From assembly GCF_001715975.1 (NCBI RefSeq), contig NZ_MARB01000012.1:62001-126000 (forward strand): a stretch of 64,000 nucleotides of DNA, written 5' to 3'. The translations under genes were made by a program, and so were the position numbers. Shown piece after piece: positions 1 through 64,000 of this stretch (within the stretch, counting starts at the first letter, position 1; every line of letters begins with the position of its first letter). A model generated the notes under the pieces. The model searched no databases. It saw only the letters and a program-made list of their open reading frames with translations, and was not told the origin of the DNA. The stretch comes from Candidatus Thiodiazotropha endolucinida (GTDB lineage Bacteria; Pseudomonadota; Gammaproteobacteria; Chromatiales; Chromatiaceae).

Positions 1-1
1 A

Positions 2-223
2 GTCACCTGTACCATGATAAGAAATGAGAAAAAAAGACTACGCGTGGGACGACTGGATGTAAGTATCACCGCGGGTGACGAACTGCTGGCCTCCAGGAAA
101 CTCGATCGCTGCATGACCCTTTTCGAAGACTTCTGTGTGGTCACTGCCAGTATTCGCGAAGGTATACCGGTCGGGGTCGAAGTGGTGAACAGCGCCGGAG
201 ACCTTCTGCACAAAGCGGAATGA
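2..223 (+). CDS. OsmC-family protein, 3' end (partial)
   Basis: The reading frame is open from base 2, so the gene begins outside the window; only the C-terminal 73 residues are present. They fit the OsmC/Ohr thiol-peroxidase fold. A Cys lies in the segment V-T-C-T-M, where family members carry the first redox Cys, and the second lies in D-F-C-V-V-T. Family members reduce organic hydroperoxides in the cytoplasm, though many OsmC-like paralogues have no proven substrate. The ATG at 14 is internal to the domain and is not the real start. The dienelactone-hydrolase-like gene follows after 4 bp, probably as one transcript. Confidence 0.8.
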   Translation, partial: VTCTMIRNEKKRLRVGRLDVSITAGDELLASRKLDRCMTLFEDFCVVTASIREGIPVGVEVVNSAGDLLHKAE

Positions 224-227
224 CGCC

Positions 228-887
228 ATGGGCCGGAAAATCACACTGAAGACATCGCAGGATGAACCTTTCAGCGCCTACCTCACCGGCGATAAGGCGG
301 CAGCATCTGCCGTGATGATTTTACATGAGTGGTGGGGAGTCATGCCCCATAACCGGCTGTGGGCCGACAGATTAGCCGACATCGGCCACCTGGCGCTGGT
401 GGTCGACCTCTACGACGGCCGCACGACCGATGATCCGGAGTTGGCTGCGGAGATGATGCGCAATATCGATCAACAGCGCGCCGATCGAAAATTGCTGACC
501 GCCATCGACTTTCTGCATACAACCGGTAGGCGCGTCGCCTCCTTCGGCTGCTCCTTTGGCGGCAAGGAGTCGATGCGGGCGAGCCTGCTGCAAGCGGACA
601 AAGTCAGTGCCACAATCGTTGCTTACTGCCGCATGGAAACCGAAGTGGAGCGCCTGAAAAAATTGTCTGGACCAGTATTGGCCATCTATGCCCGGCAAGA
701 ACGCAATTGGCCGGAAAAACAGGAGGCCTTCGAGACGGCAATGAAGGCGGCGGGTAAGCAGACCGAATCGGTCGGATTCGATGCCGCCCATGGCTTCACC
801 AATCCCACCAGCCCGCGCTATGACGAGGCGGCTGATAAGGCATCCTGGGCGTGTATCGTCGATTTTCTGCAACGGTATTTAGGCTAG
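228..887 (+). CDS. dienelactone hydrolase family alpha/beta hydrolase
   Basis: The 219-residue protein has the dienelactone hydrolase fold: an N-terminal H-E-W-W-G motif near residue 34, a nucleophile elbow G-C-S-F-G-G and a catalytic His in A-A-H-G-F-T (H188). In classical DLH the nucleophile is Cys in GxCxGG. Here the equivalent place is Ser109, preceded by a Cys, so a serine-hydrolase mechanism is likely. The usual acid position reads R-Q-E rather than G-x-x-D, suggesting Glu as the acid. Length is slightly short for the family (about 230-240). It is 4 bp downstream of the OsmC-like gene. The substrate is unknown. Confidence 0.85.
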   Translation: MGRKITLKTSQDEPFSAYLTGDKAAASAVMILHEWWGVMPHNRLWADRLADIGHLALVVDLYDGRTTDDPELAAEMMRNIDQQRADRKLLTAIDFLHTTGRRVASFGCSFGGKESMRASLLQADKVSATIVAYCRMETEVERLKKLSGPVLAIYARQERNWPEKQEAFETAMKAAGKQTESVGFDAAHGFTNPTSPRYDEAADKASWACIVDFLQRYLG

Positions 888-909
888 CCTGTAGGCTTAT
901 GAGGATCAA

Positions 910-1044
910 ATGGCATTAATCGAACGGGTTCCCACCGAACTGAAGGAAATCCAGAGCGGTCTGCCGCAAACTAGAGTTTCGAAGAACGCCGAATCTGGGT
1001 GCAGTGGTGCGGTTACTCAGCTAGCCTATTCTTTCAAACAGTAA
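910..1044 (+). pseudogene. chimeric remnant: unknown gene start fused to a transposase 3' end
   Basis: A 44-codon frame starts at ATG 910, after a GAGG at 901-904. The first 20 codons are unlike anything else in the window. From about 968 the DNA matches the last 50 bp of the transposase gene at 2010-2999 (from 2949) and continues into the shared downstream tail. I read it as the junction where an element carrying the transposase 3' end cut off an unknown gene. It is unlikely to encode a functional protein. Confidence 0.55.
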
Positions 1045-1233
1045 ATAGAAAAGAGATCAGTGCAGGCTGAGGGGTTGTTGTGCCTGATTCTGTGTTATCC
1101 CCCATATTGAGCCTATATCAATTCCTTGAATCTTTCGATTATTCACATAATCGCACGATATATCGCTGTTATTTCTGACTGGATGGCATGACCTTCTTGT
1201 ATCTTTACCCGTCAGAAGGAAGGCTATTTAGCA

Positions 1234-1419
1234 ATGAGTGTCTTGTCAATCTGTGATGGATGTCTTGTCAATCTGTCAATCTTGATTCGGGACGCCTGCG
1301 ATCAACAGACCAACCCCTATCATCTTGCCGGGATCGGACTATACCTCGCCGATGAATGGGTCAACACACTCGACGGGGAACTTGAAGCGCTCAGGGCATT
1401 GAGGCAACCTCAGCCATAA
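1234..1419 (+). CDS. small hypothetical protein inside tail repeat A
   Basis: A 61-codon frame lies inside repeat copy A. Its first part overlaps a local duplication of the motif around T-G-T-C-T-T-G-T-C-A-A-T. The rest (residues 16-61) lies in the segment absent from copy B and has a plausible amphipathic composition ending E-A-L-R-A-L-R-Q-P-Q-P. I do not recognise it. No strong ribosome binding site is visible. It may be a decayed small gene that copy B has lost by deletion, or chance. Confidence 0.25.
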   Translation: MSVLSICDGCLVNLSILIRDACDQQTNPYHLAGIGLYLADEWVNTLDGELEALRALRQPQP

Positions 1420-1441
1420 ACACGGCGCTTAAAAAAGCAAA

Positions 1442-1474
1442 AGCCCCGTTCGGTAATGAGCGAGGCTTTATTTT
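1442..1474 (+). terminator. imperfect bidirectional terminator hairpin, copy A
   Basis: AGCCCCG (1442-1448) pairs with CGAGGCT (1461-1467) with one mismatch. It is preceded by an A-run (1431-1436) and followed by a T-rich run, so it can serve both strands. It sits between the tail and the convergent SMI1-like gene and matches the better hairpin at 3275-3305. Confidence 0.6.
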
Positions 1475-1486
1475 CGAGGGAGGCAT

Positions 1487-1981
1487 TTAATGGCTGTCCC
1501 GATTTATTTCGTATTCTTGGCGTACTTGCATCTCTCCTGCTAGCGCGTTCTCAAAAAAATAACTGACTGATTCCCATCTTGCTTCTGGATAGTTCATACC
1601 CTCCGAATAAAAATATACTTGAGGATCTTCACTCTCCCCCAGCAAAAAATATCCAAATTCATAACCCTGATGCATAAAAATGATAAATGCATTTTTTGGC
1701 AATAGACTGCTTTTACCTTCTTCTTCTAGCAATTCGACAGCCCATTCTTGTATCTCTAGAATGCTATCAAAAAAAATATCTGTTCCCTGGAGAAATGTTC
1801 CACTTGATTTCCCCAAGTTTTTCAAAAATTTTTTATACTCCAATGGCAACTGATACCCAGCAGTTTCTTCAATTCTTTTGATTTCAGATTCAACGCAACC
1901 TGTTATTTCTTTTTTCTCTGCAAAATAAACCGGACACCCATCGATAATTTGCCAAAATAGTTTAAGTCTGGCAATCTCTAC
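1487..1981 (-). pseudogene. SMI1/KNR4-family immunity-like gene, 5' truncated
   Basis: The open frame runs from 1981 (after an in-frame stop at 1984-1982) to the stop at 1487-1489. It encodes about 164 residues with the SMI1/KNR4 hallmark E-I-K-R-I-E-E...Y-Q-L-P-L-E-Y-K-K-F-L, followed by acidic aromatic segments and a final W-E-S-V-S-Y-F-F-E-N. SMI1/KNR4 proteins are common immunity proteins of contact-dependent and Rhs-type toxins. No ATG, GTG or TTG occurs in frame before the conserved helix: the only candidate, TTG at 1849, starts inside the domain. The natural start therefore seems to be lost where the transposase unit begins (about 1982-2009). No cognate toxin adjoins it, so it is an orphan, probably inactive. 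Confidence 0.7.
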
Positions 1982-2009
1982 TCATCATCAGCTATCAAGG
2001 AGTGATACG

Positions 2010-2999
2010 ATGCCCAAACCAAGGAAAGCCCTGGTGCTTCTGGAAGAGACACCCTATTACCACTGCGTGTCGCGCTGTGTGCGCCGCGCCTTTCTCTGCG
2101 GTGTGGACGCTCATACCGGCAAAAGCTATGAACATCGACGCCAGTGGATCATCGACCGCATGAAATTGCTGGCCGATATCTTTGCCATCGATATCTGTTC
2201 CTATGCCGTTCTTTCGAATCACTATCACGTTATTCTTCATGTCGATTCTGGGTGTGCAGCCAAGTGGAGTGACCAAGAGGTCATCGAGCGTTGGGAGCTC
2301 CTCTTTTCACTCCCGGTGATTGTCCAGCGCTATCTGGGTAAAGAGCCTATCACTCAGGCAGAGCGCGATACGGTTTCTGAATTAATAATTAAATGGCGTA
2401 TACGGCTTCACGACATCAGCTGGTTTATGCGCTGTGTCAATGAACCCATTGCTCGCCAAGCCAACAAAGAGGATGGCTGTACGGGGCGCTACTGGGAGGG
2501 GCGATATAAATCACAGGCTCTGTTGGATGAGAAGGCCCTGGCGGCTTGTATGGCCTATGTGGATCTCAATCCGGTTCGGGCAGGAATGGCGGAGACACCC
2601 GAGCAGTCTGAATATACCTCCTTCAAAGAGCGATCCTATTTTTTCAAAAAGAACTCTGGTAGGGCCAAAGAATCCAACACTCCCAATGGTCTGCTACCGT
2701 TTGCCGGCTACCTGCGAAAAAATATGCCTAAGGGACTACCCTTTCGCCTCAAAGACTATCTTGAGCTCGTCGATTGGACGGGGCGCGCTATCCTGGAAAA
2801 CAAACGCGGCTACATACCTGATCATCAACCTCCTGTTCTTGAACGATTACAGGTCGATCCCAAGCATTGGCTCTACATGACGCAGCATTTTGAAAGTCGC
2901 TTTAAGGGGCTGGTGGGAGCAAGTCATGCACTTAAAGCGGTCTGTCGTAAACTTGAGTTTCGAAGAACGCCGAATCCAGTGTTGCGGTTACTCAGCTAG
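2010..2999 (+). mobile_element. REP-associated/Y1-type HUH transposase (RAYT-like)
   Basis: The 329-residue protein is a Y1-transposase (IS200/RAYT superfamily) single-strand nuclease. The HUH motif is H71-Y72-H73 in L-S-N-H-Y-H-V-I-L-H. The Tyr-containing helix G-R-Y-W-E-G-R-Y-K-S (Y161 or Y166 is the nucleophile) is followed by the family signature Y-V-D-L-N-P-V-R-A-G. It is longer than typical RAYTs (150-220), with an insert after the HUH motif and a C-terminal extension of about 130 residues, as in a marine-type subgroup. The start is preceded by AAGGAG (1997-2002). The ORF is intact. A second copy of its last 50 bp lies at 968, showing past element activity or recombination. Confidence 0.85.
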
Positions 3000-3305
3000 C
3001 CTATTCTTTCAAACAGTAAATAGAAAAGAGATCAGTGCAGGCTGAGGGGTTGTTGTGCCTGATTCTGTGTAATCACCCAGCAAACACCTGGTCAAACCCG
3101 TAAATCTATCAATTATTCGCTTAATCACATTATATATCGCCGTTAATTCTGACTAGATGGAATGACCATCTTCTTTCTTTACCCGTCAGAAGGAAGGCTA
3201 TTTAGCAATGGGTGTCTTGTCAATTGCTCTCTTGTCAATTGCTCCAGCCATAACCACAGAGCTTAAAAAACAAAAGCCCCGCTCTGGGATGAGTGGGGCT
3301 TTTTT
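2949..3305. repeat. tail repeat copy B (downstream of the intact transposase)
   Basis: This is the direct repeat partner of 968-1474. It holds the end of the transposase gene and a 300-bp non-coding tail. Visible structure: TTCTGAC (3147-3153) and GTCAGAA (3185-3191) can pair, and inside them AGATGG (3155-3160) and CCATCT (3166-3171) form a perfect small hairpin. A duplicated C-T-T-G-T-C-A-A-T-T-G-C-T follows near 3215-3245. It may be the transposon right end or a structured RNA. It ends at a strong terminator. Confidence 0.85.
3275..3305 (+). terminator. strong bidirectional intrinsic terminator
   Basis: AGCCCCGCTC (3275-3284) pairs with GAGTGGGGCT (3291-3300) with one G-U pair and a 6-base loop, followed by T3300-3305 and preceded by an A-run. 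It separates the transposase tail from the convergent immunity/toxin operon and can stop transcription from both sides. Confidence 0.85.
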
Positions 3306-3343
3306 AGGGATCATTTAACGAGTGCCCCGGCTTTTATCCCGGA

Positions 3344-3628
3344 TTATTTCACGCTATTTTCATATGGCAGACTGTAGCCATTTTCTTTAAGAATACTTTC
3401 GTAATTTTCTTGTTGAGACTCAAAACATTCTACCAAATATTCCAACTCATCAATAAGAACTTCATCTCCCATCTTTTGCGCCAATGACAACGACCTTCTA
3501 AGATTAGATAGATAAATACTCCATGTATCACCTTGGATAGCAATAGCCGGAAACTTTCTCCAAGGTAACTTAACTACATTAGATCGCTGCCCATCAGGAA
3601 ACAAAAACGTATCTGCTTTTTCAGACAT
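3344..3628 (-). CDS. putative immunity protein of the Rhs toxin (94 aa)
   Basis: The gene starts 3 bp after the Rhs stop codon, with a GGAG inside the toxin's last codons as ribosome binding site, so the two are translated from one transcript. The protein is small and acidic: a beta-rich N-terminal half (V-V-K-L-P-W-R-K-F-P...I-Q-G-D-T) and a helical C-terminal half ending G-Y-S-L-P-Y. This resembles a family of about 90-residue bacterial proteins with the LPxRKFP/QGD signature that I cannot name with certainty. Position, size and cytoplasmic nature fit an immunity protein that neutralises the toxin tip. Function is inferred from context only. Confidence 0.7.
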   Translation of the reverse strand: MSEKADTFLFPDGQRSNVVKLPWRKFPAIAIQGDTWSIYLSNLRRSLSLAQKMGDEVLIDELEYLVECFESQQENYESILKENGYSLPYENSVK

Positions 3629-3631
3629 ATT

Positions 3632-6600
3632 TTACTCCGGCGTAAACTTAATATAAGGACGACGCTTATCAAGTGGATTTTCAGCTCTAGAGAAAATATC
3701 TTGTCCTGTTCTCGCATGTTCACCAGTACCAACAGGGCCTCTCGGCAAAAACCTTCTGATTTTCTTTCTAAGTTTATGATTTAGAGGTCCATCAACGATA
3801 AAGTCCCAATCCGATCCATGAGCATAACCGCCAGTATATGCTTGGCTACCTACTACAGTTATCCCAACACCGGTTACGTTAACAAACCCTTGAATGACCC
3901 TTTCCACACCTACAGATAAACTACCCGGCAATGCACCTCCTCCGTACTCAGGGGAGCAATTCTTAACCAGGACACTAGAATTACCAATATGATAATTATG
4001 AGCACTTGCTACTGTCAGGTTATATGTTTTAACTACGTTAGAAATAGGTTTTATGCCAGTAATTACAATTTGTTGCTCGGCATTTTTTACTTTATCACCT
4101 ACTATCAAATCTTTGGCGTGGACCCATTGCCCAGAAACATAGAATGGGTGTTCCGGCGTCGCGTTTATTACATCACCTGAATTGAATTGGATCTCGAGAT
4201 ATAGCGCTTTTTCACCTTGAATAAGGTGAATAATTTCTCTGTAGACTAGTTCTTCATTTAATTCATCATACGCGAGTACTAAGTCGCCAATCTCAATATT
4301 TTCTATTGCAACCTTTCCATCTGGGGTATCGACCAAAGTCCCTTCAGAAAAACTGTTTTTCTTTTTACATCTATTATTCTTCTTGCTTCCTTTGGATTTA
4401 CTGAAACCTTTAGCTTTCGTCAGTTTAAGAACACGCAGTGATAAAGATGCAAGAAGCAAAGTTCCCGCTTCTCTTGAAGTTAAACCGTCACCATCTGTTG
4501 ACAAAGTGAATACGTCATACGTAGTCGTGGCAATCGTCGATAATGTCCCCATGACATTAATCGCCGATATCATGCCACCGATACTAAAGTTGCCCGATGG
4601 ATCGATCAGGTTCCCCGGATCGGCATGGGCATAGAGATATTTATGCAGGGTGATGGGATCGTGATTTCTTCCCATCCAGGTATCTTGCTGGGTAAAGCGT
4701 CCTTGGCTTGGATCGTAGTATCTTGCGCGTAGGTAATACTGATCTAATGTCGGGTCGAACTGCTCTCCAGCATACAGATAGCCGTTTTCAACAGCACCTA
4801 TCTGATTAAGCACCTCCCCAAACGCCTCATAATCATAGGTGTTCGCAAGGATACCCTGGCTGTCTGTTAAAGAGCGTGTACTGCCCAGCCCGTCGTAGTG
4901 GTAGTAGTGGATTTCTCCACTACGATCCTGGCTGATCAGGTCGTCCCCGTAAGTGTAGCTCACCTGGCTCGCGCCGTCGTCCTCGATCAGCACCTGGGCG
5001 TAATCCCGGTTCTCGTCCACGATGTAGCGGGTGGTGACCCCGCTCTCGGTCTTGCTGGTGCGGATGCCGTTGGGGTTGTAGCGGTATTGAGTCGTTATCC
5101 CACCCAGCTCCACACTGATCAGCTCGTTCTTCGCATTGTAGCTGTAGGTAGTGGTGTCGGTATCCAGCGTTTCACTCAGGGTGTTGCCGTTGTTGTCGTA
5201 GGTATAACTCGTTCCCCCCTGCTGGGTCAGTCGATCATTGGCATCATAAGTGTAGGCGGTCTGCACCCCATCGATCGTGCTGTAGATGCGATTGCCCACC
5301 CCATCGTATTGGTAGCTGGCGCTGTAATTGCCGTTTTGGCTATCGGTGATGCTTTCGCTGGTCAACCGGTAGAGATCGTCATACCCATAGGCAGTGCTTC
5401 TGCCGCTCTGCTCGTCGATCCCGATGCGTCTGCCGGTGGCATGCAAGGTGTAGTCGTAGGCCCGGATCAGGGTGCTGGCGCCGTCGTAGGTCTCCTTGCG
5501 GGTCAGGCGGTTGAGGCTGTCGTAGACATAGACCTCGCTGCTGCCGTTGGGATAGCTGACGCTGGTGCGGTTGCCCACGGCGTCGTAGCCGTAGCTGGTG
5601 ATGCCCGCAGCGTCGGTGACGCTCTGCAGCCGGTTGAGGCTGTCGTAGCCGTAGCCGGTGGTTGTCACCGTACCGCCTCGGGTGAGCGTTACCCGGGTAC
5701 GGTTGCCCGCCGCGTCGTACTGGTACGCGAGGGTGACACCGTCGGGCTGGGTCTCGCTGATGAGGCGGTCCCGAGCGTCGTAGGCGTAGGTGGTGATTTC
5801 GGTTGTGCCGCCTGGGAGGGTAACCAGGACTTGGGCGCGATTACCCACCGCATCATAACTGAACTGCTCGATCCGCCCGTCGGCATAGTCGCTCTGGACC
5901 AGGCGGTTGTCGCTGTCGTACTGGTGGCTCGTGCTCTGGCCGTTGAAGTCCACATGGCTGATCAGGTTGCCGTTGGCGTCGTAGGCGAAGCTCTCGCGCT
6001 GACCCAGGGGCAGTTCACGGGCCGTGACCCTGCCCAGGGCATCGTAATCCCAATGGGTAGTGCGGCCTGCGGCGTCGGTCTGGGTCAGTTTGTTGCCTGC
6101 CTCGTCGTAGCTGTAGGTGGTCTGGCCGCCCAGGGCGTCGGTAACCAGGATAAGACGACCCAGGGCGTCGTAGGCGTAGCTGGTCTCGATGCCCGCCTCA
6201 TCGGTTTGGACGGTGCGCCGCGAGAGGGCATCGTAGGTCTCGTTTCGGTTGCTATTGTCGTCATGGATCACCGAGATGCGCTGATCCAGGGCGTTGTAGA
6301 CGTAATCCGTACGTCGGTTCAGGGCGTCGATTTCGGCTATGAGGTTGCCGTCGGCGTCGTATTCGAAGCGGTGCTCGTTACCCTGGGCGTCGGTAGCACT
6401 GATGCGCCGCCCAGCGGCGTCATAGGCGTATTCGGTGCGATTGCCCCGTTCGTCGATCTCGGCGCTGACCCGGCCCACGGCGTCGTATTCGGTTTGGACG
6501 GTGACGCCGTCGGGGGTGGTGACCTGGATCCGGCGATCGAGGGCGTCGTAGGCGTAGCTGGTGGTGCGGCCCAGGCGGTCGGTCTCGGTGAGCAGGCTGC

Positions 6601-9600
6601 CTTCCGGGTCGTAGGTTTTGGTTTCAGTGGTAGTGTCGGGGTAGCGGGTCTCCGTCAGACGGCCGTAGGCGTCGTAAATCATTTCGGTGCGCCGGCCCAG
6701 GACGTCGACAGTGGCGACTTGGTTGCCCGCCAGGTCGTACTCGCTGTGCGTCACGTTACCCAAGGCATCGGTGGTACGGATTACCCGGTCGAGGGCGTCG
6801 TACTCGTAGGCGGTGGTCTCGCTGACCTGGCTGTTGTCGGCCAGGGTGCGGCTGCGGGTCTCGGTGAGCACGTTGCCGTTGGCGTCGCGAGTGTAGCTGG
6901 TCACCGCCCCCAGGGCATCGGTTTCGGTCGCTTTGTAGCCGTTGCCGTCGTAGGTATAGCTCGTCACATTACCCAGGGCATCGGTGGTGCTGGTGACCTG
7001 GCCGAGGCTGTTGAGGGTGTTGCCGGCGGTGTTACCCAGGGGGTCTTCGATGCCGGTCAGGTTGCCAACGGCGTCATAGGTGTTGGTGAACACATCGCCA
7101 CTAGCGTCGGTGATAGTGGTTTCCTGACCGCGTGCATTGTAGGCGTAGCTGATGGTATTACCCAGGGGATCGGTCTGGGTCAGTTGATCGTCGTCTGCGT
7201 TAAAGGTCGCACTGCTGACCTGGCCCAGGGCGTCGGTTTGGCTGAGCTGGTTGTCGCGGGCGTCAAAAGTATAGGTGGTAACGTTGTTCAGGGCATCCAC
7301 CTGAGTAGTGACGTTACCCCGTGCGTCGTAGCCGTACTGAGTCGCATAACCCCGGCGGTTGGTGACCACCGACTGGTTGGCGCCCAGGTCATGGTTGAAG
7401 CTTGTACGGTTACCGTCGCTGTCTTCCTGGGCGATGAGACGGCCGTCGGTGTCGTAGATATTGCGGATCAGCCGACGGCCCAGGGGGTCGAGGGTATCGA
7501 TCAGGCCGTGGCTGTTGTTGTAGGTGTAGGTGTAGGTGGTGACCGCGTTGTTGCGGTCGGTGACCGAGATCAGATCACCGGTATATCGGTAGGCGTAGAC
7601 CAGACTCCGCCCCGCCGGGTCGGTGACGCCGGTGATCCGGCCGTTGCCGTCACGGGTGAAGGTGACGGACGGACCGGCGGAGTGGCTGATGCCCATGTCG
7701 CTGTAGGTCAGGGTCTGGCCATTGGGATCGGTGATCCGCTCAACCCCGAAGTCCTGGTTGAGCTGGTAGACATAGCCGGCGCGGGTGGTCAGCGTGTAGC
7801 GGGTGACCGGTTGGGCCTGGCCGTCGCCGGCCGTGGCCAGATAGCCGTTGTCCAGATCCGAGAGGTAGAGGGACTGGGCATCGGCGGTCTCCAGGGTCGA
7901 TTGGGTACCGTCGATCGCCTCGAAGAAGAGATCGTAGGTACGATCAGTCGACATGTAGCAGTTGGGATCGCTGACCGCCCCTTCCAGACCGTTTGACGGC
8001 CGGGCCACGACACGGAATTTTTCGATGTCGTTGTTGGGCAGGGTGATCGAGACGGTCTTTTCCGATATCGGGTAGATGCAGATGGCATTGGTGTTGACCA
8101 GGCCCGTACCCGACTGGAATGTTTCGTTCTGACTGATCACCTGTTGCCAACCCTGGGTCGGCTCCTGGCTCTCTTCGAGCCGGACATTCTGGTAATCGAT
8201 CGTCCAGCCGTAACCGAAATCAAGGGCCTCGGTGCGGCGGCGGCTGTCGTAGGTGCGCGAAACCGTGATCGGGATGCCGACCAGGGAGAGTTCGAGATCT
8301 TCCACAGTGAAGCTGAAGTGACCGACTTTGCGGTCGCCGTCGACGAAGACCGAGGCCCGCCGACCCATCACGTTATTGTTGCTGTCGGTAGCCTGCAGCA
8401 GAATGTGATAGATACCGTTGACCAGCAGACTGGGGTCGAGGTTGGCGATGATCTCGTTGTCGAAGCTTCGGCTGCCCCGGTAGAGGTCGATATATTCGGC
8501 GTCGTTCTGATCGGCGCGTTTGTAGGCCAGCCAGACTTCGGCCAGGTTGTCGTCTTGGGCGGTGCCGATGATGTCGGTGAGGGAGGTGATCGTGGTCGCC
8601 GTGGCCGGGGAGACGAGCTCCACCACGGGCGGCGTCGTATCGTTCGGATCCCGGACCACGACATAGGTGGTGCGTTCCACGGTTTCGTAGCCATCACTGA
8701 CGGTGACCGTGACGGGGATCCGCCCAACCCGGTCGGGGGTAATGGTGGACGCCAGCAGGGCGTCGAGATCGGCCGGCGCGCCATCCACGTTTAGCGATAC
8801 CTGCGGGGTGGTCGACATATTCCGGGGGATCACATTGAGCGTAACGGATTCACCGAGATCGATCGGCTCGGCTGGGGTGAAGAGCAGGTCGACATCCAAT
8901 GGGATGGTAGCGGGCACCACTTCTACATACCATGTTATTCGCCTGTTAGAAGCAAAGTTACCCAGACTGTCCGTTGCTGCAACCGTTATCCAGAAACTGC
9001 CTTCGGTTGTAGGTGTCCAGCTAATGGTCCCATTTTCTGAATCGATAATCGGCTCAGGTGAATATGAGCCTAAGCGATACGTAATGGGATAATCGCCTTC
9101 ACGGTCGATTGCCTGAGGCTGATGCGTATACTCCCTGCCTACTTTTGCATAGTTCGGCCGGTAAGCGGGGATGAATTCAGGGGGACGGTTAGTGAACGCA
9201 TCGATTCTGACCAGATTTCTTTTTTCAGCGGTCAAACCCTGCGCATCCGTGACAACATAACTCACCCATGCATTGGTGTTATTATATCGATCAGTTGGAA
9301 CCCAGTTGATCATCCCCGTGTTTTCATTAACCGTCATACCATCCGGGGCGACTGCCAAGCTATATGTCAGTGAGTCGCCATCAGGATCCGATGCATTAAT
9401 TTGATATTCATAGGGAATTGACACTTCGGCATTGGGCATACCACCCGGAGTTAAAACCGGTGGTAGGTTATCATCCACCACATTGATAGTGAATTCCTCT
9501 GTGGTGCTACTATTCAGTCGATCTTCGACATGCAAGCGAACGGTATGGGTTCCCAACTGATGATTGTTTGGTGTCCAATAAATGTGTAACTTCTGGGTAC

Positions 9601-12600
9601 CATTGGCCATTACCAAGTCATACCGCATACCCGCTGGCGCTTGTTCAAAAACAACCTTTAGATCATCCAGATTGGCATAGGCGTGAGGAGGAACATCGTT
9701 TTCAACATTTAATATGTACGAATACTGATATCCCATTGACGCAATGCTTGATGGATTGAAGTCTACGATTTGCGGCGGTAGGTTGGGCGACACATTGACA
9801 GTGAAGGCGCGACTCTCCGCCGTACCCCCACGGGCGTCGCGCAGGCCCAGTTCGAACGACTGTTCACCCACCTGCTGGGGAATCCAGCGAAGATAATGTG
9901 TTGCACCTACCCGACTGCGCCGATCATTTTCCCGGGTAATGCTCGTATACCAAGATTGAATGCGTTGGACATAGGCCTCATCGGGGCCCGTCAGGATATC
10001 CACAAACGCTGCATCTTGATCGGCATCAGTGACCAGCATTTGATATTTGAGGTACAACAGATTGCTCTGTAGATAGTCCTGATTGTAGACATAAGGCACG
10101 CCCAGGGTCGCGCTCAGGCTGATGTCCGCCTCGCCAAACACCGGTGGGGTGTTGAAGGGCACATACTCTCGGAGTTCGAAACGTTGTACAGTCTCCAGGC
10201 CCTGTGGGTCGGTGACGCTCAGGACCACCTGTTCCCGTTTGTATTTGCTCAAATCGAATTGGGCCTGGGGCCAGGCAACATGACCCGATCCGTCGAGAGT
10301 CATGCCGGCCGGTCCCTCGACCAGGGTGTAGACCAACGCCTCGCCTTCCGGGTCCTCCGCCAGCAGATCATAGGTGAAGCTCTCGCCTGCCACGACCTCC
10401 AGGTCGGGGAGCGACATCACGACCGGCGGCCGGTTTTGCGTGCCGATCGACCATTCGACGGTGACGGACTGGCTCAATTGATTGACGCTTGCGGTAACTG
10501 TATCGATACCTGATTTGTCGCCACTGTAGCAGTAGCGGACAATGCCATGGGCATCAGCAAAGCGGTAAGCATCACGATTCGTCGCCCCGGCCAGGTTAAA
10601 GCGGATACGTGCGCCGTTGACTGGTACGCCCTGCGCATTCAGGGCGGTTGCTTCACCACACCATTCATTATCCAGCGTTTGTGCGGCATCTCCGGATAGC
10701 GACAAAGAAGCTACCGTGTGGCCCACACTGAGAGCCATGCCCCCCAGGTAGCCGTAGGATTCGAAGGAGTCGTAGCCATACACATAAGCGCCGAAGGGTT
10801 CCTGCGCCTCGATGTGATGCGAACCTGGTGTGATAGGCAACTGGCTGTAGGAATAGGGACTGTTCGGGATTTCACTAAACAGAACCGGATCGACACTTTG
10901 ACCGTCGAGGGTCAGTGTGGAGAGGGCGGCTGTGGGTGCCAGCAGATTGATAAAATTGTAGGCCAGACTCCTTGCGGGCGTATTGATGGTGTATTGCGTC
11001 AGGAACTGCTCGGCGGGGGGCACGACCACCATGAAGGGATCGGTGAAATCCGCTTCCAATTCACGGTAACCTTCGTCGAAGCTGTTGCTGTTGGCATATT
11101 GCACCAGCAGGATCGGGTGGCTGGCCTTGACCTGTTGCGGGTTGAACGACCTGAATTCGAAATACTCGCCCTCGTTCAGGCGCGCCCTGAGTACACCGTC
11201 GATATAGACGGCGGTATTATCGTAGGGCGCCACGGCGCGGAAGGTATCGCCGTACTCTACATGCCAGAAGCGGCCGTTCTCCGTGCGTCCCCAAAACGGG
11301 GCGGTATAGTATTCCATCGCCAGGCTTTCAACGGGCGGGAGTTGCTCGACGATGTGGTCGCAGGCGGTATAGCCAACAGGAATCACGACACAGTCCATCT
11401 GTCCAAACACACCGATGGGCTTGTCCGCCCGGATGGTGCTGCCGGTCAGATCGGCCTTGAAGGAGCCGCGGGTCTCCAGGTTGTAGACATCACCCCGGTT
11501 CATGGTGAGTTCGATCGGGGTGCCTGCCTCGATCTGTCCCTGACCGCCGGTAAAGATATCCATGATCGGATCGATGGTGACCCGAGTATTATCCTCGGTG
11601 GCCACCAGGGTAGTGATCGGCCCCGGTTGTCCGGCGTCCACAGTGGCCATAATGCCTATCTTGCCCAGCATGATAGCAGTCGCGGTGATGTATTCCCGGC
11701 CCAGACTGGCGACGGGGAGCCCCAGAAAACCATCCGTCGTATCGACCTTTTGGCTCATGAAATAGGCAGCAACTGGTGTCGCCGCAGTGATGTGAATGGC
11801 GTAATTATCCAGCAACGCGTTCAGGGTGAAGCCTTCCGTTGCGGCAAAATCATCCAGGTTGATACTGTAGGTCGCCATCTGGCCAGCTGTCAGCGAAAGG
11901 CTTTCAACCACACCCAACGCCGCTATCTCAATTGTCGCCTCTGTGTCTGTTCCTTCTGAAACTAGGTTGATATCAAAGGTGCCCCCGGCAATCGTCGTCA
12001 TATTGTGCGATACCGGTATCCAAAACTCGGTGCCTACATGGCTCAGCGCACGCTCCGCCGGCATGACTTGTATTGAGACAGCCTGCTCCGCCACTCCCCC
12101 ATTACCGTCCACTACGTTAAACAGGAAATCGTAATTACCCAGGACAACACCCGCGGTGGGCCAAGTGATCAGCCCCGTCGCCGGATTGAGCGCGGCCCCA
12201 CTCGGCGCCTGGATCATGGCATAGTTCAGGCTGTCGCCGTCCGGGTCATCGGCTACCAGGGTATAGCGCCACTCATCGCCCTCAATTACAAAAGCCGTAG
12301 GAGCCGAGGTAATTACCGGTGCCCGGTTGCCTTGAACCACTGTGATAGTGAAACTGAGCGTCTGACTGTCGACGCCGTCACTGACGGTAACGACAACCGG
12401 GCCGTGGGTTCCGAGATTATTTCCACCGGGGGTAATGTCAATTGAAGTATCCTGGTGATGGGCGAAGGCAGGCAATCCTTCCACCTGGTAGGTCAGCTCA
12501 TCCCCATCGGCATCACTGGCGTTGAGGGTAAGGGTCAGCGTGGTGTCGGCATCGAGGGTGATATCGCTTAGAGGTTCTAACACCGGTGCGCGGTTGGTAT

Positions 12601-14068
12601 CGGCAATGGTAAGCGTAAAGAACTGCTCGCCACTGGCGCCAAGCGTGTCCTGTACAGCGACTGTTACGGGATGGTCGCCTGCTGCCGCGTAATCCGGGGT
12701 CCAAGCGATAAGCCCATTGGCGTCGATACTCATACCCGCAGGCGAGGTGGTCAAGCTATAGCTAAACGTATTGCTGTCGGGATCGTTGACTTGAACCTGG
12801 TATTGATAAGCCTGGTTTTCTATGCCACTTGTCACCGGGACGGAGGCGATTGCCGGCGCATCGTTAACTGACGAGACCGTCACATCAACCGTGGCAGTAG
12901 GGGAACCAAGCAATCCATCATGGGTTAAATAAGTGAAGCTGTCACTGCCGTTAAAGTCGGCGTTCGGCGTATAGAGCAGATTGGGTGCCACTCCGGAAAG
13001 CTGTCCGTTAAGCGGTTGCGTGACAATGGAGTAGCTTATGCTGTCGCCATCGATATCCTGTCCTTGCAAAACAATGGAAAGAACAACATCTTCTTCGGTG
13101 GTCACAGCGATATCGGAGGCACTCGGCGGACGATTGTCGTCAAGCACTTGCAGGGTAAAGCTTTGACTGTCTGTCAGTCCTGCCGGATCGGTGGCAGCCA
13201 CCGTGACAGCATGCGTACCGATATCGACCTGCCCTGGAACCCAGGTAATCAATCCGTTAGTCGCATCAATGACCATGCCGGCCGGCGCCGTCACTAATGC
13301 GTAGGTAATAACATCGCCCGCATTCGGATCGGTGGCATCGACGTCGTATTGATAAGCTTGGTTTTCCATAGCGCTGGTCACGGGCGTGGAGACGATTTGC
13401 GGCGCTTGATTTATAGTCGATGCCTCAGACACGTTCAGCATATAGGTCTGCTGATCGTATAGGCCCGCATCATCCACGGCACGCACAGTGACCTTGTATT
13501 CACCCGTTTGAGGAGGTGTCCAGGTTATGAGACCGCTCTCACTGTCGATACTCATGCCGGCAGGGAAGGATTTCAGTGAATAGCGAACCGGATCGCCTTG
13601 TCTGTCTATCGCATCCACATCGTAGTGATAGACCACACCCACTTCCGCTGTCAGTAGCGGCGTACTGGTGAAGACAGGAGGTTTATTGTCGCTTCGCTCT
13701 TTGGGCGTCACATGCACAACCGGTGACTGACAGACCTCCACCCCGTTCGAGTTCACCTCTTTCACGGCATATCTGTAACTGGCCCCGGAGATCAGACCCG
13801 AATCCAGATAGTGCGTATCGGAGGATGTTATCTGTACGATCGATTGATAACTGACGCCATCATCGATACTTCGATAAACGTTATATTGCGGCGCCCCGGA
13901 GTAGACCCAACGCAGTTGCACCTCGCTTACCGATGCGTTGGCGTTGAAGTCGGTCAGGCAGTAATCGCTGCCGTCTGTCACGATCGGTTCCGCACAGGCT
14001 ATGTTAAACATGACCGGCAGAGCAAAGATGAACGCTGTGAGTCGCTGAAGATATTTGCTAGAAGACAT
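3632..14068 (-). CDS. giant secreted Rhs/YD-repeat polymorphic toxin with Hint domain and nucleotidyltransferase-like tip
   Basis: The protein has 3478 residues. Approximate order: Sec signal peptide (1-26, A-C-A cleavage site), FN3-like domain (40-125), Ig/cadherin-like 'Asp-rich' repeats (130-670), an IgGFc-binding-like domain (675-1115, from H-V-G-T-E-F-W-I-P), more Ig-like repeats (1120-1900), Rhs/YD repeats (2200-3050), and the Rhs core ending near 3160 (R-Y-Y-D-P-S-Q-G-R-F, L-I-D-P-S-G). A Hint domain follows (3241-3369), starting N-S-F-S-E-G-T and ending V-K-N-C. The tip (3370-3478) has V-G-S-Q-A-Y-T-G-G...G-S-D-W-D-F-I-V, the G-S...D-x-D pattern of Pol-beta nucleotidyltransferases. 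The Rhs shell would encapsulate the tip and Hint would release it. Export is Sec-dependent; no secretion system lies nearby. Start ATG follows AAAGGA. The Rhs part is GC-richer than the tip and immunity gene, as expected for exchangeable tips. Confidence 0.9.
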   Translation of the reverse strand: MSSSKYLQRLTAFIFALPVMFNIACAEPIVTDGSDYCLTDFNANASVSEVQLRWVYSGAPQYNVYRSIDDGVSYQSIVQITSSDTHYLDSGLISGASYRYAVKEVNSNGVEVCQSPVVHVTPKERSDNKPPVFTSTPLLTAEVGVVYHYDVDAIDRQGDPVRYSLKSFPAGMSIDSESGLITWTPPQTGEYKVTVRAVDDAGLYDQQTYMLNVSEASTINQAPQIVSTPVTSAMENQAYQYDVDATDPNAGDVITYALVTAPAGMVIDATNGLITWVPGQVDIGTHAVTVAATDPAGLTDSQSFTLQVLDDNRPPSASDIAVTTEEDVVLSIVLQGQDIDGDSISYSIVTQPLNGQLSGVAPNLLYTPNADFNGSDSFTYLTHDGLLGSPTATVDVTVSSVNDAPAIASVPVTSGIENQAYQYQVQVNDPDSNTFSYSLTTSPAGMSIDANGLIAWTPDYAAAGDHPVTVAVQDTLGASGEQFFTLTIADTNRAPVLEPLSDITLDADTTLTLTLNASDADGDELTYQVEGLPAFAHHQDTSIDITPGGNNLGTHGPVVVTVSDGVDSQTLSFTITVVQGNRAPVITSAPTAFVIEGDEWRYTLVADDPDGDSLNYAMIQAPSGAALNPATGLITWPTAGVVLGNYDFLFNVVDGNGGVAEQAVSIQVMPAERALSHVGTEFWIPVSHNMTTIAGGTFDINLVSEGTDTEATIEIAALGVVESLSLTAGQMATYSINLDDFAATEGFTLNALLDNYAIHITAATPVAAYFMSQKVDTTDGFLGLPVASLGREYITATAIMLGKIGIMATVDAGQPGPITTLVATEDNTRVTIDPIMDIFTGGQGQIEAGTPIELTMNRGDVYNLETRGSFKADLTGSTIRADKPIGVFGQMDCVVIPVGYTACDHIVEQLPPVESLAMEYYTAPFWGRTENGRFWHVEYGDTFRAVAPYDNTAVYIDGVLRARLNEGEYFEFRSFNPQQVKASHPILLVQYANSNSFDEGYRELEADFTDPFMVVVPPAEQFLTQYTINTPARSLAYNFINLLAPTAALSTLTLDGQSVDPVLFSEIPNSPYSYSQLPITPGSHHIEAQEPFGAYVYGYDSFESYGYLGGMALSVGHTVASLSLSGDAAQTLDNEWCGEATALNAQGVPVNGARIRFNLAGATNRDAYRFADAHGIVRYCYSGDKSGIDTVTASVNQLSQSVTVEWSIGTQNRPPVVMSLPDLEVVAGESFTYDLLAEDPEGEALVYTLVEGPAGMTLDGSGHVAWPQAQFDLSKYKREQVVLSVTDPQGLETVQRFELREYVPFNTPPVFGEADISLSATLGVPYVYNQDYLQSNLLYLKYQMLVTDADQDAAFVDILTGPDEAYVQRIQSWYTSITRENDRRSRVGATHYLRWIPQQVGEQSFELGLRDARGGTAESRAFTVNVSPNLPPQIVDFNPSSIASMGYQYSYILNVENDVPPHAYANLDDLKVVFEQAPAGMRYDLVMANGTQKLHIYWTPNNHQLGTHTVRLHVEDRLNSSTTEEFTINVVDDNLPPVLTPGGMPNAEVSIPYEYQINASDPDGDSLTYSLAVAPDGMTVNENTGMINWVPTDRYNNTNAWVSYVVTDAQGLTAEKRNLVRIDAFTNRPPEFIPAYRPNYAKVGREYTHQPQAIDREGDYPITYRLGSYSPEPIIDSENGTISWTPTTEGSFWITVAATDSLGNFASNRRITWYVEVVPATIPLDVDLLFTPAEPIDLGESVTLNVIPRNMSTTPQVSLNVDGAPADLDALLASTITPDRVGRIPVTVTVSDGYETVERTTYVVVRDPNDTTPPVVELVSPATATTITSLTDIIGTAQDDNLAEVWLAYKRADQNDAEYIDLYRGSRSFDNEIIANLDPSLLVNGIYHILLQATDSNNNVMGRRASVFVDGDRKVGHFSFTVEDLELSLVGIPITVSRTYDSRRRTEALDFGYGWTIDYQNVRLEESQEPTQGWQQVISQNETFQSGTGLVNTNAICIYPISEKTVSITLPNNDIEKFRVVARPSNGLEGAVSDPNCYMSTDRTYDLFFEAIDGTQSTLETADAQSLYLSDLDNGYLATAGDGQAQPVTRYTLTTRAGYVYQLNQDFGVERITDPNGQTLTYSDMGISHSAGPSVTFTRDGNGRITGVTDPAGRSLVYAYRYTGDLISVTDRNNAVTTYTYTYNNSHGLIDTLDPLGRRLIRNIYDTDGRLIAQEDSDGNRTSFNHDLGANQSVVTNRRGYATQYGYDARGNVTTQVDALNNVTTYTFDARDNQLSQTDALGQVSSATFNADDDQLTQTDPLGNTISYAYNARGQETTITDASGDVFTNTYDAVGNLTGIEDPLGNTAGNTLNSLGQVTSTTDALGNVTSYTYDGNGYKATETDALGAVTSYTRDANGNVLTETRSRTLADNSQVSETTAYEYDALDRVIRTTDALGNVTHSEYDLAGNQVATVDVLGRRTEMIYDAYGRLTETRYPDTTTETKTYDPEGSLLTETDRLGRTTSYAYDALDRRIQVTTPDGVTVQTEYDAVGRVSAEIDERGNRTEYAYDAAGRRISATDAQGNEHRFEYDADGNLIAEIDALNRRTDYVYNALDQRISVIHDDNSNRNETYDALSRRTVQTDEAGIETSYAYDALGRLILVTDALGGQTTYSYDEAGNKLTQTDAAGRTTHWDYDALGRVTARELPLGQRESFAYDANGNLISHVDFNGQSTSHQYDSDNRLVQSDYADGRIEQFSYDAVGNRAQVLVTLPGGTTEITTYAYDARDRLISETQPDGVTLAYQYDAAGNRTRVTLTRGGTVTTTGYGYDSLNRLQSVTDAAGITSYGYDAVGNRTSVSYPNGSSEVYVYDSLNRLTRKETYDGASTLIRAYDYTLHATGRRIGIDEQSGRSTAYGYDDLYRLTSESITDSQNGNYSASYQYDGVGNRIYSTIDGVQTAYTYDANDRLTQQGGTSYTYDNNGNTLSETLDTDTTTYSYNAKNELISVELGGITTQYRYNPNGIRTSKTESGVTTRYIVDENRDYAQVLIEDDGASQVSYTYGDDLISQDRSGEIHYYHYDGLGSTRSLTDSQGILANTYDYEAFGEVLNQIGAVENGYLYAGEQFDPTLDQYYLRARYYDPSQGRFTQQDTWMGRNHDPITLHKYLYAHADPGNLIDPSGNFSIGGMISAINVMGTLSTIATTTYDVFTLSTDGDGLTSREAGTLLLASLSLRVLKLTKAKGFSKSKGSKKNNRCKKKNSFSEGTLVDTPDGKVAIENIEIGDLVLAYDELNEELVYREIIHLIQGEKALYLEIQFNSGDVINATPEHPFYVSGQWVHAKDLIVGDKVKNAEQQIVITGIKPISNVVKTYNLTVASAHNYHIGNSSVLVKNCSPEYGGGALPGSLSVGVERVIQGFVNVTGVGITVVGSQAYTGGYAHGSDWDFIVDGPLNHKLRKKIRRFLPRGPVGTGEHARTGQDIFSRAENPLDKRRPYIKFTPE

Positions 14069-14574
14069 ATCCTTTCTCCGAAACTACTCCTGGTAGTCCT
14101 TTTATCCGGTCACTCTTGGGTATTGCTTACTCTATTGAGCAAACCGAAGCCGGCTTGACATCAACATCAAGTCCTTATTGGTGTTAACTTATTCCATACC
14201 GTTGAACTCGGGTACAATCCACCAACAGAGCGTGGAGATTTACCCGAATTCCAATTTATTAACTGGGGATTGTTTATTCGATATCTATCGAGGAGCGTTC
14301 GAAGCTGTAATGAGAGCAGCGAATGGTTCGGGCTGCCTTGAAGGGTAGGATCCGTACAACATCTTTCCATTATAAACATCCGTGGTCGTGCCGCTTGACT
14401 ATCAGTAAGCTGTACAGCTCATTCATAATCCGCAAAAAAACGGCCTGTAAAATAACCGATATCCTATTTTGCAGTTAAAGAACTGCATCAGTCCGAGTAT
14501 TCATCGGACCGACTCAGGATATCTTACCCAATGAAACTATCAAGTAATTTAAATACTGACGTCAGACTGACGAC
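14069..14574. other. intergenic region between toxin gene and msrA
   Basis: About 500 bp without a convincing gene. It must hold the promoter of the Rhs operon (minus strand); the ribosome binding site AGAAAGGA is directly before 14068. Short open frames of about 50-70 codons exist on both strands (for example 14167-14379 minus) but lack recognisable sequence. No insertion sequence ends are visible. Confidence 0.5.
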
Positions 14575-15210
14575 TCAGCTCGGGTAGCAGACACCGGTTC
14601 CCCCGAGCCCACAGTATCCTGCCGGGTTCTTGGCCAGATATTGCTGATGATAGGCTTCGGCAAAGTAGAAGGTGGGCGCGGGCAGTATCTCCGTAGTCAC
14701 CGGTGCGGAGGTCACCTGCTGCAGGGCAAGCTGATAGTGGTCGCGGGAGTCTTCGGCCATGGATTGCTGCTGATCGTCGAAGGTATAGATACCCGATCTA
14801 TACTGGGTCCCCACATCATTCCCCTGGCGCATGCCCTGGGTGGGATTGTGCCCCTCCCAGAAGGCTTCCAGCAGTGACTGGTAATTGATCGCTGCCGGAT
14901 CGAAGACAACTCTTACGACCTCGTTATGGCCCGTCATACCGGTACAGACCTCTTCATAGGTTGGATTGGGCGTGAAACCCCCAGCGTACCCCACCGCTGT
15001 CGAATAGACCCCAGGCAGTTCCCAATAGCGTCGTTCGGCACCCCAGAAACAGCCCATGCCGAACATTGCGAAATGGTACTGATCGGGAAAAGGCCCCACC
15101 ATCGTATGTCCATTGACATAGTGGCTTTCACCGGGCTGAATCGGGGTCATTCGACCGGACAGCGCCTCATCCTGTTGCGGCATCCTGGTTTTGCGGCCAA
15201 CTCCGAACAT
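14575..15210 (-). CDS. msrA: peptide-methionine (S)-S-oxide reductase
   Basis: MsrA reduces the S-epimer of methionine sulfoxide in proteins, using thioredoxin. The 211-residue protein has the catalytic motif G-C-F-W-G with nucleophile Cys54, the conserved G-H-N-E-V-V-R-V segment, and two recycling cysteines at the C-terminus (Cys200 in G-Y-C-G-L-G-G and Cys208 in V-C-Y-P). This matches the E. coli-type MsrA of about 212 residues, including the long N-terminal lead. No signal peptide is present, so it is cytoplasmic. It stands alone on the minus strand. Confidence 0.95.
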
Positions 15211-15387
15211 GGGCTTCTCCTGTGGCGGTTTGTGCTGAATATAGCCTCTTTAAACCCAGATCCAACCCTACAGTCCGTGACTCTATATCAATAGCCGGAG
15301 TTGGGTTATCGACCCGATTTGCTTAGCACAAGGCAGATTTACATGAAGAAGAGCAGGAAAGTCTCGATCACCACACCAGGCAAACAG

Positions 15388-16527
15388 CTACAGGAGCATG
15401 AATGCAGCTGCACCCGCAACCGCCAGCAGTCCCAAACCAAGAACGACCATTATAGGCATTTTTGACTTCTGATGCTGACTCTCCATTGCCTGATGAGCCA
15501 GATGTTGGTCGAGCAGACTCTCCACCGTCTCGGTGGCCACGGAATTGGCAATTTCACCCGCCACCTGGGTTGCGGTCTCATGAACCTGAGCCTCGAGGGA
15601 GCCTTCCGTGATGACACGGATATGCTCGATCATGTCATTCTTTTCCGGAACCTGGTTCAGAATCCGCTGCTCCTGTTCCTGCAGGCGTTGAGAGATATCA
15701 TCGTCCAACTCTTTCATCTGGCTATAGATACTGGCCTCGATCAGATCCCCGACAGTACGCTGATTGAGCTGCCTGACAAACTCATCCAGGTCCTGATTGA
15801 CCTTTTCCACCACCGATTCGCGAAGCGCTTCAGTATCGACACTTTGCGGCTCTACTTCTTTTAAACCTCTCTCTACCACAGAGACGATCATTGGTTCGAG
15901 TTTGCTGTCAAGATAGGCCTGTACAGTATTTTCGATACGGTCCGCAAGGGTCTCCGCAATGGTTTCTTCCGCCGCCTGACGGGCGGTTTTTTCCGCCGCT
16001 TGAAGTGCAACCTCTTTGGCGATACGCCGAACATCCTCATCCGAGAGACCGCTTTGCATCACTACGACCTCCGCTGCAGGCTCCACCGCCCCGGCAGCGC
16101 CTTCGGCCTCGACAGCTTGATCGGGCGCCGTCTCTGAAGTTGCAGCAACCTCTTGCTGGTGCTGTTCGATAAGGTCGATGATCACGCCCAGACTCTCATC
16201 GGTCGGAGGCTTGGCCAGGATACCAAGAGCACCGTGCTCGACGGCGGCCTGGACATACTCATCCCCTTCATTGGCCGTACACATAACCACCGGGGTATGG
16301 CTGAACCTGGGATCCTTTTTGATCTCGGTAATCGTCTCCAGACCGTCCATGCCATCCATCAAAAAGTCGACGAAAATAGCGTCAGGCGTCGACTCTTTCA
16401 GTCGCTCCAATGCCTCTTCACCCGACACCGCCATCTCAACGCCGTCAAAACCGCTTTTTTTCAGCATTCTACTGAGTACAATACGGGCGGATTTCGAATC
16501 ATCGACTAAAAATGCTTGTTTTGACAC
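15388..16527 (-). CDS. response-regulator receiver protein with coiled coil and C-terminal membrane anchor
   Basis: Residues 1-125 form a CheY-like receiver domain: acidic pair D9-D10, phosphoacceptor D54 (F-V-D-F-L-M-D-G), the C-T-A switch Thr and the L-A-K-P-P lysine. An Ala/Glu-rich, mostly helical region (130-350) follows with heptad-like stretches, then a single hydrophobic segment (about 357-378) at the very C-terminus. The topology is a cytoplasmic receiver tethered to the inner membrane by a tail anchor, with no DNA-binding or enzymatic output. The start is GTG at 16527. No histidine kinase is adjacent. The partner and output are unknown; recruitment or scaffolding is my inference. 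Confidence 0.8.
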   Translation of the reverse strand: MSKQAFLVDDSKSARIVLSRMLKKSGFDGVEMAVSGEEALERLKESTPDAIFVDFLMDGMDGLETITEIKKDPRFSHTPVVMCTANEGDEYVQAAVEHGALGILAKPPTDESLGVIIDLIEQHQQEVAATSETAPDQAVEAEGAAGAVEPAAEVVVMQSGLSDEDVRRIAKEVALQAAEKTARQAAEETIAETLADRIENTVQAYLDSKLEPMIVSVVERGLKEVEPQSVDTEALRESVVEKVNQDLDEFVRQLNQRTVGDLIEASIYSQMKELDDDISQRLQEQEQRILNQVPEKNDMIEHIRVITEGSLEAQVHETATQVAGEIANSVATETVESLLDQHLAHQAMESQHQKSKMPIMVVLGLGLLAVAGAAAFMLL

Positions 16528-16806
16528 GCTATAAACCCTTCATCAGATCTGTTTTGCATTCTGTTTTTACACGCTTCCCGAATACGGCAGGCGAAGCTAT
16601 CACTGTGTCATTGCACCGCATAAATCAACTCTTTGAAAAACAAAGAAAATTGTAATACTAGTTAAGCCCCCGAGGCCACCATAGTCAAGGCGCTGTTTAA
16701 TTCTGATCGATTACAAGTTTAGACCCATCCTGTAATAGATCACTCGCCTGCCTACCAGCGGCGTCTTATAATTGGCGGCCGTTACAGTTAAAACCTGAGT
16801 AGCTTG

Positions 16807-19800
16807 ATGTCATCCGCAACCTCGAATACAGCCAATCATCCTATCGAATCTCTGCTTAAGCAGCGTATTCTCATCCTTGACGGCGCCATGGGTACCATGA
16901 TTCAGCGTCGTAAACTCGATGAGCAGGGTTACCGCGGAGAACGCTTTGCTGATTGGCCATGTGATTTAAAAGGTAATAACGATCTGTTGGTGCTCTCCCA
17001 GCCGGCGATAATCGGCTCGATTCATGAGGCCTATCTGGCAGCCGGAGCGGATATTCTCGAAACCAACAGCTTCGGGGCCAATCGCATCTCTATGGCCGAC
17101 TACCAAATGGAATCCCTGGCCTATGAGATGAGCGAAGCCAGTGCCCGACTGGCCAGGGAGGCCGCGGACAAATACACAAGCCCCGACAAACCGCGTTTCG
17201 TCGCCGGCGTACTCGGCCCCACCAATCGCACCGCCTCCATCTCACCCGATGTCAACGATGCCAGCCTGCGCAATATCACCTTCGATGCCCTGGTAGAGGC
17301 CTATACAGAAGCCGCCCGGGGTCTTATCGCGGGTGGCTGCGACCTGCTGCTGATCGAGACGGTATTCGACACCCTCAACGCGAAAGCGGCGGTCTTCGCC
17401 TGTGAACAGGTATTCGACGAGGACGCCATCCGCCTACCGGTGATGATCTCCGGCACCATCACCGATCAATCCGGCCGCACGCTTTCAGGTCAAACCACGG
17501 AGGCCTTCTACAACAGTCTGCGACATGCTAAGCCCATCTCCATCGGCCTCAACTGTGCCCTGGGTCCCGACCTGCTGCGTCAATATGTGGAGGAGATGTC
17601 GCGTATCGCCGACACCCATGTCTCCGCCCATCCCAATGCCGGTCTGCCCAACGAATTTGGCGAGTACGATCTGGATGCCCGGCAGATGGCGGGTTATCTG
17701 GCCGAATGGGCGGATGCCGGTTTTCTGAATATCGTCGGTGGATGCTGTGGTACCACACCGCAGCACATCCAGGCCATTGCAGAGACGATGGCTGGCAGAA
17801 CGCCGCGTCAGCTGCCGGAAATTGAAAAACAGTGTCGTCTATCGGGGCTTGAACCCCTCAACATTGGTGCGGACTCCCTGTTTGTGAATATCGGCGAACG
17901 CGCCAATGTCACCGGTTCCGCGAAATTCAAGCGGCTGATCCTGAGCGAGGCCTACGATGAGGCGCTGGACGTCTGTCGCGAGCAAGTGGAGAACGGTGCG
18001 CAGATCGTGGATATCAATATGGATGAGGCGATGCTGGACGGTGTCGCCGCCATGCGCCGCTTTCTCAATCTCTGTGCCGGCGAACCCGAAATCGCCAAAG
18101 TGCCGGTCATGATCGACTCATCCAAGTGGGAAATTATCGAGATTGGCCTGCAGTCCGTACAGGGGAAACCCATCGTCAACTCCATCTCACTGAAGGAAGG
18201 AGAGGAAGCCTTCCTGCGTCAGGCCCACTTATGCCGCCGTTATGGCGCCGCAGTGATTGTCATGGCCTTCGACGAAACAGGCCAGGCAGACACCCAGGCG
18301 CGTAAAATCGAGATATGCGCACGGGCCTATCATCTGCTGACTGAGGGAGTCGGTTTCCCGGCCGAGGATATTATCTTCGATCCGAATATCTTCGCCATCG
18401 CCACCGGTATCGAGGAGCATAACAACTATGGCGTCGACTTTATCGAGGCCATACGCGAAATCAAACAGCGGCTGCCCCATGCCCTGGTATCAGGGGGCGT
18501 CTCCAATGTCTCTTTCTCGTTTCGCGGCAACAATCCGGTGCGTGAAGCGATCCACGCCGTGTTTCTCTATCACGCCATCAAGGCGGGCATGGATATGGGA
18601 ATCGTCAATGCAGGTCAGTTGGCGGTCTTTGACGAGCTGCCGGGCGAGCTTCGCGATACGGTGGAATCGGTGGTGCTCAACACCGACCCGCAGGCGGGTG
18701 AACGCCTGGTGGAGCTGGCGCCCAAATACCAGGGTGACGGCAGGGTGGTAGAAAACAAGGAGGATGCCGAGTGGCGTAACTGGCCGGTGAACAAGCGCCT
18801 TGAGCATGCCCTGGTCAAGGGCATTACCGAATTCATCGAAAGTGATACCGAAGAGGCCCGGCAGCAGGCTAGGCAAACCCTGGAGGTGATCGAAGGACCC
18901 CTTATGGATGGCATGAATGTGGTCGGCGATCTGTTCGGCGCGGGCAAGATGTTCCTTCCGCAGGTGGTCAAGTCGGCCCGTGTGATGAAAAAAGCGGTCG
19001 CCTACCTGGAGCCCTACCTGGAAGCGGAAAAGGCCGAGTGCGGGGTACAGAGCCAGGGCAAGATATTGATGGCCACCGTCAAGGGCGACGTCCACGATAT
19101 CGGCAAGAACATAGTCGGCGTCGTGCTCCAGTGTAACAACTACGAGGTTGTGGATATCGGCGTCATGGTCCCAGCGGATACCATTCTGCAAAAAGCCAGG
19201 GATGCGCAGGTCGACATCATCGGACTCTCCGGCCTGATCACCCCGTCGCTGGACGAAATGGTCCATGTAGCCAAAGAGATGCAGCGTCTCGGCATGTCTC
19301 AACCGCTACTGATCGGTGGCGCCACAACCTCCATTGCCCATACGGCGGTCAAGATCGACCCGGAATATGACAACCCGGTGATCTATGTGGCCGACGCATC
19401 CCGTGCGGTCGGGGTAGCCTCCAACCTGCTGTCTACCGAGCATCGCGATAGCTATGCCGCCTCGCTACACGAGGAGTACGAAGCGGTGCGGCAACGGCGT
19501 GCCGGTATCAACCAGTCGCGCAACCTGGTCTCCATCGAAGATGCAAGGGCCAACCCGACCCCTATCGATTGGTCCCAATACACACCGGCCCGCCCCAATC
19601 TCTGCAATCCAGACTTCGAGGCCCCTGAATTTGCACAAATCGTGCGTCTGGACAAGGACAGGTCTGCCGGTAAACCATGCGCAACTTTGCTGGTGATGAA
19701 GCAGATCCCCCTTACAGAGCTGACAGGCTATATCGACTGGACCTTCTTCTTCCATGCCTGGCAACTCAAGGGGCGCTACCCACAGATACTGGATGATCAG

Positions 19801-20604
19801 ACGAAAGGCGAAGAGGCGAAAAAACTCTATACCGATGCCCTGTCCATGCTTGAACGGGTAATTGACGAGGGATGGTTGCGGGCAGCGGCCGTTGTCGGCC
19901 TCTTTCCCGCGAATAGTCAGGGCGACGATATCCTTGTGTACCGGGATGAGACACGAACCCAAACCCTCGCAACCCTGCACAACCTGCGTAAACAGGGACG
20001 GCAACCTGGCGCTCCAGGTAAAAATGGACAGTACAACGAATCGCTGGCTGATTACATCGCACCGGAGAGGTACGGTAAGGCCGACTATGTGGGCGCTTTC
20101 GCCTGCACCGCAGGTATCGGCATCGAGCAGAAAATCAGCGAGTTTGAAGCGGATCACGACGACTACCATGCCATCATGCTGAAGGCCCTTGCCGATCGCT
20201 TGGCCGAGGCCCTGGCGGAGTGGTTGCACGAGCGTGTGCGAAAAGAGTATTGGGGCTATGCCAAAGAGGAGTCCCTGAGCAATCAACAGCTGATCGCAGA
20301 AGAGTATCGAGGCATCCGCCCGGCAATGGGTTATCCGGCCAGCCCGGACCATACGGAGAAAGATGTGTTGTGGGAGCTCCTCTCCGTTGAAGGGCTTACC
20401 GGCATCTGGCTCACGGAGAGTAAGGCGATGGTACCCACGGCGTCGGTCAGCGGCCTCTACTTCAGCCACCCCGATGCTCGCTACTTCGCAGTGGGCAAGC
20501 TGAATCGGGATCAGGTGAGTGATTATGCTCGCCGCAAGGGTCGTTCAGTGGCTGAAATGGAACGTTGGCTTGGGCCCAATCTCGCCTATGAACCCGGAGA
20601 GTAA
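16807..20604 (+). CDS. metH: cobalamin-dependent methionine synthase
   Basis: MetH transfers the methyl group of 5-methyltetrahydrofolate to homocysteine through cobalamin. The 1265-residue protein has all four modules: homocysteine-binding with Zn cysteines (N-C-A-L-G near 248 and G-G-C-C-G-T near 311), pterin-binding (about 355-620), cap plus B12-binding (D-V-H-D-I-G-K-N-I near 760) and the C-terminal AdoMet reactivation domain (about 920-1265). The length is close to E. coli MetH (1227). I prefer ATG 16807 over the TTG at 16804. It is monocistronic and divergent from the response regulator. I found no convincing cobalamin or SAM riboswitch in the 279-bp leader region. Confidence 0.97.
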
Positions 20605-20713
20605 ATAGACTTCACAGCAAATCCCACATTCCATTCCATGCCGGAACATTGAGACTTATCAATACACGCTCCTGGCACAGTCTGGAATGCTTTGCCTTGT
20701 CTGCCGCCTATGA

Positions 20714-21034
20714 TCAGGCAACATCGGCTACCGACGATCCACTGGCTTCATGCACAACCGGGGACCCCAGTTCGGCGAATGAGAAGAGCTTGAAGGCACG
20801 CTCGCCGTTGTAGTCGAGTACCCGCAGATCGTCACTTTCATGCAGATCGTTGGCTACCACATTAAAGTGGCCGCCGTAGCGCTGTTTGGCCAGATCATAG
20901 GGAACCTCATAGGCGAGAAACTTCTCGATGCCCTTACTCACCAGTTTTTCCAATATCAGAGGATCTTCTATGGAGGTGTGGGATGTGAGAATCATCAATG
21001 GACCGCTCCCGGTCATTAACATAAAGGTCTTCAT
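20714..21034 (-). CDS. conserved cytosolic protein of unknown function
   Basis: This 106-residue protein begins M-K-T-F-M-L-M-T-G-S-G-P-L and contains G-I-E-K-F-L-A-Y-E-V-P and D-D-L-R-V-L-D-Y-N-G. Such proteins recur in proteobacteria under names like 'cytosolic protein', without a known role. No signal peptide, metal site or catalytic motif is obvious. A strong ribosome binding site (GGGAGG) sits 5 bases before the ATG. It converges with metH and is probably its own transcript. Confidence 0.75.
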   Translation of the reverse strand: MKTFMLMTGSGPLMILTSHTSIEDPLILEKLVSKGIEKFLAYEVPYDLAKQRYGGHFNVVANDLHESDDLRVLDYNGERAFKLFSFAELGSPVVHEASGSSVADVA

Positions 21035-21174
21035 GACTACCTCCCTCCCGCAGGATTAAGGATTGAAGGTTTTCGTCTTTACCTGCATTAATTTTAGCTC
21101 ACTCCACAATATCCAGGTTAATCATTGCGATTAACTCACTGCCGAGCAGACAGTGGTCCTATGCGCTACTTCAA

Positions 21175-22032
21175 CTAGATATGGCCCTGTTTTTCCAGGG
21201 GGATCTTGAAGCTCTCCAATAATTCCCGGGGACCGGATGCCAGAATTGAACCATTCAATTCATAGCGGATACCGGAGAGGCCCAGCAGTGCCGAATAGAG
21301 CCCCTTGCCGGCTTCGGCCAAATCGATGGTGAGGGGGATGCTCAACACACTGTTGCCGCCCTGCGCGATATCCACAGGTTGCCGGATCAGACCCTTGCCG
21401 ATCGCCGCACCATTCAGCTTCAGATTGTAATCCAGCTGCTGCAGCACCAGGGAGAAGCTGTTCGGATTCTCCACCCCGAGCTGCAGCAACACTTCGGCTT
21501 CATTCAGGGTAAGCCGCTTGACCGACAAAGACCTGATACTGAAATCGGGTATTTTCGGTACTGGAAAATCACCTGCAAAACTGACAGGTAAGCGCAGGTT
21601 TCCGATCACCGGCATTATGAAACCCAATCCCATATCCAGTTGATAGCTGGCCTGATCGGCATTTCTCAATTGATGGTAGCTCTTCAGCAGTTGCTGGAAA
21701 CCGAGCCGCAGAGGCACCTCTATGCGGCTTTTGGTTTGAGCCGCCAGATTCACGCCCGCAGATTGTCTGCCCTTGAGAAATGATTGTTCAAAGAGCTGCA
21801 GATCGTAATCGAATTCAGCCAAATCAATGGCGAAGAGATTCGGGTTGTGAACATCCACATCGAACACCAGATCCACACCATCAAAATCGAGACCGGTCAG
21901 CCTGATCCCCTCAACCTGAGCCGTAGGTTTCCGACCTTCCATCACCTGACCGACCTGCTGCAGGGAAGAACACCCCTGTACAAGCCCTATCAATAGACAG
22001 CAGATCAGAAACGATATATACCTGGGCATCAT
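21175..22032 (-). CDS. LEA type 2 / WHy-domain lipoprotein
   Basis: The protein has a lipoprotein signal (lipobox L-V-Q-G-C) and then two LEA_2/WHy-like beta domains. Each contains the typical pattern of an N-P-N motif (H-N-P-N-L-F near 85, E-N-P-N-S-F near 200). WHy-domain proteins are desiccation/stress-linked in plants and are common as lipoproteins in bacteria, where the role is unclear. ATG 22032 or 22029 is favoured over upstream starts because GGGAGC precedes it and it puts the signal peptide at the N-terminus. It follows the choice-of-anchor-H gene by about 50 bp, likely in one operon. Confidence 0.8.
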   Translation of the reverse strand: MMPRYISFLICCLLIGLVQGCSSLQQVGQVMEGRKPTAQVEGIRLTGLDFDGVDLVFDVDVHNPNLFAIDLAEFDYDLQLFEQSFLKGRQSAGVNLAAQTKSRIEVPLRLGFQQLLKSYHQLRNADQASYQLDMGLGFIMPVIGNLRLPVSFAGDFPVPKIPDFSIRSLSVKRLTLNEAEVLLQLGVENPNSFSLVLQQLDYNLKLNGAAIGKGLIRQPVDIAQGGNSVLSIPLTIDLAEAGKGLYSALLGLSGIRYELNGSILASGPRELLESFKIPLEKQGHI

Positions 22033-22078
22033 CGGAAGCTCCCGGCGTCCAGCGCCTTGTCGGGTTGAGATGCCCATC

Positions 22079-22825
22079 TTACTCTTTGAAACAGCGTATT
22101 CCACCCCACCGCCTTGGGTTGAAAAAACGTATTACAAGCGCCAGAGCCAGCAGCAGAGTCAAGAGACCAGTGGTGCCACCGCCGCCATAATCGTCGCGAT
22201 AGCTATCCTCCAAAGGCAATACCGCCAGATCTCCATCCTCATATGGCCCATAATTCACTGCCAGCAGATCATTATCGCCATCATACAGCTCGATCAGGAC
22301 ATCATAGTAACCGCTCGGGTAACCATCCAGTAGCCGTGTCACCACCTCATACTCATCATCGCTGACATCACCCTCAATGGGAAACAGGTCGGTTGTGTAG
22401 TAGTGGTTCCATGGCCCCCCCTCCAGGCTGAGGTAGAGTCTGGCATAGACCCAGACCTCATCACCCGATGTGTCCGCATCGAAAATCACCTTAATGCGGT
22501 GGTAGTACCCATCGTCGTCGTCATCCCTGCTGATCACGGTATATGCATCGAATATACTCAATTCACGCCCCACAGCATGTGCTGCGAAAGTGCGCTGAGC
22601 CGTTGCCCGAATACGGCCTCCCGAGACGACCAATTCCTGATATTCGTCCACATCGGCCTGATCAAGCTGGATTTCGTCTTTTTCGACGCCTGCAGCGACC
22701 GCTCCCTCCACTGATTGCGAGAACCTCGCAACACCCTCAACCGCAAAAGCATGCTGCCCTGCCGCCAGCATCACTACCAGTAGTGTGCTCAATCGCAGCC
22801 ATCCGATCTTGCTATACCTGTGCAT
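22079..22825 (-). CDS. choice-of-anchor H family surface protein with GlyGly-CTERM-like tail
   Basis: A signal peptide (to about A-F-A|V) is followed by an acidic domain containing S-R-D-D-D-D-D-G-Y-Y and F-D-A-D-T-S-G-D, typical of 'choice-of-anchor H' proteins. The C-terminus has a Gly run (D-Y-G-G-G-G), a hydrophobic segment and a basic cluster (F-N-P-R-R), the plan of GlyGly-CTERM signals processed by rhombosortase. It is thus probably exported and surface-anchored. Asp-rich loops may bind Ca2+. Start ATG 22825 follows GGGAGA; longer starts are TTG. The upstream His-rich gene ends at 22840, 15 bp away. Confidence 0.8.
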   Translation of the reverse strand: MHRYSKIGWLRLSTLLVVMLAAGQHAFAVEGVARFSQSVEGAVAAGVEKDEIQLDQADVDEYQELVVSGGRIRATAQRTFAAHAVGRELSIFDAYTVISRDDDDDGYYHRIKVIFDADTSGDEVWVYARLYLSLEGGPWNHYYTTDLFPIEGDVSDDEYEVVTRLLDGYPSGYYDVLIELYDGDNDLLAVNYGPYEDGDLAVLPLEDSYRDDYGGGGTTGLLTLLLALALVIRFFNPRRWGGIRCFKE

Positions 22826-22839
22826 CACGACTCTCCCGT

Positions 22840-23190
22840 TCAATCCCTACGGTCTCGACGATGGCGAGGTTTGTCGCCATGACGATGATTTCTGTGTCTG
22901 TCGCCATGACGATGGTTTCTGTGTCTGTCACCGTGACGATGGTGTCTGTGTTTGTCGCGGTGACGATGGCCGTAACTCTCACTGCGCCGATACTCTCTGT
23001 GGCGATAGTGGCGGTCTCCATGGCGATGGGAGTGACCATGGTCGTGGTAATGATTCCAACTCAAACCGAGGAACAACCCGCCCAGCAAACCGTAAGGGTA
23101 GTCATAGTAATCGTGGGCCTGTGCCGGCGCTGCTGTTACCACTGAGGCAGAGAGTGCGCTTGCCAGGATCAGTGCTTTGGCTTTCATCAT
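22840..23190 (-). CDS. secreted His-rich repeat protein
   Basis: The protein has 116 residues: a clear signal peptide (cleavage near A-P-A-Q-A|H) and then a mature part dominated by His, Arg, Asp, Gly and Tyr. Its C-terminal half is an imperfect 9-residue repeat of the type H-G-D-R-H-R-N-H-R, encoded by a 27-bp DNA repeat. It looks periplasmic and able to bind metals such as Ni, Zn or Cu, but no family function can be assigned. It is first in a likely operon with the choice-of-anchor-H and LEA-2 genes. A GAAACATG context and MMK start are seen; a weak ribosome binding site (GGAGAAAC) precedes it. Confidence 0.75.
   Translation of the reverse strand: MMKAKALILASALSASVVTAAPAQAHDYYDYPYGLLGGLFLGLSWNHYHDHGHSHRHGDRHYRHREYRRSESYGHRHRDKHRHHRHGDRHRNHRHGDRHRNHRHGDKPRHRRDRRD
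22873..22969. repeat. 27-bp tandem repeat coding for a His-rich 9-mer
   Basis: Units begin at 22873, 22900, 22927 and (partial) 22954; each starts G-T-C-[GA]-C-C/G and contains TGACGATG. The first two units differ by one base. The repeat lies in the coding region of the His-rich protein, so unit number changes would keep the frame (9 codons) and alter repeat length. Confidence 0.9.
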
Positions 23191-23294
23191 GTTTCTCCAT
23201 ATCGAACGAGCTTATGAGTAAGCATATGGAGTTGTGGCTGAACGAAAGCTGAATGGTGTGGAACCCGCTTGGATACAGGCAGAAAAATAAAGAC

Positions 23295-23615
23295 TTAGGA
23301 AATGGGGGACCTCTCCAGCAGATCGTTCTGATACAACGCCTGGGCAATCTTTTTACTCTTCGCCGCCAAACGGCTGAGATCACCAAAGCTGGGTATGGCG
23401 CCATTGGCCAGTTTGGCCTCCCACCCATCCAGTTCGGTTTCCAGATAGATAAGCAGCTTGCTTGAGCAGCCTTTACAGGAATCGCCACACAACGCCTCAT
23501 CGGGGAGACCGAAGGGAATCTCGTTCCGCACCTGATCGATAAGTTGGCGCATCGCGGTCTGGGTATTCGGTTTACGGTTTCTGTCCGTCACGCTAATCAT
23601 CTCGAACGACACCAT
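23295..23615 (-). CDS. small conserved protein with Cys cluster, possibly PhoB-regulated
   Basis: The 106-residue cytoplasmic protein carries the motif C-G-D-S-C-K-G-C-S-S-K-L-L near residues 43-55, then E-x-x-x-W-E-A-K-L and F-G-D-L-S-R-L-A. Similar short proteins occur in other gammaproteobacteria with no known function. The three cysteines could bind a metal or form disulfides. Three Pho-box half-sites in the matching orientation lie about 95-125 bp upstream (23709-23737), which suggests phosphate-starvation control. The start at 23615 or the internal ATG (M6) are both possible. Confidence 0.65.
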   Translation of the reverse strand: MVSFEMISVTDRNRKPNTQTAMRQLIDQVRNEIPFGLPDEALCGDSCKGCSSKLLIYLETELDGWEAKLANGAIPSFGDLSRLAAKSKKIAQALYQNDLLERSPIS

Positions 23616-24035
23616 CTAGACGTTGGCATTCAAGGATGGACCTCTATCTCATCCAAAATTGCGGAAAGATCCAGCCACACTGAGGCCAGAGATCGCCACA
23701 TCAAACATATTACAGTAATATGACATTTAGATGACAGTGATCAAGGCAATCCACAACACACCGTAATAAAATCCGAACCATCAAAAAATAAGCATTGAAC
23801 AAATTGTGTATCGACTTTGAGGAGGGGGCACGACAGAACGAGGCAAGAGCTCGATCAGGCTTGCGTGGAGGATATGCGTTTACCTCGCAAAAACCGCACA
23901 TAGTAGTTATACCTACTACTAGAGACCCTGTTTCCGATGTTTCAAATTCAATCTGATACACATTGTTCACAAGTTATCTAAACCTGCCGTAAGGCAGCAC
24001 TTTCATACCAACTCACACTAAATGAGGATAACTTT
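23616..24035. other. divergent intergenic region with Pho-box array
   Basis: 420 bp separate the small Cys-cluster gene (minus) from the DUF47/Pit operon (plus). The only structured element I see is the half-site array at 23709-23737. The ribosome binding site AGGATAAC precedes ATG 24036. Short open frames here (for example 23710-23970 minus) look non-coding. Confidence 0.5.
23709..23737 (-). promoter_or_regulatory. triple Pho-box half-sites (predicted PhoB site)
   Basis: Read on the minus strand the half-sites are CTGTCAT, ATGTCAT and CTGTAAT, separated by 4-base spacers, giving the exact 11-bp period of PhoB boxes (consensus CTGTCAT). A TAATAT at the last half-site could be the -10. The orientation favours the minus-strand Cys-cluster gene, but the DUF47/pit operon 300 bp away on the plus strand could also respond. 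Confidence 0.7.
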
Positions 24036-24716
24036 ATGCGACCAACCAACCCCATTGCTTCCCTTCTGGGAAGCTCACCTTTCAAACCCATGCAGTTGCA
24101 TATGGGTAAAGTCAGAGAGTGCATCTCAGAAGTTCCTGGGCTGTTCGATGCCCTCATCGATAAAGACCAAGAAAAGCTGAAGGCTATTAAAGAGCAAATC
24201 TTCTCCCTCGAGCATGAAGCCGACCAGATTGAAAACGACATTCGCGCTCGTTTGCCAAAAAGCCTGTTCATGCCGGTAGACCGACGAGACCTGCTCGAAC
24301 TGTTGGAAATGCAGGACAGCATCGCCGATACCGCACAGGATATCGCCGGCCTGTTGATGGAACGAGACATGTCCGTACCGGCCGATATGAGTGAGCCGCT
24401 GCGCAACTTCGTGCAACGGTGTGTCGACACATGCAACCAGGCGGCCACCATCATCGACGAACTTGATGAACTGATCGAGATGGGATTCAAGGGAAATCAG
24501 GCCAATAAGGTCGAGGAGATGGTGGAAGCACTCGGCAAGGTTGAGGACGAAACCGATGAGATGGGCATGGCGCTGGCGCGCAGTCTGTTCGCCCAGGAGG
24601 AGTCCATGAACCCGGTCTCAGTCATGTTCTGGTATCAGATGATCCAGTGGATCGGCGACTTGGCCGACTATGCAGAGAAAGTGGGTGACCGCATGCGATT
24701 ACTGATTGCACGCTGA
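24036..24716 (+). CDS. DUF47/TIGR00153 family PhoU-like protein
   Basis: The all-helical 226-residue protein is of the DUF47 family, a distant relative of PhoU: residues 30-60 contain L-E-H-E-A-D-Q-I-E-N-D-I and 145-175 contain K-V-E-D-E-T-D-E-M, the metal-cluster-type E/D-x-x-x-D motifs of PhoU folds. Members are nearly always encoded beside Pit transporters and are thought to regulate them. The pit gene follows 120 bp downstream, as expected. AGGATAAC before the ATG supports the start. Confidence 0.9.
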   Translation: MRPTNPIASLLGSSPFKPMQLHMGKVRECISEVPGLFDALIDKDQEKLKAIKEQIFSLEHEADQIENDIRARLPKSLFMPVDRRDLLELLEMQDSIADTAQDIAGLLMERDMSVPADMSEPLRNFVQRCVDTCNQAATIIDELDELIEMGFKGNQANKVEEMVEALGKVEDETDEMGMALARSLFAQEESMNPVSVMFWYQMIQWIGDLADYAEKVGDRMRLLIAR

Positions 24717-24836
24717 CAGAGAAGACCGGAAAAGCATTAATCCGGGATTCTGACAAGGGTCTCAAGAATCAACCGACCGTATCACGCCAAACAATCCGCG
24801 TGATCACGGGCACAAAAGAACATCGAGGATTTCAAA

Positions 24837-26102
24837 GTGGAAATCATTAGCGAATGGGGTACAGTCTTTATTGCGTTGGCCGTCATCTTCGGCCTTTACA
24901 TGAGCTGGGGCATCGGCGCCAATGACGTGGCCAACGCCATGGGCACATCGGTAGGCTCAGGTGCGATCACCGTAAAACAGGCGATTATCATCGCCGCCAT
25001 CTTCGAATTTGCCGGCGCCTTCATAGCCGGCGGCTCCGTCACCAAGACCATCCGTAAGGGGATCATCGATCCCACCAGTATTGTCGGCAGTCCGGAACTG
25101 CTGATCTACGGCATGCTGGCCGCACTACTGGCATCCGCCATCTGGCTGATGATCGCCTCAACCCGTGGCTGGCCGGTCTCCACCACACACTCCATCGTCG
25201 GCGCCATTGTCGGCTTTGCCATGGTGGGCATCGGTGTGGACGCGGTAAACTGGGGCAAGATCGGCAGCATCGTCGCCAGCTGGATCGTCTCACCCGTGGT
25301 GGGCGGCTTCATCGCCCTGATCTTGATGATCAGCATACGAAAATTGATCCTGAACACAGACAATCCCTTTGCGCGCGCCAAAACCTGGGCGCCGGTATAC
25401 GTCTTCCTGGTCGGTTGGATCGTCTCTCTTGTCACTCTTTTCAAGGGCCTGAAACACCTGAAACTGGAACTCAATATGTTCGAGAGCCTGGTGGTTGCAA
25501 CCATAATCGGCATCATTGTTGCCTTTATCGGTAAGGCGATGATCAACAAGGTCAAGGTCGATGACGAGGCTGACCGGGATTTCCATTTCGCCAGCGTGGA
25601 GAAGGTTTTCACACCATTGATGATCTTCACCGCCTGCGCCATGGCGTTCGCCCATGGATCAAACGACGTTGCCAACGGCATCGGTCCCATGGCAGCGGTA
25701 CTCTCACTGGTCGAAAACGGCGGTGATATCGCGCAAAAGTCAGAATTGCCGATCTGGGTACTCTTTGTGGGTGGTGCCGGTATCGTAATCGGTCTCGCCA
25801 CCATGGGCTACAAGGTGATGCAGACAATCGGCACCAAGATCACAGAGCTGACACCAACCCGTGGTTACTGCGCAACCCTGGCGGCAGCCACCACGGTGGT
25901 CATCGCTTCCAAGACCGGCCTGCCGGTCTCGACCACTCAAATCGCGGTCGGCTGTGTGATGGGTGTCGGCCTGGCCCGCGGTGTTGGCGCCATCGACCTG
26001 CGCGTTGTGGGTAATATCGTCGTCTCATGGGCCATAACACTGCCGGCGGGTGGTATACTGGCCGCAGTATTCTTCTTCATGCTGAAGGGTATATTCAGCT
26101 GA
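24837..26102 (+). CDS. pit: inorganic phosphate transporter, Pit family
   Basis: The 421-residue integral membrane protein is a PiT (PHO-4) transporter importing phosphate, usually as a metal-phosphate complex with H+ or Na+. Its two inverted repeats carry the family signature G-A-N-D-V-A-N-A-M-G-T near residue 28 and G-S-N-D-V-A-N-G-I-G near 278. About 10 hydrophobic segments flank a short central cytoplasmic loop (about 225-255). The start is GTG 24837, with GAGGA about 8 bases upstream. It forms an operon with the DUF47 protein and ends at a strong terminator. Confidence 0.93.
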   Translation: MEIISEWGTVFIALAVIFGLYMSWGIGANDVANAMGTSVGSGAITVKQAIIIAAIFEFAGAFIAGGSVTKTIRKGIIDPTSIVGSPELLIYGMLAALLASAIWLMIASTRGWPVSTTHSIVGAIVGFAMVGIGVDAVNWGKIGSIVASWIVSPVVGGFIALILMISIRKLILNTDNPFARAKTWAPVYVFLVGWIVSLVTLFKGLKHLKLELNMFESLVVATIIGIIVAFIGKAMINKVKVDDEADRDFHFASVEKVFTPLMIFTACAMAFAHGSNDVANGIGPMAAVLSLVENGGDIAQKSELPIWVLFVGGAGIVIGLATMGYKVMQTIGTKITELTPTRGYCATLAAATTVVIASKTGLPVSTTQIAVGCVMGVGLARGVGAIDLRVVGNIVVSWAITLPAGGILAAVFFFMLKGIFS

Positions 26103-26123
26103 CAGGCGATAGTAAACGGGAGG

Positions 26124-26155
26124 AAAAGCCCCTGCCACAGGGGCTTTTTCCTTTT
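26124..26155 (+). terminator. intrinsic terminator after pit
   Basis: AGCCCCTG (26127-26134) pairs perfectly with CAGGGGCT (26138-26145) around a 3-base loop and is followed by a T-rich run. The A-run upstream extends the stem. It ends the DUF47-pit transcript. Confidence 0.9.
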
Positions 26156-26228
26156 CTCCCATGGCTTGTTGTCCTCACCTGACAGACCAAACAGACCAAA
26201 AGACACCCAACGATTCACTACAGGCTGT

Positions 26229-26828
26229 ATGGACTCATTACATACCCGACCTTTCGAAAGCACAAAAAACATCAAGGGGATCACTTTTCCGGGATTTGTC
26301 TCTTTCCGGCAACTGCTGATCACCGGCCCTCCCGGAGCCGGTAAGAGCACCATCATCCGACAGCTGGGCGGCTGGTCTGAAGAGGGCTATATCGACCTCT
26401 CTCTGAAGAATTGGTGGACTGCGCAGAGCCTCTCTCTACGCCCTCGGGAGATCCATCTCGGATTCCCTTTCAAAGGTGCTAAAGAGGCCTTGACGGTGTT
26501 CGATAAGGCATGGATCGATGCCTCCCCACCACTGGAAATCGATTTTGAGCGGATTGTGCTACCACCTCCCAAGCGATTTTTCTTTTCGGTCAATTGGAAA
26601 GAACGCTACGTTTTTGAGTTCATACTGCCCGAACCGGACGCACTGCTCAGGCAACGAATAAAGCGGGCCAAGCTTGGCACCCATCACGTGGATGAGGCTG
26701 TCAACCTGGAAAGGATCAAAAGGCAGTTGTCGGTCTTTCGCCAGGTAGCGAAATATCTTCACCAACAAGGCATCTCTATCTATATTCGGGAAGGGACCGA
26801 AGGCGGTCCACTGCAGATTATCGATTAG
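26229..26828 (+). CDS. P-loop NTPase (putative kinase) paired with a phosphatase
   Basis: The 199-residue protein has a Walker A motif G-P-P-G-A-G-K-S-T at residues 33-41 near the N-terminus. Basic and aromatic segments and a kinase-like lid helix with R-Q-R-I-K-R-A-K follow. The size fits a small-molecule or nucleotide kinase-like P-loop protein; I cannot name the substrate. ATG 26229 is preferred: longer versions need a TTG and add an unrelated N-terminus. The metallophosphatase gene begins 12 bp downstream, so the two are co-expressed. Bacterial polynucleotide kinase/phosphatase (Pnkp) joins the same two activities in one chain, but similarity to it here is not established. Confidence 0.65.
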   Translation: MDSLHTRPFESTKNIKGITFPGFVSFRQLLITGPPGAGKSTIIRQLGGWSEEGYIDLSLKNWWTAQSLSLRPREIHLGFPFKGAKEALTVFDKAWIDASPPLEIDFERIVLPPPKRFFFSVNWKERYVFEFILPEPDALLRQRIKRAKLGTHHVDEAVNLERIKRQLSVFRQVAKYLHQQGISIYIREGTEGGPLQIID

Positions 26829-26840
26829 AGCAACACGATC

Positions 26841-28298
26841 ATGAACCAAACCGGAACGAAAAGTAAAAAAGGTCTTCTTCAGCTGATTAAGAATGCCTTT
26901 GCCGGTCTGTCACAGTGCGAGGAGATCGACCTCAAGGAATCGTACCATCTGCATGGCACGAAAGTGAAGGTGCCGATTCACTGTTATCCGCTGCAGATCA
27001 ATCTCCCCCCCGATGGCAAGGCGCTCCACCTCTATCCGGAAAGCCTGACCAATGCCATAGATAACAGCTGTAATTCAAACAGCTTTATTGTTTTCGATCC
27101 AGAGACCTACTACAAGCAGATCAGTGGTTTTTTCCGCGTGGGAGACGGAGAGAAACTGGTTATCGGCAGCCAGGATAAAGAGCGTCAACGGACCTTTCTC
27201 AACATGCAACCCAAATTCTCGGATTATGTCTTTTCCATCACTAACGAGGATGGCAACCTGATATTCCGCGACTACTCCCCAAAAGCGGGCAGTTGCATGT
27301 CGCCATTGCTAAAAGACAAAAAGATGATGCGGGTTGCCACTTGGCGGCGTAAAAAGCTTAAGCGTATAGCTAAATTGTTTAATGGCGAGATTGCTGCATT
27401 ACAGAAGGATAGGGCGCTAAATCTCATCCAGGACGTCAACCGGATCATGGAGAATGAGGCATTCCGCGAAAAGGACATGGCCGGCAACCCCGGGGGGGTC
27501 GTCCGGCTGCCCGATGATATGGCGCCGTTCATCATTGGAGACCTGCACGGAAAGGTCGACAACCTGTTGGTCATTCTGAGTCAGAATGGATTTCTGGAAG
27601 CCATGGAGCTGGGCAAGGCCTGCCTGGTAATCCTGGGTGATGCGGTACACAGTGAAGAGGAAGGCCGCTTCCATGAGATGGACAGCTCTATACTGATCAT
27701 GGATATTATCTTTAGACTTAAACAGCAATTTCCCCAGCAGGTTTTCTATCTGCGCGGCAACCATGACGGTTTTTCCGATGAGATTGCAAAAGGCGGCGTG
27801 GCGCAAGGCCTGCTGTGGAAAAAGGCATTAAACAAAATCCGGGGTAAAGAGTACCGCAAAGAGATGGAACGCTTCTACGACTTGCTTCCATATGTCGCCT
27901 ATTCCGGCCAAATGGTCTGCTGTCATGCCGCCCCCCCCACCTCGAAGACAAAACCGGAATTGTTGGTCAATATCAAAAACAATCCGGGTCTGATCAAGGA
28001 GCTATGCCAAAATAGACTGCAAAAACCCAACCGTCCCGGCGGTTATACGAAGGGTGACATTAAGCGTTTCCGCAAACTATTCAACCTTTCTGCCGATGTG
28101 CCGGTTATCGTCGGACATACCCCTATCACCCTGGACAACACGCTATGGAGCAATGTGGGCGATATCGAAAATCACTATGTCGTATACGGCGGCTATGATC
28201 AGTGGATAGGCGTCATGGTCCGCCTGGGCGATAAAATGTTTCCGCTCACCTATCCGGTGGAACCGCTACTCGACTATATTAATTCACTCGCAGAGTGA
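26841..28298 (+). CDS. calcineurin-like metallophosphoesterase (Ser/Thr phosphatase-like)
   Basis: Residues 1-215 form an N-terminal region unique to me, and 230-470 a metallophosphoesterase domain: G-D-L-H-G (233-237), G-D-A-V-H (266-270, in place of the usual G-D-x-V-D-R-G), G-N-H-D (306-309), then C-C-H-A and V-G-H-T-P for the last metal His residues. These supply a two-metal phosphatase centre. The His in G-D-A-V-H and the following acidic E-E-E are unusual. It is encoded directly after the P-loop protein; together they could add and remove a phosphate on a shared target. It is cytoplasmic, with no signal peptide. Confidence 0.8.
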   Translation: MNQTGTKSKKGLLQLIKNAFAGLSQCEEIDLKESYHLHGTKVKVPIHCYPLQINLPPDGKALHLYPESLTNAIDNSCNSNSFIVFDPETYYKQISGFFRVGDGEKLVIGSQDKERQRTFLNMQPKFSDYVFSITNEDGNLIFRDYSPKAGSCMSPLLKDKKMMRVATWRRKKLKRIAKLFNGEIAALQKDRALNLIQDVNRIMENEAFREKDMAGNPGGVVRLPDDMAPFIIGDLHGKVDNLLVILSQNGFLEAMELGKACLVILGDAVHSEEEGRFHEMDSSILIMDIIFRLKQQFPQQVFYLRGNHDGFSDEIAKGGVAQGLLWKKALNKIRGKEYRKEMERFYDLLPYVAYSGQMVCCHAAPPTSKTKPELLVNIKNNPGLIKELCQNRLQKPNRPGGYTKGDIKRFRKLFNLSADVPVIVGHTPITLDNTLWSNVGDIENHYVVYGGYDQWIGVMVRLGDKMFPLTYPVEPLLDYINSLAE

Positions 28299-28392
28299 GC
28301 GTACCCCGCGATACCACACTACAATCACTCATTCTGCCTTGCTGGGCGGCAAACAGTCTCGGCACGACCAATTGGATTAGTGTTGACAGATC

Positions 28393-28650
28393 CTAAGTCG
28401 GGCCAAGTTGCTTTCGTCGCTTTTTTCCCTTTTTCAGTTTGATCTCGACAATCTTCAGTTCCGCTTTCAGGCGCTTTTGTTTGCAGACACGTTTCTCCTT
28501 TTTCAAGCGATGTCGTAAATGATCTCTCCTGTCCCTGAGACGTTTCAGAAGCTGGTCAATCTTGTCCAGGTCATCCTCACTGCCCTTCTTCCCCTTATCC
28601 AGAGACTTGAATAGACGCCGAAAGAGTTTGTCCAACTTCATATTCGTCAT
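28393..28650 (-). CDS. small highly charged coiled-coil protein A, downstream of Na/Pi cotransporter
   Basis: This 85-residue protein is almost entirely Lys, Arg, Asp, Glu and Leu and is predicted helical. It is clearly related to the protein at 36148-36402: both share the patterns D-x-I-x-x-L-L-K-x-L, E-K-x-x-x-K-x-K-R-L and E-x-K-I, then K-K and R-R-x-K-x-L. Both genes lie directly behind a Na/Pi cotransporter gene (here 39 bp after its stop), so a shared role in cotransporter regulation is inferred. It may bind phosphate-rich polymers through its basic face. No named family is known to me. Confidence 0.65.
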   Translation of the reverse strand: MTNMKLDKLFRRLFKSLDKGKKGSEDDLDKIDQLLKRLRDRRDHLRHRLKKEKRVCKQKRLKAELKIVEIKLKKGKKRRKQLGPT

Positions 28651-28689
28651 TCGACACAGGGAATGGCGGCAAACACTTCAAGAAACAGC

Positions 28690-30489
28690 TTAATCCTCCT
28701 TGATCTCTTCAGGCGGAATCACGGATTTCGCCATACGCTTGGCAAAGTAGTAGATTCGTTTTTGCTTTTCGATAATATCCACCTCGGTAGTGTAGGCGGC
28801 GATTCGATTGGGTTCTTCCGCAACCAGTCTTGAGGCCTGGTGTACAGCGGCAGACTCCGCCATCTTGTTGATCTCATGTTTCATGGCGATCACACTTTGC
28901 GCCACCCCGGTGTTGAGCTGAGAAACAGACTGAACAGCGCCATCGACCGCTTTCTTCACAACCTTGTGAAATCCTGAAAGCACTTCTTTGGTAGGCTCAC
29001 TGATGGAGAAACCGTGATCGATGCGTTCGTGGCCCAAAGCAACCATATTGGTCTCTATGGTATCACCGATATTTTCCAGATCGCCGACCGCCTCCATCAG
29101 CGAAAGGAATTCCTCGGTCTGTTGGTCCGTCATCGATTGCTTACTGATCTTGCCGAGATAATCGATGATCTGTTCATAGAGAATATCCACCTCATCGTCA
29201 AGCATCGCCACATCATCCAGGGACTTGTGATCGCCATTGAGAATGGCGGGCATGATCCTGTCCAGCATCTCCATTACCCGTTCACCCATGTGCAGCACCT
29301 CCAGCCGCACACGATCCAATGCCAGGGATGGGGTGGAGAGCAGTTCATCGTCCAGATATTTTGCGCTGACGGCCAATCCCTCTTCCTCCAACAGCCGGTC
29401 GGGAACCAATCGCTCAACCAACCGGGCCAACTGGGCGGTGAACCAAATGAAGATCAGCGTGTTCGCGATGTTGAAAATGGTATGGGCATTGGCGATCTGG
29501 CGCGGTGTTTCAGCACCCAATCGCTCTATTCCCGAGAGTTCCGGATGACTCGGGGAGATCAGCGTCACGACTTCGGCCAACTGGGGAATGAACATGATCC
29601 ACAGCACCACCCCCGCCACATTGAATATGACATGCACAATCGCCGCACGCACGGCCTCCCTCGGCTTGCCGATCGATGCCAGCATGGCCGTTACGCAAGT
29701 ACCGATATTGGCGCCGAATGCCAACGCAATCCCTGCGGGAAGTGTTATGAAACCCTGGCTGGCCATCACAATCACGATACCGGTGGTCGCCGATGAAGAT
29801 TGGATCAGACCCGTGAAACCCGCGGCCACCAGAATGCCGACCAATGGATTTTCCATACTGATCATCAGGTCCAAAAACGGCTGATAGGTGCGTAGCGGCT
29901 TCATGCCGTCACTCATGATACTCATTCCGAAGAAGACCAGGCCCAACCCCATCAACATGGCGCCGTAGTGCTTGATCTTCTCCTGCTTCGACGCAAATAG
30001 CATGGTAAAGCCGACACCGATCATCAACAGAGCGGCTTTGGTGACTTTGAATGCAACGATCTGGGCGGTGATTGTCGTACCGACATTGGCGCCCATGATG
30101 ACGCCGATCGATTGAGATAACGACATCAAGCCGGCGGTGATAAACCCGACCACCAAAACCGTCGTTACCGATGAGGATTGAATAACGGCCGTTACGAAGG
30201 CACCGGTGACCGCTCCCATGAAGCGATTTGTCGTCAGTTTGGCGAGAATACCCTTCATGCGGGCGCCCGCCACGGCCTTCAATGCATCCGCCATCTGTTC
30301 CATACCGAACAGAAACAGGGCAAGGCCGCCAAACAGCTTCATCCCCATCACACCCCATTCGATGCCAGCATCTGCACCGCCATTCGCAAGCACGGGCAGC
30401 GCCAGCAGCATACCCAGCACACCGGCTAGCATGATGACTGATTGTTTAAGATTGAATTCAGTATTCTGGATAAGTTTATCGATAATCAT
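28690..30489 (-). CDS. Na/Pi cotransporter family protein with PhoU-like C-terminal domain
   Basis: The 599-residue protein has two Na_Pi_cotrans repeats with the signatures Q-S-S-S-V-T-T (about residue 105) and Q-S-S-S-A-T-T (about 230). These lie in a membrane part of about 370 residues, followed by a cytoplasmic PhoU-like helical domain (about 390-590). NptA/YjbB-type proteins move phosphate with Na+, often as exporters when joined to PhoU. The gene starts 1 bp after the UspA stop (TGA-C-ATG), so translation is coupled. The small charged protein gene follows. Confidence 0.9.
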   Translation of the reverse strand: MIIDKLIQNTEFNLKQSVIMLAGVLGMLLALPVLANGGADAGIEWGVMGMKLFGGLALFLFGMEQMADALKAVAGARMKGILAKLTTNRFMGAVTGAFVTAVIQSSSVTTVLVVGFITAGLMSLSQSIGVIMGANVGTTITAQIVAFKVTKAALLMIGVGFTMLFASKQEKIKHYGAMLMGLGLVFFGMSIMSDGMKPLRTYQPFLDLMISMENPLVGILVAAGFTGLIQSSSATTGIVIVMASQGFITLPAGIALAFGANIGTCVTAMLASIGKPREAVRAAIVHVIFNVAGVVLWIMFIPQLAEVVTLISPSHPELSGIERLGAETPRQIANAHTIFNIANTLIFIWFTAQLARLVERLVPDRLLEEEGLAVSAKYLDDELLSTPSLALDRVRLEVLHMGERVMEMLDRIMPAILNGDHKSLDDVAMLDDEVDILYEQIIDYLGKISKQSMTDQQTEEFLSLMEAVGDLENIGDTIETNMVALGHERIDHGFSISEPTKEVLSGFHKVVKKAVDGAVQSVSQLNTGVAQSVIAMKHEINKMAESAAVHQASRLVAEEPNRIAAYTTEVDIIEKQKRIYYFAKRMAKSVIPPEEIKED

Positions 30490-30490
30490 G

Positions 30491-30994
30491 TCAGGATGTC
30501 TCTTCTTGTAGTTCAGCCTTTACCACCAATACCGGCAACGGGCAAAGCTGGACCACGCGTTCAGCCACTGATCCCAACATTAAATGCTTGAGCCCCCTCT
30601 CGCCTTTACTGCCCATCACCACAATTGATGCATCGATTTTTTCTGCGACCTGCATAATCCGTGTAACGGGCAAACCAATAACCAGCATCCGCTCAGTCCT
30701 TTTGAGGCGTTGTTTGGTATTGTATTTTTTGCGAAACTCCTGGATGAATTCCTCCAGCATGGCGCGCGCGGCATCTTGCATTCTGGCGAGTTTCTTCTTT
30801 TTTAGCATAGTCGTATAGTAACCCGGCATATCACCAGGATCGTGTACGACATGTAACACGACTACCCTTACCTTGAGACACTCCGCCAACTCAAATGCCT
30901 TAAGTAGTGCCGCCTCCGATGCTACTGAAAAGTCGACAGGTACCAGGATAGGTTGTTTGGCTGTTTTAACGGCCATGACCACATTCCTCCCCAT
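30491..30994 (-). CDS. universal stress protein, UspA family
   Basis: The 167-residue single-domain Usp protein starts P-I-L-V-P-V-D-F-S. It has the ATP-binding type motif G-S-K-G-E-R-G-L-K-H-L-M-L-G-S-V-A near residues 132-148 (consensus G-x2-G-x9-G-[ST]). It therefore probably binds ATP. A Lys-rich insert lies near 65-75. It sits between a CNNM/CorC gene and the Na/Pi cotransporter, with 1 bp before the latter. That suggests energy- or stress-linked control of the transporter. Confidence 0.9.
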   Translation of the reverse strand: MGRNVVMAVKTAKQPILVPVDFSVASEAALLKAFELAECLKVRVVVLHVVHDPGDMPGYYTTMLKKKKLARMQDAARAMLEEFIQEFRKKYNTKQRLKRTERMLVIGLPVTRIMQVAEKIDASIVVMGSKGERGLKHLMLGSVAERVVQLCPLPVLVVKAELQEETS

Positions 30995-31020
30995 TCAGTC
31001 GTTGTAATTTAGTGATTATT

Positions 31021-32286
31021 TCACCCCAGTTGTCTTTCGATTCTCACTTTCAGCACAGAACGCTCATCAGACTCTATCACAGTCAGGCGGTAGCCTTTCT
31101 CTTCAATCGCATCGCCCTCTGACGGTATATTACGCAGGCGGCTGACGATCAGGCCACCCACCGTCAGTGCCTCCTCCACCGGAAAATCCACATGTAAAAT
31201 ATCATTGATCTCCGATATCGGCGTTCTGCCGCTCACAAGGTGGCTGTTTTCACTCTCATGTTCTATGTAGTTCCGACGCTTCGGCTGGTATTCATCAAAG
31301 TCATACCCTACATCGATTTCACCCACCACCTCTTCAAAAACGTCTTCCATGGTCAGGATGCCGATCGCAGAGCCGAATTCGTCCACCACCACAGCCATAT
31401 GGTCCTTCCTTGCCTGCAGCATCGGCAGTGTACGATCGATGGTCTGCCTCGGGGATAGATAGAGTACCGGGCTGATGTAATCGGTAATCGGTTTATCCTC
31501 CAGATCGGGTAGCATCAGGTCCCAGGTATCGAGGGTCAGTATACCTTTGACATTGGTAATGTTGCCGCGATAGACGGGCAGGCGATTGTAGCCATGCTTC
31601 ATGACCAACCTCACCGCTTCCTTCATGTTCCGCACTTCATTTATACCCACAACATCCGGTAATGGGATCATCGCTTCACCGACCGTGGTATCGGCAAAAC
31701 GAATGATTCTTCGGATCCGCTTGCGATCGATGGTCTGCATGTCAGAGGTCGAATCGGACACATCCAACAGCACCCGCAACTCCTCGCGGGTTATAAACAT
31801 ATTCTGCGGTACTGTGCCGCCTCCCACAATCCGGGTTGCCAACCTGGCTACGCGACTGAAGATGAAGATCACCGGGTAGAATACATAGGAGAAGAAGCGC
31901 AGGATATAGACCAATCGGCTGACCAGGCTGTCAGCTTCCTGCTGAAATACACTTTTCGGCACTACTTCGCCAAAGATCAACAGAATGGGTGTTAATATGA
32001 TCACTGAGATCAGGTCGCCGGTATTGCCAAACAGATCGATACAGACAAGCGCACCCAGAGTTGATATTGTGACTGTGGCGATATTGGTACCGACCAGGGT
32101 CGTACCCAGGATCACATCAGGTGTTTTGAACAGCCTGAGAACCAAATTTGCACCACGATTGCCCAGTTTCCCCTGATGCCGCAGTTTCAACTTGTCAGAG
32201 TTCACCATCGCGATCTCCGATCCGGAGAAAAATCCCTTCAACAACAGAAAGAAAAGGATCATCAGCAACTCAACGCTCCAGTTCAT
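31021..32286 (-). CDS. CNNM/CorC (hemolysin-type) transporter family protein, second of a pair
   Basis: The 421-residue protein consists of an N-terminal CNNM (DUF21) membrane domain with F-F-S-G-S-E-I-A, a CBS pair (about 210-330) and a CorC_HlyC domain at the C-terminus. CNNM proteins are linked to Mg2+/Co2+ efflux. I choose ATG 32286: it has GAGGAGG 6 bases upstream, overlaps the upstream CNNM gene by 17 bp, and longer starts are poor. It shares an operon with its paralogue, UspA and the Na/Pi cotransporter. Confidence 0.9.
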   Translation of the reverse strand: MNWSVELLMILFFLLLKGFFSGSEIAMVNSDKLKLRHQGKLGNRGANLVLRLFKTPDVILGTTLVGTNIATVTISTLGALVCIDLFGNTGDLISVIILTPILLIFGEVVPKSVFQQEADSLVSRLVYILRFFSYVFYPVIFIFSRVARLATRIVGGGTVPQNMFITREELRVLLDVSDSTSDMQTIDRKRIRRIIRFADTTVGEAMIPLPDVVGINEVRNMKEAVRLVMKHGYNRLPVYRGNITNVKGILTLDTWDLMLPDLEDKPITDYISPVLYLSPRQTIDRTLPMLQARKDHMAVVVDEFGSAIGILTMEDVFEEVVGEIDVGYDFDEYQPKRRNYIEHESENSHLVSGRTPISEINDILHVDFPVEEALTVGGLIVSRLRNIPSEGDAIEEKGYRLTVIESDERSVLKVRIERQLG

Positions 32287-33736
32287 TTTCAACCTCCTCT
32301 GATTGCTTCTTTGCCTTCTCCTTTTGATCAATCATGGTTGGCTCCTCAATCCCCTCTTCGACCTTCTCCTTACCCGCCATTGCCGCCTCTGAGCCTTCAT
32401 CCTCGACAACAGGAGGCTCCTCATCTTTGGCCACGATTTTACGCACCTGCACCTTGCTGATCCGCAGGCCTTTCACCTCCTTGACGATAAACTCATAGCC
32501 TTCGTTGCGCAGGTTATCCCCCTCATTTGGCAGACGGTCGAAAAGGCGGAATACCACGCCTCCGATGGTTGCCATCACGGGATCTTCGATATCGAAGTTG
32601 GTAAGATTGTAAAAGTCGGTAAGGCGCATATCGCCAGGAACGGTGTAGCTGTTCTCATCCTCTTCCTGGTAATACTCCGAACCGGCCATCTTTCCGGTAA
32701 TCTCACCGAAGATGAAGGTCAACACATCCTTCATGGTAACGACGCCAAGCACCTCACCGTATTCGCCGAGTACGATGGAAATCCGGGTATTATTGGCCTG
32801 AAAATAGTCGAACATCTCATCCACCTTCTTGGTGGGCGGTACGAAATGCGCCGGTTTGAGGATCATATCCAGGGTAACCTGCTCCAGATCACCCCCACCT
32901 CTGACGAGTCGCAGGATATCCTCCGAGTGGATAAAGCCGATTACGTTGTCCCAGTGCCCCTGATAGACCGGAATCCTGGGATGCTGAAAACTGCGAAACG
33001 CCTCGATCAGTTCAGATACAGGCAGATCCGCATCCAGGAAAAGTATGCGTGGGCCGGGCGTCATTATCCGTGAAATATCTGTCTCTGAGGCCTCCAGTAC
33101 ATTATCGATAAGCACACGTTCGGTGGCTTCGATCACACCACTCTCTTCGCCCTCTTCCAATAATGTACGCAGTTCATCGGCATGCAGAATGTTCTCGCGA
33201 CTTATCGCCTCACCCACGATCATTGTGGTGATGCGGTCGGATACCGATCTGACCGCTTCTCTCAGGGGCGTGATAAAAACGATCCACCGCGGCAATATTC
33301 TTGCTGTCAACCGGGTTGCGAACTTAACGGGAAAACTGACCGCAATGGTCTTTGGGGTTACCTCACCGATCAACAACAACAACGGTACCATGATGAGGAT
33401 GTTAAACCAGGTGACGTTGGCATCACCGTAGAGCATCAGCAGGATCGCCGCCATATTGGCGGCCGAGGCGATATTCACCAGTTCGTTGCCGCATAGGATC
33501 GAAATAATCAGGCGTCGCGGCTCATCCAGCATGGCATGGATGCTTTCCGAATGCTTGTCACGGCTGTTTCTGAGTTTTTGCAGATCTATCCGACTGAGAG
33601 AGAAGAGGGCAGTCTCGGAGCCGGAGAAAACGGCCGACAGAGAAAGCAGGAACACTTGAAGCAGGACGCGCAGCAACAGCTCCCAGTCTACCTCTGCGAG
33701 TCCAAGAGAATCGATGAGTGTTCTCAACTCTTCCAT
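32270..33736 (-). CDS. CNNM/CorC (hemolysin-type) transporter family protein, first of a pair
   Basis: The 488-residue protein has the same plan as its neighbour: a DUF21 domain (V-F-S-G-S-E-T-A-L-F-S near 40), a CBS pair (about 225-345) and a CorC_HlyC domain (about 365-445). A charged, low-complexity tail (about 450-488) rich in Glu and Lys is absent from the second copy. It is the first gene of the minus-strand run that continues through the second CNNM, UspA, the Na/Pi cotransporter and the charged protein. A Pho-box array lies about 380 bp upstream in matching orientation. Confidence 0.9.
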   Translation of the reverse strand: MEELRTLIDSLGLAEVDWELLLRVLLQVFLLSLSAVFSGSETALFSLSRIDLQKLRNSRDKHSESIHAMLDEPRRLIISILCGNELVNIASAANMAAILLMLYGDANVTWFNILIMVPLLLLIGEVTPKTIAVSFPVKFATRLTARILPRWIVFITPLREAVRSVSDRITTMIVGEAISRENILHADELRTLLEEGEESGVIEATERVLIDNVLEASETDISRIMTPGPRILFLDADLPVSELIEAFRSFQHPRIPVYQGHWDNVIGFIHSEDILRLVRGGGDLEQVTLDMILKPAHFVPPTKKVDEMFDYFQANNTRISIVLGEYGEVLGVVTMKDVLTFIFGEITGKMAGSEYYQEEDENSYTVPGDMRLTDFYNLTNFDIEDPVMATIGGVVFRLFDRLPNEGDNLRNEGYEFIVKEVKGLRISKVQVRKIVAKDEEPPVVEDEGSEAAMAGKEKVEEGIEEPTMIDQKEKAKKQSEEVENELER

Positions 33737-34294
33737 TAACTATTCCGAATCGGCTTCTAGCGGCCACGATGGGCGGACAGATTAATACTGAAGCGGGGCT
33801 TTTGAATCAGATCGCATGATTCAGAACCCCATCATCAATGGCCAATTAAATGGGCTTGCAGTTATCGGGATTTCAAATACAGCTTCATCCGCTGCATGAA
33901 TCAAAACAAACCCGGTTATTTTTTTCGTTCAGGATTGAAGAGACACTGTCGAAGCAATTAAGACCGCACGACAGCTACCTGTTTAACTCTACCTGAAATC
34001 ACCAGCCCTGGTGAAATGCCGGAATCTTGCTGCCTCCCGGAACGAGCTGTTCGGATGAATCATAGAACAGCTTCTATATGAGTTTAACAAGAATACATCC
34101 CCTAGCGTATAATTGTTACAGTTTTATGACAGTATGATGACAGCAGTCAACATACAATAGAAATCCCGACCATAAATTCTCTCTTACCTCACCAGATTGA
34201 GACATGGTGCTGCCTATCTATCAATGTAGAAAGCGCGGATACACATACTTCGATAATACAGCCAGGATAATGGCAGCTTGAAACAGGTCCGATA
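33737..34294. other. divergent intergenic region with Pho-box array
   Basis: 558 bp between the CNNM operon (minus) and the second Na/Pi cotransporter (plus). Apart from the half-site array at 34115-34143 the region is AT-rich and shows no gene. It probably contains promoters in both directions. Confidence 0.55.
34115..34143 (-). promoter_or_regulatory. triple Pho-box half-sites (predicted PhoB site)
   Basis: On the minus strand it reads CTGTCAT, CTGTCAT and CTGTAAC with 4-base spacers: two perfect half-sites and a weaker third at 11-bp period. A possible -10 (TATACG) follows at about 34106-34111. The orientation matches the CNNM-UspA-Na/Pi operon, with a long leader. It also lies 150 bp before the plus-strand Na/Pi cotransporter and could serve both. 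Confidence 0.8.
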
Positions 34295-36127
34295 ATGATA
34301 CGAAAAATATTTCTTCCCAGCATTCTGATCATACTAACCTATGGCTTCTGGATCAGTCCTGATTTCAAGGAGATAGCAGCGGGTGTCGCCATCTTTCTAT
34401 TCGGCATGCTGTCTCTCGAGGAGGGCTTCAAGGCATTTACCGGCGGAACGCTGGAGCGGATCTTGCGCAATAGCACCAACCGTTACTGGAAAAGCCTCAG
34501 CTTCGGTATCGTCAGCACCACGATCATGCAGTCCAGCTCACTGGTGTCGGTCATCACCATCTCCTTTCTCAGCGCCGGCCTGATCACCCTGGCTGCCGGT
34601 ATCGGCATCATCTTCGGCGCCAATATCGGCACCACAACAGGGGCCTGGTTGATTGCCGGTCTCGGCTTGAAGGTGAAAATCTCAGCCTACGCCATGCCCA
34701 TGCTGGCATTCGGCATCATCATGGTTTTCCAAAAGTCCAATACATACAAAGGATTAGGCTACATACTCGCCGGCCTCGGCTTCCTGTTTCTCGGCATTCA
34801 TCACATGAAGGAGGGCTTCGAGGCCTTCAAATCCACCATCGACCTGACCGAATTCGCCGTTGCCGGCTATCCCGGCCTGTTTCTGTTTGCCGGCATCGGC
34901 ATATTCGCCACCGTCGTCATGCAATCGAGCCATGCCACCCTGGTATTGATTCTGACCGGCCTCGCAGCGGGGCAGATCACCTATGAAAACGCCCTTGCAT
35001 TGGCGATAGGCGCCAACGTGGGTACCTGTATTACCGCAATCCTCGGCTCGCTCAGCGCCAATGTGGAGGGAAAACGCCTGGCGGCTGCACACCTTGTCTT
35101 CAATGTCATAACCGGTGTCATAGCCATCGTCTTTATCCAACAGTTTCTGTGGGGCGTTGAGAGCATCAGCGCCCTGGTGGGAATAGCAGACGAAGACTAC
35201 ACCCTGAAACTGGCCGTATTCCATACTCTGTTCAACATCACCGGTGTATTGGTCATGACGCCGTTTATAAGCATGCTTGTCACCAAATTGGAAAGCATGC
35301 TGCGGGCAAAGGAGGTTTCGGTTGTTGAACCCAAATACCTCTACGATGCCACCATGGGATTTCCCGATACGGTGATGGAGTCGGTACGCAAGGAAACCCT
35401 GCATCTCTACGATAATGCCCTGGAGATTATTGCCCATGGTGTCAGTCTCCACAGGCGTGATGTTTTCTCCTCGGCCGATCTGTCTGAAATCGTTGAAAAA
35501 CCTCATAAAGTTATCGATATCGATATCGACGAGGTGTATGGCCGCAACGTCAAGGTGCTGTACGGTGCCATCGTCAGCTATATCTCGGAAGCCCAGACCC
35601 AGATCACGTCGGAGTACTCTGAAGACCTCTACTCCCTGAGACTGGCAGGCCGACACATCGTGGAGGCCTTGAAGGACGTGAAACACTTGCGCAAGAACCT
35701 GGCAACCTATATGGTTTCAGACAATGAGCATATTCGTGCAGAATATAATAAATTCAGGTTGCAAATTGGTAACATTCTGCGTGAGCTTGGGGATTTAAGG
35801 ATACAGTCCGAGGATCCGGATAACATCACAATCCTCAATCTGGACGGTCTGAAAGCGGAGATTGAAGAGATCGATGTGGTAGCCAACGGTTCGCTGGATC
35901 ATCTGATTCGTGAGAACCTGATAACCGAGAAGATGGCCACATCGATTATGAATGACAGCGCCTACACCTTCGACATCTCCAAAAATCTGATCGACATGGC
36001 GGAGATACTGTTCGCCGCACGCGCACTTGATCTCAGAGAGGCGGAACAGGATATCGCACTCAACGAAGATGAACTGGAACAGATCATCGAAGAGGTCGAG
36101 GCCGAAGAAAAAGCACAAGACAGATAG
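34295..36127 (+). CDS. second Na/Pi cotransporter family protein with PhoU-like C-terminal domain
   Basis: The 610-residue protein has the same architecture as the cotransporter at 28690-30489: a membrane part with two Q-S-S motifs and a cytoplasmic PhoU-like helical domain (about 365-580). The first motif is Q-S-S-S-L-V-S; the second is Q-S-S-H-A-T-L, where His replaces the conserved Ser. Substrate handling may therefore differ from the first copy. A Glu-rich tail ends the protein. It is followed after 20 bp by a charged small protein related to the one behind the first cotransporter. Confidence 0.9.
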   Translation: MIRKIFLPSILIILTYGFWISPDFKEIAAGVAIFLFGMLSLEEGFKAFTGGTLERILRNSTNRYWKSLSFGIVSTTIMQSSSLVSVITISFLSAGLITLAAGIGIIFGANIGTTTGAWLIAGLGLKVKISAYAMPMLAFGIIMVFQKSNTYKGLGYILAGLGFLFLGIHHMKEGFEAFKSTIDLTEFAVAGYPGLFLFAGIGIFATVVMQSSHATLVLILTGLAAGQITYENALALAIGANVGTCITAILGSLSANVEGKRLAAAHLVFNVITGVIAIVFIQQFLWGVESISALVGIADEDYTLKLAVFHTLFNITGVLVMTPFISMLVTKLESMLRAKEVSVVEPKYLYDATMGFPDTVMESVRKETLHLYDNALEIIAHGVSLHRRDVFSSADLSEIVEKPHKVIDIDIDEVYGRNVKVLYGAIVSYISEAQTQITSEYSEDLYSLRLAGRHIVEALKDVKHLRKNLATYMVSDNEHIRAEYNKFRLQIGNILRELGDLRIQSEDPDNITILNLDGLKAEIEEIDVVANGSLDHLIRENLITEKMATSIMNDSAYTFDISKNLIDMAEILFAARALDLREAEQDIALNEDELEQIIEEVEAEEKAQDR

Positions 36128-36147
36128 ATAACGAAGAGGTAGCCACC

Positions 36148-36402
36148 ATGCCCCCACCAGAGAAAATCGTAAAAAAATTGATGGACCTGCTCGATTCAGG
36201 CAAAAAAAAGGATAGGGCCAAATGCGACCGCATCTCAGAACTCTTAAAGAAACTAAAAAAGCAGGAACGCGTAGTCAAAGAGAAACTGGCCAACGAAAAG
36301 GACCGAACAAAACGCAAGCGCCTGTCAACCGAGGTCAAAATCATCCATACTCAGCGTAAAAAGGCGATTCGGCGTTTCAAGGAGCTGAAAAGCAAGTGTT
36401 AG
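36148..36402 (+). CDS. small highly charged coiled-coil protein B, downstream of Na/Pi cotransporter
   Basis: This 84-residue Lys/Arg/Glu-rich helical protein is homologous to the product of 28393-28650, with conserved L-L-K-x-L, E-K, K-R-L, E-x-K-I and R-R-x-K-E/Q-L positions. The ribosome binding site AAGAGG precedes the ATG at a good distance. It shares a transcript with the Na/Pi cotransporter 20 bp upstream. Two Cys (C30 and the final residue) are present. Function is unknown; a partner of PhoU-tailed cotransporters is inferred. Confidence 0.7.
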   Translation: MPPPEKIVKKLMDLLDSGKKKDRAKCDRISELLKKLKKQERVVKEKLANEKDRTKRKRLSTEVKIIHTQRKKAIRRFKELKSKC

Positions 36403-36427
36403 GTAAGCGTGAACACGCTGACAATCA

Positions 36428-37396
36428 CTATTTATAGTTATCCAGTGCATCAAGCAGGCGCTGCCGAATTGCTTGACGCAGATCAGGCGGTGAAATAATT
36501 TCCACATCAGGACCATATTTCAATAGATCCATCAGTAGTTCCTCAGGGTTGCCGTAGGGTAATGTCAATTCGTATCGCCCATCCTCCAGCCAGCGAAACT
36601 GTTGTTTGGGGTGCCACTCTTCAGAGGCCACCCACTTGGCTGCACGGGGTGTGAAGCGCACGACTGCCAGATGATTGGCTTGCCCCGAAAATATGCCGTA
36701 GGTATCGGCAAAGTGGTGTTCCAGCTGCTCTTCCTCCACCTCTTTCGCGGCATAATCCAGCTGCCTTGCTTGCCGAATCGAATCCATGGCAAAGGTACGT
36801 ATTCCCTCACGCAAATGACACCAGGCATCCAGATACCAATTGTCGCGATAGTGGGTGAGGCGTTGTGGAGACACCTCGCGCTCGCTAAGCGTATCACCTG
36901 ATCGGTTGTAATAGGTGAGATAGATCCGGCGCCTGGCTGCCAGGCTTCCTGCAATGAGGGTAAAGAACGGACTGGAGGGCCGGGCGGCGGCTCGTATCAG
37001 TCGAATCCTGTTTGTGAGCGATTCACCACCCTGCCCCTGCTGCCGCTCCAGCAGCGTGTCGATCTTTCGCCGCAACGGTTGCAGGTGGCTCTCCAGGAGG
37101 CCAGGCTGCACTGCTTCAAGTAACTGCTGAACGGTGAGTAATGCATGCAGTTCAGAGGCATTGAACCAGAGTCCCGGCAGTTCATACATCTCCCCTTCAT
37201 TCGGATCGTATCGATAGCCGTTGAGTTTTCGATCATAGACGATCGGTGCATTGAGGTAGAGACGCATCTCTTCGATGAGGCGCTTCACAGTGGCCCGGGA
37301 ACACTCCAGCTCCTGTTCCAATCGATGTCTCGAAACCGGATAGCGGGCTGTCTGCAGGATACGGTTGAGCTCAAAAATCCGGTCGAACCGATCCAT
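36428..37396 (-). CDS. WYL-domain transcriptional regulator (YafY-like)
   Basis: The 322-residue protein has an N-terminal winged helix (residues 1-60, R-H-R-L-E-Q-E-L-E-C-S-R-A-T-V-K-R-L) and a WYL domain (about 140-215) containing D-N-W-Y-L-D-A-W-C-H-L-R-E-G-I-R-T-F-A. A WCX-type C-terminus follows. WYL regulators bind nucleic-acid-type ligands and control varied stress or defence genes. ATG 37396 is chosen over the TTG at 37408. It starts 8 bp after the rsfS stop; targets are unknown. Confidence 0.88.
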   Translation of the reverse strand: MDRFDRIFELNRILQTARYPVSRHRLEQELECSRATVKRLIEEMRLYLNAPIVYDRKLNGYRYDPNEGEMYELPGLWFNASELHALLTVQQLLEAVQPGLLESHLQPLRRKIDTLLERQQGQGGESLTNRIRLIRAAARPSSPFFTLIAGSLAARRRIYLTYYNRSGDTLSEREVSPQRLTHYRDNWYLDAWCHLREGIRTFAMDSIRQARQLDYAAKEVEEEQLEHHFADTYGIFSGQANHLAVVRFTPRAAKWVASEEWHPKQQFRWLEDGRYELTLPYGNPEELLMDLLKYGPDVEIISPPDLRQAIRQRLLDALDNYK

Positions 37397-37404
37397 GCAA
37401 GGTG

Positions 37405-37764
37405 TCAAATAGATTTAAGTTTCTGCGCAGGGTTGTCCGGCTCATCCAGAGACCAGAGTCTTTCCAGATGGTAGAAATCCCGCACCTTTGGCTGCATCAC
37501 ATGCACCACGACACCGTTAAGGTCCACCAGGGCCCATTCACCATCTTCCATCCCCTCGGTACCGAGCGGGGCTTCACCGGCTTGTTTCGCTTTGAAGGCC
37601 ACTGTCTGGGCAATCGATTTCACATGCCTGTCAGAGGTGCCGCTGGCGACAACCATGATATCTGTTATGCTGGTCTTTCCTCGTACATCCAGTACCACCA
37701 CATCCTTAGCTTTCATGTCGTCCAGCGCCTGCAGAACGACGTCTCTGAGTTCTTCTATTTGCAT
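37405..37764 (-). CDS. rsfS: ribosomal silencing factor RsfS
   Basis: This 119-residue protein of the Iojap/RsfS family binds uL14 of the large ribosomal subunit and blocks subunit joining under nutrient limitation. It shows the family segments [23 protein letters not shown] and the C-terminal W-x-L-x-D-x-x-G-V-V-V-H-V-M. Length and order (nadD upstream) match gammaproteobacteria, where nadD-rsfS adjacency is standard. Confidence 0.95.
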
Positions 37765-37846
37765 TGAGTCCTGTGTCTGTTGCCTAAAAAAGTGACCGAA
37801 TCACCGGTGGGGTGCGATTTTACCCAATCTTAAGGTCAAGCATAAC

Positions 37847-38497
37847 CTATTGTGGCTCTTTTGCATGATCCGTCAGATAGAGATGTTTGTTTTCAATGAG
37901 TTGCAGCACCGCCTCCGGTAGCAGAAAGCGTGGAGTCCGCCCCTCGGCAACCAGGCTACGGATCTTGCTCGCTGAAATATCAAGCTGGGTAACCGGCTGG
38001 TGCAGGATCATGCCACAATCCCGATCCCTGAGTTGCGCAGGGTTGGAGACGAGACGGGCATCAAGCAGCATTTCAACCTTTGATTCCTTGGAGCGCTCCT
38101 CCCCCGGCCGCTTCATCACAATGAGATGGGCAAGACGCAGAATCTGATCCGGGCGATGCCAGCCGAGAAAACCGTCAAATGCATCCATGCCCAACAACAG
38201 GCATAACGACCTGTCAGGTTGTTCTTTTCGCAAACTGGCGAGAGTATCCACCGTATAGGAATCCCCTGCACGCCGTATCTCCCTGTCGTCGACAACAAAA
38301 CCCTGTTGCTGTCGCGTTGCGAGGCGCACCATTTCGAGTCTCAGATCTGCGGGTGTCTTGGGCTGATCGCGGTGTACCGCGCCATGCAGGGGGATGAATC
38401 GGACCTCATCCAGCCCGACAGTTTGCATCACATCCAGCGCAGTGCGCAGATGGCCGAAGTGAATCGGATCGAAGGTGCCACCGAAAATGCCGATCAT
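37847..38497 (-). CDS. nadD: nicotinate-nucleotide adenylyltransferase
   Basis: NadD converts nicotinate mononucleotide and ATP to deamido-NAD in NAD synthesis. The 216-residue protein has the nucleotidyltransferase motif G-G-T-F-D-P-I-H-F-G-H-L at residues 5-16 and the C-terminal I-S-A-S-K-I-R motif (here D-I-S-A-S-K-I-R-S). Length matches E. coli NadD (213). It lies between proA and rsfS on the same strand, 14 bp after proA. Confidence 0.95.
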   Translation of the reverse strand: MIGIFGGTFDPIHFGHLRTALDVMQTVGLDEVRFIPLHGAVHRDQPKTPADLRLEMVRLATRQQQGFVVDDREIRRAGDSYTVDTLASLRKEQPDRSLCLLLGMDAFDGFLGWHRPDQILRLAHLIVMKRPGEERSKESKVEMLLDARLVSNPAQLRDRDCGMILHQPVTQLDISASKIRSLVAEGRTPRFLLPEAVLQLIENKHLYLTDHAKEPQ

Positions 38498-38511
38498 CTT
38501 CTCGCGTCTAG

Positions 38512-39783
38512 TCAGCTACGGATGTGACCATCACCAAGCACGATGAACTTTACCGAGGTCAGCCCCTCCAGGCCGACCGGGCCCCGAGCGTGGAACTTGT
38601 CTGTCGAGATACCGATTTCAGCGCCCAAGCCATATTCGAATCCATCCGCGAAACGGGTCGAGGCGTTTACCATCACCGAGCTTGAATCCACTTCGGTGAG
38701 AAAACGGCGGGCACGTGTGTAATTCTCGGTCACAATGGCATCAGTATGCTGAGAACTGTGGCGATTGATATGAGCAATGGCCTGTTCCAGGCCTGCGACA
38801 ACCTTGATGGAGAGTATCGGCGCCAGATACTCTGTATCCCAATCAGCCTCGGTCGCTGGCTGACAGTCGGCAACGATCTCCCGCGTGCGTTCACACCCCC
38901 GCAGTTCGACCCCCTTGTCGATCAGCGCACCGCCAATCTTTGAGAGGGTCTGTTCAGCGACCCCATCCGCCACCAGCAGGGTCTCCATTGTGTTACAGGT
39001 GCCATAGCGTTGAGTTTTGGCGTTCATCGCCACTGCAAATGCCTTGTCAAGATCGGCCTGGTCATCGATATAGACATGACAGATCCCGTCCAGATGCTTG
39101 ATTACCGGCACTCTGGCTTCCTGGCTGATACGCTCGATCAGGCCTTTGCCTCCGCGTGGAATAATGACATCGATTGATTCAGGCATGGTGATCATCTGAC
39201 CCACGGCAGAGCGGTCGGTGGTGGCCACCACCTGTACCGCTTCCTGAGGCAGGCCCGCTTTTCGTAAACCGCTATGAATCGAAGCCGCAATTGCCTGGTT
39301 GGAATAGTAGGCCTCGCTGCCACCCCGCAACACTGCGGCATTACCGGATTTCATACAGAGTGCCGCAGCATCGGCTGTGACATTGGGACGTGATTCGTAA
39401 ATGATGCCGACGACCCCCAAAGGCACCCGCATACGACCCACCTGGATCCCGCTCGGGAGATACTTCATATCAAAGATCTCGCCGATGGGATCGGAAAGAG
39501 CGGCAATCTGACGCAAACCCTCGATCATGCTGTCGATTCGCCCAGGCGTCAGTTCGAGGCGATCCAGCAAGGCTGCGTCCAGCCCTTTCTCCGCACCCGC
39601 CTCCAGATCCTTGCTGTTTTCCGCCATCAACCTCTCTCTGGACACACCCAGTTCATCGGCAATGGCCTCGAGAGCTCTGTTTTTTTGCGCGGTAGTGGCG
39701 CTGGCAAGCACCCTTGAGGCCTGGCGGGCCTCTCCACCGAGCGCTGTCATGTAGCTGGCGACATCGGAAATCTGTTTTGACAT
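38512..39783 (-). CDS. proA: gamma-glutamyl phosphate reductase
   Basis: ProA reduces gamma-glutamyl phosphate to glutamate semialdehyde in proline synthesis. The 423-residue aldehyde-dehydrogenase-fold protein carries the catalytic Cys segment [11 protein letters not shown] near residue 258 and the family signature [10 protein letters not shown] near 375. The kinase gene proB is not in the window. The proA-nadD-rsfS order is common in gammaproteobacteria. Confidence 0.96.
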
Positions 39784-40176
39784 GATCGTATGGTTGTCTC
39801 GTTAATTACTGCAGCCTAGGTTTAGGCAGCTGGATCAATTAAGCTGCTAACTTTAACAAATCTCGAACAAAATAACGCCATCCTTGATCCGGTCCTCCCC
39901 CGACCGGCAGTGCACCCGCTTCTCAAATGCGTGTATCTCAAAAACCATAATAAATTTATGGAGACAATTCGTGAGCCCCCCTGATCTTCTCATCAGATTA
40001 TTTACATCTTATTGATAATAATAAGTAATTATCTCACCGAGACTTCAATGACCGAAACCATTCGCCATCGCTGAATTGAATTATTGCCTCTTCTGATCAC
40101 CAAATTACTTAAGTTCGACAGAATCCAACCGATCTATGTTGTGAGTAAAGATAGATATCGAGCAAAGCCTACGGCC
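39784..40176. other. intergenic region upstream of proA and the aspartic protease gene
   Basis: About 390 bp, AT-rich around 39990-40040. It is divergent and so likely contains two promoters; no clear operator or RNA is visible. Frames extending the protease N-terminus into this region (from TTG 40084) are not supported. Confidence 0.4.
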
Positions 40177-40692
40177 ATGATCAAAACACTTCTAAGTACC
40201 CTGTTGATACTCGGTTATAGCGGTCAGCTATGGGCGGAGCAGTTCATCTTTGATGTACCCATGTTCTCCAAGGGCGCCAGCACCTACTATATAGCGGGTA
40301 AGATCGGAGACATGCCGGAAACAGAGTTCATGGTCGATACAGGCTCCAGTTATATGACTATCAATGAGGTTACTCTGAGCGAGTTGCAGGCCAGTGGCAG
40401 TCCACGCTACTTACGGAATTTGAAGGGAGTATTAGCCAATGGAGATGAGTTGAATGTACCTGTCTACAAGATCTCGAATGTTCGAATCGGCGATGAATGC
40501 CTGTTGAAGGAGGTTGACGTCGCGGTGTTTCCCGGTAAGACACGTCAGATCCTGGGGTTGAGCGCATTGTCGAAGACCGCACCTTTTATTTTTTCCACCC
40601 AACCACCACAGCTACAGTTGAGTAATTGCCATCTGGTTAAGGCGGAGACCGGCAACCAGACTAAGCTGGCCGCCGGTATTAAGACCCCCTAA
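40177..40692 (+). CDS. periplasmic retropepsin-like aspartic protease
   Basis: With ATG 40177 the protein has 171 residues and begins with a signal peptide (cleavage near L-W-A|E). The retroviral-type aspartic protease motif F-M-V-D-T-G-S-S-Y-M follows near residue 52, then I-L-G-L-S-A-L, the family's second signature. Such single-domain 'clan AA' proteases are expected to dimerise. Two Cys may form a disulfide (C-L-L-K and S-N-C-H). It is likely periplasmic; its substrates are unknown. It converges with the EF-hand genes. Confidence 0.8.
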   Translation: MIKTLLSTLLILGYSGQLWAEQFIFDVPMFSKGASTYYIAGKIGDMPETEFMVDTGSSYMTINEVTLSELQASGSPRYLRNLKGVLANGDELNVPVYKISNVRIGDECLLKEVDVAVFPGKTRQILGLSALSKTAPFIFSTQPPQLQLSNCHLVKAETGNQTKLAAGIKTP

Positions 40693-40717
40693 AAGGAGAT
40701 CCTACTCCCTACCGAAG

Positions 40718-40969
40718 TTATTTGCCTTCAGGGGCGCTGCTAGCCTCGAATGCACTGAACTCGGCCGCATCAACTTGTCCATCCTGATTCGCATCGGCGG
40801 TTTCCCAGCCCTTATAGAGCGCCTCGTGAGCTGTCGCCTCTTCAGAAGAGATGGCACCATCAGCATTGGCGTCGAGTTTGCTGAATGCATCCTCGCCAGC
40901 AACCGCTGCGGTAAGAAAACCTGCTGCTGCCAGAGCTACTGCAGAATGGAGGATAGTTTTTTTATTCAT
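40718..40969 (-). CDS. secreted EF-hand protein 1
   Basis: The 83-residue protein has a signal peptide (A-V-A|G) and two EF-hand loops, D-A-N-A-D-G-A-I-S-S-E-E and D-A-N-Q-D-G-Q-V-D-A-A-E, each with the canonical D-x-[DN]-x-D-G pattern and a final Glu. It should bind Ca2+ in the periplasm. ATG 40969 follows AAGGAG at a good distance. Its paralogue is the next gene upstream (41129-41380). Confidence 0.9.
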   Translation of the reverse strand: MNKKTILHSAVALAAAGFLTAAVAGEDAFSKLDANADGAISSEEATAHEALYKGWETADANQDGQVDAAEFSAFEASSAPEGK

Positions 40970-41128
40970 AATGTTCTCCTTAACGGAATGTAATGATTTT
41001 CGATCCAAAAAGCCCTGTCTGGGCCCTCCGGTATTTCATGAGACACCGCTGGGGGAAGAATTTAAGTGAAGTCAATCACAAAAACACAACTTTAATTCCC
41101 AGCAAAAATGGGTTTTTAGGGTTACTCC

Positions 41129-41380
41129 TTATTTCTCGCTGTTTTCACTTTTAATTTCAAAGGCGCTGAACTCGGCGGAATCGATTCTGCCGTCGTTATT
41201 GGCATCGACAGTTGACCAGTTCTTATAGAGTGCCTCGCTTACAATCGACTCTTCTGCGGAGATGAAACCATCTGCATTTCGATCCAGCTTCATGAACGCG
41301 TCTTCAGCGGCTGTGACGCTACACACCCCACCTAATGTTATAATTGCAAAAACTTGATTTATTAGGATTTTTTTCATCAC
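41129..41380 (-). CDS. secreted EF-hand protein 2
   Basis: An 83-residue paralogue of the neighbouring EF-hand protein. It has a signal peptide (V-T-A-A|E) and the loops D-R-N-A-D-G-F-I-S-A-E-E and D-A-N-N-D-G-R-I-D-S-A-E. Conserved D-A-F-x-K-L-D and E-A-L-Y-K-x-W segments align without gaps, pointing to a tandem duplication. The GAGCAGG ahead of the ATG is a plausible ribosome binding site. Confidence 0.9.
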   Translation of the reverse strand: MMKKILINQVFAIITLGGVCSVTAAEDAFMKLDRNADGFISAEESIVSEALYKNWSTVDANNDGRIDSAEFSAFEIKSENSEK

Positions 41381-41539
41381 CTGCTCCTTGTTGATGTTGT
41401 TTGAATCCCAGGCCGCCAGGATAGCGGCCTTGGGTGGCAGATCTGACTATGCGGGAAGAATTAATGGCTTGACCTGGTTCACAAATAAGCGTTATGCCCA
41501 TTACAAACCATTATCTCCCTGGGCACTGTGAGCAACAGG

Positions 41540-42550
41540 TCACATCTGAGGTATGCCCGCCATACCCCTTGCGAGCTGTTGAAACAACAACCAGGGATCC
41601 GCAGAATCCAGCCCCTTTATTGCCTTATCCGCCAGCGCGCAATCCGATAACAGACGCTGCCAATGATCCACCTGTCGCTGCAATGCCCTGCGCAGGATCG
41701 GCTTACGCCTGTCCCAGACGTGGTGTTTAGCCATTACCTGGTCCACACCCACGCCCAACCTTATCTCAAAGCCCATTTCGGCGAGCAGACGAATCTCCCG
41801 GCTTAATGCCCAAAGCACCACCGGTGCCGCAACACCCTCACCCTTCAGACCCTGCAAAATACGGCTCCCCTTGGTGATATCGCCCACAAGCAGGGTATCG
41901 ACGAGGGTAAAGATATCGAACCGGGCACTATCAGCCACGGCCTCGATGAGCTTTTCCGGTGTAACCACACCCTGACCATACAACAGCAACAGTTTCTCTA
42001 TCTCTTGGCTGGCCGCAAGCAGATTTCCCTCGACCCGATCTGCAAGCATCTCCACCACACCTGTTTCCGGTATCAGTCCCGCGCGTCGCAAGCGCTGCTC
42101 GATCCAGGGGACCAGCCGCTTCCCTTCAACCGGCCAGATCTGTACCACCACACCTGTCCGCTCAACCGCCTGATACCACTTGCTGTTTGCCTGCATCCGT
42201 TCCAATTTGGGAAGTGTTATCAGCAAGATGGTATCGATTGCCGGACGCTGGCAGTAGGCGCCGAGGGATTTCCCCCCTTCTGCACCCAGTTTTCCACTGT
42301 TGAGGCGTAGCTCCAGTAGCCGTTTCTCACCAAACAGCGAAAGGCTTTCGGCGGCAGTGTTCAGACTCGACCAGTCAAATCCACCCACCTGATCCAGGAC
42401 TTCACGTTCGCTGTATCCCTGCCGATGCGCTGCATGCCTTATCGCATCCCCCGCCTCTTGCATCTGTAAGGGTTCGTCACCGCTCAACAGATAGACAGGG
42501 GCAAGCTGTTGCTGCAGATGGTTTTCCAGTTGTTCATTGCGCAGACGCAT
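41540..42550 (-). CDS. holA: DNA polymerase III subunit delta
   Basis: HolA is the clamp-loader delta subunit that opens the beta clamp. The 336-residue protein has the N-terminal P-V-Y-L-L-S-G-D-E-P-L motif (18-28) and the A-A-S-Q-E-I-E-K-L motif of the AAA-like core. Length fits E. coli HolA (343). It follows lptE by 20 bp; leuS-lptE-holA is the classical gammaproteobacterial order. Confidence 0.94.
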   Translation of the reverse strand: MRLRNEQLENHLQQQLAPVYLLSGDEPLQMQEAGDAIRHAAHRQGYSEREVLDQVGGFDWSSLNTAAESLSLFGEKRLLELRLNSGKLGAEGGKSLGAYCQRPAIDTILLITLPKLERMQANSKWYQAVERTGVVVQIWPVEGKRLVPWIEQRLRRAGLIPETGVVEMLADRVEGNLLAASQEIEKLLLLYGQGVVTPEKLIEAVADSARFDIFTLVDTLLVGDITKGSRILQGLKGEGVAAPVVLWALSREIRLLAEMGFEIRLGVGVDQVMAKHHVWDRRKPILRRALQRQVDHWQRLLSDCALADKAIKGLDSADPWLLFQQLARGMAGIPQM

Positions 42551-42570
42551 GTGGAATCCCGAGAATATCG

Positions 42571-43065
42571 CTATTTGATGGCTTCGAGACGACGAATGAT
42601 CTGTTCCGCCATTTCATTTCGCATATCATATTTCATCAAGCTGGTTTCACTTCTTTGGCCGAGCTCATCGTCACCACTGAAACTGAGCTGACGCAACAGA
42701 TCCAGCTGCTGCTCCACGCCCGGTTCACCGCTACCCGGCACCCTGGCACGAATCACGGCAGATAGATGCAGTTCCTTGTCCAGCGCCTTGCCGCCGGCAT
42801 CCACCGATAGCACTCTGCTGGTGAACCTTTCCTCTACGACCTCGATATTCAGCTTTGCTGAGGCTTCATCACCGGCCATTACCGCACCCCTGCCCTGTAA
42901 ATTGTCATACAGAACAGCGGCCAGGCTCTCCCGTTTCTCAAAACCGGAGATATAGAGCCCATTCAGTGCGGGTGACAGCTGCCCATACCCCTTGAGGTGG
43001 AAACCGCAACCCGCGAAAAGGACCGATATCAGCACGCTCCAAAGCAGTTGATGGCGAATATGCAC
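42571..43065 (-). CDS. lptE: LPS assembly lipoprotein LptE
   Basis: LptE plugs and supports the LptD outer-membrane LPS translocon. The protein (164 residues from GTG 43065) has a lipoprotein signal ending F-A-G-C-G-F-H-L-K-G, the invariant LptE start, and the usual C-terminal M-x-x-E-M-A-E-Q-I-I-R-R-L. GTG 43065 lies 4 bp after the leuS stop and puts the signal at the N-terminus; a TTG at 43080 would overlap leuS. Confidence 0.92.
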   Translation of the reverse strand: MHIRHQLLWSVLISVLFAGCGFHLKGYGQLSPALNGLYISGFEKRESLAAVLYDNLQGRGAVMAGDEASAKLNIEVVEERFTSRVLSVDAGGKALDKELHLSAVIRARVPGSGEPGVEQQLDLLRQLSFSGDDELGQRSETSLMKYDMRNEMAEQIIRRLEAIK

Positions 43066-43069
43066 TGAA

Positions 43070-45652
43070 CTATTTGGCAACGATATTCACCAGTTTATTC
43101 GGCACCACAATGGTCTTCCTGACAGTCGCCTCACCGATAAATCGCTGCACATTGTCATTTGCCAGCGCCAAGGCCTCGATAGCCTGTTTTTCGGCATCCG
43201 CAGGTACCTGTATGGTTGCCCGCACCTTGCCGTTAACCTGTACCACATAGGGCAGGCTCTCCTGTTTCAGGGCAGCCTCATCGGGTTGTGGCCATTCGCT
43301 GTCGAGTATCTCATCCCCATACCCCAGATCACACCAAAGGCGATGGGTTACGTGAGGTGCGATCGGCGCCAGCAGGCGTAATACCAGGGATACGCCTTCA
43401 CGCAGCAGCTGATGATCCGCAGGTGCGTCTCCCAGCTTGTAGAGGATATTTATCATCCCCATACAGGCAGACACGACATTGTTGAAACGCTGACGCTCGT
43501 AGTCATAAAGGGCTTTTTTCAATAACTCATGAATTTCCCGCCGTGCCGTCTTCTGGGATTCAGCCAGTTCTTCCACTGCCGTCTCCGCTGCCATCGGCTT
43601 GGCGTAGATAGCCTCCGCCAACGCCCACAAGCGCCTGAGAAATCGATGCGCACCCTCGACCCCCTCGTCATTCCACTCCAATGACTGGTCTGGCGGGGAT
43701 GTAAACATGGTATAGAGACGAACCGTATCGGCCCCATAGCGATCGATGAGCGCCTGTGGATCAACCCCGTTATTCTTTGACTTCGACATCTTTTCGATGC
43801 CGCCGATGATAACCGGTCCGCCATCCTCCTGCAGGCAGGCTGAAAGTGGGCGTCCCTTCTGATCACGCTCAACCTCAACCTCGGTAGGGTTATACCAGTG
43901 CTTGGATCCGTCATCCTGATCCCGATAATAGGTGTCCGCGACAACCATTCCCTGGGTCAACAGACGCGTGAATGGCTCATCGCTCTTCACCAGACCGGCA
44001 TCGCGCAACAGTTTGTGATAGAAACGGGCATATAAAAGGTGCAACACCGCATGTTCGATACCGCCTATATAGTGGTCGACAGGCAACCAATAGTCTGCCC
44101 GGTCATCGAGCATGGCATTGGCATCAGGACAGGTGAAACGCGCATAGTACCAACTCGATTCCATAAAGGTATCGAAGGTATCTGTCTCCCGTTGCGCCTC
44201 TCCACCACACTCCGGACAACTGCAGGCAGAGAATGCGGGATTATCTTTAATCGGATTGATCGTGTTTTCGTCGTAGACGATGTCTTCGGGCAGCCGCACC
44301 GGCAAATCTTCCAGCGGCACTGGAACAATCCCGCAGTTATCACAGTGAATCATGGGTATCGGCGCACCCCAGTAGCGCTGGCGTGAAAGCCCCCAGTCGC
44401 GCAGACGATACTGTTTGGTCTTTTGTCCTTTGCCCCTTTCCTGCAGCCACTCCGCTATGGCATCGAAGGCGGCGGCCGACGAAAGGCCGTTAAAGGGTCC
44501 CGAATCCCGCAGAGCACCCGACTCGGTATAGGCAGCGGCCGATATATCAGGATTGGCGCCCTCGCTGGGGTAGATCACCTGTTTGATCGGAATTCCATAC
44601 TCGCGGGCAAAGGCATGATCACGTTCGTCATGTGCCGGAACCGCCATGACCGCCCCCGTTCCATAACCCATCAACACAAAGTTCGCGGCATAGATGGGTA
44701 CCGCTTCACCGCTTACCGGATGGATCGCATCGATCCCAAGCGGAATTCCTTTTTTCTCGATCGTCTCCAGATCGGCCTCGGAGGTCCCGCCCCGGCGACA
44801 CTCTTCTATAAAGGCCGCGAGCCGATCATTCGTTTCTGCAGCCTTCAACGCCAACGGATGTTCAGCGGCGACGGCGACATAAGTGACCCCCATCAAGGTG
44901 TCAGGGCGCGTTGTATAGATGGTCAGAGGTTCATCCGATGCATCGATATCGAATACCATCTCGACACCAAAGGAACGGCCGATCCAGTTACGCTGCATGG
45001 TACGCACCTGCTCGGGCCAACCCTCCAGATTATCGATCTCATCCAGCAGTTCATCCGCGTAGTCGGTGATCTTGACGAACCATTGTGGAATCTCACGCCG
45101 CTCGACCAGAGCCCCTGAGCGCCAGCCACGACCGTCGATGACCTGCTCATTGGCCAGAACTGTCTGATCCACCGGATCCCAGTTGACAACGGCATGCTTG
45201 CGGTACACCAAACCCTTTTTGAAGAGCTCGGTGAACAACCACTGCTCCCACTTATAGTAACCGGGTTGACAGGTTGCCAGCTCCCGGCGCCAATCGTAGC
45301 CGAAACCGAGCCGAATCAACTGGCCCTTCATATAGGCGATGTTGTCATATGTCCACCCGGCCGGAGCAACCCTGTTCTTCAACGCCGCATTCTCCGCAGG
45401 AAGACCAAAGGCATCCCAGCCCATGGGTTGCAGCACGTTTTTGCCCAGCATACGTTGATATCGGGCAATCACATCACCGATAGTGTAATTACGCACATGC
45501 CCCATATGCAGCTTACCGCTGGGGTATGGAAACATGGAGAGGGAGTAAAATTTCTCTTTACCCGGATCCTCTTCGACCTCAAAGGTCTTTTCTGTCTCCC
45601 AGTATGCCTGCACCTCTGCCTCGAGGGCTGCAGGTTCGTAGTTTTTATGCAT
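43070..45652 (-). CDS. leuS: leucyl-tRNA synthetase
   Basis: The 860-residue class I synthetase has the HIGH-type motif ([11 protein letters not shown] near 42-52), the CP1 editing domain (with [10 protein letters not shown] near 245) and the K-M-S-K-S loop near 620. Its length equals that of the E. coli enzyme. ATG 45652 is used: longer starts add 27 residues of unlike sequence. First gene of leuS-lptE-holA. No T-box-like leader is seen. Confidence 0.96.
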
Positions 45653-45961
45653 GTTATGGTCCGACTGGATCGTTGTTAAATATGGATTGACCGGAAGGCA
45701 TGTCCCGCAGAGAATGGCCCCGGTTCGCGCCAAAGCGCTTAATATCGCGGAAGGATACCGCAGCTGGCTGCTGACAGAAAGACGTCACACCCAGGTCTCG
45801 ATGAATTCAAGCACCAATAGATGCGAACTCACACCCTGAGATGACCACGCATACTCATTCTTAATCTTGGTGACTAGAGTTTGATAATACTGTTTACAGG
45901 GTGAATGTCTAAGTGGCGGACTTATGTGGAAACAGGAATTTAAGTCAGGCTCATAGTAGGT
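45653..45961. other. intergenic region upstream of leuS
   Basis: About 310 bp that should contain the leuS promoter. I see no gene, hairpin terminator or known leader RNA. Confidence 0.4.
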
Positions 45962-46384
45962 CTAAGAGGCCTTTAATCTTGCTTCTTCCAGGGCGGAAAA
46001 CATTGTTTCGATAACTTCGTCGATCACGTACAGCCATGCGGCCAGGACCTCGTCATCGTATTCATCATCATAGATCTTGACCGCCTCCAACAACGCCTCT
46101 TCCCACATGTTGAAGTGCTTGCGCTGAACATTCAGGCGCTTGTGTATGCGCCCCAACATCTCGATATAGAGTGTCAGCCCTGGCCGCCCCTCGGCGGTTT
46201 CAGCAAGCATGAACAGGGTCTCGCGCAACTTTTTTTTCAACTGCGCCATATCTCTATTCTTGAAAAACCTGCTGATTTCATCGGACTGGTTGATGAAATT
46301 ATCGTAAAAACAGTCGAAAAAGGCTGGCGATGAAGTCACCCGCTGCAAACTTCGATTAAATATTTCGAGATTGTGTTGATTCAT
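45962..46384 (-). CDS. single-domain globin
   Basis: The 140-residue helical protein matches bacterial single-domain globins: F-x-x-x-F-Y-D-N-F near 22-30 (A/B helices), F-F-K-N-R-D-M near 40-46 (CD corner), E-G-R-P near 65, then R-I-H-K-R-L-N-V near 79-86 with H81 as the likely proximal haem ligand. W94 and W117 are at family positions. It may sense or bind O2 or NO. It has no attached output domain and no operon partner. Confidence 0.8.
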   Translation of the reverse strand: MNQHNLEIFNRSLQRVTSSPAFFDCFYDNFINQSDEISRFFKNRDMAQLKKKLRETLFMLAETAEGRPGLTLYIEMLGRIHKRLNVQRKHFNMWEEALLEAVKIYDDEYDDEVLAAWLYVIDEVIETMFSALEEARLKAS

Positions 46385-46871
46385 ATCCGACAGTTAATAC
46401 CAGCCTATTGCACTACTAGTATCGGCCGTTAGCACCCAGACATTAACCAGGGTCTGTTAATATTTGTGCAAACGGTTCTGCTGGGACCTTTTTTGTGTCC
46501 TACAAGGCAGAATGAGAGATTTGCATTCACATTAGACGAGCGAAAAATAGTGCCGCTATGTGGCCGCAACACTGTAGGTTGCAATTGAAAAGCGCCTATT
46601 GGAATCGTTATAACAGGCCTTGGGGAGATTCGCGGAGATGACCTCATTCGCTGTTTGAGGTCTGAATCGGCAACTAAGAATCTTTTTTTCTTCTCATCCA
46701 TGATAAGTTACATCTCCAAAGCGACATAAATGGTATATTACGCACCAAAACAGGAAACTAACATATCTTATTCATTGAATTTGTTAAATTTCCGCTGTGT
46801 GGCGACTGGTATTCAAACCCGTTCTGGAATAAATCATTTTTCATGGATGAGACAATGCGAGTGCCGATGCG
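46385..46871. other. intergenic region between globin and GT2 gene
   Basis: About 490 bp. Short frames (for example 46429-46701 minus) do not look coding. No JUMPstart/ops element, tRNA or terminator with a clear T-run was found. Promoters for both flanking divergent genes should lie here. Confidence 0.4.
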
Positions 46872-47861
46872 ATGAAGCTGATAATACAGATCCCCTGTTA
46901 TAACGAAGAAAAAACCCTGGCCCTCGCACTCGCGGAACTGCCCAGAGAGGTGCCTGGCTTCAACCAAGTGGAATGGTTGGTCATTGATGACGGCAGTACG
47001 GATGCAACCCGCCAGGTCGCAATCGATAACGGGGTTGATCATATCGTCGGTTACACCCGAAATCAGGGATTGGCAAAAGTTTTTATGTTGGGCCTGGACG
47101 CATGTGTAAGGCAAGGGGCCGACGTAATCGTCAATACGGATGCCGACAATCAGTACGATGCCGGATACATCCCCAGCCTGACCCAGCCAATATTGGATGG
47201 AAAGGCGGACATGGTCATCGGTGCCAGACCTATCAAAATGATTGAGCACTTCTCGTTCACCAAGAAGGTGTTGCAACGTCTGGGTAGCAGTGTGGTAAGA
47301 AAGGTCAGTCATACCGACATACCGGACGCCCCGAGCGGCTTCAGGGCCTTCAGTCGCGATGCCGCGATGAAACTGAATGTCTTCAACGAGTATACCTACA
47401 CCCTTGAAACCATTATCCAGGCCGGCATGAAGCAGATGGCGGTAACCTCGGTCCCGGTCGAAGTCAACGAAGACCTCAGACCATCCAGACTGGTCAAAAG
47501 CATCAGCAGTTACATTAAAAAGTCTATCATCACCATACTGCGGATCTTTGTTGTCTACAAACCGTTCCGTTTCTTTCTAATAACCGGGCTGGTCCTCTTC
47601 GGTATGGGTTTAATCCTGGGATTGCGCTTCCTCTATTACTACCTGTTCGGAGATGGAACGGGACACATACAATCCGTCATCCTCGCCGGCGTCATGATGG
47701 GGATTGGGTTTCAAACCATTCTCGTGGCTTTCATCGCCGATCTGTTGAGTGTCAATCGAAAATTACTGGAAGAAGTGCAGTACCGCATCAGAAAACTGGA
47801 ATCACAACCGGACAAAGGCGAGCGGGATGATTCTACCCAAACCCGGCCCCAAGCGACCTGA
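46872..47861 (+). CDS. membrane-associated family 2 glycosyltransferase (DPM/GtrB-like)
   Basis: The 329-residue protein has a GT-A catalytic domain (1-220) with I-P-C-Y-N-E-E, V-I-D-D-G-S-T-D and the D-x-D-type N-T-D-A-D-N-Q. Two C-terminal hydrophobic segments (about 230-255 and 268-295) follow. The plan is that of polyprenyl-phosphate glycosyltransferases and similar GT2 enzymes acting at the inner membrane. Its 3' end overlaps the convergent WecA-like gene by 29 bp. It is the only plus-strand gene of the polysaccharide region. Confidence 0.88.
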   Translation: MKLIIQIPCYNEEKTLALALAELPREVPGFNQVEWLVIDDGSTDATRQVAIDNGVDHIVGYTRNQGLAKVFMLGLDACVRQGADVIVNTDADNQYDAGYIPSLTQPILDGKADMVIGARPIKMIEHFSFTKKVLQRLGSSVVRKVSHTDIPDAPSGFRAFSRDAAMKLNVFNEYTYTLETIIQAGMKQMAVTSVPVEVNEDLRPSRLVKSISSYIKKSIITILRIFVVYKPFRFFLITGLVLFGMGLILGLRFLYYYLFGDGTGHIQSVILAGVMMGIGFQTILVAFIADLLSVNRKLLEEVQYRIRKLESQPDKGERDDSTQTRPQAT

Positions 47862-48912
47862 CCAGAATCACCAGCGGCACAAAGGCAATCAGTGTCAACA
47901 GCAGTCCATAGCCGGGGAATACTGCAGCAAGCCAGGCCAACGGCAACAACCATACCAGGTTGATCAGCAGGCCTTGCAGGATAACCCAGCGGTGCGCAAG
48001 GCTCCGGGAATGTTCTGCCGGCAGACCTCGATTGATACAGAGAGACTGTCTTTGTCTGGCAAGATGCTGGTAGGCGTGTTTGGCATGAGGCCGGTACCAT
48101 TTTTCACCATTCGCCATACGCACACCAAGCGTCCAGGTGGCATCCACGACGAACAGCCCCAGCAAAATCAGCCAGCTCCAAAGGGAAATTGGGTAGGCAT
48201 TGGCCGTGTAGAGAGCAAAGACACCCAATGCATATCCGATAAAACCGCTCCCTGCATCGCCCATAAAGATCTTTGCGGGGGGCCAGTTCCATACCAGAAA
48301 ACCCGCTATGCACGCTGCCAGAATCAGCAACCAAGCTGTTGCTTCTGAACCGGCATGGTTGAGCACCAGCACCAAGGCTGCGCCACACAGCACGGTGATT
48401 CCCTGAAGACTGGCGATCCCGTCGATACCGTCCATGAAATTGTAGAGATTCAATAACCAAACCAGACCAATCACCATCAATGCATCGAGCCACCACCCCT
48501 CCAAGCTTAATCCCGGCCAGAGATCAATGGCAGGCATCTGCAACAATTTCACGGCGACAAGCGCCGCAATCAGATGGACAATAAAACGCACCATGGCGGA
48601 GACGTGGCGGTGATCATCGATATATCCGATCACTACAACCAAGCCTCCACCCAAGAGAAGGGTAAGGTGCAGCTTATGGCCAAGATCGTCAGTGCTGGAA
48701 GAGGAGATCATCACCCCGGCCAATAGCGCCAGATAGATCAGAACAAAGGCGATCCCACCCCCACGAGGCGTCTCAACCAGATGGGAACTGCGATTATTGG
48801 GCCGATCCATCAAACCACGCCGCAATGCATAGGAACGTGCCAGCCCCGTCAATCCCAGGGACAAGGAAAAGCTCAGTGCAATCATCCAATATGAATGCAA
48901 CCACTCAGCCAT
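47833..48912 (-). CDS. WecA/WbpL-like undecaprenyl-phosphate glycosyl-1-phosphate transferase
   Basis: This 359-residue MraY/WecA-family protein has about 10 membrane segments and the motifs P-R-G-G-G-I-A-F, I-D-D-H-R-H (Mg-binding Asp), N-F-M-D-G-I-D-G-I-A and G-D-A-G-S-G-F. These enzymes start lipid-linked O-antigen synthesis by moving a sugar-1-phosphate to undecaprenyl phosphate. The epimerase gene directly upstream overlaps it by 8 bp, as in Pseudomonas wbpK/V-wbpL clusters. The sugar is not predictable from sequence. Confidence 0.88.
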   Translation of the reverse strand: MAEWLHSYWMIALSFSLSLGLTGLARSYALRRGLMDRPNNRSSHLVETPRGGGIAFVLIYLALLAGVMISSSSTDDLGHKLHLTLLLGGGLVVVIGYIDDHRHVSAMVRFIVHLIAALVAVKLLQMPAIDLWPGLSLEGWWLDALMVIGLVWLLNLYNFMDGIDGIASLQGITVLCGAALVLVLNHAGSEATAWLLILAACIAGFLVWNWPPAKIFMGDAGSGFIGYALGVFALYTANAYPISLWSWLILLGLFVVDATWTLGVRMANGEKWYRPHAKHAYQHLARQRQSLCINRGLPAEHSRSLAHRWVILQGLLINLVWLLPLAWLAAVFPGYGLLLTLIAFVPLVILVRSLGAGFG

Positions 48913-49849
48913 TATCCATACTCACCATTTCCGATAGCGCCCGATCCATCTCCATCGCGGGCGCCCAGCCCAATCGTTCCCTGTTCTTTGACAGGTCCAC
49001 TTGAAGGTCTTCAGTCAACCTCGCGATCATTGAGGAACGCCCCGTCAGCCATCCGCCGAGACGAAGCAGCGCCAATGGCACAGGGTACAACCTGGCCCTG
49101 CAATCCATTGCATGCGCCAGTTTGCGAATCAGCTCGGGTGTCGACAGACCCTCCCCGTCAGCTGCCAGGAATACCTCACCCGCCGCATTCGGATGATCGA
49201 CACAGCAATGCAGGAAATCGAGCAGATTCTGGATACTCAAGAAACTGCGACGGTTTGAAATCCCCCCCAGAGGCAGAGGCACGTCCCGCCTGATCAGGCT
49301 CATTAAACGTTCAAAATTCCCCTTTACTCCGGCACCGTATACAAGGACTGGCCGCACGATGACCAGTTCCAGCTCCGTCTGCTCCGCAACCCGCATCAAC
49401 GCCTGTTCCGCTTCCCATTTAGAAATGCCATAAGCATCTTCCGGTCTGGGCTCATCATCCGCTCTATAGGGCTCTCCATGGGTCCTTTCGCCGTTCACTT
49501 TCACGCTACTCAGATAGATCATGCGTTTAACACCGGCTTCAGCGGCTTGCCGGGCGAGTGCAGCAGAGCCTGCCACATTGACTCGACGAAACGCCGCCAG
49601 GGGATCGGATTCGGACTCACGCATCACATGCACCCGGGCAGCCAGATGGACGACGGTAGCCATGCCATCCAAGGCACTGCTCCAGTCAGTGGTACCGTCA
49701 ATATCGCCAACCGCAACCTGCTCACACAACTGCCAGTGTGGCGACTTTTGGCGAAGCACGGCTCTTACACCATACCCATTGGAGAGCATATAACGGCAAA
49801 GGTGTTCACCGACGAATCCATTTGCTCCCGTAACCAGAATAGTGTTCAC
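48905..49849 (-). CDS. NAD-dependent sugar epimerase/dehydratase (WbpK/V-like SDR)
   Basis: The 314-residue extended SDR has G-A-N-G-F-V-G-E-H near residue 8 (NAD binding), a serine segment Y-L-S-S-V-K and the catalytic Y-G-I-S-K. It likely modifies a nucleotide sugar, such as C4 epimerisation or reduction, that feeds the adjacent WecA/WbpL-like transferase. Start and stop overlap the flanking genes by 4 and 8 bp, so translation is coupled. Confidence 0.88.
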   Translation of the reverse strand: MNTILVTGANGFVGEHLCRYMLSNGYGVRAVLRQKSPHWQLCEQVAVGDIDGTTDWSSALDGMATVVHLAARVHVMRESESDPLAAFRRVNVAGSAALARQAAEAGVKRMIYLSSVKVNGERTHGEPYRADDEPRPEDAYGISKWEAEQALMRVAEQTELELVIVRPVLVYGAGVKGNFERLMSLIRRDVPLPLGGISNRRSFLSIQNLLDFLHCCVDHPNAAGEVFLAADGEGLSTPELIRKLAHAMDCRARLYPVPLALLRLGGWLTGRSSMIARLTEDLQVDLSKNRERLGWAPAMEMDRALSEMVSMDNG

Positions 49850-50991
49850 GGTTCCAGTGCCCGCTGATAGATATTCAAATGGCGCTCAATGACTTGATGA
49901 ATGGAGAACTCCGCTTCCGCCATCGCTCTCCCCTTCTGTCCCATGGATTGGCGAAGTGCTGGATTTGTAATCAAACGCCTCAGCGCATCTGCCAAGGGCC
50001 TGCTTTCTCTGGCCGGCACCAACAGCCCATTTTCCCCTTCAATGACAATCTCGCGACAACCCGGAACATCGGTGGCGACGATTGCCCTCCCTGTTGCGGC
50101 GGCCTCCAACAGCACTTTTGGCAATCCCTCCCGGTAGGAGGGTAAACAGACGATGTGAGCATTGCTGTAGATTTCAGGCATATCCTGGCGGTTACCCCAC
50201 CACTCAACACTACCTTCTCTGGCCCACTCCGCCAAACGCGCGGCAGGCACAGACTCCGGATTATTTGGATCGATGCCTCCCACCAGGGCAAAGCGGGCCT
50301 TGATTCCCATTCGGTGTAACTGCTGGGCGGCCTCGACAAATTCACCGACCCCCTTATCCCACAACATGCGACCAGGGAGAACCACCAGTGGCAGATCATC
50401 GCTCTCCGCCGACATGACAAAATTGTCCACATCGACACCTGAGCCCCGAATCAATTCAATCTTATCCTGACTCAGACACTCTTTTTCCAGCAAGTAATCA
50501 TAATCATCCCGGTTCTGCACTATGACCCAGAGTCGTTTGCGGGAAAACAGCCAACGATAGCTGGTCAGTACTGCAGAACGCGCCATGGCACTGAACCAAC
50601 CTCGCGCCAGAAAAACAAAACCCAAACCGGATATTGCATTGACCACAGCAGATACTTTAGCCACACGCGCAGCCAATGTGCCGTAGAGGACCGGTTTTAT
50701 GGTCACATGATGGACGATTAACGGCTGCAACTCCCGATAAAGTCTGTACAGATTCCATATCGTCCGCAGCTCGGCCAAAGGATTCGCACCACTTCGGCTA
50801 AGTGAGACCTGCCTGTAGCTCAAACCCTCTGCTTTGATCTGCTCCACACCGTCACCGGTGGGTGTGGCGACACACACATCATACCCCTGTTTCTTTGCCG
50901 CCAGCGCCAGGGGCAATCGATGAGAGAGAAAAAAACCGGCATCATTGACAACAAACAGAATCAATCGATTGTTAGGCAGGGCACGAGACAT
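49846..50991 (-). CDS. family 4 glycosyltransferase (GT-B)
   Basis: The 381-residue GT-B fold protein has an N-terminal F-V-V-N-D-A-G-F-F-L-S-H-R-L acceptor-domain start and the GT4 donor site P-S-Y-R-E-G-L-P-K-V-L-L-E-A-A-A-T-G-R near 285. This is the PglA/WbpH-type subgroup. ATG 50991 (S-R-A-L-P-N-N-R next) is preferred over the TTG at 51006. It overlaps the epimerase gene by 4 bp (ATGA). Confidence 0.9.
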   Translation of the reverse strand: MSRALPNNRLILFVVNDAGFFLSHRLPLALAAKKQGYDVCVATPTGDGVEQIKAEGLSYRQVSLSRSGANPLAELRTIWNLYRLYRELQPLIVHHVTIKPVLYGTLAARVAKVSAVVNAISGLGFVFLARGWFSAMARSAVLTSYRWLFSRKRLWVIVQNRDDYDYLLEKECLSQDKIELIRGSGVDVDNFVMSAESDDLPLVVLPGRMLWDKGVGEFVEAAQQLHRMGIKARFALVGGIDPNNPESVPAARLAEWAREGSVEWWGNRQDMPEIYSNAHIVCLPSYREGLPKVLLEAAATGRAIVATDVPGCREIVIEGENGLLVPARESRPLADALRRLITNPALRQSMGQKGRAMAEAEFSIHQVIERHLNIYQRALEP

Positions 50992-51112
50992 GGAGTGTGT
51001 CACCAAAATAGAGAAATTGGGTTCTCCCCAAATAGATCAGAACTGACCCTGCATTATAACCGGATTGCAGCGGATGCCGCAGGGATGCGATCGTCATCAT
51101 ACAGCAACAGGG

Positions 51113-52633
51113 TTAGTGTTCACGCCTGACACCCAAGCCTCTCAGGAGCCACAATCGCTCCTTTTTCTCCAAAACATGACGCCACACCAGGTAGATAAAA
51201 CCTGTCAATACGATACCGGCAAACAGGAACTTCTCCAGCAGATCCTGAAACTGGGTGGCAAGAACAAAGAGCATAACCGCCAAAAGCACCGATAATCCGA
51301 ATCGTATGGCTGATGCCCGACACTCGGGTATCAGCGTCAAAGACATCATATACAGTGCAAGCGCATCCAGCCATGCTCTCAGCGTCCAAACCAGGGCCGC
51401 ACCCAGAATGCCGTAGTGGGTCAAGGCCCACCACAGACCTGCCAGATAGATCGGCAACTCCAAAAGATGCAGCTTGGCAGACCAATCGGGGTGACCCGCC
51501 GACTGCACCAGAGAAAAAGGCACCAGAGAGAGCCCATAGAACAGAACCCCGACAGCCAGCCACTGCATCACCTGGTAACCATTCTCAGCAAATTCCTCGC
51601 CCACCCACAATTTCAAGCCATCGAATGAGAATAACGAAATCACCAGCAGCAGAGGGAACAGGGCGATAAAGATGTAACTGAGCCCTTTGTTGAACAGTTC
51701 AGCTGAGTATTTTCGATCCTGGCCCTGTTCTATAGCCAGTGTAGTCGATTGGGCAGGCAGCAAAACGGCGACAAAGGCGGTTGGTATTACCATCAATCGA
51801 AATACGATTTCATAGGGTGTCGTATAGAAGGCCACTGCGGTCACTGACAACACCGCGCCGATCACAAAACGGTCCATGGATACCATTAACGGCACGACAA
51901 TGTTGCTCACCGTCATCCACCCGCCAAAACCGAAAAGCGGACGCAATTGACTGGGGTCGATTCGATAGTGTTGGCGTACCTCAGGCACGATTCGAAACAT
52001 CAACAGGAAGTGAGCCAGGACAGCGATGAACCGGCCAGCAACCAGTACGGCAACGATGGGATAAAGACTGGTGGAGAATGGCAATACTGCAACCGGACCG
52101 ACAAAGGTAAATATACCCATGGGTATGCGTATGGCTGTTAATAACTTAAATTGCTGATAGGCTGCAATCACACCTCGCAGGCCAACTGTGACAATTACGA
52201 ATGGAATCGATACGGAGAGGAGATAGAAGGCCTTCTGCGTCTCATGTTGCAATTCGGACGGAACCTTCAAGACCGAACCAACCAACCAGGGTGTGAGCCA
52301 GAAGATGACAACAAATCCGATCACGCCAAGGATAGTCATCAGAATCATAGCCGTCCATACCAGGCCGGGTATCTTGTGGTGTTGATGTTCACCTAGGCAT
52401 TTTGCAACCAACACCGTCAACGCACGTCCAAGGCCAAAATCAAACAGACTGAAGTAACCGACGAACATCCAACTGATTGCCAGCAGCCCAAAACGGTCTT
52501 TGCCAATACCGTCAATCAGGATTGGTATGGTGATGATGGCGATAAGGAAAGGGACAATGATACTCAGCAAATTCCAGACGACGTTCTTGGCCAGTCGGCC
52601 ACCACGTGTCAGTTCATTATCTTCGGCGCTCAT
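51113..52633 (-). CDS. Wzx-type polysaccharide flippase
   Basis: This 506-residue membrane protein has about 12-14 hydrophobic segments and the MATE-like/MVF 'oligosaccharide flippase' N-terminus (N-V-V-W-N-L-L-S-I-I-V-P-F-L). It is expected to flip undecaprenyl-linked repeat units across the inner membrane. Its place between glycosyltransferase genes fits. No Wzy polymerase is recognisable next to it in the window. Confidence 0.88.
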   Translation of the reverse strand: MSAEDNELTRGGRLAKNVVWNLLSIIVPFLIAIITIPILIDGIGKDRFGLLAISWMFVGYFSLFDFGLGRALTVLVAKCLGEHQHHKIPGLVWTAMILMTILGVIGFVVIFWLTPWLVGSVLKVPSELQHETQKAFYLLSVSIPFVIVTVGLRGVIAAYQQFKLLTAIRIPMGIFTFVGPVAVLPFSTSLYPIVAVLVAGRFIAVLAHFLLMFRIVPEVRQHYRIDPSQLRPLFGFGGWMTVSNIVVPLMVSMDRFVIGAVLSVTAVAFYTTPYEIVFRLMVIPTAFVAVLLPAQSTTLAIEQGQDRKYSAELFNKGLSYIFIALFPLLLVISLFSFDGLKLWVGEEFAENGYQVMQWLAVGVLFYGLSLVPFSLVQSAGHPDWSAKLHLLELPIYLAGLWWALTHYGILGAALVWTLRAWLDALALYMMSLTLIPECRASAIRFGLSVLLAVMLFVLATQFQDLLEKFLFAGIVLTGFIYLVWRHVLEKKERLWLLRGLGVRREH

Positions 52634-52760
52634 GATCAGCTACGATTCCGGACAGAGAGTCATGTATCCAAGCACTCCAAGATTTCAAGTCGTTACGAGG
52701 CCTAAACATAACTATGCCTGCAGACCACAAAACTCCGAAAGAGTGGTGTTCTAGGGCCTG

Positions 52761-53576
52761 TTAAGCCCAGCGCCAACCGTGCTTGTGATAAAACACAAAC
52801 GCCGACTTGGCAAACATGAGAATATGCTTGATTCCCTTTTTTGAAGCGTTGCCTCCACCATGGACAATACGCACATCCGGTACATAGGCGATGGTGGAGC
52901 GTTTGCCTATCCTGATTGACAGGTCGAAATCTTCAAAGTAAACAAAGAAATCCGGCGAAAAGCCTTTTACATTCACCAACACATTGTGTCGTACAAACAT
53001 AAAACAGCCACTGGCCATCACTTCCTTACTGAGCGTACGTCCCTTTAAATCGTAGCGCATCTCATACTCCTGCAGACGCTCCGCAAAATATCGCTTCACG
53101 AACCTTGGTGCAAAACCACGCAAAAACAGATCGAGAACCGCGGGATAGCGCTTGCAAAGATACTGCTTGTAACCTTCCGGGTCTTCTGAATAGGGGGATA
53201 GCAAACCGATATTGGGATTGTGGTGCATATATTTGATCGCCTTCAGAAAGGCATCTTCGAGCACTTCCACATCGGGATTGATAACAAGATGATAGTCGCT
53301 CTGCTCATTCAGGATTACCAGGTTATGCGCGGCGCCATATCCAATATTACCGCCCGTCCCAAGCACCATCCACTCATGCACACCATTTTCGAATACCTGT
53401 GATACCAGGTGCTTAACCCGGTTCAGAATCCCACCATTGTCGACAACCACAACCTTGGCCTTGAGATCCTGTAACTCCCCGGCGGCATAGTCAAGGGATC
53501 TGACTATGCTAACAAGCGTTTCCCTTAGGGTAGGCAGGCCGCTATCATAGTAGACAATGGATATTACGAGTTTCAT
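52761..53576 (-). CDS. family 2 glycosyltransferase (rhamnosyltransferase-like)
   Basis: The 271-residue GT-A protein has V-V-V-D-N-G-G near residue 48, N-P-D-V-E-V near 105 in place of a D-x-D, and the acceptor-site signature G-C-F-M-F-V-R near 198 with Y-F-E-D-F-D-L-S-I-R. This matches WbbL/RfbF-like rhamnosyltransferases. It probably adds a sugar to the lipid-linked glycan on the cytoplasmic side. Confidence 0.88.
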   Translation of the reverse strand: MKLVISIVYYDSGLPTLRETLVSIVRSLDYAAGELQDLKAKVVVVDNGGILNRVKHLVSQVFENGVHEWMVLGTGGNIGYGAAHNLVILNEQSDYHLVINPDVEVLEDAFLKAIKYMHHNPNIGLLSPYSEDPEGYKQYLCKRYPAVLDLFLRGFAPRFVKRYFAERLQEYEMRYDLKGRTLSKEVMASGCFMFVRHNVLVNVKGFSPDFFVYFEDFDLSIRIGKRSTIAYVPDVRIVHGGGNASKKGIKHILMFAKSAFVFYHKHGWRWA

Positions 53577-53621
53577 GACACTTCCAAGTCACATCAGGCA
53601 CAAACCGGAAGGAGGAAAAAA

Positions 53622-53918
53622 CTACTGCTCTTTAGTAGTCTTTTGGCCGCTACTTTCCGCTGCCTTCCGTTTGATTTCCTGAATATTGGCCAACTGAGCA
53701 CGGTAGGCATCGACCAGACGATCAACACCACTCGGCTTCAGGTATCCCTGATTGCCTGCAGCCACATAGGTACTATAGGTTGCAGATGCCGACATCAAGG
53801 CCGCATTGACCAGAGGCAGAGGCTTGCCCTCACTTTTGATTTCGTTGGCCAAGGCAATGAAACGTTCGGCCACCGCTGTAAATTCAGCAAATTCTGTTTC
53901 TTGATCAGACATCGTCAT
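53622..53918 (-). CDS. DUF3144 family protein
   Basis: This 98-residue helical protein has F-I-x-L-A-N-E near residue 22 and A-L-M-S-A-S-A-T-Y-S-T-Y near 42, the DUF3144 pattern. The role of the family is unknown. It overlaps the stop of the large glycosyltransferase fusion by 14 bp, so the two are co-translated. That ties it to glycan synthesis by context only. Confidence 0.8.
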   Translation of the reverse strand: MTMSDQETEFAEFTAVAERFIALANEIKSEGKPLPLVNAALMSASATYSTYVAAGNQGYLKPSGVDRLVDAYRAQLANIQEIKRKAAESSGQKTTKEQ

Positions 53919-56904
53919 CCTCGTCGTCTACACCCTTCCAATTCAGTGAAAAATCCTCTGTGATACGCGTCAAGTTCGGATTGTAGGCTGGATCACGCTG
54001 CAACAGAGGTCCATATTTTTCCAGCATATATTCGGCTTCACCACTGAAACGCAGTTGCTTTTCCGGTGTGTCCTCCGCACCACGGGAGGCCGGTTCGTGA
54101 TGATAAAGCTCCGCATAGGGCGTCCATAGATTATAATAGCCGGCTTGATAAATCCGAATACAGAGATCCACATCATTGAAGGCAACCGCAAGATGTTCAC
54201 TATCAAAACCGCCCACGGCATCGAAAACCTCCCGCCTCAGCAACAGACAGGCAGCTGTCACCGCGGTGTAGTTCTGAATCAACACGGAACGCCCCATGTA
54301 GCCTTTGTTATCTTTACTCGAATATTTCATGGCATGGCCTGCCACACCCCCAAGACCCAACACTACACCACCGTGCTGTAAACGGTCGTCAGGATACCAG
54401 AGCCTTGCACCGACGGCACCGATCTCTGGCCTGACACCGTGACTCACCATCTCTCCCAGCCAGTCCGGAGAAATCACTTCGATATCGTCATTCATGAAAC
54501 AGAGCAGTTCCCCGCTCGCATGTTCTACGGCAAAGTTGTTGATGGCGGAAAAATTGAAGGGATGGTCATAGTGCAATACCTTGGTAGCGTCCTGCCTGTC
54601 TAGCTCAGTGAGATACGTCAGGGTCGCCTGGTCATCGCTTTGGTTATCGACAATGATAAACTCAATACTCTTGTAGTCGCTCCTGTCACGTATGCTCTCA
54701 ATGCATTGGCGCAACAATTGCTCGCCATTGCGGGTTGGGATGATTATCGAGACAAGCGGTTGGGAATCGGGCAGTTGATACCGCACCCGGATCATACCAT
54801 CGATATATTCCGACTCCGTCACATCGGCTTTAAGTCCGCGAATTTCAAGATCGTCCTTAACCGCACGCAGGGCCGCATCCATTGCATAGGATTTTGCCTC
54901 TCCGCCCGAGGCGGTACTTTCCGGTATCGCACGCCAGTGATACAAAATCCATGGTATATGACGCACCTGCTTGCGAGGATCGATCTCCCGCAAACACCTG
55001 AGCGCCAGATCGTAGTCCTGTGCGCCCTCGAAACCTTCACGCATTCCGCCCACCTTATCCACCAGGGAACGCTTGTAGACGCCGAAGTGACAGATCATGT
55101 TGTGGGAGCGCATCAGATCCGGATTGAAATCCGGCTTGAAGTAGTGGTCGAATCGCACCTCTTCGTTATTCAGTTTGTCTTCATCGGAGTAAACAATCTC
55201 AGCATGCGGATTGAGAATGATCTCCTGGGCCACAAAATAGAGTGCAAAGTCAGCCAATTGATCATCGTGATCCATCAGGGCAACATAATCCCCGCTTGCC
55301 ATGGAAAAGGCGGAATTCGTGGCATTCGAGATGTGGCCATTCTCCTCCCGACAGATGACCTTGATGCGTTTGTATCGGCGCATGTATTCATCCAACACGC
55401 GCTTAATATGTGGTCGCGTGGATGCATCATCCGCGATACACAGCTCCCAATCCTCATAGGATTGTGCAAGCACTGAGTCGAGTGCAGCCCGCAGCAAATA
55501 TTCATCGACGTTATACACCGGCATGACAATCGAGATGAAAGGCCTGTCAGGATGTTCATTGAGCTGTTCAACCATTTCAAGGGTCGGCACACCGACTGGC
55601 TCCACATCCCTGATCCACAACGAGTAGTCATAGGTTGGTGATGATTCAGTATTCAACTGTTCGCGTATCGCCTGTAGACCACCCAGTTTCCACAACCGCA
55701 CCGTCTCCCGGCTCCAGTCGCCTATCAGGCTAGGCTCTTTCCTCAGTTTCTTCAGTTCCGGTGCAAATCTACGCATTAGCCGTAATGGTTTGGTCAATGC
55801 CATGTAGGCGCGCCAACCCCGACTGTTCACGACAGCCCGAAGATCCTTTTTCGTATGTTTAAGGTCATTTTTGAGCCAAAACAGGTCATGGTTCATGGAG
55901 CGATTACTCCTGTCCATAATCTGTAGCTGGCTCTGCAATTCACTCCTCAGACTACGCTCCTTCGCTAAGGCGTTGTGCGCTTCCCGGGCCTCCCTGATCG
56001 CATTCTCCATAGCGTCTCTGTGCCTGACCAACTCATCGTTCAAAGTACCCAGCGCCTGCTGTTGATCCTGCAGAATCCCGTCCCGCTCTTCCACCATTTT
56101 GAGGCGTGTCTCTGCGGTACTGCCTGCCTGATGCAACTCATCGAGCAGATTTCTATAGACCTCGACCGAGGCCTGCATCGGCTTGTCGTTGAGGACAGGA
56201 AATTCCTCGACAGTGACACTGCTGTCCGGGGTTGCAGAGACAATGTACTGAAAGGCTGCCGCATCCGGCGTATGAAACAGCGCAAGTCCACGTTCACTCG
56301 CCTCAAACCCCATCCTCTCCAGCCGCTTCTCAATTTCGGAATCGGCCATATCGTGAAAGGTGTAAGTCAGCTCGTTAACCCTGAAGCCGCTGCGGGCAAA
56401 CATCTCGCGCAAAGAGCTGTAGGTAAACAGATGCAGATGGGTGCGATCAAGAAGTCCCGTGTCCTCATAGGTGAAACGGCCTTCCAACAGTTCGAGACGA
56501 AGCGAAGCATGGGCGCCATTGGGTAATGAGGCGAGAAGGATTCCCCCGTCACTCAACAGATCGGGAAGTTTCTTGAGCAGGGCAATGGGATCGCGCAGAT
56601 GCTCGAGTATGTCGGCACAGGTGATGATATCGAATCGTTCATCGCCAAGGCTTTTCAACCAGCCTCTGCTTTGCACATCCCCAACGATGACACGATCGCA
56701 CACCGTTTTGGCTCTGTTCGCCATGCTCCGGTCGATCTCAACGCCCACCACATAGCAATCCTTCTCCCGTCGCAGGTAATCTGACATATAGCCGGTCGCA
56801 CATCCCAACTCAAGTACCCGGCTGCCAGTCGGTATCCGTTTAACCAACTGGGTATGGGAATTGTTTTCGACATTCAAATCGAGTTTAAAATCGTATTCAG
56901 CCAC
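53905..56904 (-). CDS. methyltransferase - coiled coil - tandem GT2 glycosyltransferase fusion
   Basis: The 999-residue cytoplasmic protein has a class I SAM methyltransferase (1-225; E-L-G-C-A-T-G-Y near 32, D-I-L-E-H near 97) and a coiled coil (about 255-345). A linker leads to a first GT2 domain (425-620; V-M-P-V-Y-N and D-H-D-D) and a second GT2 domain (about 690-930; I-I-P-T-R-N-G, N-D-D-I-E and a D-V-D-L-C acceptor segment). The order resembles chain-terminating methyltransferase/coiled-coil and bifunctional O-antigen polymerases. It could extend and cap a glycan with length set by the coil, which is inference. The start is GTG 56904. Confidence 0.88.
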   Translation of the reverse strand: MAEYDFKLDLNVENNSHTQLVKRIPTGSRVLELGCATGYMSDYLRREKDCYVVGVEIDRSMANRAKTVCDRVIVGDVQSRGWLKSLGDERFDIITCADILEHLRDPIALLKKLPDLLSDGGILLASLPNGAHASLRLELLEGRFTYEDTGLLDRTHLHLFTYSSLREMFARSGFRVNELTYTFHDMADSEIEKRLERMGFEASERGLALFHTPDAAAFQYIVSATPDSSVTVEEFPVLNDKPMQASVEVYRNLLDELHQAGSTAETRLKMVEERDGILQDQQQALGTLNDELVRHRDAMENAIREAREAHNALAKERSLRSELQSQLQIMDRSNRSMNHDLFWLKNDLKHTKKDLRAVVNSRGWRAYMALTKPLRLMRRFAPELKKLRKEPSLIGDWSRETVRLWKLGGLQAIREQLNTESSPTYDYSLWIRDVEPVGVPTLEMVEQLNEHPDRPFISIVMPVYNVDEYLLRAALDSVLAQSYEDWELCIADDASTRPHIKRVLDEYMRRYKRIKVICREENGHISNATNSAFSMASGDYVALMDHDDQLADFALYFVAQEIILNPHAEIVYSDEDKLNNEEVRFDHYFKPDFNPDLMRSHNMICHFGVYKRSLVDKVGGMREGFEGAQDYDLALRCLREIDPRKQVRHIPWILYHWRAIPESTASGGEAKSYAMDAALRAVKDDLEIRGLKADVTESEYIDGMIRVRYQLPDSQPLVSIIIPTRNGEQLLRQCIESIRDRSDYKSIEFIIVDNQSDDQATLTYLTELDRQDATKVLHYDHPFNFSAINNFAVEHASGELLCFMNDDIEVISPDWLGEMVSHGVRPEIGAVGARLWYPDDRLQHGGVVLGLGGVAGHAMKYSSKDNKGYMGRSVLIQNYTAVTAACLLLRREVFDAVGGFDSEHLAVAFNDVDLCIRIYQAGYYNLWTPYAELYHHEPASRGAEDTPEKQLRFSGEAEYMLEKYGPLLQRDPAYNPNLTRITEDFSLNWKGVDDEDDDV

Positions 56905-57028
56905 GTGGATACTATCGACGAATTAGTTGGATTGGTTACTTATCGGTCAGCTACTCGAACCATAGCAGAGCGTCACTGACTTAGACACGGATAAATGTTG
57001 GTAAAAGTACCGACCCGCGCCAACCGCT

Positions 57029-57931
57029 TCACTCAGCACTTTGCTGCTGTTGCTTTTGCGCATACGCTTCGACTTTATCTTCATAGATGCTGGCCTTGTT
57101 TTTCTTGAGAAGCTTATCGAAGTATTCATCACGCCGGTTCTGGATATAATCGCTCTTCATTTTCAAAACAAGTTTTTCCTTTACCTGATCGAAGGTTAAT
57201 TTTTTTGGCGAATAACGGTTCACCAGCTTGATGATATGATAGCCAAATTGTGTCTCTACTATATCGCTGATCTCTCCCGGTTTATGCATCGCCGCTACAG
57301 CCTCGTCGAAGGGTTCAACCATTGAACCTCGTTTGAACACCCCCAATGAGCCTTTATTTTTCAGGGTCACCGTATCCTCTGAATAGACCATGACTAGATC
57401 CTCAAAGGTACTTAGTCCACTGTCGAGCTCCGCTTTCACCTTTTTGATAATCTCCAACGCCTCTTCCTTGGGGTGGTGCTTGGGCAATCTATCCGTCGTG
57501 GAGATCAGGATATGTTTTGCTTCAAATCGTTCGGGTATCGTGTAGGCTTCGGGATTCCCGTGATACTGTTCCTTGGCAGCCTGTTCAAAATCCGGAATGG
57601 GTTCGGCGTCGATCTGCTTCAAACGCTCCAAATAGAGTAGTTTTTCCCTTTGACGGCGAAGCTTGGCCTGAAACAACTCTGAATCACCGAGGCCGCTTTT
57701 TTCAGCCTCTTCGGAGAGGGCGCGAATCAGGTAGATCTGACGCAACAGTTTCAATAGCTGATTATGGTCTGCCACAACCTTGCTTCTGGCATCCTCCGGT
57801 CCACTCAATAACAGCGCATCCAGGTCCACATCCTTGACCTCAATATCTCCGCCGAACATCAAAGTCTCACCAGCCATCGCTGTGACGGGTGACAGGTAGA
57901 GAGCCACGATTAGTAACAAACAGATCCTCAT
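57029..57931 (-). CDS. periplasmic parvulin-type peptidyl-prolyl isomerase (PpiC/SurA-like)
   Basis: The 300-residue protein has a signal peptide (A-M-A|G), an N-terminal helical SurA-like region (25-120) and one parvulin domain (about 135-245) with K-H-I-L-I, the G-S-L-G-V-F-K-R-G-x-M motif and Q-F-G-Y-H-I-I-K-L. It likely helps fold secreted or outer-membrane proteins. It stands next to the surface-protein gene at 58213-60007, which may be its client. The start is ATG 57931, with AGAGGTAACC upstream. Confidence 0.92.
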   Translation of the reverse strand: MRICLLLIVALYLSPVTAMAGETLMFGGDIEVKDVDLDALLLSGPEDARSKVVADHNQLLKLLRQIYLIRALSEEAEKSGLGDSELFQAKLRRQREKLLYLERLKQIDAEPIPDFEQAAKEQYHGNPEAYTIPERFEAKHILISTTDRLPKHHPKEEALEIIKKVKAELDSGLSTFEDLVMVYSEDTVTLKNKGSLGVFKRGSMVEPFDEAVAAMHKPGEISDIVETQFGYHIIKLVNRYSPKKLTFDQVKEKLVLKMKSDYIQNRRDEYFDKLLKKNKASIYEDKVEAYAQKQQQQSAE

Positions 57932-58152
57932 TGGTTACCTCTAAACAGTCTGCATAAAGTAGGTTGGGAATTATACGGCGGCACCATCGACAACGCCATT
58001 TCTCTATAGACGATCACAACGATTATCAGTTCAAACCATGTAGATTTGTGAACATGCTCTACGAAAACCCGACAGTGATGCAATCATTAGTCAAATCGTT
58101 CTGCAAGACGTTGCAAGGCATTCATTGCGGCCAGTAATTAAATTATACGCAT

Positions 58153-58182
58153 AAAAAAAGGCAGGCCTTTCGGCCTGCCTTT
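58153..58182 (-). terminator. strong terminator of the surface-protein gene
   Basis: GGCAGGCC (58160-58167) and GGCCTGCC (58172-58179) pair around a 4-base loop. On the minus strand the hairpin is followed by a long T-run (the A-run at 58153-58159). It lies 30 bp after the surface-protein stop and would give an efficient end, typical of highly expressed genes. Confidence 0.9.
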
Positions 58183-58212
58183 ACACGTTTCGCTTACGCG
58201 ATTCGTACTTGG

Positions 58213-60007
58213 TTACGGAGTGCGGTTGACGCTACGGATCAGGTCAACAGTCTCACCCAGCTGAGCGGGACCGACATCGCCCGCCATGGCGGAGAAGCCG
58301 ATGACCGGAACACCAGTCCATACGCCAGCTGCTGCGCCGATACCACCGACGGGCTCAGTCAAAGCAATGATGCTAGGATTGGTCTCGTAGTCGTACTCGG
58401 CAGCCGCGCTGATGGTCACCCAACCAGCCTCGAAGCCACTATCCAGGTTCCAGTTGAAGACGTTGGCAGCCGGGGTACCCAGTACGGATTGGTTACCGCC
58501 CGCGGCACGGTTCACGGAGACAACATTGACCTCACGCTCCAGCGCGACGATAGTCGGCGCGTCGATCGGCACAGGCGAGAAGTCGTCAGCACCTGGAACA
58601 ACCGTAGCAGTCTGCTCTTCATAGTCGTAGTAGGTCAGGCCGACTTCGACATCAGGCTCAGCATTAGCCGCATAACCCGCGTTCTCACAGATAGCGCCAG
58701 CACCGTCGTTCGGATAGTCGTTGGCAGGTGTACCCAGAGTCGGAAGTGCAACGGTAGCACCATCATCGACACCATCATTCAGCGTACCCACACAAGCAAC
58801 CAGAGGACCGGCAGCGCCATCCAGGTCGTTGGTCAAGGTACCACTGTTGTAGATACCGTGCTTACGCAGCGGGAAGGTCATGACGATATCGGTCTCACCG
58901 TTGATCCCAGCCTCAACGAAGTAAGGTGCGGAGACTGCATCAGCACTGAGGATCAGCGCCAACGGCAGCGGGTTGGAACCCATGGGGATGGACGGGTTGG
59001 GTGCGATATCGTTGATGGAGCCAGTGTCATACTCAACCAGAGGTGCAACGATGGTCTTCACGCCAGCGCCGGTATTATCCAGCATGTTGGCAACCTGTAC
59101 GTCACCGGAGGCCAGAGACGGCAGCAGATAGTTGGAAGCGTCATCTGACTGATAGTGCTGAGCAACAGTGGAGTAATCGTCGATATGAGTGCCCTGCTCA
59201 ACGAAGGCGGCGCCTGTTGCGGTGTTGATCATGATGGAGTAGGCGTTGATACCGCCCGTAGGCTCAACCAGGCCAGCGTTCATGGTGTCCGCATATGGCG
59301 CAGCAGGACCACCAGCGTCTTGGGCAACACCTTCAGTCGTCATCGCGCCAGGCTCGAAACCATTGACCGGAGCGCCAGCAGCGCCAGCGGTCCAGGCATC
59401 ACTGACCACAGAGCAGCCAGCGGGCATGCCAGTAGCGTCATGCAACAGGCCAGCCGGGATAGAACGGTCGCCGGCGACTGCATTGATGGCACCATCAGCA
59501 GTTCCGCTGGCATCGATCTCGGCTTCGTCACCACCGTCTACAGCGATACCCGCACCGTCTGCAACCACGCCCATCTCGATGATCTCGACATAACCTTCGG
59601 TCAGATCTTCGTCGGTGGTGGCGGTGTAGATGTTACGGAAGTCGACACCAGCCTGCAGCGCAGCCTTGGCAGGATAGGTACAAGTCTCGTCTTCGGTGAT
59701 GATGTTGGCAACAGAACCATTCAGACGGATGGTGGCGTTCCAGACATCAAAAGGCGACATGTAGACGTTGAAGTCGAGCACGTCGGCAGAGATACGGGAC
59801 TCACGGAATCTAAGCTTGACAGCCTTGTACTCGCCCGTGGTGTTGGTGATGGGTGATGTTGACGTTGGTGATAAAGTTGTTGTTTACATTGTAGTAAGGC
59901 AGCAGCGCAACTTGACCTGTTCCGTCTGTATTGACGTGAGCCGCATTGACTCCGGCAGTAGCGGTAGCCATCAGCATGGCTGCAGCGATCTTAGATTTTC
60001 TCAACAC
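58213..60007 (-). pseudogene. secreted acidic surface protein, interrupted by a 7-bp duplication frameshift
   Basis: A signal peptide begins at GTG 60007 (or TTG 60004) with AGGAG before it (mature start near V-N-A|A). The mature frame L-L-P-Y-Y-N-V-N-N-N-F breaks at 59845-59858, where GGTGATG is duplicated in tandem, and stops at the TAG near 59832. Removing one 7-mer restores N-I-T-N-T-T-G-E-Y-K-A-V and joins the frame at 59781-58213, giving about 595 residues. The restored protein is acidic, very poor in Lys and Ala/Gly/Asp-rich, like abundant gammaproteobacterial cell-surface proteins. The rest is intact, so the break is recent, reversible, or a read error. It is followed by a strong terminator. 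Confidence 0.8.
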
Positions 60008-60508
60008 AGTTGTGTCTCCTATTACTTTTGCGTGTTAACACTAAAAAACTAACTGAGCCTGTTTATGCGGCCAGCTAAAAGCCTTGAGATCAGGCGCATG
60101 TCGAGGATTATCGACCCAAACCCAAGACCGTGCAAGGGAATGATCATTCCTTTTGTGAGGGAGGTCTCAGCAACAAGTTACCTTACACTCCTAATTCTCA
60201 CGCAGGGAAGTCTAACATAAATCCTCTACCTAACAAACGCTATTCTAGCAAAAAAAACAAAAAATGTTGCAAATTTACCAAAAAAGACACTAAGTACATG
60301 ATAAAAAAAGAAATATATTTTGTAGTCTGTTGTAAATAGTGACTTGATCAAATGGGATTGCGGCTTGAAAAGCACCCGAATTTTCCAATTATAGAGCAAC
60401 TTTAATGATGTATGATCGACACCCTTAAAACATAAATCAATAACTCATTGATTTATAAGTTAATTGTTATGCCTGTATCAAAAATACAACAAGTTGCCGT
60501 ATGTGTGG
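60008..60508. other. AT-rich intergenic region upstream of the surface-protein gene
   Basis: About 500 bp, strongly AT-rich at 60220-60480. It should hold the promoter of the surface-protein gene. Open frames in it (for example 60130-60339 plus) have low-complexity Lys-rich products and do not look real. Confidence 0.5.
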
Positions 60509-60967
60509 TTAATTCATCGTGGGAAGAAAACCCCAATTTCCATCCCCATCTTTTACCCACTTTTCCTTGATCTGGTTGCCTGTCTCGACAGGCCCCTTCA
60601 TGAGTGGATAACGGATAACAACCCTTATATCGACCACCGCAGTACAAACTTCAGCAGACTCGCAGGATACCTCCGATACCTCAGCCGATTTCCAGATTCC
60701 CACCCCTTTCACCGTCTTCTGATAGTGGGGAAACGGCGTCACCTGGCGATAGCCAGTCGAAAGATATTCATAGGCGGACTCCACGCGCCCCTCTATCAAC
60801 AACCCCCAGCGCTCCTGCGCCCTTTTCGCGACGATCTCCTGATCTGACATCGCCTCATCGAGAGGCGCCATGGCGCAGCCTCCCGATATCAGGGGGATTG
60901 CAAGCAAGGCCAACCATTTAAAGCGCTGTAGGCAAGCAACTCTCATAATCTTAGTCATAATATTCAT
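60509..60967 (-). CDS. outer- or inner-membrane lipoprotein of unknown function
   Basis: A lipoprotein signal (L-I-S-G-G-C lipobox near residue 30) is followed by a helical segment with the motif A-Q-E-R-W-G-L-L-I-E-G and a beta-rich NTF2-like-style domain (G-R-V-E-S-A-Y-E-Y-L-S). ATG 60967 or 60958 is likely; longer starts are TTG. It lies about 65 bp downstream of the acyltransferase gene. No specific function can be assigned. Confidence 0.7.
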   Translation of the reverse strand: MNIMTKIMRVACLQRFKWLALLAIPLISGGCAMAPLDEAMSDQEIVAKRAQERWGLLIEGRVESAYEYLSTGYRQVTPFPHYQKTVKGVGIWKSAEVSEVSCESAEVCTAVVDIRVVIRYPLMKGPVETGNQIKEKWVKDGDGNWGFLPTMN

Positions 60968-61030
60968 GTCCAACTGAAGAGGGCCGATTCTACGAGACCG
61001 TATTAACGGGTTCAATCCCTCACCATCTCC

Positions 61031-61948
61031 TCATACTTCGCCCCAGAACATGGGCAGCGCCGGCCATTGCCACCAGCGGCCGGGATTGAGACGGATCCTG
61101 CGCTCTATATCCGCCACCAACAGGGCCATTGATTCATCGGCCGGTAATGCGCCCGCTTCATGGGCCGGCAAAAAGTCGAGGATCAATCCATGCCTGTGTT
61201 CCTCGACACAAAAAGGCTGTATCAGGGCGCCGGTCTTTTTTGCCAGTTTAATCGTACCTTCGGGAAAAAAGGCCTCGCGACCGAAAAACGGAACGCTTAC
61301 CAGGCCGGCGCTCCCCTTCGCATAGGGGACATCGAGCAATATGGCGAACGGTTGTCTTCTCAGGGCCTCCAGCAAGGGCCGCATGTTAGCTGCGCCAGGC
61401 ATCAGAAAGTCCCCCCGATAGCAAGCCCTCAGGCGGGAGAGTTTCAACTTGCGATATCTGTACTCGGGTCCGGCCAGGCCCCAGGTGTTCCGCTCTTCAT
61501 CATCCCTGGCCAAGGCCCCTGTTGCAATACCGTAGGCCGCCGTGGTCACGCCCAGCATCCAGAATCGGCCCAGGTGGGCGCCGGCGAAGATCATCGGCCG
61601 GCCGTCCCGTCTTGCCTCCAGGACCTGCTGAAAGTTTCTGACTTCGATGGTTTTGGCCACCTGCTCCACGGTCCTCAAGTGCGGATAGCGCCAGGTGTCG
61701 AGGATCTCTCTCTGCTGCAAGCCATAGAAATAATCGGTCCACTGTCGATACTGCGCCGCAGATTCGCCTGGTATGGCCCGACTCATCTGATGGGCTATCT
61801 GCTCGGCCATCTCTTTCTGCCTTGCACACTCCCACTTGCCGTAGAGACTCGCCAGTCGATAGGCGATATAGCGTGGGAAATGGGATAATACAGGAAACAG
61901 CAGCCTGTATTTCAGCGCCAGATCCCAGTGCTCAAATGGTTGCAACAT
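61031..61948 (-). CDS. LpxL/HtrB-family acyltransferase-like protein
   Basis: This 305-residue protein has the LPLAT fold of lipid A late acyltransferases: A-H-L-G-R-F-W near residue 125, then V-P-F-F-G-R-E-A and P-E-G-T-I-K-L-A-K-K-T-G-A near 220-240. The catalytic H-x4-[DE] of LpxL is not intact: the position five after His is Trp. It may transfer acyl groups to lipid A or another glycolipid, or be impaired. No N-terminal membrane anchor is obvious. It overlaps the Wzt-like gene by 17 bp. Confidence 0.8.
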   Translation of the reverse strand: MLQPFEHWDLALKYRLLFPVLSHFPRYIAYRLASLYGKWECARQKEMAEQIAHQMSRAIPGESAAQYRQWTDYFYGLQQREILDTWRYPHLRTVEQVAKTIEVRNFQQVLEARRDGRPMIFAGAHLGRFWMLGVTTAAYGIATGALARDDEERNTWGLAGPEYRYRKLKLSRLRACYRGDFLMPGAANMRPLLEALRRQPFAILLDVPYAKGSAGLVSVPFFGREAFFPEGTIKLAKKTGALIQPFCVEEHRHGLILDFLPAHEAGALPADESMALLVADIERRIRLNPGRWWQWPALPMFWGEV

Positions 61949-63146
61949 GCTTCACCGGCCCCCATTGGTGGGCCATTTTCACCAGTCCCACCTCGCTGCT
62001 TTCGTGTCGCACCTTGAACTGGCAGCAGACCGGGCGAGAATCGTAGACGTGCAATCCGCTGCGGTCGATCAACCAGGCCTCCAAGGCATAGTCACCCGAC
62101 ATCAACATCAGAGGATCAAAGAGTAGACGTGCACCATGGACAGTCCCGTCAATGGGCAGCAGATTGCATTGATCGATCAGGGTCGAGACACCGTAGACCT
62201 GCAAACCGTCATTGCGGATCAACACCAACCCGATATGCACGTCATCGACCGGGCGCGTCCCGATCTCCGCCCGCACATTGATCGCCAAGGCGTCCCCCTG
62301 TCGAAACAGCGGGGCGCCCTCTGCAGTATCGACACCCCCCTCGAGGGAGACTTCCTGAAGGTAGACATCGCTTACCGCATCCGTTTCTGCAGATAGCCGT
62401 TGACCCGTGGGACTGCCGCCCTGCCGGGAACGGACATAATCCTGATAGTCATCCACTACCGTGGCGGAATCGCCCTGGGCCCTGATCACACCATGATCCA
62501 GCCAGATCGCCTGCTCGCACAACTCTTTCACCTGATAGAGATTATGTGAACAAAACACCAAGGTGCGTTTTTCGTCGCGAAACCCCATCATTCGGTCCAT
62601 GCTCTTCTTCTGGAACAGCGCATCACCGACCGACAGGGCCTCGTCCACAATCAGCACATCGGGCTCGATCGAGGTCACCACCGAAAAGGCAAGTCTCACA
62701 AACATCCCGGACGAGTAGGATTTGACCGGCCGCATGATGGCGTCACCCAGCTCGGAAAAAGCGATGATATCGGGTATGCGGGTCTTGGTTTCAACTGCAC
62801 CGAGGCCGAGCATCGAACAGGCCAGACGAATATTCTCCAAGCCGGAGAATTCCGGATGGAATCCCGATCCCAGTTCCAGGATCGCAGACTTTCGCCCTTC
62901 TATGTGCAGGGTGCCGGATGAGGGTTGCAAGGTGCCCGCCAACAGTTTGAGCAGTGTCGACTTGCCGGCCCCGTTGTCGCCAATGACACCGAACGTCGCA
63001 CCTTTCTCGATAGTCAGATCGATTGGAGTCAGGGCCTTGATCTCAGTATGAAAGGGCCTCTTCAACAACCACTCTTTGAAGAGGTCCACGGGCTTTGCAT
63101 ACTGTCGATAGTTTTTCGACAACTGTTGGGCTTGAATCGCGATCAC
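61932..63146 (-). CDS. polysaccharide ABC exporter ATP-binding protein (Wzt-like)
   Basis: The ABC ATPase has Walker A G-D-N-G-A-G-K-S-T near residue 58, signature Y-S-S-G-M near 155 and Walker B V-L-I-V-D-E-A near 178. A C-terminal extension (about 255-404) resembles the carbohydrate-binding Wzt-C domain that recognises capped O-antigen. GTG 63146 overlaps the permease stop in GTGA, so I prefer it (404 residues) to the upstream start at 63293, which would run into the permease. It pairs with the next gene. Confidence 0.88.
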   Translation of the reverse strand: MIAIQAQQLSKNYRQYAKPVDLFKEWLLKRPFHTEIKALTPIDLTIEKGATFGVIGDNGAGKSTLLKLLAGTLQPSSGTLHIEGRKSAILELGSGFHPEFSGLENIRLACSMLGLGAVETKTRIPDIIAFSELGDAIMRPVKSYSSGMFVRLAFSVVTSIEPDVLIVDEALSVGDALFQKKSMDRMMGFRDEKRTLVFCSHNLYQVKELCEQAIWLDHGVIRAQGDSATVVDDYQDYVRSRQGGSPTGQRLSAETDAVSDVYLQEVSLEGGVDTAEGAPLFRQGDALAINVRAEIGTRPVDDVHIGLVLIRNDGLQVYGVSTLIDQCNLLPIDGTVHGARLLFDPLMLMSGDYALEAWLIDRSGLHVYDSRPVCCQFKVRHESSEVGLVKMAHQWGPVKHVATI

Positions 63147-64000
63147 AGAAAGTCCTTGGCGCGATGCTGAAGACGCATGAACAGGGCTCCGATCAGGAGA
63201 GTCAGGAGCAAACTTGCTATCGCCAATACTGCCAGATCTGAAACAGGCCACTGGTTTTCCAGAATTACGGCACGGTAGGACTGAACCAACCAAGTGATCG
63301 GATTGGCTTCAATTATGGAGCGATATTCCTCAGGGACCATCTCCAATGGATAGATGATCGGCGTGGTGAAAAATAGCGCGGTCAACAACATGGGTAACAA
63401 TTGACCCAGATCTTTGATAACCACGGACAGGAGCGCCACCAAAGGCGCCAGCGCAAAAGTCAGCAACAGTCTCAAGGCCACCAGCAGAGGCAACAACACC
63501 AACGTAACCCCCGGAACATATCCCATCAACCAGGCAGCAACAATCAAAATCAAAAGACCTGTCACCTCCTGTACCAGGGTACCCATCGTCGCCACCGCAG
63601 GAAAGACCGCTGGCGGCATTTGAGTTTTAAGCAGCAAGTCACGGTTTTCCATCAAGCTGCCGCCGGCCCGCAGCAAGCCATCCTGAAACGCGCTGAATGG
63701 TATCAGGGCCGCAAACAGATAGAGGGCGAAATCGCCGGTGTCTCCACCGGGCCGAAAACTGACCTTGAGAATTCCCGAGAAGACAAAGCTGTATACAAGC
63801 AACAGAAACAGTGGCTGCGCCAATAGCCAAAGCGGGCCCAGCAAGGTGCCTTTCAGCCTCAGCAGGGTATCGCGTCGCACCATCAAGATCAGACTCTGAC
63901 GATGGCGAAAGAGATCTAGATAAAGCTTGAACAATCGTCTTAAACTTCCAGCAGGATGGGTTGGGAGTGCATCATACAACAGTTGATTCTCAATGCCGAA
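63143..64000 (-). CDS. polysaccharide ABC exporter permease (Wzm-like), 5' end outside the window
   Basis: The ABC-2 type permease (about 280 residues seen) has six hydrophobic segments and the usual G-P-L-W-L-L-A-Q-P motif near the N-terminus. The frame stays open through 64000, so the real start may be beyond the edge; inside the window only the TTG at 63979 starts in frame. Together with the Wzt-like ATPase it would export a lipid-linked glycan across the inner membrane. Confidence 0.88.
   Translation of the reverse strand, partial: FGIENQLLYDALPTHPAGSLRRLFKLYLDLFRHRQSLILMVRRDTLLRLKGTLLGPLWLLAQPLFLLLVYSFVFSGILKVSFRPGGDTGDFALYLFAALIPFSAFQDGLLRAGGSLMENRDLLLKTQMPPAVFPAVATMGTLVQEVTGLLILIVAAWLMGYVPGVTLVLLPLLVALRLLLTFALAPLVALLSVVIKDLGQLLPMLLTALFFTTPIIYPLEMVPEEYRSIIEANPITWLVQSYRAVILENQWPVSDLAVLAIASLLLTLLIGALFMRLQHRAKDFL

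Follow-up and report, generated by a model that had tools for sequence, protein, structure and literature searches.

The toxin gene and its surroundings

The window, that is, the whole 64,000-nucleotide stretch of Candidatus Thiodiazotropha endolucinida DNA that was analyzed, carries on its minus strand a single uninterrupted open reading frame (ORF) of 3478 codons (positions 3632..14068) that encodes an exported-looking Rhs polymorphic toxin of 3478 amino acids. Besides the C-terminal tip, the toxin contains, as judged by Pfam, Ig/cadherin-like repeats, an IgGFc_binding domain, RHS repeats, and a PT-HINT domain; RHS_repeat was matched by 22 stretches (E 1.3e-123), He_PIG was also matched, and the hydrophobic stretch at the N terminus looks by eye like a signal peptide. 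The IgGFc_binding domain (PF17517; toxin residues 779-1098, E 7.3e-70) lies in the N-terminal half of the protein, surrounded by Ig-like repeats.

The self-cleaving PT-HINT domain (3959..4336, minus strand; toxin residues 3245-3370) was recognized by Pfam with 71.8 bits (cut-off 27.7, E 8.7e-20), at E 0.001 the 4.49-Mb genome has no other PT-HINT match, and the Asn-Cys end of the domain lies directly before the tip. The first residue of the domain appears by eye to be a Ser (NSFSEGT), Cys being usual at this position. The toxin ends with ...SSVLVKN/C-SPEYGG...RRPYIKFTPE, and the C-terminal tip (3632..3958, minus strand) comprises 108 amino acids, Cys included, plus the stop codon, or 107 amino acids without the Cys (3635-3955). 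The first-pass annotation had placed a 109-residue tip after the Hint end, and whereas the location of the tip was borne out, its length is 108 residues after the HINT Asn rather than 109. The family alignment, the profiles, and the models presented below point to the tip being a minimal Pol-beta nucleotidyltransferase-like domain.

The 94-residue protein to which the first-pass annotation referred is indeed encoded next to the toxin, in an ORF (3344..3628, minus strand) whose ATG is located 3 bp past the toxin stop codon, and it matched Pfam DUF6959 (E 5.5e-13). The HINT domain, the tip, and the 94-amino acid gene have G+C contents of 0.37, 0.45, and 0.36, respectively, all below the 0.61 of the Rhs core (4601-8000), and this difference fits the expectation for a swapped cassette. 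Farther along the minus strand there is a SUKH-family (SMI1/KNR4) gene (1487..1849; SUKH_6, 34.2 bits against a cut-off of 27), probably an orphan immunity gene left from an earlier tip, and a plus-strand ORF without Pfam match (2010-2999) separates it from the DUF6959 gene.

Relatives of the tip and its assignment to an enzyme class

A tblastn search of plasmids yielded a first relative of the tip in a HINT toxin encoded by a Streptomyces plasmid, whose tip aligns with 55% of the query at 41% identity, and the alignment of both tips was then used as the query of a genome scan. Among the 131 stretches that matched the resulting pattern, 17 encode relatives of the tip (16 in Streptomyces and 1 in Actinoplanes; one of them, L026, is broken), which together with the plasmid gene brings to 18 the number of other loci with a tip. 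Because the pattern method favors close relatives, this taxonomic spread is to be taken as a minimum. Plasmids contained a tip relative in one record only, none was found in phages, none was confirmed in viral contigs in two scans, and no other full-length tip was present among the sampled genomes, i.e. 93 relatives, 398 of the phylum, and 369 of the class. A candidate from the 93 related genomes (L003) was rejected since it runs antisense to a long frame, and four profile matches (L005, L006, L028, and L029) were rejected as tips since they look like stand-alone minimal nucleotidyltransferases (MNTs). The tips of the relatives are located after HINT ends (...LVHN), after an Rhs core without HINT (L011 and L012), or elsewhere (L010, L014, L018, and L020). 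The tip is, therefore, a module that is swapped between backbones, as the tips of polymorphic toxins behave.

The tip of the window was aligned with those of L010-L025, the broken L026 being dropped, and the 17 rows share 24 invariant columns that include G36, S37, D49, W50, D51, R63, and L70, as well as G73, E79, G84, D86, P100, and F104. The GS-x11-DWD motif of the window tip (G36, S37, D49, W50, and D51; 3803..3850, minus strand) corresponds to the hG[GS]...Dx[DE] core previously noticed in the sequence, whose four key residues G36, S37, D49, and D51 are kept in all 17 tips. The spacing between GS and DxD is x10 in 14 tips, x11 in two tips, including that of the window, and x12 in the remaining one. 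The stretches LPRG, GxGE, and PYxxFxP are also conserved and are the family's own.

When the window tip was searched alone it did not match any entry of Pfam or NCBIfam, and a single-sequence search of the PDB returned nothing useful. Weak matches to Pfam NTP_transf_2 (best E 0.0022) and to NCBIfam MntA_antitoxin (NF047752; best E 0.0061) were each obtained with 14 of the 17 tips, that of the window not being among them in either case, and the curated cut-off of NF047752 (60 bits), far above what an E value of 0.0061 implies, was not reached by the tips. A profile search of the PDB gave as top match the MNT antitoxin 7ae2 (E 0.029) over GSRATGNINANSDWDF, followed by an unrelated ribosomal protein (E 0.56) and two more MNTs (E 0.6 and 0.7).

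The tip family was then compared by hhalign with a profile of 26 MNT sequences, which gave a probability of 95.7, a P value of 1e-8, and a score of 50.4. Five of these 26 MNTs, those from L005, L006, L028, and L029, had either been picked out by the tip profile or adjoin a match to it, and the comparison with the 21 independent MNTs gave a probability of 93.5, a P value of 2.3e-7, and a score of 43.5; with the window row removed from the query, the probability against these 21 MNTs was 94.5. As controls, the best of 100 column-shuffled profiles scored 16.8 against the 50.4 of the real one (26-MNT set), the shuffles thus reaching a third of the real score or less, and a DUF5958 profile gave a probability of 0.1. 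The window tip alone scored 31.7 (probability 75.0) against the 26 MNTs and 24.2 (probability 24.7) against the 21, and because these values are lower, its link to the MNTs runs mainly via the family. Hence, an HMM search of the kind proposed in the first-pass annotation fails to find a match for the window tip by itself, but the profile of its family matches the MNTs above all 100 shuffles.

In agreement with the profile comparisons, a Foldseek search with two AlphaFold models of tips returned nucleotidyltransferases (NTases) at ranks 1-13 and 1-12, respectively, and VIA-align placed minimal NTases first for both models, with middling scores, over 81-87 residues. A fold unrelated to NTases, which would have spoken against the original reading of the motif, did not turn up, both models ranking NTases first. 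Taken together, the family profile and the fold comparison of the two models support the nucleotidyltransferase reading, and the predicted membership of the tip family in this class can be considered well supported.

The identity of the third metal-binding acid is less evident. In the Shewanella MntA protein Mg2+ is bound by D39, D41, and D71, and the GSX10DXD motif is required for the transfer of three AMPs to a tyrosine of HepT, as stated in the available text of PMC7641770. Within the tip, Asp86 (3698..3700, minus strand), invariant in 17/17 tips and located just before a predicted strand (residues 87-89), is a candidate for the third acid, and the equally invariant Glu79 (17/17) is a second one. 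Asp86 was paired with the third Asp of the MNTs in one of the five alignments that reach it, namely the local profile alignment with the 26 MNTs, five of which are from the loci tied to the tip profile. When those five MNTs were left out the family match was kept (score 43.5), but the pairing was gone, a loss that makes the favored reading given below slightly less probable and the readings of a non-catalytic tip and of a wrong fold slightly more so. The stretch around Asp86 was set at a later MNT strand in the global 26-MNT alignment, in the single-sequence alignment, and in two 21-MNT alignments, and a third 21-MNT alignment stops short of Asp86. The alignments thus disagree, Asp86 and Glu79 both stay candidates for the third acid, and the initial caution that this catalytic residue is not obvious still holds.

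Genes that accompany the tips

DUF6959 is carried by 6 of 398 genomes, including the source genome, and no toxin was seen by eye within ~1.5 kb upstream of the gene in the five others. Because no toxin was recognized directly before DUF6959 in those five genomes, the DUF6959 protein is a candidate immunity protein by its position only, and the idea of DUF6959 as a general immunity family was not supported. In three genomes of one genus (L033, L034, and L035), DUF6959 follows, by eye, YadA-like and OmpA-like genes, with no toxin recognized between. A DUF6959-like gene with a cassette-like appearance (L007, 2980-3249) is located between resistance genes of a class 1 integron on a Citrobacter plasmid.

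The tips of the relatives are followed on the same strand by a different gene, DUF5958 (PF19383; 3 of 3 scanned), in 17 of the 18 loci (L004 and L010-L025), and in the broken L026 the DUF5958 gene is on the other strand. The DUF6959 and DUF5958 families are not alike (probability 0.3 in a profile comparison), and no papers naming either of them were found in the literature search. Streptomyces plasmids often carry DUF5958 (44 records), and among the other 43 records the neighborhood of the gene was viewed in 24, the annotation being incomplete in some of them. A Fic gene is directly upstream of DUF5958 in 3 of these 24 records, two of which share one protein accession, and its motif HPFEDGNAR fits HxFx[DE]GNxR. 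These stand-alone Fic genes, all on Streptomyces plasmids (L070, 1827-2881; L078, 830-1881; and L082, 827-1881), overlap DUF5958 by 4 bp, and to judge by their arrangement the Fic-DUF5958 pairs resemble toxin-immunity or toxin-antitoxin pairs. In another record (L075), a 2'-5' RNA ligase family gene (860-1902) that might be a further toxin partner overlaps the start of DUF5958, and a toxin annotated as Doc is encoded on the opposite strand, ~0.6 kb downstream. A motif scan detected neither a Fic motif nor a tip motif in the other 20 viewed DUF5958 plasmid records. Several of these DUF5958 plasmid genes adjoin barstar-family genes. PMC3482391 describes DOC-type toxins as attaching AMP or UMP to proteins, and the Fic genes upstream of DUF5958 therefore offer a weak independent hint at a nucleotide-transfer chemistry.

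Proposed action of the tip and its place among known systems

The reading that we favor, to which we give slightly better than an even chance, is that the tip is the minimal Pol-beta-fold NTase warhead of the Rhs/HINT toxin, released by the HINT domain to attach an NMP, likely AMP, to a protein of a rival cell, with the DUF6959 protein protecting the producer. The HINT domain would cut after the Asn and free the tip, which once inside the rival cell would bind an NTP and Mg2+ through the GS pair, both Asp residues of DxD (D49 and D51), and an additional acid, either D86 or E79. The tip would then transfer the NMP, presumably AMP, to a protein of that cell and growth would stop, whereas the producer cell would be shielded by the DUF6959 protein. 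The transfer of AMP to a protein is favored because the best matches of the tip are AMPylators of the MntA type. In a bolder version, which we advance tentatively and regard as somewhat unlikely, the roles would be reversed with respect to MntA, a fold that silences a toxin by stacking AMPs on a tyrosine being delivered here into rival cells to poison them, perhaps through AMPs stacked in the same way on a target that they cannot do without, and the unrelated immunity families DUF6959 and DUF5958, the latter shared with Fic AMPylators, would stand guard.

The target might instead be RNA, and the tip would then add a nucleotide to the 3' end or the acceptor stem of a tRNA and block translation in the manner of MenT. 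This is an unlikely alternative, although the one that we would take most seriously: the MNTs outscored the CCA-adding enzymes in VIA-align with both models, and in a tip of only 108 amino acids no separate RNA-binding domain was recognized. We give little credence to a tip acting on a small molecule or producing a poisonous nucleotide signal. RelA/SpoT toxins are a known type of polymorphic toxin, as listed in the available part of PMC3482391, and the aminoglycoside adenylyltransferases AadA and AAD(9) appeared among the Foldseek rows, AAD(9) being at rank 1 for one model, but their chains of ~250 residues contrast with the 108 of the tip, and in VIA-align they were either below the MNTs or absent from the list, an absence that for Foldseek and VIA-align alike excludes no family.

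The other readings that were weighed concern the catalysis and the fold themselves. An NTase fold devoid of catalysis that kills by sequestration, through the binding of its target or of a nucleotide, would agree with a third acid that lacks a partner in four of five alignments; nevertheless, the GS pair and both Asp residues of DxD are invariant in 17/17 tips, which is unexpected for a dead enzyme, and the two additional acids Glu79 and Asp86 are invariant as well, making this reading very improbable. It seems just as far-fetched that the tip is not an NTase and that a merely local likeness of motif hides another fold, e.g. that of a metal-dependent nuclease, in view of the first places taken by NTases in Foldseek and by minimal NTases in VIA-align over most of the tip with both models, and of the gap between the real profile and its column-shuffled versions.

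Going back to the favored reading of a protein-modifying warhead, the locus combines a compact toxin, an intact frame, a small neighboring gene, and 18 comparison loci (one broken), which makes substrate and immunity directly testable. Should the tip prove to AMPylate a protein, interbacterial toxins would be connected to the chemistry of the HEPN-MNT antitoxins, and DUF6959 and DUF5958 would gain their first suggested function.

Among the known systems, the MntA/MNT antitoxins (NF047752 and PF01909; HEPN-MNT) resemble the tip in their GSX10DXD-type motif, in the helix-strand-strand(DxD)-helix-strand order, and in being its best profile and VIA-align matches. These matches are weak, however, and MntA is a stand-alone antitoxin whereas the tip is the C-terminal end of a large toxin-like protein with the LPRG, GxGE, and PYxxFxP stretches of its own family. 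No HEPN gene was recognized beside the tips, the neighbor being DUF6959 in the window and DUF5958 in the relatives. The MenT/AbiEii proteins, which are larger than the tip, are NTases that serve as toxins as well, but in the accessible portions of the sources they belong to toxin-antitoxin systems acting on tRNA, unlike a tip borne by a toxin-like Rhs/HINT protein. Fic/Doc proteins share with the tip the predicted chemistry and, in Streptomyces, a DUF5958 gene that follows some Fic genes and the tips; their fold is all-alpha according to the available part of PMC3482391, and they are thus unrelated to the tip.

Among the papers listed in a literature search by titles and abstract starts, there was no experimental study of such a tip. 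The likely precedent, compared by description alone, is Ntox45, which in the table row of Zhang et al. (2012) is an alpha+beta domain with a DxD motif associated with HINT and RHS, without immunity protein, in Actinobacteria, alpha-proteobacteria, and Bacteroidetes (available part of PMC3482391). Iyer et al. (2017; PMC5512222) state that, for the minimal Pol-beta NTases found in polyvalent proteins, NTox45 is the nearest group and the HEPN-linked NTases are more remote, and they suggest a transfer of NMP to protein. Within the literature searched, Ntox45 was named only in these two works, both of comparative genomics as far as their accessible text goes, and no Ntox45 family surfaced in the Pfam and NCBIfam scans of the tips. 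Going by these descriptions, the tip family and Ntox45 are alike in the DxD motif, the alpha+beta composition, the HINT/RHS context, and the presence in Actinobacteria, and they differ in that the accessible Ntox45 row lists no immunity protein whereas the tips have DUF6959 or DUF5958 next to them. The family, which the first-pass annotation could not name, is consequently not wholly unknown, since the Ntox45 description fits it. NTase tips on polymorphic toxins had already been predicted (Ntox45, 2012 and 2017), and the tip described here adds a member to that kind of tip, not a principle.
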